A DNA stretch of 20,603 nucleotides from positions 1 through 20,603 of the IMG/VR virus record IMGVR_UViG_3300017763_000270. The stretch is one strand, 5' to 3'. How positions within the stretch are numbered: position 1 is the stretch's first letter; every line of letters begins with the position of its first letter. Below the pieces are notes generated by a model. The model was not told the origin of the DNA and ran no database searches. It saw nothing but the letters and a program-made list of their open reading frames with translations. Origin of the DNA: a virus. Position numbers and translations under genes: made by a program. Shown piece after piece: positions 1-20,603 of this stretch.

Positions 1-334
1 TGCTACAGCCACGATGTTTCATGTTGATACGATGGAAGCTGATGGCGATTATGTTAAATGGACTAAAAATGGCAAATCGTTTAAAAGTGAAGTATTATAC
101 GTATCAGAACCAAAAAGAGGCCTAAAAGAGTTTGATAAAAGGCCTGTAATAGAACACGAATTAAAATTTAACAATAAAACATATAATGCGGAAATTGGAT
201 TGAGTACTAAAGACACTGCCTCAGAAATGTTAGTAAATCGTAAGCTTATGACTAAGTTTAAAGTATCAATAAACCCTAACCGCAGATTTATATTGAGTGA
301 TGTTACTGAGAAAAACGACAATACGGACCACTAA
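1..334 (+). CDS. RimB-like retropepsin/ATP-dependent zinc protease family protein, 3' part only
   Basis: The reading frame is open from the left edge (bases 2-334), so the gene begins before the window; the ATG at 14 is internal. The visible part reads ATAT-MFHVDTME, then a beta-rich segment (KRPVIEHELKF) and a C-terminal LVNRKLMTKF...VSINPNRRFILSD. This order fits the PF05618 family (RimB/RloA2-like, 'ATP-dependent zinc protease'), whose aspartyl DTGA-type motif would lie just upstream of the first visible residue and is not seen here. Bacterial members can process RimK-modified or polyglutamylated proteins; what a phage copy does is unknown. About 110 residues are visible. It is followed by the late promoter of gene 18 and ends 79 bases before that gene. 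The family call is from remembered pattern similarity and is moderate because the catalytic motif is missing from view. Confidence 0.6.
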   Translation, partial: ATATMFHVDTMEADGDYVKWTKNGKSFKSEVLYVSEPKRGLKEFDKRPVIEHELKFNNKTYNAEIGLSTKDTASEMLVNRKLMTKFKVSINPNRRFILSDVTEKNDNTDH

Positions 335-340
335 GAACCA

Positions 341-354
341 TATTTATATAAATA
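341..354 (+). promoter_or_regulatory. T4-type late promoter of gene 18, in a palindrome
   Basis: An exact TATAAATA box lies at 347-354. The start site expected about six bases downstream (near 360) gives a leader of roughly 54 bases before gene 18. The box is the right half of the perfect 14-base palindrome TATTTATATAAATA, so the minus strand also carries TATAAATA at 348-341. T4 late promoters consist of this box alone and are read by gp55-RNA polymerase activated by the gp45 clamp; both factors are encoded in this window. Confidence 0.85.
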
Positions 355-413
355 ATACTAGTGAATAACCGTATTATGAAACATATTAACTAACTCAATG
401 AGAGGATAAAGCG

Positions 414-2123
414 ATGGCATTTCAAGTATCACCAGGCGTTCAAGTCAAAGAAATTGACGCTACGAACGTCGTCCCAGCGGTATCTACCAGTATTGGTGGA
501 TTTTCGGGACAATTTAATTGGGGATCAGCGGACGAAGTAATTCTAGTAGGTTCTGAAAACGAACTTGTAGAAAAATTTGGTTCACCTGATCTTAGCACCG
601 CAAAACACTTTCTCACGGCAGCATCATTCTTAAAGTATGGAAACGCCTTGAAAGTAGTAAGAGTTGTTGCATCCGACGCGCGTAACGCATCTGTCGGATC
701 TACAGAGGTCTTACTGAAAAACGAATCCGAATATCAAGCACAAACTTTCGCCGAAGGCGATCACGGCGAGTGGGTAGCAAGATGTCCGGGAGTGTTGGGT
801 AACGCTATATCTGTCGATCTTTGTACAGCAGGAGCTACGGATGGATCCAATGGATTCAGTTCATGGTTTTTTAAAGGCGAAGTAGATAGTATTCCAGCAA
901 CATCACAGATGGCTCTGGATTTAAACAAAGGCGCAACCTTTAACGACGAATTGCATGTTGTAGTATATGATAAGACAGGAGCTATTACTGGTACACCTAA
1001 TACTGTATTAGAAGTATTCCCATTCTTATCACAAGCAGAAGATGCTAAGAGCCCAGAAGGTTCTTCAATATTCTACAAAGATGTAATTAACGCACAATCT
1101 GAATACATCAGATGGGCAGCACATGACGTATCAGGCGGAGGATTATCCGAAGCTGGTCAAAAAATGGCTCAAGTGGGAGCAGCATTTACAGTTAACACAT
1201 CAGTATTACACTATGATTTAGATGGTGGATTAGATGGAGCAGCTGTAACGCATAATGAAATTAACGCAGGTCTTGTACTATTAGGAGACGCAGAAACAGT
1301 AGATGTAAATCTATTATTTGCTCCTACAGATGCAAATGGGGCAACTAATATTGGCTTAAAGCTAATTGAAATTGCTGAAGGCAGAAAAGACTGTATGGCA
1401 TTTATTTCACCACCATTAGCTGACACAGAAAACGCGTCCGCACCACATACAAACGTAATAGCTTATGCAAATGATTTAACTTCTTCTTCATATGCTTCTA
1501 TGGATTCTGGTGCAGTATATGTGTATGATAAGTATAACGATGGTTACCAATATATTGGTGCATCCGGTTTAGTAGCTGGTCTTTGTGCTAATACAGATCA
1601 AGTAGCTGACGCATGGTTCTCACCAGCTGGTGTGACTAGAGGTCAATTACGAGGAGTAACTAAATTAGCTTTCAACCCAACTAAAACACAGAGAGATGAA
1701 CTTTACAAGGCAAGAGTAAACCCATTGGTATCTTTCCCAGGCCAAGGTACAATGCTTTTCGGAGATAAAACTCTATTAAGCAGAGCATCAGCCTTTGATA
1801 GAATTAATGTAAGACGTTTATTTGTCACTGTAGAAAAAGCAATCTCCACAGCTGCGAAAGCACAACTTTTCGAATTTAACGATGAATTTACTAGAGCTCA
1901 ATTTAGAAATTTATTGGAACCATTCCTAAGAGATGTGAAAGGCAGACGAGGAATTACAGACTTTTTAGTGGTTTGTGATGATTCAAATAACACAGGGCAA
2001 GTTGTTGATTCAAACAGATTTGTAGCAGATATATTCATTAAACCTGCTAGATCTATCAACTTCATAACTCTTAACTTTATTGCAACAAGAACTGGCGTAA
2101 GCTTCAACGAAGTGGCTGGATAA
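414..2123 (+). CDS. 18: Tail sheath protein gp18
   Basis: This 569-residue protein forms the contractile sheath around the tail tube. The N terminus (MAFQVSPGVQVKEID) is the standard start of phage sheath proteins. The C terminus (RSINFITLNFIATRTG) is the conserved strand-forming segment through which sheath subunits interlock. It is shorter than T4 gp18 (659 residues), which suggests fewer or smaller surface insertions. A Shine-Dalgarno sequence AGAGGA (401-406) sits before the ATG. The gene is directly followed by gp19, 12 bases away, as in T4. The first roughly 500 bases are clearly richer in G+C than the rest of the gene (61 of 120 bases at 661-780 against 40 of 120 at 1441-1560), which may mark a recombination junction. 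Confidence 0.97.
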   Translation: MAFQVSPGVQVKEIDATNVVPAVSTSIGGFSGQFNWGSADEVILVGSENELVEKFGSPDLSTAKHFLTAASFLKYGNALKVVRVVASDARNASVGSTEVLLKNESEYQAQTFAEGDHGEWVARCPGVLGNAISVDLCTAGATDGSNGFSSWFFKGEVDSIPATSQMALDLNKGATFNDELHVVVYDKTGAITGTPNTVLEVFPFLSQAEDAKSPEGSSIFYKDVINAQSEYIRWAAHDVSGGGLSEAGQKMAQVGAAFTVNTSVLHYDLDGGLDGAAVTHNEINAGLVLLGDAETVDVNLLFAPTDANGATNIGLKLIEIAEGRKDCMAFISPPLADTENASAPHTNVIAYANDLTSSSYASMDSGAVYVYDKYNDGYQYIGASGLVAGLCANTDQVADAWFSPAGVTRGQLRGVTKLAFNPTKTQRDELYKARVNPLVSFPGQGTMLFGDKTLLSRASAFDRINVRRLFVTVEKAISTAAKAQLFEFNDEFTRAQFRNLLEPFLRDVKGRRGITDFLVVCDDSNNTGQVVDSNRFVADIFIKPARSINFITLNFIATRTGVSFNEVAG

Positions 2124-2135
2124 TAGGAGAGAAAA

Positions 2136-2663
2136 ATGGCAATTTTAGGCGTAGACGATTTTAAATCAAAGCTAACAGGCGGTGGAGCAAGACCTAACCT
2201 ATTCAAAGTTACATGTAACTTTCCTACATATGTTGGAGCGGACGTAGAAGTCGCTTCATTTATGGTAAAAGCTGCACAATTACCAGCTTCTATCTTAGGT
2301 GTCGTTGAGGTACCATTCAGAGGTAGAAAACTGATAATGGCAGGAGACAGACAATTTGAAGCGTGGTCAATCACGGTTCTTAATGATACTGACTTTGCAG
2401 TAAGGGATGCATTTGAAACTTGGAGTAATGGTATTAATGCACACAGTGCTAATACTGGACTTGCAAACCCAACTGATTACATGGCGGACATGATTGTAGA
2501 ACAATTAGATAACTCAGGTAAATCAGTTAAAAAATATGACTTTAGAGGAACCTTCCCAACTAACGTTGGAGCTATTGAACTCAGCTATGATGAGGCAACA
2601 GCTATAGAAGAATTTACAGTAGAGATGCAAATTCAATACTGGGAGTCAAATACTACATCATAA
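2136..2663 (+). CDS. 19: Tail tube protein gp19
   Basis: This 175-residue protein polymerises into the inner tail tube through which DNA passes. It matches T4 gp19 (163 residues) in motif order: an N-terminal ARPNLFKV strand, the PFRGRKLIMAGDR segment (T4: PVGFMNRKINVAGDR), WSITVLND, and the C-terminal GTFPTNVGAIELSYD...VEMQIQYWE (T4: GLWPTNVGELQLDWD...LALDYWE). Shine-Dalgarno AGGAGAG (2125-2131) precedes the ATG. It is expected to be co-transcribed with gene 18 from the late promoter at 347. A gp19-family paralogue occurs at 7639-8100. Confidence 0.97.
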   Translation: MAILGVDDFKSKLTGGGARPNLFKVTCNFPTYVGADVEVASFMVKAAQLPASILGVVEVPFRGRKLIMAGDRQFEAWSITVLNDTDFAVRDAFETWSNGINAHSANTGLANPTDYMADMIVEQLDNSGKSVKKYDFRGTFPTNVGAIELSYDEATAIEEFTVEMQIQYWESNTTS

Positions 2664-2670
2664 TAAGATG

Positions 2671-2678
2671 TATAAATA
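2671..2678 (+). promoter_or_regulatory. T4-type late promoter of gene 20
   Basis: An exact TATAAATA lies just after the gp19 stop. The predicted start near 2684 places the GC-rich hairpin at 2687-2704 at the very 5' end of the transcript, about 45 bases before the portal gene. Confidence 0.8.
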
Positions 2679-2713
2679 ATATTAGAGGAGGGAGAAATCC
2701 CTCCAATAATATT
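2678..2713 (+). other. Stable hairpin with GAAA tetraloop in the gene 20 leader
   Basis: The core stem GGAGGGA (2687-2693) pairs with TCCCTCC (2698-2704) across a GAAA (GNRA) loop. After a two-base mismatch, AATATTA (2678-2684) can pair with TAATATT (2707-2713). Only a short TTTT run follows, so a terminator for the 18-19 transcript is possible but weak. A protective or regulatory 5' stem-loop on the portal mRNA is the alternative. The free Shine-Dalgarno sequence GAGG (2715-2718) lies just outside the structure. Confidence 0.7.
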
Positions 2714-2728
2714 TTGAGGTTATAATAT

Positions 2729-4225
2729 ATGGCAGAATTTTTTGGATTTGAGATTAATAGAAAAGGTGCGGAGAAATCCTTACCATCATTTGTTCCTAAA
2801 ACAGATGAAGATGGTGCAGGAGTTATTCAAGCCGGTGGTCATTTTGGCGCTTACCTAGATATAGATGGTGATAAGGCTAAAAATGAAATAGATCTCATTT
2901 TAAAATACAGAGATATTGCGGGTCAGCCTGAGTGCGATGCTGCAATTGAAGATATCATCAACGAATCTATTGTTGGTGATCATGACGATGTGCCTTTAAA
3001 TCTTATATTAGATGAAGTTAAAACATCTGATAAGATTAAGAAATCGGTACAAATTGAATTTAGTAAATTACTTTCACTACTAAATTTTAATTCTTATGCA
3101 CATGATATTTTTAGAAGATGGTATGTTGATGGTAGATTACCATATCACATAATTATTGATTCTAAAAATCCTAAAGCTGGTATTAAAGAATTAAGATATA
3201 TCGATCCTACAAAACTTCGAAAAGTAAAAGAGATCGAAGAAGAGGATGATCCTAAGACTGGTGCTAAAGTAATCAAAAAACAAAAAGAATATTATATGTT
3301 CCAGGATAACGCATTAGGAAAATATAATCAAGGGATAAAAATTCATCCAGATGCAATAGCATATGCAACATCTGGTATAATGGATCAATCCAGAAAAAGA
3401 ATTATGAGTTATTTACAAAAGGCTATTAAGCCAGTAAATCAACTTAGAATGATGGAAGACTCACTTGTTATTTATAGAATAAGTAGAGCTCCTGAGAGAA
3501 GAATATTTTATATTGATGTTGGTAACTTGCCAAAAGGTAAGGCTGAAGAATATTTAAAGAATATTATGAATCAATATAGAAATAAGTTAATATATGATGC
3601 TCAAACGGGCGATATAAAAGACGATAAAAAGCATATGTCGATGTTAGAGGATTTCTTTTTACCAAGAAGAGAAGGTGGAAGAGGAACCGAAATATCTACA
3701 TTGCCAGGCGGTGAAAATTTAGGTCAAATAGATGATATAGTTTATTTTCAAAAGAAATTATATAGATCACTTAATGTACCTATTAACAGATTAGAACAAG
3801 AATCGCAATTTTCGTTAGGTAGAGCATCAGAGATAACTAGAGATGAAGTAAAATTTAAGAAGTTTATTGATAGATTAAGAAAGAGATTTAGTGATCTATT
3901 CATGCAATTGCTTAAAACACAATTATTATTAAAAGGTGTTATCACTAAAGAAGACTGGGCCGATTGGAAAGAAAATATCCAGTTTGATTATATTGAAGAT
4001 AATTATTTTGCTGAATTGAAAGAAGCAGAAATCTGGAAAGAAAGATTCGATATGCTTAGTTCATTAGATGAATTTGTAGGTACATATATTTCTAATGAAT
4101 GGGTAAGAAAGAACGTTCTCAGATTTTCTGACGAAGATATCGAACTTATTAAGAAGCAGATCGATAAAGAAACTGGCGATGGCGATAATATAATGCCAGA
4201 TCCAGACGATCCAAGGTTCGGTTAA
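2729..4225 (+). CDS. 20: Portal vertex protein gp20
   Basis: This 498-residue protein forms the dodecameric portal at one capsid vertex, nucleates prohead assembly and docks the terminase and neck. The length is close to T4 gp20 (524). Recognisable family segments include RYIDPTKLRKV, the long middle region DSLVIYRISRAPERRIFYIDVGNLPKGKAEEY, the TLPGGENLGQIDDI turn and LYRSLNVPINRL, followed by an acidic C-terminal tail rich in Asp and Pro (IMPDPDDPRFG). The ATG at 2729 has GAGG (2715-2718) upstream with a ten-base gap. The gene leads the prohead block 20-21-22-23. Confidence 0.97.
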   Translation: MAEFFGFEINRKGAEKSLPSFVPKTDEDGAGVIQAGGHFGAYLDIDGDKAKNEIDLILKYRDIAGQPECDAAIEDIINESIVGDHDDVPLNLILDEVKTSDKIKKSVQIEFSKLLSLLNFNSYAHDIFRRWYVDGRLPYHIIIDSKNPKAGIKELRYIDPTKLRKVKEIEEEDDPKTGAKVIKKQKEYYMFQDNALGKYNQGIKIHPDAIAYATSGIMDQSRKRIMSYLQKAIKPVNQLRMMEDSLVIYRISRAPERRIFYIDVGNLPKGKAEEYLKNIMNQYRNKLIYDAQTGDIKDDKKHMSMLEDFFLPRREGGRGTEISTLPGGENLGQIDDIVYFQKKLYRSLNVPINRLEQESQFSLGRASEITRDEVKFKKFIDRLRKRFSDLFMQLLKTQLLLKGVITKEDWADWKENIQFDYIEDNYFAELKEAEIWKERFDMLSSLDEFVGTYISNEWVRKNVLRFSDEDIELIKKQIDKETGDGDNIMPDPDDPRFG

Positions 4226-4237
4226 GAACATAATTTA

Positions 4238-4245
4238 TATAAATA
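4238..4245 (+). promoter_or_regulatory. T4-type late promoter of the small prohead gene and genes 21-22-23
   Basis: An exact TATAAATA lies 13 bases after the gp20 stop. The predicted start near 4251 gives a leader of about 13 bases that contains the AGAGGA ribosome site. It probably serves the whole head-assembly run to the terminator after gene 23. Confidence 0.85.
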
Positions 4246-4263
4246 ATAGCAGAGGAATAAACT

Positions 4264-4443
4264 ATGAGTATTGAGAATTTAATTAATGATTTGAAAAAAG
4301 GTGATAATGTATCAGCAAATAAAAGCTTTGATGGTATAATAGCTGACAAAATATCAGCTGGGTTAGATGCAAGAAAGATTGAAATTGCATCAACTTTAGT
4401 TTCCAAAAAAGATGTAGAAACATCAGAGGAAGAAAAATCTTAG
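4264..4443 (+). CDS. Small prohead core-like protein (gp67/gp68 position)
   Basis: This 59-residue reading frame (MSIENLINDLKKGD... to ...VETSEEEKS) has a good Shine-Dalgarno AGAGGA (4251-4256), its own late promoter, and sits tightly between genes 20 and 21. In T4 that interval holds genes 67 and 68, which encode small prohead core proteins affecting head shape. The segment DKISAGLDARKIEIASTLV looks like a short amphipathic helix and the tail is acidic, which suits a scaffold component. Assignment to gp67/gp68 rests on position and character, not on clear sequence identity. The gp21 ribosome site overlaps its stop codon. Confidence 0.7.
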   Translation: MSIENLINDLKKGDNVSANKSFDGIIADKISAGLDARKIEIASTLVSKKDVETSEEEKS

Positions 4444-4452
4444 AGGATTAAC

Positions 4453-5106
4453 ATGAAGTTAATATCAGAATATAATGATAGCCATATAGAGGTTATCGAA
4501 GAAAAAGTTAACGGTAAAAAATCACTTGCAATTGAAGGCGTATTTATGCAAGCAGATAAGAAGAACCGTAACGGCCGTATTTACGAAAAGAAAATTTTGG
4601 AAAGAGCGGTAGATAAATACGTTACAGAACAAGTAAAGACTGGTAGAGCGGTTGGTGAATTAAATCACCCAGATGGACCGACTATCAATCTTGATAAAGT
4701 TTCACACAAAATCACAGATCTCAGGTTTGAGGGAAGTGATGTTGTAGGAAAAGCTTCAATCTTAGACACCCCTATGGGACAAATTGTAAAAGGTTTGTTA
4801 GAAGGTGGCGTAAAGCTTGGAGTATCAAGTCGTGGTATGGGTAGTCTTGTGCAGAAACAAGGTACAACATTCGTGAATGACGACTTTCTATTAGCTACTG
4901 TTGATATTGTACAGGATCCTAGTGCTCCTGCAGCATTTGTCAATGGTATTATGGAAGGAGTCGATTGGATATGGGAGAATGATGTACTAGTTCCACAGGA
5001 AATTGAAAGAATTGAGACTGAAATAAAAGAAGCTAGGCCTTCGGTTAGACCGGATGTTGAAATAAGAGCTTTCAAAAATTTCCTCTCTAAACTCAAAAAA
5101 CTCTAA
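4453..5106 (+). CDS. 21: Prohead core scaffolding protease gp21
   Basis: This 217-residue serine protease (T4 gp21 has 212) matures the prohead by cutting scaffold and capsid proteins after (I/L)-x-E sites. The catalytic His is probably H72 in GELNHPDGP and the catalytic Ser is in GVSSRG (S125/S126). The arrangement NHP...VSH...GVSSRG is characteristic of the T4 prohead protease family, which shares its fold with herpesvirus assemblin. Shine-Dalgarno AGAGGA (4442-4447) lies over the previous stop codon. The C terminus ends in a Lys/Leu-rich helix. It is likely made with scaffold gp22 and capsid gp23 from the same late transcript and destroys itself after maturation, as in T4. Confidence 0.96.
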   Translation: MKLISEYNDSHIEVIEEKVNGKKSLAIEGVFMQADKKNRNGRIYEKKILERAVDKYVTEQVKTGRAVGELNHPDGPTINLDKVSHKITDLRFEGSDVVGKASILDTPMGQIVKGLLEGGVKLGVSSRGMGSLVQKQGTTFVNDDFLLATVDIVQDPSAPAAFVNGIMEGVDWIWENDVLVPQEIERIETEIKEARPSVRPDVEIRAFKNFLSKLKKL

Positions 5107-5119
5107 ATAGGAGAATGTT

Positions 5120-6223
5120 ATGTCAATCGACAAAATAGAAAACGAAATAGTCGAAGAGCATGTTGAAACAGAAGAAGTTTCTGAAGAGCTTGTTGAAAAT
5201 GAGAATTTAGACGAGGAAACAGAAGCAGAAGAAGTACAGGAAGAAGCGGAAGAAGTAGTTGAAGAAGATGTTGCGGAAGCAGTATCTATGCCAAAAACTA
5301 AAGCCGGTGTTATCCAAGCTGCTGTTGAAATGCTTAAGAAGGCTAGAAAAGAAGACGCGCAAAAATTATTTGCAAAAATGTCACAAATGGACGAGGCCGA
5401 AGATGACGGTTCAGTTAAAAAAGCTATTGATGCTGTTAAACCCGAAGGGGATAAGACCATTAAGGCTAAGCCAAGCAATGCTAAGGCTAAAGTTGAATCA
5501 GTTGATTTCGACGAAGATTTAGATGCATTGGTAAACGAAGAAGCTACACTTTCTGATGAATTCAGAGGAAAGGCAGGAGCTATATTCGAAGCTGTATTAA
5601 CATCTAAGTTAACTCAAGAAATTGAAAGACTTGAAGGCGAATACGCGCAAAATCTCGAAGAAGAAGTTTCTGAAATTCAGAGCTCTTTAGTTGAGAAGGT
5701 AGATTCATACCTAAATTATGTAGTTGAAAACTGGATGAAAGAAAATGAACTAGCAGTTACTGAAGGTCTTAGGACTGAAATAGCTGAAGAATTTATGACT
5801 TCATTACAATCAGTATTCAAGGAACATTACATTGAAGTTCCAGAAGGTAAAGTCGACTTAGTGGATGATCTTAATTCACAAGTTTCTGAACTAGAAGAAC
5901 AACTCAATAAATCCACAGAAGATTCAATCGAATTATTTAATAAAGTTCAATCTCACGAAAGAGCTCAAGTAGTTAGAGAACAATCTTCAGGGCTTGCTGA
6001 AACTGAAGCTGAAAAACTAGCATCTTTAGTAGAAGACATTGATTTTGATAACAAAGAAACTTTCGAAATGAAAGTAAAAACTGTTAAAGAATCATACTTC
6101 ACAAAAGAAGTTAATGAAACAGCTGACGAAGTAGACAGTCTATTAGGCGAAGATAATCAAGAAGTTGATTTATCTGATGTCATGACTAGATACACTCAAG
6201 CTATAAGTAAATTTAATAAATAA
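5120..6223 (+). CDS. 22: Prohead core scaffold protein gp22
   Basis: This 367-residue, very acidic and largely helical protein builds the internal scaffold around which the gp23 shell forms; gp21 degrades it before DNA packaging. Residues 1-60 are dominated by Glu/Asp, a middle region is Lys-rich (residues about 85-130), and the rest is predicted coiled coil (for example around VDLVDDLNSQVSELEEQLNK). It is longer than T4 gp22 (269), mainly because of the acidic N-terminal extension. Several (I/L)-x-E triplets offer cut sites. The identity follows from composition and from its position between 21 and 23. Shine-Dalgarno AGGAG (5109-5113). Confidence 0.92.
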   Translation: MSIDKIENEIVEEHVETEEVSEELVENENLDEETEAEEVQEEAEEVVEEDVAEAVSMPKTKAGVIQAAVEMLKKARKEDAQKLFAKMSQMDEAEDDGSVKKAIDAVKPEGDKTIKAKPSNAKAKVESVDFDEDLDALVNEEATLSDEFRGKAGAIFEAVLTSKLTQEIERLEGEYAQNLEEEVSEIQSSLVEKVDSYLNYVVENWMKENELAVTEGLRTEIAEEFMTSLQSVFKEHYIEVPEGKVDLVDDLNSQVSELEEQLNKSTEDSIELFNKVQSHERAQVVREQSSGLAETEAEKLASLVEDIDFDNKETFEMKVKTVKESYFTKEVNETADEVDSLLGEDNQEVDLSDVMTRYTQAISKFNK

Positions 6224-6244
6224 TCTAAATAGGGGAAAACGAAA

Positions 6245-7567
6245 ATGTTTAACGCAGATTCAAACTTAATAGAAAAATGGAGTCCAGTGCTGGAGCATGA
6301 TCAAGCTGCACCAATTACGGACCGTTACAAGAAAGCTGTTACAGCTCGCTTGTTAGAAAACCAGGAAATCGCCCTCAGACAAGAAGCAGCACACTCACAA
6401 GGAAATATGATTTCCGAGGTTGCTAATAATGCTACAGGTTCAAATATCTCAAACTTTGACCCAGTATTAATCTCTCTTGTCAGAAGAGCAATGCCTAATT
6501 TGATCGCATACGATATCTGTGGAGTACAGCCAATGACTGGACCTACAGGTTTAATCTTTGCTATGAAGTCCAGATATGGAACTCAAGCTGGTGCAGAAGC
6601 ACTAGGCTTAGACGAAGCTGATACTGATTTCTCAGGAACAGGTACTCATCAAGCTGAACCAACAGGTTTAGGCGGAGTAGCTGATTCAGGAGATGCAGGT
6701 AGCTCTATCGCTGACGAAGCTGATGTAGTTTCTACATTCGGTAGCGGTATGAATACAGCAGCAGCTGAAGCTTTAGGCGACGGCGGCGGCACTAACTTTG
6801 CTGAAATGGCATTCTCAATCGAGAAAGCTACAGTTGAAGCTAAGTCAAGAGCTCTAAAAGCTGAGTACACAATGGAATTAGCACAAGACCTTAAAGCAAT
6901 CCACGGATTAGATGCTGAAGGCGAATTAGCTAACATTCTATCTGCTGAGATCCTAGCGGAAATCAACAGAGAAGTTGTTAGAACAATTCTTCAGAAAGCA
7001 ACAATCGGTGCTCTACAATCTTCAACAGCAGTATCTGGTATCTTTGATGTCCACACTGACTCAGATGGTAGATGGATGGTTGAAAGATTTAAAGGTCTTA
7101 TCATGCAACTCGAAAGAGAAGCTAACATTATTGCTAAAACAACAAGAAGAGGAAAAGGTAACTTTGTAATCGTTTCTTCAGACGTTGCTTCAGCTCTAGC
7201 AGCAGCTGGTAAAATGGATTATACTCCTGCATTATCAACAGAATTAAATGTTGATGATACTGGTAACACTTTCGCAGGTGTTCTTAACGGTAAGCTAAAG
7301 GTCTACATAGATCCTTATGCAACTGTTGATTTCGCATGTGTTGGTTACAGAGGATCTAACCCATATGACGCAGGATTATTCTATTGCCCATACGTACCTT
7401 TAACTATGGTTAAAGCAGTTGGGGAGAATGACTTCCAGCCAAGAATCGGATTCAAAACAAGATATGGAATGCAGCAGAACCCATTTGTGGGAACAGCTAC
7501 AGGTGCTGGTACTAACCGTGCTAACCCATACTTCAGAATCTTCAGAATTGATGACATCATGGTGTAA
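6245..7567 (+). CDS. 23: Major capsid protein gp23
   Basis: This 440-residue precursor builds the hexamers of the head. Family hallmarks are visible: an N-terminal propeptide, then FDPVLISLVRRAMPNLIAYDICGVQPMTGP, GLIFAMKSRYG, and a C-terminal RANPYFRIFRIDDI. An (I/L)-x-E site, I56-S57-E58, precedes VANNATG and is the likely gp21 cleavage point, comparable with cleavage near residue 65 in T4 (521 residues). It is shorter than T4 gp23, mostly through a smaller insertion region. No gene 24 (vertex protein) follows, as in many marine relatives, so gp23 may also occupy the vertices or another protein may do so. A strong terminator follows. Confidence 0.97.
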   Translation: MFNADSNLIEKWSPVLEHDQAAPITDRYKKAVTARLLENQEIALRQEAAHSQGNMISEVANNATGSNISNFDPVLISLVRRAMPNLIAYDICGVQPMTGPTGLIFAMKSRYGTQAGAEALGLDEADTDFSGTGTHQAEPTGLGGVADSGDAGSSIADEADVVSTFGSGMNTAAAEALGDGGGTNFAEMAFSIEKATVEAKSRALKAEYTMELAQDLKAIHGLDAEGELANILSAEILAEINREVVRTILQKATIGALQSSTAVSGIFDVHTDSDGRWMVERFKGLIMQLEREANIIAKTTRRGKGNFVIVSSDVASALAAAGKMDYTPALSTELNVDDTGNTFAGVLNGKLKVYIDPYATVDFACVGYRGSNPYDAGLFYCPYVPLTMVKAVGENDFQPRIGFKTRYGMQQNPFVGTATGAGTNRANPYFRIFRIDDIMV

Positions 7568-7571
7568 ACCA

Positions 7572-7587
7572 CTGATTAATTAATCAG
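7572..7587. repeat. 16-base perfect palindrome after gene 23
   Basis: CTGATTAATTAATCAG reads the same on both strands and lies five bases after the gp23 stop codon, just before the terminator. It could form an 8-bp cruciform or hairpin arm or bind a dimeric protein; no function is evident. Confidence 0.6.
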
Positions 7588-7592
7588 ATTCT

Positions 7593-7622
7593 AGAGAGGG
7601 GAACTTAGTTCCCCTTTCTTTT
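7593..7622 (+). terminator. Rho-independent terminator after gene 23
   Basis: GGGGAAC (7598-7604) pairs with GTTCCCC (7608-7614) around a TTA loop. The stem extends outward through AGAGA (7593-7597) against TTTCT (7615-7619, one G-T pair), and a T-rich tail TTTCTTTT follows. It closes the head gene transcript. Confidence 0.92.
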
Positions 7623-7625
7623 GCG

Positions 7626-7633
7626 TATAAATA
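7626..7633 (+). promoter_or_regulatory. T4-type late promoter placed five bases before an ATG
   Basis: An exact TATAAATA follows the gene 23 terminator. Five bases (GATAT) separate it from the ATG at 7639, so the usual late start site coincides with the A of the start codon and the mRNA would have no leader. Confidence 0.8.
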
Positions 7634-7638
7634 GATAT

Positions 7639-8100
7639 ATGGCTACATTAACTACAAATAAAAACTTTCTATCACCTGTAGGGTTTCAATTTACTATTGA
7701 TCGTAATAAGTTTGCGAACATAGAATATTTTTGCACTGCAGTAAATTTACCTTCATTAGCATTAGGTAGTGTTGATATACCTTATAAAGGTGTTGCACTC
7801 AGTGAAGCTGGTAACAGATTAGAATTTGGCGATTTAAGTTTAACATTTAACGTCACAGAAGACCTAGATAACTATATAGAGACATACAATTGGATGCATG
7901 ATTTTGTTAATAACAAAGGTGATTTCAAGGAAGATGCTACTCTATTAATCTTAAACTCTCACAATAATCTATCCAAGGAAGTGAGATTTAACGGAATTTT
8001 TCCAACATCACTAGATGCTTTGGAATTTGATACAACAGCTGGAGTTGAATATTTAAAAGCTACTGTTACATTTGAATACACTTCGTACGAATTCAAATAA
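7639..8100 (+). CDS. gp19-family tail tube-like protein
   Basis: This 153-residue protein (MATLTTNKNFLSPVGFQF...) has the tail-tube layout: an N-terminal strand, AVNLPSLALGSVDIP, EFGDLSLTFNVTED, and a C-terminal FNGIFPTSLDALEFD...ATVTFEYTSYEF that parallels the FPTNVGAIELSYD...QIQYWE end of gp19 in this window. It is therefore probably a tube-domain paralogue such as a tube initiator, tube terminator or tail-completion protein. In marine T4-like phages the slot between 23 and uvsY holds a tail gene often labelled gene 3; I cannot confirm that identity. The ATG at 7639 is preferred over the upstream TTG at 7621 because that lies in the terminator. No Shine-Dalgarno is present. Confidence 0.8.
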   Translation: MATLTTNKNFLSPVGFQFTIDRNKFANIEYFCTAVNLPSLALGSVDIPYKGVALSEAGNRLEFGDLSLTFNVTEDLDNYIETYNWMHDFVNNKGDFKEDATLLILNSHNNLSKEVRFNGIFPTSLDALEFDTTAGVEYLKATVTFEYTSYEFK

Positions 8101-8103
8101 GCC

Positions 8104-8133
8104 CTGTACTTTTAAATCGTCTTATGGTATAAT
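8104..8133 (+). promoter_or_regulatory. CTGTAC-type early/middle promoter of uvsY-uvsW (P1)
   Basis: CTGTAC (8104-8109), 18 bases, then TATAAT (8128-8133) preceded by TGG (extended -10). The predicted start is near 8140, about 19 bases before uvsY. It is one of six copies with identical spacing in the window. Confidence 0.85.
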
Positions 8134-8158
8134 ATATACTATATGATATGAGGATATT

Positions 8159-8605
8159 ATGAATAATTTAGAAAAAATATTAGAAATGTGGAAAAAAGAT
8201 TCTGAGATAAAGGATCTTGCTCTTGATGAATCATCTCGCGACTCAGCGAAGTTACATGGCAAATACCTAGAATTACTTAGTGTTAATCGTCTAAAACTCA
8301 AAAAACTTGAACTTGAATTTAAAGTGCTACTTAAGGACAAATGGTCGCATTATAACGGCAAATTGAGTCAAGAAGAAATGGACGAAAAGGGATGGGATTA
8401 TAACCCATTAAATGGACTTACTGTACTTAAAGGCGACATGGATAAATTTTATGATTCAGATCCACTAATTCAAGAACATCAAGCCAAGATGCAATACTCT
8501 CAAGAGATATGTGATACATTAAAAGAGATATTAGAAAATATAAAATGGCGACATCAAACTATTAAAAACATGATTGAATGGAGAAAATTCACTAGCGGAA
8601 TCTAA
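8159..8605 (+). CDS. uvsY: Recombination mediator protein UvsY
   Basis: This 148-residue protein (T4 UvsY 137) loads UvsX recombinase onto single-stranded DNA coated with gp32. It shares the UvsY pattern: an N-terminal helix (NLEKILEMWKKDSEI), a basic middle with KLKKLELEFKVLLKDKWSHYNGK (T4: KKVALKARLDYYSGR), and a C-terminal helix ending KWRHQTIKNMIEWRKFTSG (T4: IKHIQDMRAFEAG). GAGG at 8150-8153 is the ribosome site. Its TAA overlaps the uvsW ATG (TAATG), so the two are translationally coupled. UvsX itself is not in the window. Confidence 0.93.
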   Translation: MNNLEKILEMWKKDSEIKDLALDESSRDSAKLHGKYLELLSVNRLKLKKLELEFKVLLKDKWSHYNGKLSQEEMDEKGWDYNPLNGLTVLKGDMDKFYDSDPLIQEHQAKMQYSQEICDTLKEILENIKWRHQTIKNMIEWRKFTSGI

Positions 8606-10113
8606 TGGATAGCATCAAAGTTAAAAAGAAAAACGAAGCTTTTCTTGAGATAAAAACAGAACCAAGTATAGAACAAGAGTTATCAGAACACTTTTGTTTT
8701 TATGTGCCAGGCTACAAGTTTATGCCAGCGTATAAAAACAGAATGTGGGATGGTAAAATACGGTTATATGACCTAAGAAAGAAGGTTTTATATACTGGTT
8801 TATTTGAGTATCTTAAGGAGTTTGCAGATGTAAGAAATTACGACATTTTGGTAGATAACGATGCCTTCTATGGAAGGCCTGACACGGTCCTTGACCACGA
8901 CCTAGATGCGTTTTTAAGTGAAATACGGCTTAGCGTGAACGGAGAGGGTATAACCCCTCGCGATTACCAACTTACGGCACTCTCGCTCTTGCTAGCAAAA
9001 ACTAAAAGCCTTTTACTATCACCTACTGCATCTGGAAAGAGTTTAATCATATATTTAGCTTTGAGATATTACCTTGAAATGTACGACAACGATGTGTTAA
9101 TAATAGTCCCTACTACTTCACTTGTAGAACAAATGTATTCTGATTTTGCAGACTATTCTCAATTTGATGAGTGGGAAGCATCAAACGAATGCCATAGGAT
9201 ATACGCAGGTAAAGATAAATATCATTTCAAAGAACGAGTTACTATTACTACATGGCAATCGATTTATAAGGAAAGCCATTCGTGGTTTCAAAGATACGGT
9301 ATGGTAATAGGAGATGAGGCACATAACTTTAAGGCTAAATCGCTAACAGCAATATTAGAAAAATGTACTGAAGCTCAATACAGAATAGGAACTACTGGAA
9401 CATTAGATGGAACACAAACTCATCAGTTAGTATTAGAAGGTTTATTTGGACCAGTTTATAAAGTCACTACGACTAAAGAACTTATAGATAATAAGGCATT
9501 AGCAGATTTAGATATTAAGATCTTATTATTAAAATATAAAGAAGAAATATGCAGGCAAGTTGTTAAAAACAAATACCAAGAAGAAATAGATTTTATTGTT
9601 AAGTATAGCCCTCGAAATAATTTTATATCTAATCTTGCACTTGATCAGGATGGTAATACATTAATACTATTTCAATTTGTAGAAAAGCATGGAAAGCCTT
9701 TGCATACTATGCTATCGGATAAGCTAGAAGCTAATGGTCGCAAATCACGTAAGCTATTTTATGTATCGGGAGAAACAGATGTCGACACGAGAGAGAAAAT
9801 CAGGGAGATTACTGAGACACAGGAAGATGCCATTATTGTTGCTTCCATGGGCACTTTTTCTACAGGGATTAATATTAAGCGTCTTCATAACATTATATTT
9901 GCTTCACCAAGTAAAAGTCAAATTAGAGTCCTTCAGTCAATAGGAAGAGGATTAAGAAAAACAAAAGATGGTAAAAGTACGCAAGTTTTTGATATAGCTG
10001 ATGATATGCATTGGAAATCTAAAAAGAATTATACATTACAGCATGCAGCTGTGAGAATTAAAATATATAGTAAAGAAAAGTTTAAGTACGAGATACATGA
10101 GATTAACATATAA
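8605..10113 (+). CDS. uvsW: UvsW DNA/RNA helicase
   Basis: This 502-residue SF2 helicase (T4 UvsW 503) unwinds branched DNA and R-loops and, in T4, shuts off origin-dependent replication. An N-terminal recognition domain (residues 1-110, with MPAYKNRMWDGKIRLYD) precedes the motor: Walker A SPTASGKS (139-146), DEAH (237-240), a TTGTLDG motif III region, and motif VI QSIGRGLRKT (444-453). It overlaps uvsY by one base and lacks a strong ribosome site of its own. A GC-rich patch (60 of 120 bases at 8881-9000, against 27 of 120 at 9481-9600) suggests mosaic ancestry. Its stop codon lies inside the next late promoter. Confidence 0.96.
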   Translation: MDSIKVKKKNEAFLEIKTEPSIEQELSEHFCFYVPGYKFMPAYKNRMWDGKIRLYDLRKKVLYTGLFEYLKEFADVRNYDILVDNDAFYGRPDTVLDHDLDAFLSEIRLSVNGEGITPRDYQLTALSLLLAKTKSLLLSPTASGKSLIIYLALRYYLEMYDNDVLIIVPTTSLVEQMYSDFADYSQFDEWEASNECHRIYAGKDKYHFKERVTITTWQSIYKESHSWFQRYGMVIGDEAHNFKAKSLTAILEKCTEAQYRIGTTGTLDGTQTHQLVLEGLFGPVYKVTTTKELIDNKALADLDIKILLLKYKEEICRQVVKNKYQEEIDFIVKYSPRNNFISNLALDQDGNTLILFQFVEKHGKPLHTMLSDKLEANGRKSRKLFYVSGETDVDTREKIREITETQEDAIIVASMGTFSTGINIKRLHNIIFASPSKSQIRVLQSIGRGLRKTKDGKSTQVFDIADDMHWKSKKNYTLQHAAVRIKIYSKEKFKYEIHEINI

Positions 10114-10116
10114 ATA
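10109..10116 (+). promoter_or_regulatory. T4-type late promoter overlapping the uvsW stop, five bases before an ATG
   Basis: An exact TATAAATA contains the uvsW TAA. The bases GTAGT separate it from the ATG at 10122, the same five-base spacing as at 7626-7639, which predicts a leaderless late mRNA. Confidence 0.8.
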
Positions 10117-10121
10117 GTAGT

Positions 10122-10523
10122 ATGGAAGGTAATTTAGATATTAGACATATTAAAATGATTAATGGAGATGAAATATTAGCTCTTGTTAATCAAAATAACG
10201 AAAGCAATTATTTGATTGAAAGGCCAGTATTGCTTAATCAAAACATGCTAGGTGGATATACATTATCCCCTTGGTTTCCTTTTACTAAAGCTTCCTTATT
10301 TAAGATTATGAAAAATAGAATCATCGCATCAGTTAAGATCGATGAAAACGTACAACAAAACTATATTAACTTCGTGTTACAGAAGAATCAACCAGAGGCT
10401 AAAATTGAGTCGAATACTGAGTTGTTTGAGAAGTATCGCGATATGTTAAAAGACGAGTATACTATGGAAGAAGAATATGATGATGAATCAGCTGTTGAAG
10501 ATAAGCCTGAAACTATACATTAG
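10122..10523 (+). CDS. LSm/Hfq-like small phage protein (hypothetical)
   Basis: This 133-residue protein has the N-terminal pattern IRHIKMINGDEILALVNQNNESNYLIERPVLL, which resembles the Sm-like (LSm) fold of phage proteins: a strand, a 'NGDEI' turn, a curved strand and 'xxPV'. It is followed by GGYTLSPWFPFTKASLFKI and an acidic tail (EEEYDDESAVEDKPE). Proteins of this type are common beside uvsW and 55 in marine T4-like phages. An RNA-binding or RNA-polymerase-linked role is conceivable but unproven. No Shine-Dalgarno precedes the ATG. The leftward CTGTAC promoter at 10556-10585 would make RNA antisense to its 3' end. Confidence 0.75.
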   Translation: MEGNLDIRHIKMINGDEILALVNQNNESNYLIERPVLLNQNMLGGYTLSPWFPFTKASLFKIMKNRIIASVKIDENVQQNYINFVLQKNQPEAKIESNTELFEKYRDMLKDEYTMEEEYDDESAVEDKPETIH

Positions 10524-10555
10524 TCTATACTATTCCCTCCCCGGTATGCTATATT

Positions 10556-10585
10556 ATTATATCATATAAAATGCGTTTTGTACAG
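10556..10585 (-). promoter_or_regulatory. Leftward CTGTAC-type promoter (antisense)
   Basis: Read on the minus strand: CTGTAC (10585-10580), 18 bases, then TATAAT (10561-10556) preceded by TGA. All elements and spacing match the five rightward copies. The predicted start is near 10549. No minus-strand gene of reasonable size lies ahead, so the product would be an antisense or small RNA over the LSm-like gene and possibly uvsW. Confidence 0.7.
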
Positions 10586-10608
10586 TGTTTTCTGCAAATA
10601 AATTAAAC

Positions 10609-10638
10609 CTGTACATTTCATTAAAAGTATGGTATAAT
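10609..10638 (+). promoter_or_regulatory. CTGTAC-type early/middle promoter of gene 55 (P2)
   Basis: CTGTAC (10609-10614), 18 bases, TATAAT (10633-10638) with TGG before it. The start is predicted near 10645, 17 bases before the gp55 ATG. It is back to back with the leftward copy, with 23 bases between the two CTGTAC boxes. Confidence 0.87.
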
Positions 10639-10661
10639 ACTAATAATTATGGAGAATACTA

Positions 10662-11222
10662 ATGAGTAAAAATAAAGCACATTATATTAACAACAAAGAA
10701 TTTTCATTAGCTGTTGTTGACTATGTTAGCGAAAAGAACCAAGCAGCATCCGAAGATAAAGAACTACCAAAAGTTACAGATTATATTGCAAGATGTTTTA
10801 TTAAAATTGCAGAAGGCCTATCTCATAGACCGAACTTTGTGAGGTATACCTATCGTGAAGAAATGGTAATGGATGCAGTTGAAAATTGCTTAAGAGCTAT
10901 AGGAAACTATAATCTTGAGACTGCAACAAGAACGGGTAAACCAAACGCCTTTTCATATTTCACACAAATTTGTTACTTTGCTTTTATCCGAAGAATCACT
11001 AAGGAAAAGAAGCAACAAGATATTAAGTTTAGATTTATTGAAAAAATGGGTATTGAGGAATTTGTAGAAGCTGGAATGGATAATGAAATGGCTCAGGAAA
11101 CCATGGCCTATGTAGATACTTTAAGACAAAGAATATCACAGGTAAGAGATAAAGATACCAAGATTAAGAAATTTGCAAAAGAAGAAAAGGCTCGTGAAAA
11201 ACTAGAGCTATTCATGAGGTAA
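10662..11222 (+). CDS. 55: Late-transcription sigma factor gp55
   Basis: This 186-residue protein (T4 gp55 185) is the divergent sigma factor that directs host RNA polymerase to TATAAATA late promoters. The similarity to T4 gp55 runs through the N terminus (YINNKEFSLAVVDY vs YVNNKELLQAIIDW), AEGLSHRPNFVRYTYREEMVMDAVENCLRAIGNY (T4: [36 protein letters not shown]) and NAFSYFTQICYFAFIRRITKEKK (T4: [23 protein letters not shown]). The C terminus ends KLELFMR, a hydrophobic-acidic tail like the clamp-binding end of T4 gp55 (SLDFLYE). GGAG at 10651-10654 is the ribosome site. It leads the 55-47-46 operon. Confidence 0.95.
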   Translation: MSKNKAHYINNKEFSLAVVDYVSEKNQAASEDKELPKVTDYIARCFIKIAEGLSHRPNFVRYTYREEMVMDAVENCLRAIGNYNLETATRTGKPNAFSYFTQICYFAFIRRITKEKKQQDIKFRFIEKMGIEEFVEAGMDNEMAQETMAYVDTLRQRISQVRDKDTKIKKFAKEEKAREKLELFMR

Positions 11223-11225
11223 TTA

Positions 11226-12287
11226 ATGAAAGTAGCTATATTAAATGACACCCATTGTGGTGTTAGAAATTCATCGGATATATTTCTTAACTATAATGAT
11301 AGATTCTATACTGAAGTATTTTTCCCTTATCTTAAAAAACACAATATAACACAAATACTCCATTTAGGAGATTACTATGAGCATAGAAAGTTTGTTAACT
11401 TTAAAGCACTTAATGCTAATCGTAAACATTTTCTTGAGCCTATGCGTGATATGGGTATTACTATGGATATTATTCCTGGTAATCATGATGTTTACTTTAA
11501 AAATACAAATGAATTATGCTCTCTTAAGGAACTTCTTGGTTACTTTACTACAAATGTAAATATTATAATGAAACCTAAAGTTCTAGATTATGACGGCTGT
11601 AAAGTTGCAGTTATCCCTTGGATCAATAACTCTAATTACGAAGAATACACAAAATGGGCTTTGCAATGTGAAGCTTCAATACTTGGAGCTCATCTCGAGC
11701 TAAAAGGATTTGACATGATGGCAGGAGTACCTAATCCACACGGAATGAATGCTGATGTGTTTTCTAGATTTGAAATGGTTCTATCAGGGCATTTTCATAC
11801 TAAATCAAGTCGAGACAATGTACACTATCTAGGATCACAAATGGAATTTACTTGGGCAGATGTAGATGATCCTAAATTTTTCCACGTATTAGATACAGAT
11901 ACTAGAGAAATTGAAGCAGTTCGTAATCCAATTACTATGTTTAAAAAGGTAATCTATGATGATTCTAAACATAATTATGATAATATAGATATGAGCCAAT
12001 TTGAAAATAAATTCATAAAACTAATTGTAATTAATAAAAACGATTTGTATATGTTTGATAAATTTGTTGATAAACTACAAAGCGTAAATACATATGAATT
12101 AAAAATAGCAGAAAGCTTTGAAGAATATCTAGGCGACAATGTCGAAGACGAAAAGGTTTCACTAGAGGATACTACTGAACTATTAGATTCCTATGTTGAA
12201 GCGGTTGACACAGATTTGGATAAAGAACACATTAAAATAGAATTAAGAAAGCTTTATACTGAAGCACAAAACCTCGAGGTAGTATAA
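11226..12287 (+). CDS. 47: Recombination endonuclease subunit gp47 (Mre11-like)
   Basis: This 353-residue metallophosphoesterase (T4 gp47 339) forms with gp46 the nuclease that resects double-strand ends for recombination-dependent replication. The metal-binding motifs are in order: NDTH (7-10), LGDY (47-50), GNHD (85-88), GAHLE (154-158) and GHFHT (188-192). The C-terminal part is acidic and helical and probably carries the gp46-binding region. The ATG lies three bases after the gp55 stop with no strong ribosome site, so translational coupling is likely. Confidence 0.96.
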   Translation: MKVAILNDTHCGVRNSSDIFLNYNDRFYTEVFFPYLKKHNITQILHLGDYYEHRKFVNFKALNANRKHFLEPMRDMGITMDIIPGNHDVYFKNTNELCSLKELLGYFTTNVNIIMKPKVLDYDGCKVAVIPWINNSNYEEYTKWALQCEASILGAHLELKGFDMMAGVPNPHGMNADVFSRFEMVLSGHFHTKSSRDNVHYLGSQMEFTWADVDDPKFFHVLDTDTREIEAVRNPITMFKKVIYDDSKHNYDNIDMSQFENKFIKLIVINKNDLYMFDKFVDKLQSVNTYELKIAESFEEYLGDNVEDEKVSLEDTTELLDSYVEAVDTDLDKEHIKIELRKLYTEAQNLEVV

Positions 12288-12293
12288 TATAGT

Positions 12294-14009
12294 ATGATAC
12301 ATTTTAAATCGGTTTCATGGAAAAACTTTTTATCCACTGGAAACGATCCTATAACAATAGATCTAACTAAATCACCAACAACATTAATTGTAGGACAAAA
12401 CGGGGCCGGTAAATCCACGTTACTTGATGCTTTATCATTTGGTTTATTTGGTAAACCACATAGAGACATTAATAAAAAGCAATTAATGAATTCAATTAAT
12501 AGAAAGAATACAGAAGTTACAGTTAATTTTGATATTGGTGGTTCGCAATTTAAAATAGTTAGATCAATAAAACCAACAAAGTTTGAGATTTGGCAAAATG
12601 GCAATATGATAAATCAAGCTTCAAATGTAAGAGATTATCAAAAATATTTAGAAAGCAATATCCTTAAACTAAACCATAAAAGTTTCCACCAAGTAGTTGT
12701 ATTAGGAAGTAGCTCATTCATTCCATTTATGCAACTACCAGCGTGGTCTAGACGCTCTGTCATTGAAGATCTATTGGATATTAATATTTTTTCTAAAATG
12801 AATCAATTGCTTAAAGAAAGAAATGCAAAGATTAGAGAAGACTTAATTGATATAAACCATAACATCGATTTATTTAAAACTAAGATAGATTCACAATCTA
12901 AATATATAAAAGATTTACAATTTCTAAACGATGAGCAAATAGAAAAGAAACGAGAATCAATAGAAGTTTATAAAGAAGAGATCAAGGAAATATTTGAAGA
13001 ATCAAAGGATCTAGGAAAAAACTTAACTACAATGTTAGCTGGCGAAGAAAAAGAGTATAAGACCTTTAATGATAAAATGTCCGACGTAAAAGCTTATGAT
13101 AAAGATTTTAAAAACCAAATTAGATCTTTAGTAGAAGATGCAAGATTCTTTGAAGAAAACGATAATTGTCCAACATGTGAACAAGAAATTACTATAGAAA
13201 TTAAAGAAACAAAACTAGGCGATTTAAAGCTAAAAGCTAAAAACGTACAAGATCAACAAACACAATTAGTAAAAGAAGTTAATACATTAGAAAAAGAAGG
13301 TAAGGAAATTCTTAACAATCTAAATCTATTAAGACAAAAGCAGCAACGAATAAATGCTAATAACGAAAAGATAACGTTATTGCAAAAAGAAGTAGGAAAA
13401 ACACAAAAGGAAATAGATAGTTTACAGAATCAAACTGGCGATGTAAAAACTGCAAAGAGTGAACTAAGCTCTTTAAGAAAAAAGAAAGAAAGTACAACTG
13501 AAAAGAAATTAGCTTATGTTGAAGAGAGAACATATAATGAAGTTATAGGCGAAATGCTTAAAGATACTGGAATTAAAACAAAAGTAATTAAACAGTATTT
13601 ACCAGTAATGAATCGTCTTATTAATCAATATTTACAAGTATTAGATTTCTTTGTAGCATTCCATTTAGATGAAAATTTTAGTGAAACGATTAGATCAAGA
13701 CACAGGGATTCATTTAACTATGCATCATTTAGTGAAGGTGAGAAACAAAGAATTGATTTAGCACTACTCTTTACATGGAGGCAAATAGCTAAAATGAAAA
13801 ATAGTGCATCAACTAATCTATTAGTATTGGATGAAACTTTTGATTCTAGTTTAGATATGGATGGCATTGATAATCTTACAAAAATATTGGATACGCTAGA
13901 GGATGGTTCTAATGTATTCATCATATCACATAAAGGCGATGTATTAGAGAATAAATTTAGAAGTAAAATAGAATTCTTTAAAGACAGAAACTTTTCCAAA
14001 ATAAAATAA
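12294..14009 (+). CDS. 46: Recombination endonuclease subunit gp46 (Rad50/SbcC-like)
   Basis: This 571-residue SMC-like ATPase (T4 gp46 560) is the partner of gp47. It shows Walker A GQNGAGKS (34-41), a Q-loop region near QVVVLGSSSFIPF, a first coiled coil, a zinc hook CPTC (292-295), a returning coiled coil (about 305-405), the ABC signature FSEGEKQ (479-485), Walker B LLVLDETFD (509-517) and a C-terminal ISHKGD switch. All functional motifs are intact. The ATG comes six bases after the gp47 stop. No clear Shine-Dalgarno is near (GAGG is about 15 bases upstream). The next promoter begins about 26 bases after its stop. Confidence 0.97.
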   Translation: MIHFKSVSWKNFLSTGNDPITIDLTKSPTTLIVGQNGAGKSTLLDALSFGLFGKPHRDINKKQLMNSINRKNTEVTVNFDIGGSQFKIVRSIKPTKFEIWQNGNMINQASNVRDYQKYLESNILKLNHKSFHQVVVLGSSSFIPFMQLPAWSRRSVIEDLLDINIFSKMNQLLKERNAKIREDLIDINHNIDLFKTKIDSQSKYIKDLQFLNDEQIEKKRESIEVYKEEIKEIFEESKDLGKNLTTMLAGEEKEYKTFNDKMSDVKAYDKDFKNQIRSLVEDARFFEENDNCPTCEQEITIEIKETKLGDLKLKAKNVQDQQTQLVKEVNTLEKEGKEILNNLNLLRQKQQRINANNEKITLLQKEVGKTQKEIDSLQNQTGDVKTAKSELSSLRKKKESTTEKKLAYVEERTYNEVIGEMLKDTGIKTKVIKQYLPVMNRLINQYLQVLDFFVAFHLDENFSETIRSRHRDSFNYASFSEGEKQRIDLALLFTWRQIAKMKNSASTNLLVLDETFDSSLDMDGIDNLTKILDTLEDGSNVFIISHKGDVLENKFRSKIEFFKDRNFSKIK

Positions 14010-14010
14010 A

Positions 14011-14041
14011 TCTGCAAAATAAATGCAGAAAACACTGTACA
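14011..14041 (+). repeat. 29-base repeat upstream of the CobT-like gene (copy 1)
   Basis: Bases 14013-14041 are identical to 16277-16305 and contain an A-rich stretch, a TGCAGAAAACA core and the CTGTAC box. Twenty bases of it (14024-14043) recur inverted at 10577-10596. In this copy TCTGCA (14011-14016) and TGCAGA (14024-14029) form a perfect inverted repeat around AAATAAA, a possible protein-binding site or weak hairpin. Confidence 0.85.
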
Positions 14042-14064
14042 AATGTGCCCAAACCTGGTACAAT
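14035..14064 (+). promoter_or_regulatory. CTGTAC-type early/middle promoter of the CobT-like gene (P3)
   Basis: CTGTAC (14035-14040), 18 bases, TACAAT (14059-14064) with TGG before it. The predicted start is near 14071, followed by AAAAGGAG (14081-14088). A near-late box TATAAATT lies at 14070-14077 and may add late expression. Confidence 0.83.
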
Positions 14065-14094
14065 ACATATATAAATTAATAAAAGGAGTGAACT

Positions 14095-16275
14095 ATTAAT
14101 ACTACAATTGCAAAATTACTAGCCAAAGAAGACATTACTGTTAAAAGCGGTAACTATCAGACTGCATGGTTCGATATTAAAAATAGAGTATTAGGTTTAC
14201 CTGCATGGGATAATGCTACCAAAGACGTAACAGATCTTTTAATAGGTCACGAAGTAGGACATGCATTATATACACCGTTTGAAGGTTGGCATGATTCTCC
14301 AGAGAAATTAGAAGGATGTCCTAGATCATATATTAATGTTGTAGAAGACGCTAGGATTGAGAAAAAAATCAAGAAAGATTATCCTGGTTTAGTTGGTCCA
14401 ATGTCAAGAGGATACAAAAAACTAGTAGCTGATGAATTTTTTGGCGACGTAGATAACATCGATTGGGATAAAGTAAAACTAATTGATAAAATTAATCTTG
14501 AAGCTAAAGTAGGCAATTTGGTAGATGTACCATTTAATGCTGAAGAGCAAAACCTTTATCATAAAACTATGACAACTGAAGAATTTTCAGAAGTACTAGA
14601 TGTTGTTAGAGAAATTCTAGCTTATACGAAAGATAATCAACAGGATCTTATGACTCCTCCGCAAATGCCTGAACCAGACGTAGATGATAACGAAAAAGAA
14701 GATAACGAAGATCCTACATCAATGGGTCACGACGACATGGAGAATGATTATGAAAAAGAAGAAAATACTAGAGATGAACAATCCTCCTCTAATAATGAAG
14801 TTGATAAAGATACAGAAAACACAGAAGAAGAATCAAACGCTTCAACCAATCCTCAACCTGAGCATACCGATGAAGACGTATCAGTCACTGATGAAATTTT
14901 TAGAGCAATGGAAGAATCATTAATACCTGAAACAAGTGATACTACTTACGGAAATTGTATTGGTAAAGAAAAAATCAATAAAGCAGTTATTTTACATAAA
15001 GATCTTATGGATAAAAGAACTGACAGGTTGAATAAAATGATTGAAATTTATAAGGATGATGATTACTATAGTAATAACTACAGCAATGGTGTTCTTACTC
15101 AAAAGATGGAAACAGAGTTTAAAGATTACATAAGAAAGGTAAAGAAATCAATTGTTCCAGCAGTTAAAGAGTTTGAGCAAAGAAAAGCTGCTACGAGATG
15201 GATGCATGCACAAACTGCAAAAACTGGAAGAATTGATGTTAATAAATTGCACAGCTATAGAGTATCAGAAGATATTTTTGCAAAAACTACACATCTAGCA
15301 GACGCAAAAAATCATGGTATGTTTATGTTAGTAGATTATTCTGGATCTATGTGTGATCAATTACATAATGTTTTAGATCAAATTATTCATAGTGTTCATT
15401 TTTGTAAAGCAGTAAATATTCCATTTGAAGTTTATGCATTTACTACTGGAACAGATTATAGAATGAGTGATTATTCTGATGGAGACATTCACATGGATTC
15501 ATTATCTATGCCACAATTAATACATAGTTCTCTAAAGAAAAATGATTTTGAGCAAGCACTAAAGTGGTTATATGCTAGAACAGATTGGGCACGAGGTTCA
15601 TATAATGATTACATAAAGCCAAAAGAAGAAGACTGGGGTTCTACACCACTTAATCAAGCTTTAATTGTTACTCATTCTCTAATTAAAAAGTTTAAATCTA
15701 AGCATCAGTTAGAAAATGTAACACTTTTATCTATTACTGATGGTGATACAAACAGACTTAACATATATGAAGATAGTAGCTTAAATATAAAAAGAGTAAA
15801 TAACACTTCAGCTTACTGGGATGGAAAAACACAAATAACAATAGATGGTAGAAGAGCTCTTCTAAGAGATAGAGGCAGAAATGGAACTGAAGATCTCTAC
15901 ATTAATCTTAAGAAAAGATATGGCGTTAACACAATGGGGTTCTTTGTAGCTAATGGCTCTAAAGAATTAAACCATAAAATTATGGATGCGTATCATAAGA
16001 GTAATGATTGGTATTCATCAGAATTTCAGAAATTTAGAAAATCTAAAATTAAAGAAAATACAAAAAACAGATGTATTGAATTTACCAACGTATTTGGATA
16101 TGATAACTACTATGTTGTAAGAGGCGATAAATTTGGAGTAGATGTTGAAGATTCATTTGAAATATCTGAAACAGCTTCTGATAATCAAATAAGATCAGCA
16201 TTCAAAAAATACTCAAATAATAAGAAAACAAATAAAAATCTGATGACCAAGTTTGGTAAGGCAGTTGCAGTTTAA
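14095..16275 (+). CDS. HExxH metallopeptidase-like and VWA domain protein (CobT-like), apparent AUU start
   Basis: The frame is open from a TGA at 14089 and has no ATG, GTG or TTG until 14401, yet the intervening part clearly encodes protein. ATT at 14095, six bases after AAAAGGAG, is the best start and gives 726 residues (M/I-NTTIAKLLAKEDITV). Residues 52-56 are HEVGH, and VVEDARIE (82-89) could supply a third metal ligand and recalls the 'LEDARVE' segment of bacterial CobT. An acidic, low-complexity linker spans about 190-270. The C-terminal VWA domain has the MIDAS DYSGS (414-418) and TDGDT (548-552). It pairs with the AAA+ ATPase downstream, like CobS-CobT or MoxR-VWA systems that remodel or load metals into partner proteins. 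The substrate is unknown; starting at 14401 would lose the HExxH motif. Confidence 0.85.
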   Translation: MNTTIAKLLAKEDITVKSGNYQTAWFDIKNRVLGLPAWDNATKDVTDLLIGHEVGHALYTPFEGWHDSPEKLEGCPRSYINVVEDARIEKKIKKDYPGLVGPMSRGYKKLVADEFFGDVDNIDWDKVKLIDKINLEAKVGNLVDVPFNAEEQNLYHKTMTTEEFSEVLDVVREILAYTKDNQQDLMTPPQMPEPDVDDNEKEDNEDPTSMGHDDMENDYEKEENTRDEQSSSNNEVDKDTENTEEESNASTNPQPEHTDEDVSVTDEIFRAMEESLIPETSDTTYGNCIGKEKINKAVILHKDLMDKRTDRLNKMIEIYKDDDYYSNNYSNGVLTQKMETEFKDYIRKVKKSIVPAVKEFEQRKAATRWMHAQTAKTGRIDVNKLHSYRVSEDIFAKTTHLADAKNHGMFMLVDYSGSMCDQLHNVLDQIIHSVHFCKAVNIPFEVYAFTTGTDYRMSDYSDGDIHMDSLSMPQLIHSSLKKNDFEQALKWLYARTDWARGSYNDYIKPKEEDWGSTPLNQALIVTHSLIKKFKSKHQLENVTLLSITDGDTNRLNIYEDSSLNIKRVNNTSAYWDGKTQITIDGRRALLRDRGRNGTEDLYINLKKRYGVNTMGFFVANGSKELNHKIMDAYHKSNDWYSSEFQKFRKSKIKENTKNRCIEFTNVFGYDNYYVVRGDKFGVDVEDSFEISETASDNQIRSAFKKYSNNKKTNKNLMTKFGKAVAV

Positions 16276-16276
16276 T

Positions 16277-16305
16277 TGCAAAATAAATGCAGAAAACACT
16301 GTACA
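16277..16305 (+). repeat. 29-base repeat upstream of the CobS-like gene (copy 2)
   Basis: Identical over 29 bases to 14013-14041. It starts only a few bases after the stop of the CobT-like gene and includes the CTGTAC box. The inverted repeat present in copy 1 is reduced here to TGCA/TGCA. Confidence 0.85.
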
Positions 16306-16328
16306 TTTGACTCAAAACCTGTTACAAT
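16299..16328 (+). promoter_or_regulatory. CTGTAC-type early/middle promoter of the CobS-like gene (P4)
   Basis: CTGTAC (16299-16304), 18 bases, TACAAT (16323-16328) with TGT before it. The predicted start is near 16335. TATAAATC (16334-16341), a near-late box, follows in the same relative place as in P3. Confidence 0.83.
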
Positions 16329-16362
16329 ACTACTATAAATCAAAAAAGGAGTGAATTATATT

Positions 16363-17484
16363 ATGATAAACGTGAACACTAAGAACATTTTGGATAAGCT
16401 AATTGAGCAATATCCAGATACTACAATTTTTAGAAAAGCTACAATAGTAGAAATAGCAAAATCTTTAGGTTATACCAAGAAAGATTGGGCACCTTTACTA
16501 GAAACAAAAGGTGAAACCAGAGGTCAATATGATCTATCGGCTGTGATTTTACCAATAAGAGAAGAGCCAATTAAGGATGACACAACCTTAAGTATGCAAT
16601 CAATAGTTAACCAAGAGAGAAACTTCGCATCAGTAGATGATACTTTTGTGCCATGGGGTTTCTTTAAAGATGTAACTAAAGTAATAAAATCAGAAATGTT
16701 TTATCCAATGTACATATCTGGATTATCAGGTAATGGTAAAACTTTCATGGTTGAACAATCATGTGCTAAATTAAACAGAGAGTTTATTAGAGTACAAATT
16801 AATCCAGAAACAGATGAGGACGACTTACTTGGCGGATTTAGACTTATTAACGGAGAAACTGTATTCTCTAAAGGCCCAGTTCTTAAAGCAATGGAAAACG
16901 GTGCAGTATTATTGCTCGATGAAATTGATAGAGCTACAAATAAAATTATGTGTTTACAAGGTATATTGGAAGGTAAGCCAGTCTTGGTTAAAAAGACGGG
17001 TGAAACAATTATTCCGCAACCAGGATTCAACATAATTGCTACGGCTAATACAAAAGGTAAAGGTTCAGATGATGGTAGGTTTACAGCTGCATCAATCATA
17101 GATGAAGCTTTCCTAGAAAGATTTACTATATCAATAGATCAACAATTTCCAGCTAAATCAATTGAAACAAAAATTGTAATTAATCATATGGAAAAGTTTG
17201 GTTCAATTGATAAAGAATTTGCTGAAAAGCTAGTTACTTGGGCAGATATAATCAGAAAGACATTTGCAGATGATGGTGTTGATGAAGTAGTTTCAACGAG
17301 AAGGTTATGCCATATTACACAATCATATGCTATCTTTGGAGATAAGCTAAAAGCAATTGATCTATGTATCTCAAGGTTCGATGATGATACAAAGGAAGCA
17401 TTCCTAGATCTTTACACTAAAGTAGATTCAGGTGCTTTGGATAGCGAAGAACAAGAAATCGAATCAGAGGATAACTATGAGTAA
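16363..17484 (+). CDS. cobS: MoxR/CobS-type AAA+ ATPase
   Basis: This 373-residue AAA+ protein has Walker A GLSGNGKT (120-127), Walker B LLLDEID (D186-E187), the pre-sensor insertion pattern DEDDLLGGF of CobS/MoxR ATPases, sensor 1 IIATANTKG and an arginine-finger region EAFLERF. Marine T4-like phages usually carry it as 'cobS', named after the ATPase subunit of cobaltochelatase; whether it acts in cobalamin synthesis is doubtful without CobN. Its partner is most likely the VWA protein just upstream. GGAG (16348-16351) precedes the ATG by 11 bases; the in-frame GTG at 16351 overlaps the ribosome site and is unlikely. It overlaps the next gene by eight bases. Confidence 0.9.
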   Translation: MINVNTKNILDKLIEQYPDTTIFRKATIVEIAKSLGYTKKDWAPLLETKGETRGQYDLSAVILPIREEPIKDDTTLSMQSIVNQERNFASVDDTFVPWGFFKDVTKVIKSEMFYPMYISGLSGNGKTFMVEQSCAKLNREFIRVQINPETDEDDLLGGFRLINGETVFSKGPVLKAMENGAVLLLDEIDRATNKIMCLQGILEGKPVLVKKTGETIIPQPGFNIIATANTKGKGSDDGRFTAASIIDEAFLERFTISIDQQFPAKSIETKIVINHMEKFGSIDKEFAEKLVTWADIIRKTFADDGVDEVVSTRRLCHITQSYAIFGDKLKAIDLCISRFDDDTKEAFLDLYTKVDSGALDSEEQEIESEDNYE

Positions 17485-17770
17485 AAAAATTAATTATAAG
17501 TTTAATGAAGGAGCTCTAATACAAGAGCTCCAGAATTATATTGATAGCACATATGATAGCCACTATAGCAGAAATAAATTTCAGTCTACTGAGTTTATAA
17601 CTGATTGTGGTCATGGTATGGGCTTTGCAATAGGTAATGTATTGAAATACGCACAAAGGTATGGACGTAAAGGGAAAACTGGAGATGCAAGAAAAGATCT
17701 TCAGAAAGTTTTACACTATGCTATAATTGCACTTTCGATTCATGATAGTGAAAATAAACCTGTACAATGA
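17477..17770 (+). CDS. DUF3310-like small protein
   Basis: This 97-residue protein contains FAIGNVLKYAQRYGRKG and DARKDLQKVLHYAI, the pattern of the phage DUF3310 family (SaV-like, sometimes labelled nucleotide kinase), in which the segment reads 'GNVIKYVxRxGxK...DLxKAxxYL'. The biochemical function of the family is not settled. The ATG at 17477 lies within the end of the AAA+ gene (AACTATGAGTAA), an eight-base overlap that couples translation. No separate promoter is seen, so it belongs to the CobS-like transcript. The gene ends inside the P5 promoter region: its stop codon follows the CTGTAC box by a few bases. Confidence 0.75.
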   Translation: MSKKINYKFNEGALIQELQNYIDSTYDSHYSRNKFQSTEFITDCGHGMGFAIGNVLKYAQRYGRKGKTGDARKDLQKVLHYAIIALSIHDSENKPVQ

Positions 17771-17789
17771 CAGGGACATATGATATAAT
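17760..17789 (+). promoter_or_regulatory. CTGTAC-type early/middle promoter of gene 45 (P5)
   Basis: CTGTAC (17760-17765) overlaps the end of the upstream gene, then 18 bases and TATAAT (17784-17789) with TGA before it. The predicted start is near 17796, and GAGGA (17803-17807) serves the ATG at 17814. Confidence 0.87.
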
Positions 17790-17813
17790 ATATGTATTAA
17801 ATGAGGAAAAGAT

Positions 17814-18485
17814 ATGCAATTAAGTAATGAAACTATAAACGTATTAAAAAACTACGCAACGGTTAATCCAAACGTTGTATTTAAACCTGGTCAAAAATTA
17901 AAGACTATATCGGAAGCCAAAACAATTTTAGCTAATGCAGAAATTGTAGAAGACTTTCCAGTAGAGTTTGGAATTTATGATCTTAACGAATTTCTTTCAG
18001 TGTATGGTCTTATTGATAATCCAACATTAACCTTTGAAGATAAGTCAGTTCTTATCTCTGGTTCTGGACAAAAGGTAAGATACTACTTTGCTGAAACCGA
18101 AATTTTAACACAACCGTCTAAAGACATCACAATGCCTGAGTGCGAACTTGGTATTAGTATTACTAATGACCAACTTAAAGCATTAAAGCAGGCTGGTGCT
18201 GTATTAGGGCATACTGATTTAGCGATTAGTGGCCAAGATGGTACTGTAGTTGCAAAAGTATTTGACGAAAAAGATTCGACTTCAAACACTTTTGAAATGG
18301 AACTCGACAGTGATAACTCATGTAAGGCAAACTTTAACTATGTTGTTAATATGCCAAACCTAAAGTTATTGCCTGGCGATTACTTTGTCAATATTTCTTC
18401 TAAGCTAATTTCCAATTGGACTAACAATGATTATCCAGTTGATTATTTTATAGCTTTAGAGAAATCATCGACATTTGCTGTATAA
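17814..18485 (+). CDS. 45: Sliding clamp gp45
   Basis: This 223-residue protein (T4 gp45 228) forms the trimeric ring that holds the DNA polymerase on DNA and, in T4, activates late transcription through gp33 and gp55. The similarity to T4 gp45 is clear: MQLSNETINVLKNYATVNPNVVFKPGQ (T4: MKLSKDTTALLKNFATINSGIMLKSGQ), VEFGIYDLNEFL (T4: FDVAIYDLNGFL), NFNYVVNMPNLKLLPGDY (T4: FNFIINMANMKMQPGNY) and the end YFIALEKSSTF (T4: YVVALEADSTH). Its stop codon lies inside the late promoter at 18481, so late transcription starts directly behind it. Confidence 0.96.
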   Translation: MQLSNETINVLKNYATVNPNVVFKPGQKLKTISEAKTILANAEIVEDFPVEFGIYDLNEFLSVYGLIDNPTLTFEDKSVLISGSGQKVRYYFAETEILTQPSKDITMPECELGISITNDQLKALKQAGAVLGHTDLAISGQDGTVVAKVFDEKDSTSNTFEMELDSDNSCKANFNYVVNMPNLKLLPGDYFVNISSKLISNWTNNDYPVDYFIALEKSSTFAV

Positions 18486-18488
18486 ATA
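18481..18488 (+). promoter_or_regulatory. T4-type late promoter of the 93-residue gene
   Basis: An exact TATAAATA overlaps the last two codons of gene 45 (the stop is within it). The predicted start near 18494 leaves a leader of about 96 bases with two hairpins before the ATG at 18590. Confidence 0.82.
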
Positions 18489-18501
18489 ATATGGCAGAAG
18501 A

Positions 18502-18562
18502 TATTCTCATATATTATGAGGATAATACGAGAAGATGCCGAGTGGTTCGGGTCTCTCATAAT
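18502..18562 (+). other. Structured late leader with two hairpins and a possible alternative pairing
   Basis: Hairpin A: bases 18502-18511 (TATTCTCATA) pair with 18515-18524 (TATGAGGATA) around a TAT loop, ten pairs including one G-T. Hairpin B: CCGA (18538-18541) with TCGG (18547-18550), with GAGA (18529-18532) and TCTC (18552-18555) as an outer helix. TCTCATA occurs at 18505-18511 and again at 18554-18560, so TATGAG could pair with either copy. The structure sits between the late promoter and the ribosome site at 18576-18583. Confidence 0.55.
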
Positions 18563-18589
18563 TAGTCTACTTTGCAAAGGAGAAATAAA

Positions 18590-18871
18590 ATGGCTGAATT
18601 AGATAGTAAAGTCCTTCCACAGGAAGGCGAACAACCGGAAGCACCTCAGCTTTCGCTTCAAGATATCGCTACATTTGTACAAATCATTGATATGTGCTCA
18701 AAACGTGGTGGTTTCGAAGGGCAAGAGCTAGAGCAAGTTGACGGATTGAGAAACAGAACAGTGGCGTTTTTAAATGCTGCATCTGCTGCTCAAGGTCAAG
18801 AAGCTCCAGAAGGAATGGTCCCAGTGGCCGATGCTATGGATGTTGATGAAGTCGTCGTAGACGGCGAATAA
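18590..18871 (+). CDS. Late 93-residue acidic protein, unknown function
   Basis: The protein has an acidic, Gln/Pro-rich N terminus (residues 1-24), a central helical part (LQDIATFVQIIDMCSKRGGFEGQELEQVDGLRNRTVAFLN) and an acidic C-terminal tail (DVDEVVVDGE). I do not recognise it. It has an excellent ribosome site AAAGGAGA (18576-18583), its own late promoter and its own terminator, so it is a self-contained late unit between the clamp and clamp-loader genes. It is richer in G+C than its neighbours (53 of 120 bases at 18601-18720). This profile suggests high expression late in infection, possibly as a virion component or head-associated protein; that is inference only. The ATG at 18590 is preferred to an upstream in-frame TTG at 18572 that precedes the ribosome site. 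Confidence 0.85.
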   Translation: MAELDSKVLPQEGEQPEAPQLSLQDIATFVQIIDMCSKRGGFEGQELEQVDGLRNRTVAFLNAASAAQGQEAPEGMVPVADAMDVDEVVVDGE

Positions 18872-18876
18872 TACTA

Positions 18877-18903
18877 GGGGGAGCAATTCCCCCTTTTATT
18901 TTT
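18877..18903 (+). terminator. Rho-independent terminator after the 93-residue gene
   Basis: GGGGGA (18877-18882) pairs with TCCCCC (18888-18893) across GCAAT, followed by TTTTATTTTT. It begins five bases after the stop codon. No promoter is visible between it and the next gene. Confidence 0.92.
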
Positions 18904-18916
18904 GAAGGAATATATT

Positions 18917-19180
18917 ATGGAAAAAACAGAACAAACAAAATTACTTGATGCGTTAAAAAAAGGTACCGTTACGGTATCATTCAGAAAACTTGACTCTGGA
19001 GAACTAAGAGTCATGCCTTGTACACTCAATCCTATAGTACTAGAAGCAAATGGTGTTAACACTATATTTAATTATAAAGCAGGAAACATGGAAGCATTTC
19101 CAGTGTGGTCGCTTGATAAAAATGCATGGAGAGCTTTTAGATTAGATACTGTAGAAGGTTGGGAGGTTTTAGGTGAATGA
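18917..19180 (+). CDS. DUF2693-like small protein
   Basis: This 87-residue protein (LLDALKKGTVTVSFRKLDSGELRVMPCTLN...VWSLDKNAWRAFRLDTVEGWEV) has the beta-rich layout 'L..G.v.VtF.K.dG..R.m.cTLn ... v.d..k..wRsFr.d.i' of the DUF2693 family, common in T4-like phages and of unknown role. GAAGGA (18904-18909) precedes the ATG at 18917; an in-frame TTG at 18902 lies in the terminator T-tract and is unlikely. Its last eight bases overlap the start of gene 44, so the two are translationally coupled. Confidence 0.75.
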   Translation: MEKTEQTKLLDALKKGTVTVSFRKLDSGELRVMPCTLNPIVLEANGVNTIFNYKAGNMEAFPVWSLDKNAWRAFRLDTVEGWEVLGE

Positions 19181-20108
19181 ATTTTTATGGGTAGAAAAGT
19201 ATAGACCAAAAACTATAGATGACTGTGTATTACCTGCACACATTAAGAAAACTTTTAAAGATATTGTTAACGGAGGTGAATTACACAATATGCTTTTGAC
19301 TGGCACAGCTGGTCTAGGTAAAACAACAGTTGCTAAAGCTCTATGTAATGAATTGGATTTAGATTTTTTACTAGTAAATGGCTCAGAAGAATCTGGAATT
19401 GATACACTTAGAAATAAAATTAAACAATTCGCTTCGTCGGTCTCACTCCAAGGTGGCTATAAAGTAGTTATCCTCGACGAAGCGGATTACCTTAATCCAC
19501 AATCCACTCAACCAGCTCTTCGTGGTTTTATCGAAGAGTTTAGTGGTAATTGTAGATTTATTTTAACATGTAATTTTAAAAATAGAATTATTGAACCACT
19601 TCACTCTAGATGCTCAGTCGTAGAATTTAATATTCCAAAGAAAGATGCAAACAGATTATGCTCAGTTATGATGAGTCGTCTGATGCTTATTCTTGACGAT
19701 GAAGGTATTAAATACGAAACAAATGTCCTAGCAGAATTAATAATGAAGCACATGCCAGATTGGCGTAGAGTTATAAATGAATTACAGAGATATAGTACAT
19801 CTGGTAGCATAGATTCTGGAATATTAGTTTCATTAAACGACGTATCGGTAAACGAACTAATGAGTTCGCTAAAAATGAAAGACTTTAAAAAAATGAGACA
19901 ATGGGTTACTAATAATATTGATTCAGATCCAGCATCTTTATTTAGAAAAATGTATGACAACATGAACGAATTTGTTGAACCAAATAGTATTCCACAAATG
20001 GTTCTCATACTTGCAGACTATCAATATAAAAATTCATTTGTTGCTGATCACGAGTTAAATTTAGTTGCATGTTGTACAGAAATAATGGCAGGAGTAAAAT
20101 TTAAATGA
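19173..20108 (+). CDS. 44: Clamp-loader ATPase subunit gp44
   Basis: This 311-residue AAA+ protein (T4 gp44 319) forms, with gp62, the pentameric loader that opens the gp45 ring on DNA. The motifs are VEKYRPKTIDDCVLP near the N terminus (T4: EQKYRPSTIDECILP), Walker A GTAGLGKT (44-51), Walker B with DEAD (102-105), and SRC (145-147) with the arginine finger acting across subunits. The start is GTG (MNEFLWVEKYRP), well placed after GGGAGG (19161-19166); the ATG four bases further on is out of frame. It overlaps the preceding gene by eight bases and the next gene by four (ATGA). Confidence 0.96.
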   Translation: MNEFLWVEKYRPKTIDDCVLPAHIKKTFKDIVNGGELHNMLLTGTAGLGKTTVAKALCNELDLDFLLVNGSEESGIDTLRNKIKQFASSVSLQGGYKVVILDEADYLNPQSTQPALRGFIEEFSGNCRFILTCNFKNRIIEPLHSRCSVVEFNIPKKDANRLCSVMMSRLMLILDDEGIKYETNVLAELIMKHMPDWRRVINELQRYSTSGSIDSGILVSLNDVSVNELMSSLKMKDFKKMRQWVTNNIDSDPASLFRKMYDNMNEFVEPNSIPQMVLILADYQYKNSFVADHELNLVACCTEIMAGVKFK

Positions 20109-20281
20109 ATAAATGGCAAATAGTTGAAGTTCATTTTAGTGCATCAACTAAAAAGTTTAGAGTTGTAAGATACGACGATAACACAATTATAAAAGAAGAA
20201 CACACCTTTAATACGCGCGTTGACGCAGAGATGTTTCTTGCACATAAAATATTAGATACACAGGAGGAGTTCGACTTCTAA
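20105..20281 (+). CDS. 58-residue hypothetical protein between gp44 and gp62
   Basis: The frame ATG(20105) to TAA(20281) encodes MNKWQIVEVHFSAS...LDTQEEFDF. It overlaps the gp44 stop as ATGA and the gp62 start as TAATG. Such exact coupling on both sides supports a real gene. It looks like a small alpha/beta protein with an acidic end (DTQEEFDF). I do not recognise a family. Position suggests a role near the clamp loader or simple co-expression with it. The AGGAGGAG site (20262-20269) inside it serves gp62. Confidence 0.75.
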   Translation: MNKWQIVEVHFSASTKKFRVVRYDDNTIIKEEHTFNTRVDAEMFLAHKILDTQEEFDF

Positions 20282-20603
20282 TGAATCCATTTGAATACTT
20301 AGGTTCAATTAATAATACTAAAAAAGATATTATGGTTGACGACATAACTGAAAAAGAGTATAATGCATTTATTATAAACAGAGGATTGTCCTTTTTTCCA
20401 GATACTATTTTGTATGCAAATGAGATGAATATAAACCACCATATCGATAGCAAGCTTCAATATCATTTTCTTATAAATATAATTAAGAAAAAGAAAAGGT
20501 TTACAAATTGGGTTAAACCACAAGAAGTAGCCAATCTTGAAGTAATAAAAGAATATTATGGGTATAGCAATGAAAAGGCTAAATCCGTTTTATCATTATT
20601 AAA
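20281..20603 (+). CDS. 62: Clamp-loader small subunit gp62 (5' part)
   Basis: The first 107 residues are present and the frame stays open to the window edge (T4 gp62 has 187). The segment NAFIINRGLSFFPDTILYANEMN parallels T4 gp62 VENALSQFPECMPAVYAMNL, and KKRFTNWVKPQ parallels T4 GKRYGKWAK, followed by YYGYSNEKAKSVLSLL (T4: RYQVNTNDAINYKSIL). gp62 is the non-ATPase subunit that holds the four gp44 subunits together. The ATG overlaps the preceding stop codon, and AGGAGGAG (20262-20269) lies 11 bases upstream. In T4-like phages regA and the DNA polymerase gene (43) would be expected beyond the window. Confidence 0.9.
   Translation, partial: MNPFEYLGSINNTKKDIMVDDITEKEYNAFIINRGLSFFPDTILYANEMNINHHIDSKLQYHFLINIIKKKKRFTNWVKPQEVANLEVIKEYYGYSNEKAKSVLSLL

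Follow-up and report, generated by a model that had tools for sequence, protein, structure and literature searches.

At which codon does translation of the CobT-like gene begin on the stretch of viral DNA studied here? The analysed stretch as a whole, hereafter the window, comes from a marine T4-like phage, of which it represents a 20.6-kb fragment; in its major capsid protein it shares 61-62% identity with Methylophilales phage Melnitz, with Pelagibacter phages HTVC008M and Mosig, and with Phage C48C1. The program-made list of open reading frames opens the gene at an ATG at 14401. The same frame runs on upstream to a TGA at 14089, after which it reads ACT, ATT (14095-14097), AAT, ACT, ACA, ATT, GCA, and it contains no ATG, GTG or TTG between that TGA and codon 103 (14401). 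The first-pass annotation, made from the letters alone, had proposed that the gene starts at the ATT, as AUU in the mRNA. Re-reading of the sequence reproduced its frame layout exactly (TGA at 14089, ATT at 14095, first standard start at 14401), as well as the gap of six bases between AAAAGGAG and the ATT and the motifs LLAKEDITV, FDIKNRVLGLPAWD, HEVGHALYTP and VVEDARIE in the N-terminal stretch. It had also warned that gene callers would choose 14401 and thereby lose the HExxH motif; the listed frame does begin there, and HEVGH comprises residues 52-56. The features of the gene are as follows.

14081-14088, plus strand: Shine-Dalgarno (SD) sequence AAAAGGAG, 6 nt (TGAACT) upstream of the ATT
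14089-14091, plus strand: in-frame TGA, which bars any earlier start; shared by the three contigs with the AUU codon
14095-14097, plus strand: ATT (AUU), the probable initiation codon
14095-16275, plus strand: CobT-like gene (PHROG 459 'peptidase'), 726 residues with an N-terminal zincin-like domain, an acidic linker and a VWA domain
14248-14262, plus strand: HEVGH motif (residues 52-56), lost with a start at 14401
14401-14403, plus strand: ATG of Met103, an internal residue (codon 103) that acts as a decoy for gene callers
15334-15348, plus strand: MIDAS motif DYSGS of the VWA domain (residues 414-418)

We consider it very likely (probability about 0.9) that the CobT-like gene is functional and is initiated at ATT 14095, AUU initiation being the best explanation of the sequence data set out below. 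The duplex of AAAAGGAG with the anti-SD has a predicted energy of -10.4 kcal/mol, tied third among the 21 start sites of the window, and its distance to the AUU is good for initiation.

The coding character of codons 2-102 was investigated by several approaches. At the base composition of the window, the chance of 102 stop-free codons is ∼1.6e-4. The phrog_459 profile matched residues 2-141 with E=2.8e-56 when the first 142 residues were searched alone, and with the full protein it gave an E-value of 2.5e-159, residues 3-725 being aligned to positions 8-736 of the 736 in the profile. Comparison of codons 2-102 with the homologue L067 gave a dS of 1.2 and a dN of 0.03, and comparison with L149 a dS of 1.56 and a dN of 0.10. 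The dN/dS of the stretch before 14401 was about 0.02-0.06 against these two relatives, and on this comparison the codons are under strong purifying selection. Residues 2-102 make up 14% of the protein length and hold 51 of its 107 invariant alignment columns. The claim that 14095-14400 reads as coherent coding sequence was thus borne out by dN/dS, by the invariant residues and by the phrog_459 match. Synonymous changes occur as early as codon 3 (ACT/ACC/ACA) and codon 5 (ATT/ATC/ATA), which argues that translation is already under way by codon 3. By every sequence test applied, the stretch upstream of 14401 appears to be translated.

The N-terminal domain, when folded alone with AlphaFold, gave a zincin-like model with a pLDDT of 91 that begins at residues 1-3. 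In this model the HEVGH motif lies on a helix (residues 43-59), and H52, E53 and H56 are invariant in 25 homologues. E84, D85 and E89, on a predicted helix formed by residues 77-95, are also invariant and are candidate third metal ligands. The top structural matches were mostly zincins (ZMPSTE24, Ste24, minigluzincins, BlaR1, IrrE, ArdC) with Z-scores of only 5-7, and Foldseek returned E-values above 0.1; the zincin assignment of the modelled domain as a putative peptidase is suggestive. The VWA domain gave a VIA Z of 15.9 to the Rea1 MIDAS domain (Rea1/MDN1) and of 15.8 to the NorD VWA domain. It has the VWA fold, and the D, S and S of DxSxS are invariant in DYSGS. The protein matches the PHROG 459 profile over its full length, and no Pfam family reached its cut-off with the protein of the window. 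CobT_C was matched only by the homologue L009, with an E-value of 0.15 that is below the cut-off, and TIGR02442 scored 20.8 bits against a cut-off of 779. Judged by these curated models (Pfam CobT/CobT_C; NCBIfam), the protein lies outside CobT proper. A sequence search of solved structures gave no match at a meaningful E-value.

The conservation of the ATT was analysed in related contigs. This codon is likewise ATT in two contigs of other metagenomes: G004, which carries L067/L001 (74% amino acid identity) and L184, and the 68.6-kb G001, which carries L149/L068 (64-65%). Both have an in-frame TGA two codons upstream of the ATT and the same SD as the window. Synonymous sites are near saturation between the window gene and these two relatives, and the path from the window to L149 in a tree of 28 homologues amounts to 0.75 changes per site. 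In that tree the three AUU sequences form one clade with a support of 100/99, and the sister clade (8 rows) has ATG at that codon, in the context aaaggagtgattat-ATG-AAT. The first-pass annotation had suggested checking whether relatives have ATG here; the sister clade does and the two closest relatives have ATT, so a read error and a change private to the window are both ruled out.

For 171 distinct starts surveyed among homologues, ATG is available in 166, only GTG or TTG in 2 and no standard start in 3, and these three are exactly the window, G004 and G001. When the viral collection was scanned for the start-region pattern with the third base left free (AAAGGAGTGAAYTATNAAYAC, ATN), only G004 and G001 matched, both with ATT. 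Scans with CobT, SbcC-like and CobS-like queries returned G001 and G004 as the only AUU members among the matches listed, and further AUU members may exist. As a separate observation, L087 and L239, from two other lineages, have a CobT-like gene that lacks ATG and offers only GTG or TTG, which hints at repeated use of weak starts in the family. Since two divergent contigs retain the ATT, the sister clade carries ATG there and the gene has no alternative usable start, the proposed AUU start is strongly supported.

The codon before the ATT is ACT in the window, which rules it out as a shared start. Between pairs of AUU contigs, 15-16 of the 17 bases from -14 to +3 are alike; conservation extends to the entire leader, and that of the ATT is therefore not independent of it. 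Because of this, and because only three members of the clade were sampled, the sequence conservation of the ATT argues for its use and speaks less strongly for selection favouring AUU rather than AUG. In the outgroup L078/L080 the start region reads ggagttaatt-ATG-CAT-AAT. A 3-nt deletion of GCA from a sequence of this type would yield ggagttaatt-ATT-AAT, which is one possible origin of the AUU start among others.

Among the alternatives to initiation at the AUU, the one that survives best, although it is highly improbable, involves an overlapping mini-ORF. A GTG-AAY-TAT-TAA of three codons (14088-14099 in the window) is kept in each of the three AUU contigs, its TAA overlapping the ATT, so that ribosomes could translate it from GTG 14088 and then either re-initiate at the AUU or shift by +1 into the frame of the gene. 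However, this GTG shares bases with the SD core (GGAGTG), which leaves it without a usable SD of its own and makes its use as a start unlikely. After a +1 shift at UAU-UAA the P-site tRNA would presumably be unable to re-pair, and re-initiation would still use the AUU.

A sequencing or assembly error at a codon that is really ATG has next to no probability left. ATT differs from ATG by a single base and relatives outside the clade carry ATG, but the identical ATT stands in two further contigs that differ at many other positions, and the ATG of the sister clade stands at a different spacing from the SD. Equally little remains for translation from ATG 14401, with the upstream stretch not made or the gene a decayed remnant: this ATG is the first standard start codon in frame, but such a start is contradicted by the purifying selection and the invariant columns described above, would delete HEVGH and most of the zincin-like domain, has no SD-like sequence before it by direct reading (TATCCTGGTTTAGTTGGTCCAATG), and would begin at a residue, Met103, that behaves as internal, being Phe in 6 of the 15 homologues that start upstream. 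Sequencing error, pseudogene, a 14401 start and frameshifting are thus refuted or unlikely.

Four further candidates were rejected. An upstream leader ORF from ATG 14043 is open in the window and in L067 and lost in L149. Relaxed start usage throughout the phage was assessed in G001, G002 (88.8 kb) and the window, where long ORFs without ATG, GTG or TTG within 25 codons of the open stretch were not otherwise found, the sole further case being cut by a contig end; this approach is blind to AUU starts that are followed at a short distance by an ATG. As to a special phage tRNA, none was found in the window, and the neighbouring tRNAs of relatives are those for Ala, Arg and Leu. The respective genes, L149:3833-3908 (Ala) and L167:3730-3906 (Arg, Leu), lie between the gp46/SbcC-like and CobT-like genes, an interval in which no tRNA gene was found in the window. 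RNA structure that could block the start was limited to weak folds of -1.8 to -3.1 kcal/mol over 80 nt, which differ among the three contigs.

The region upstream of the AUU is related to the one that precedes the neighbouring CobS-like gene. The features concerned are the following.

14013-14096, plus strand: leader of the CobT-like gene, promoter to SD, repeated before the CobS-like gene
14036-14064, plus strand: promoter-like site TGTACA-N17-TACAAT with an extended -10 (TGG), assigned by motif recurrence
16363-17484, plus strand: CobS-like MoxR/AAA+ ATPase gene with an ATG start and the same kind of leader and SD

A generic sigma-70 scan alone did not rise above chance at 14036-14064; the longer promoter motif, however, is found again immediately before genes in the window, G001 and G002. 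Its position implies that the leader of the CobT-like gene is short. The motif consists of TGTACA-N17 and an extended -10 TA(C/T)AAT, often with ACAC or AACC in front, and lies mostly just upstream of genes. Its sites in the window are at 10584 (minus strand) and 10610, 14036, 16300 and 17761 (plus strand), the first two forming a divergent pair; G001 has 11 sites and G002 has 14. As the prediction of middle and late promoters failed in pelagimyophages (PMC7029224), this motif class may be useful.

The leader repeat spans 83 nt with 85% identity between 14013-14096 (CobT-like) and 16277-16359 (CobS-like); related paired leaders are also present in L149 and in the sister clade. The SD-to-ATG spacing of the CobS-like gene is 11 nt in the window (11-12 nt were noted for CobS). 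Given the shared leader, the two genes differ in their translational signals mainly by the start codon and its distance from the SD. Elsewhere in the window, the clamp-loader-like gene (gp44) at 19173 apparently starts at GTG, judged only by its N-terminal resemblance.

The following course of events may be proposed. An ancestor would have had ATG at or beside the site, and a single change to ATT would have preceded the divergence of the window from its two relatives and have been retained since. On a transcript from the promoter just upstream, the strong SD with its 6-nt spacing would seat the initiator fMet-tRNA on the AUU, around which there is little RNA structure, and ribosomes would begin there. 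The third-base mismatch would lower the efficiency of initiation, so that output could be several-fold below that of an ATG and limited by IF3. The lowered output may hold the VWA protein beneath its AAA+ partner, whose gene has ATG behind an almost identical leader. The first-pass annotation had suggested a low protein level, sensitivity to IF3 or a tie to the translational state of the host; by analogy with infC, pcnB and S. aureus cvfC1, low or IF3-sensitive expression is plausible.

That the AUU has been kept in order to set the dose of the VWA protein below that of the AAA+ partner, with IF3 as the limit, is a tentative explanation. It is favoured by the near-identical promoters and SDs of two genes of which one has AUU and the other ATG, by the conservation of the AUU despite ATG being one base change away, and by infC and sigR, whose non-standard starts are limited by IF3 (PMC5472188). 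However, the sister clade has ATG on both genes, so regulation through AUU is not essential to the gene family, and the long SD-to-start spacing of CobS (11-12 nt) may lower CobS output too. It is more doubtful still that the AUU was selected as a dosage device of this lineage, in which the start codon alone would set the ratio of AAA+ protein to VWA peptidase and tie the peptidase to host IF3.

The CobT-like gene shares the features of known AUU genes: it has no standard in-frame start, and its AUU lies at SD distance, is conserved and is aligned with the ATG of homologues. An internal AUU start has reportedly been found in T4 gene 26, likewise a case of AUU initiation in a T4-type phage, although there the AUU is the internal start of a shorter product and not the sole start. 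In E. coli, infC and pcnB also have AUU behind an SD; they differ from the present case, which is a phage gene whose product is not a translation factor. The AUU of infC places it under IF3 control, and sigR is IF3-repressed as well (PMC5472188). The AUU of pcnB limits its expression (Binns and Masters 2002, as cited in PMC13009471), and IF3 disfavours AUU/CAU in vitro (PMC10158994). In S. aureus cvfC1, whose SD is extended, expression from AUU reaches about 10% of that from AUG (PMC13009471). As in the CobT-like gene, AUU and a strong SD are conserved across a lineage of Staphylococcus (PMC13009471), whereas cvfC1 encodes a small protein and its start was mapped by experiment. The Borrelia burgdorferi gene pncA (BBE22) starts at AUU and is listed in databases as an N-terminally truncated protein that lacks activity residues (PMC13398362). 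It shares with the CobT-like gene both the AUU start and the risk of truncated annotation, but is a plasmid-encoded bacterial enzyme whose start was proven biochemically and by structure.

The PHROG 459 'peptidase' of cyanophages and pelagimyophages matches over the full length and has the same CobS-like ATPase neighbour, but the other homologues examined start at ATG, or at GTG or TTG, unlike the AUU clade. The layout of a MoxR AAA+ gene adjoining a VWA gene with a MIDAS is shared with NorQ-NorD and CobS-CobT; the CobT-like protein differs from NorD and CobT in its extra N-terminal zincin-like domain and in having no gathering-level match to the CobT family.

In 36 groups of prokaryote genomes, a change from AUG to AUU was seen in 1 of 61,358 ancestral AUG starts (PMC5622118). 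Well supported natural AUU starts are few, and the one described here is conserved over a large divergence. On the sequence evidence, the CobT-like gene with high probability joins the small known class of AUU-initiated genes, in which its conservation through a phage lineage is unusual. It is a widespread gene of T4-like marine phages, which standard gene callers would misannotate in this clade, dropping the catalytic-looking domain. The sister clade with ATG and the ATG neighbour with the same leader constitute a natural experiment on the effect of the start codon.
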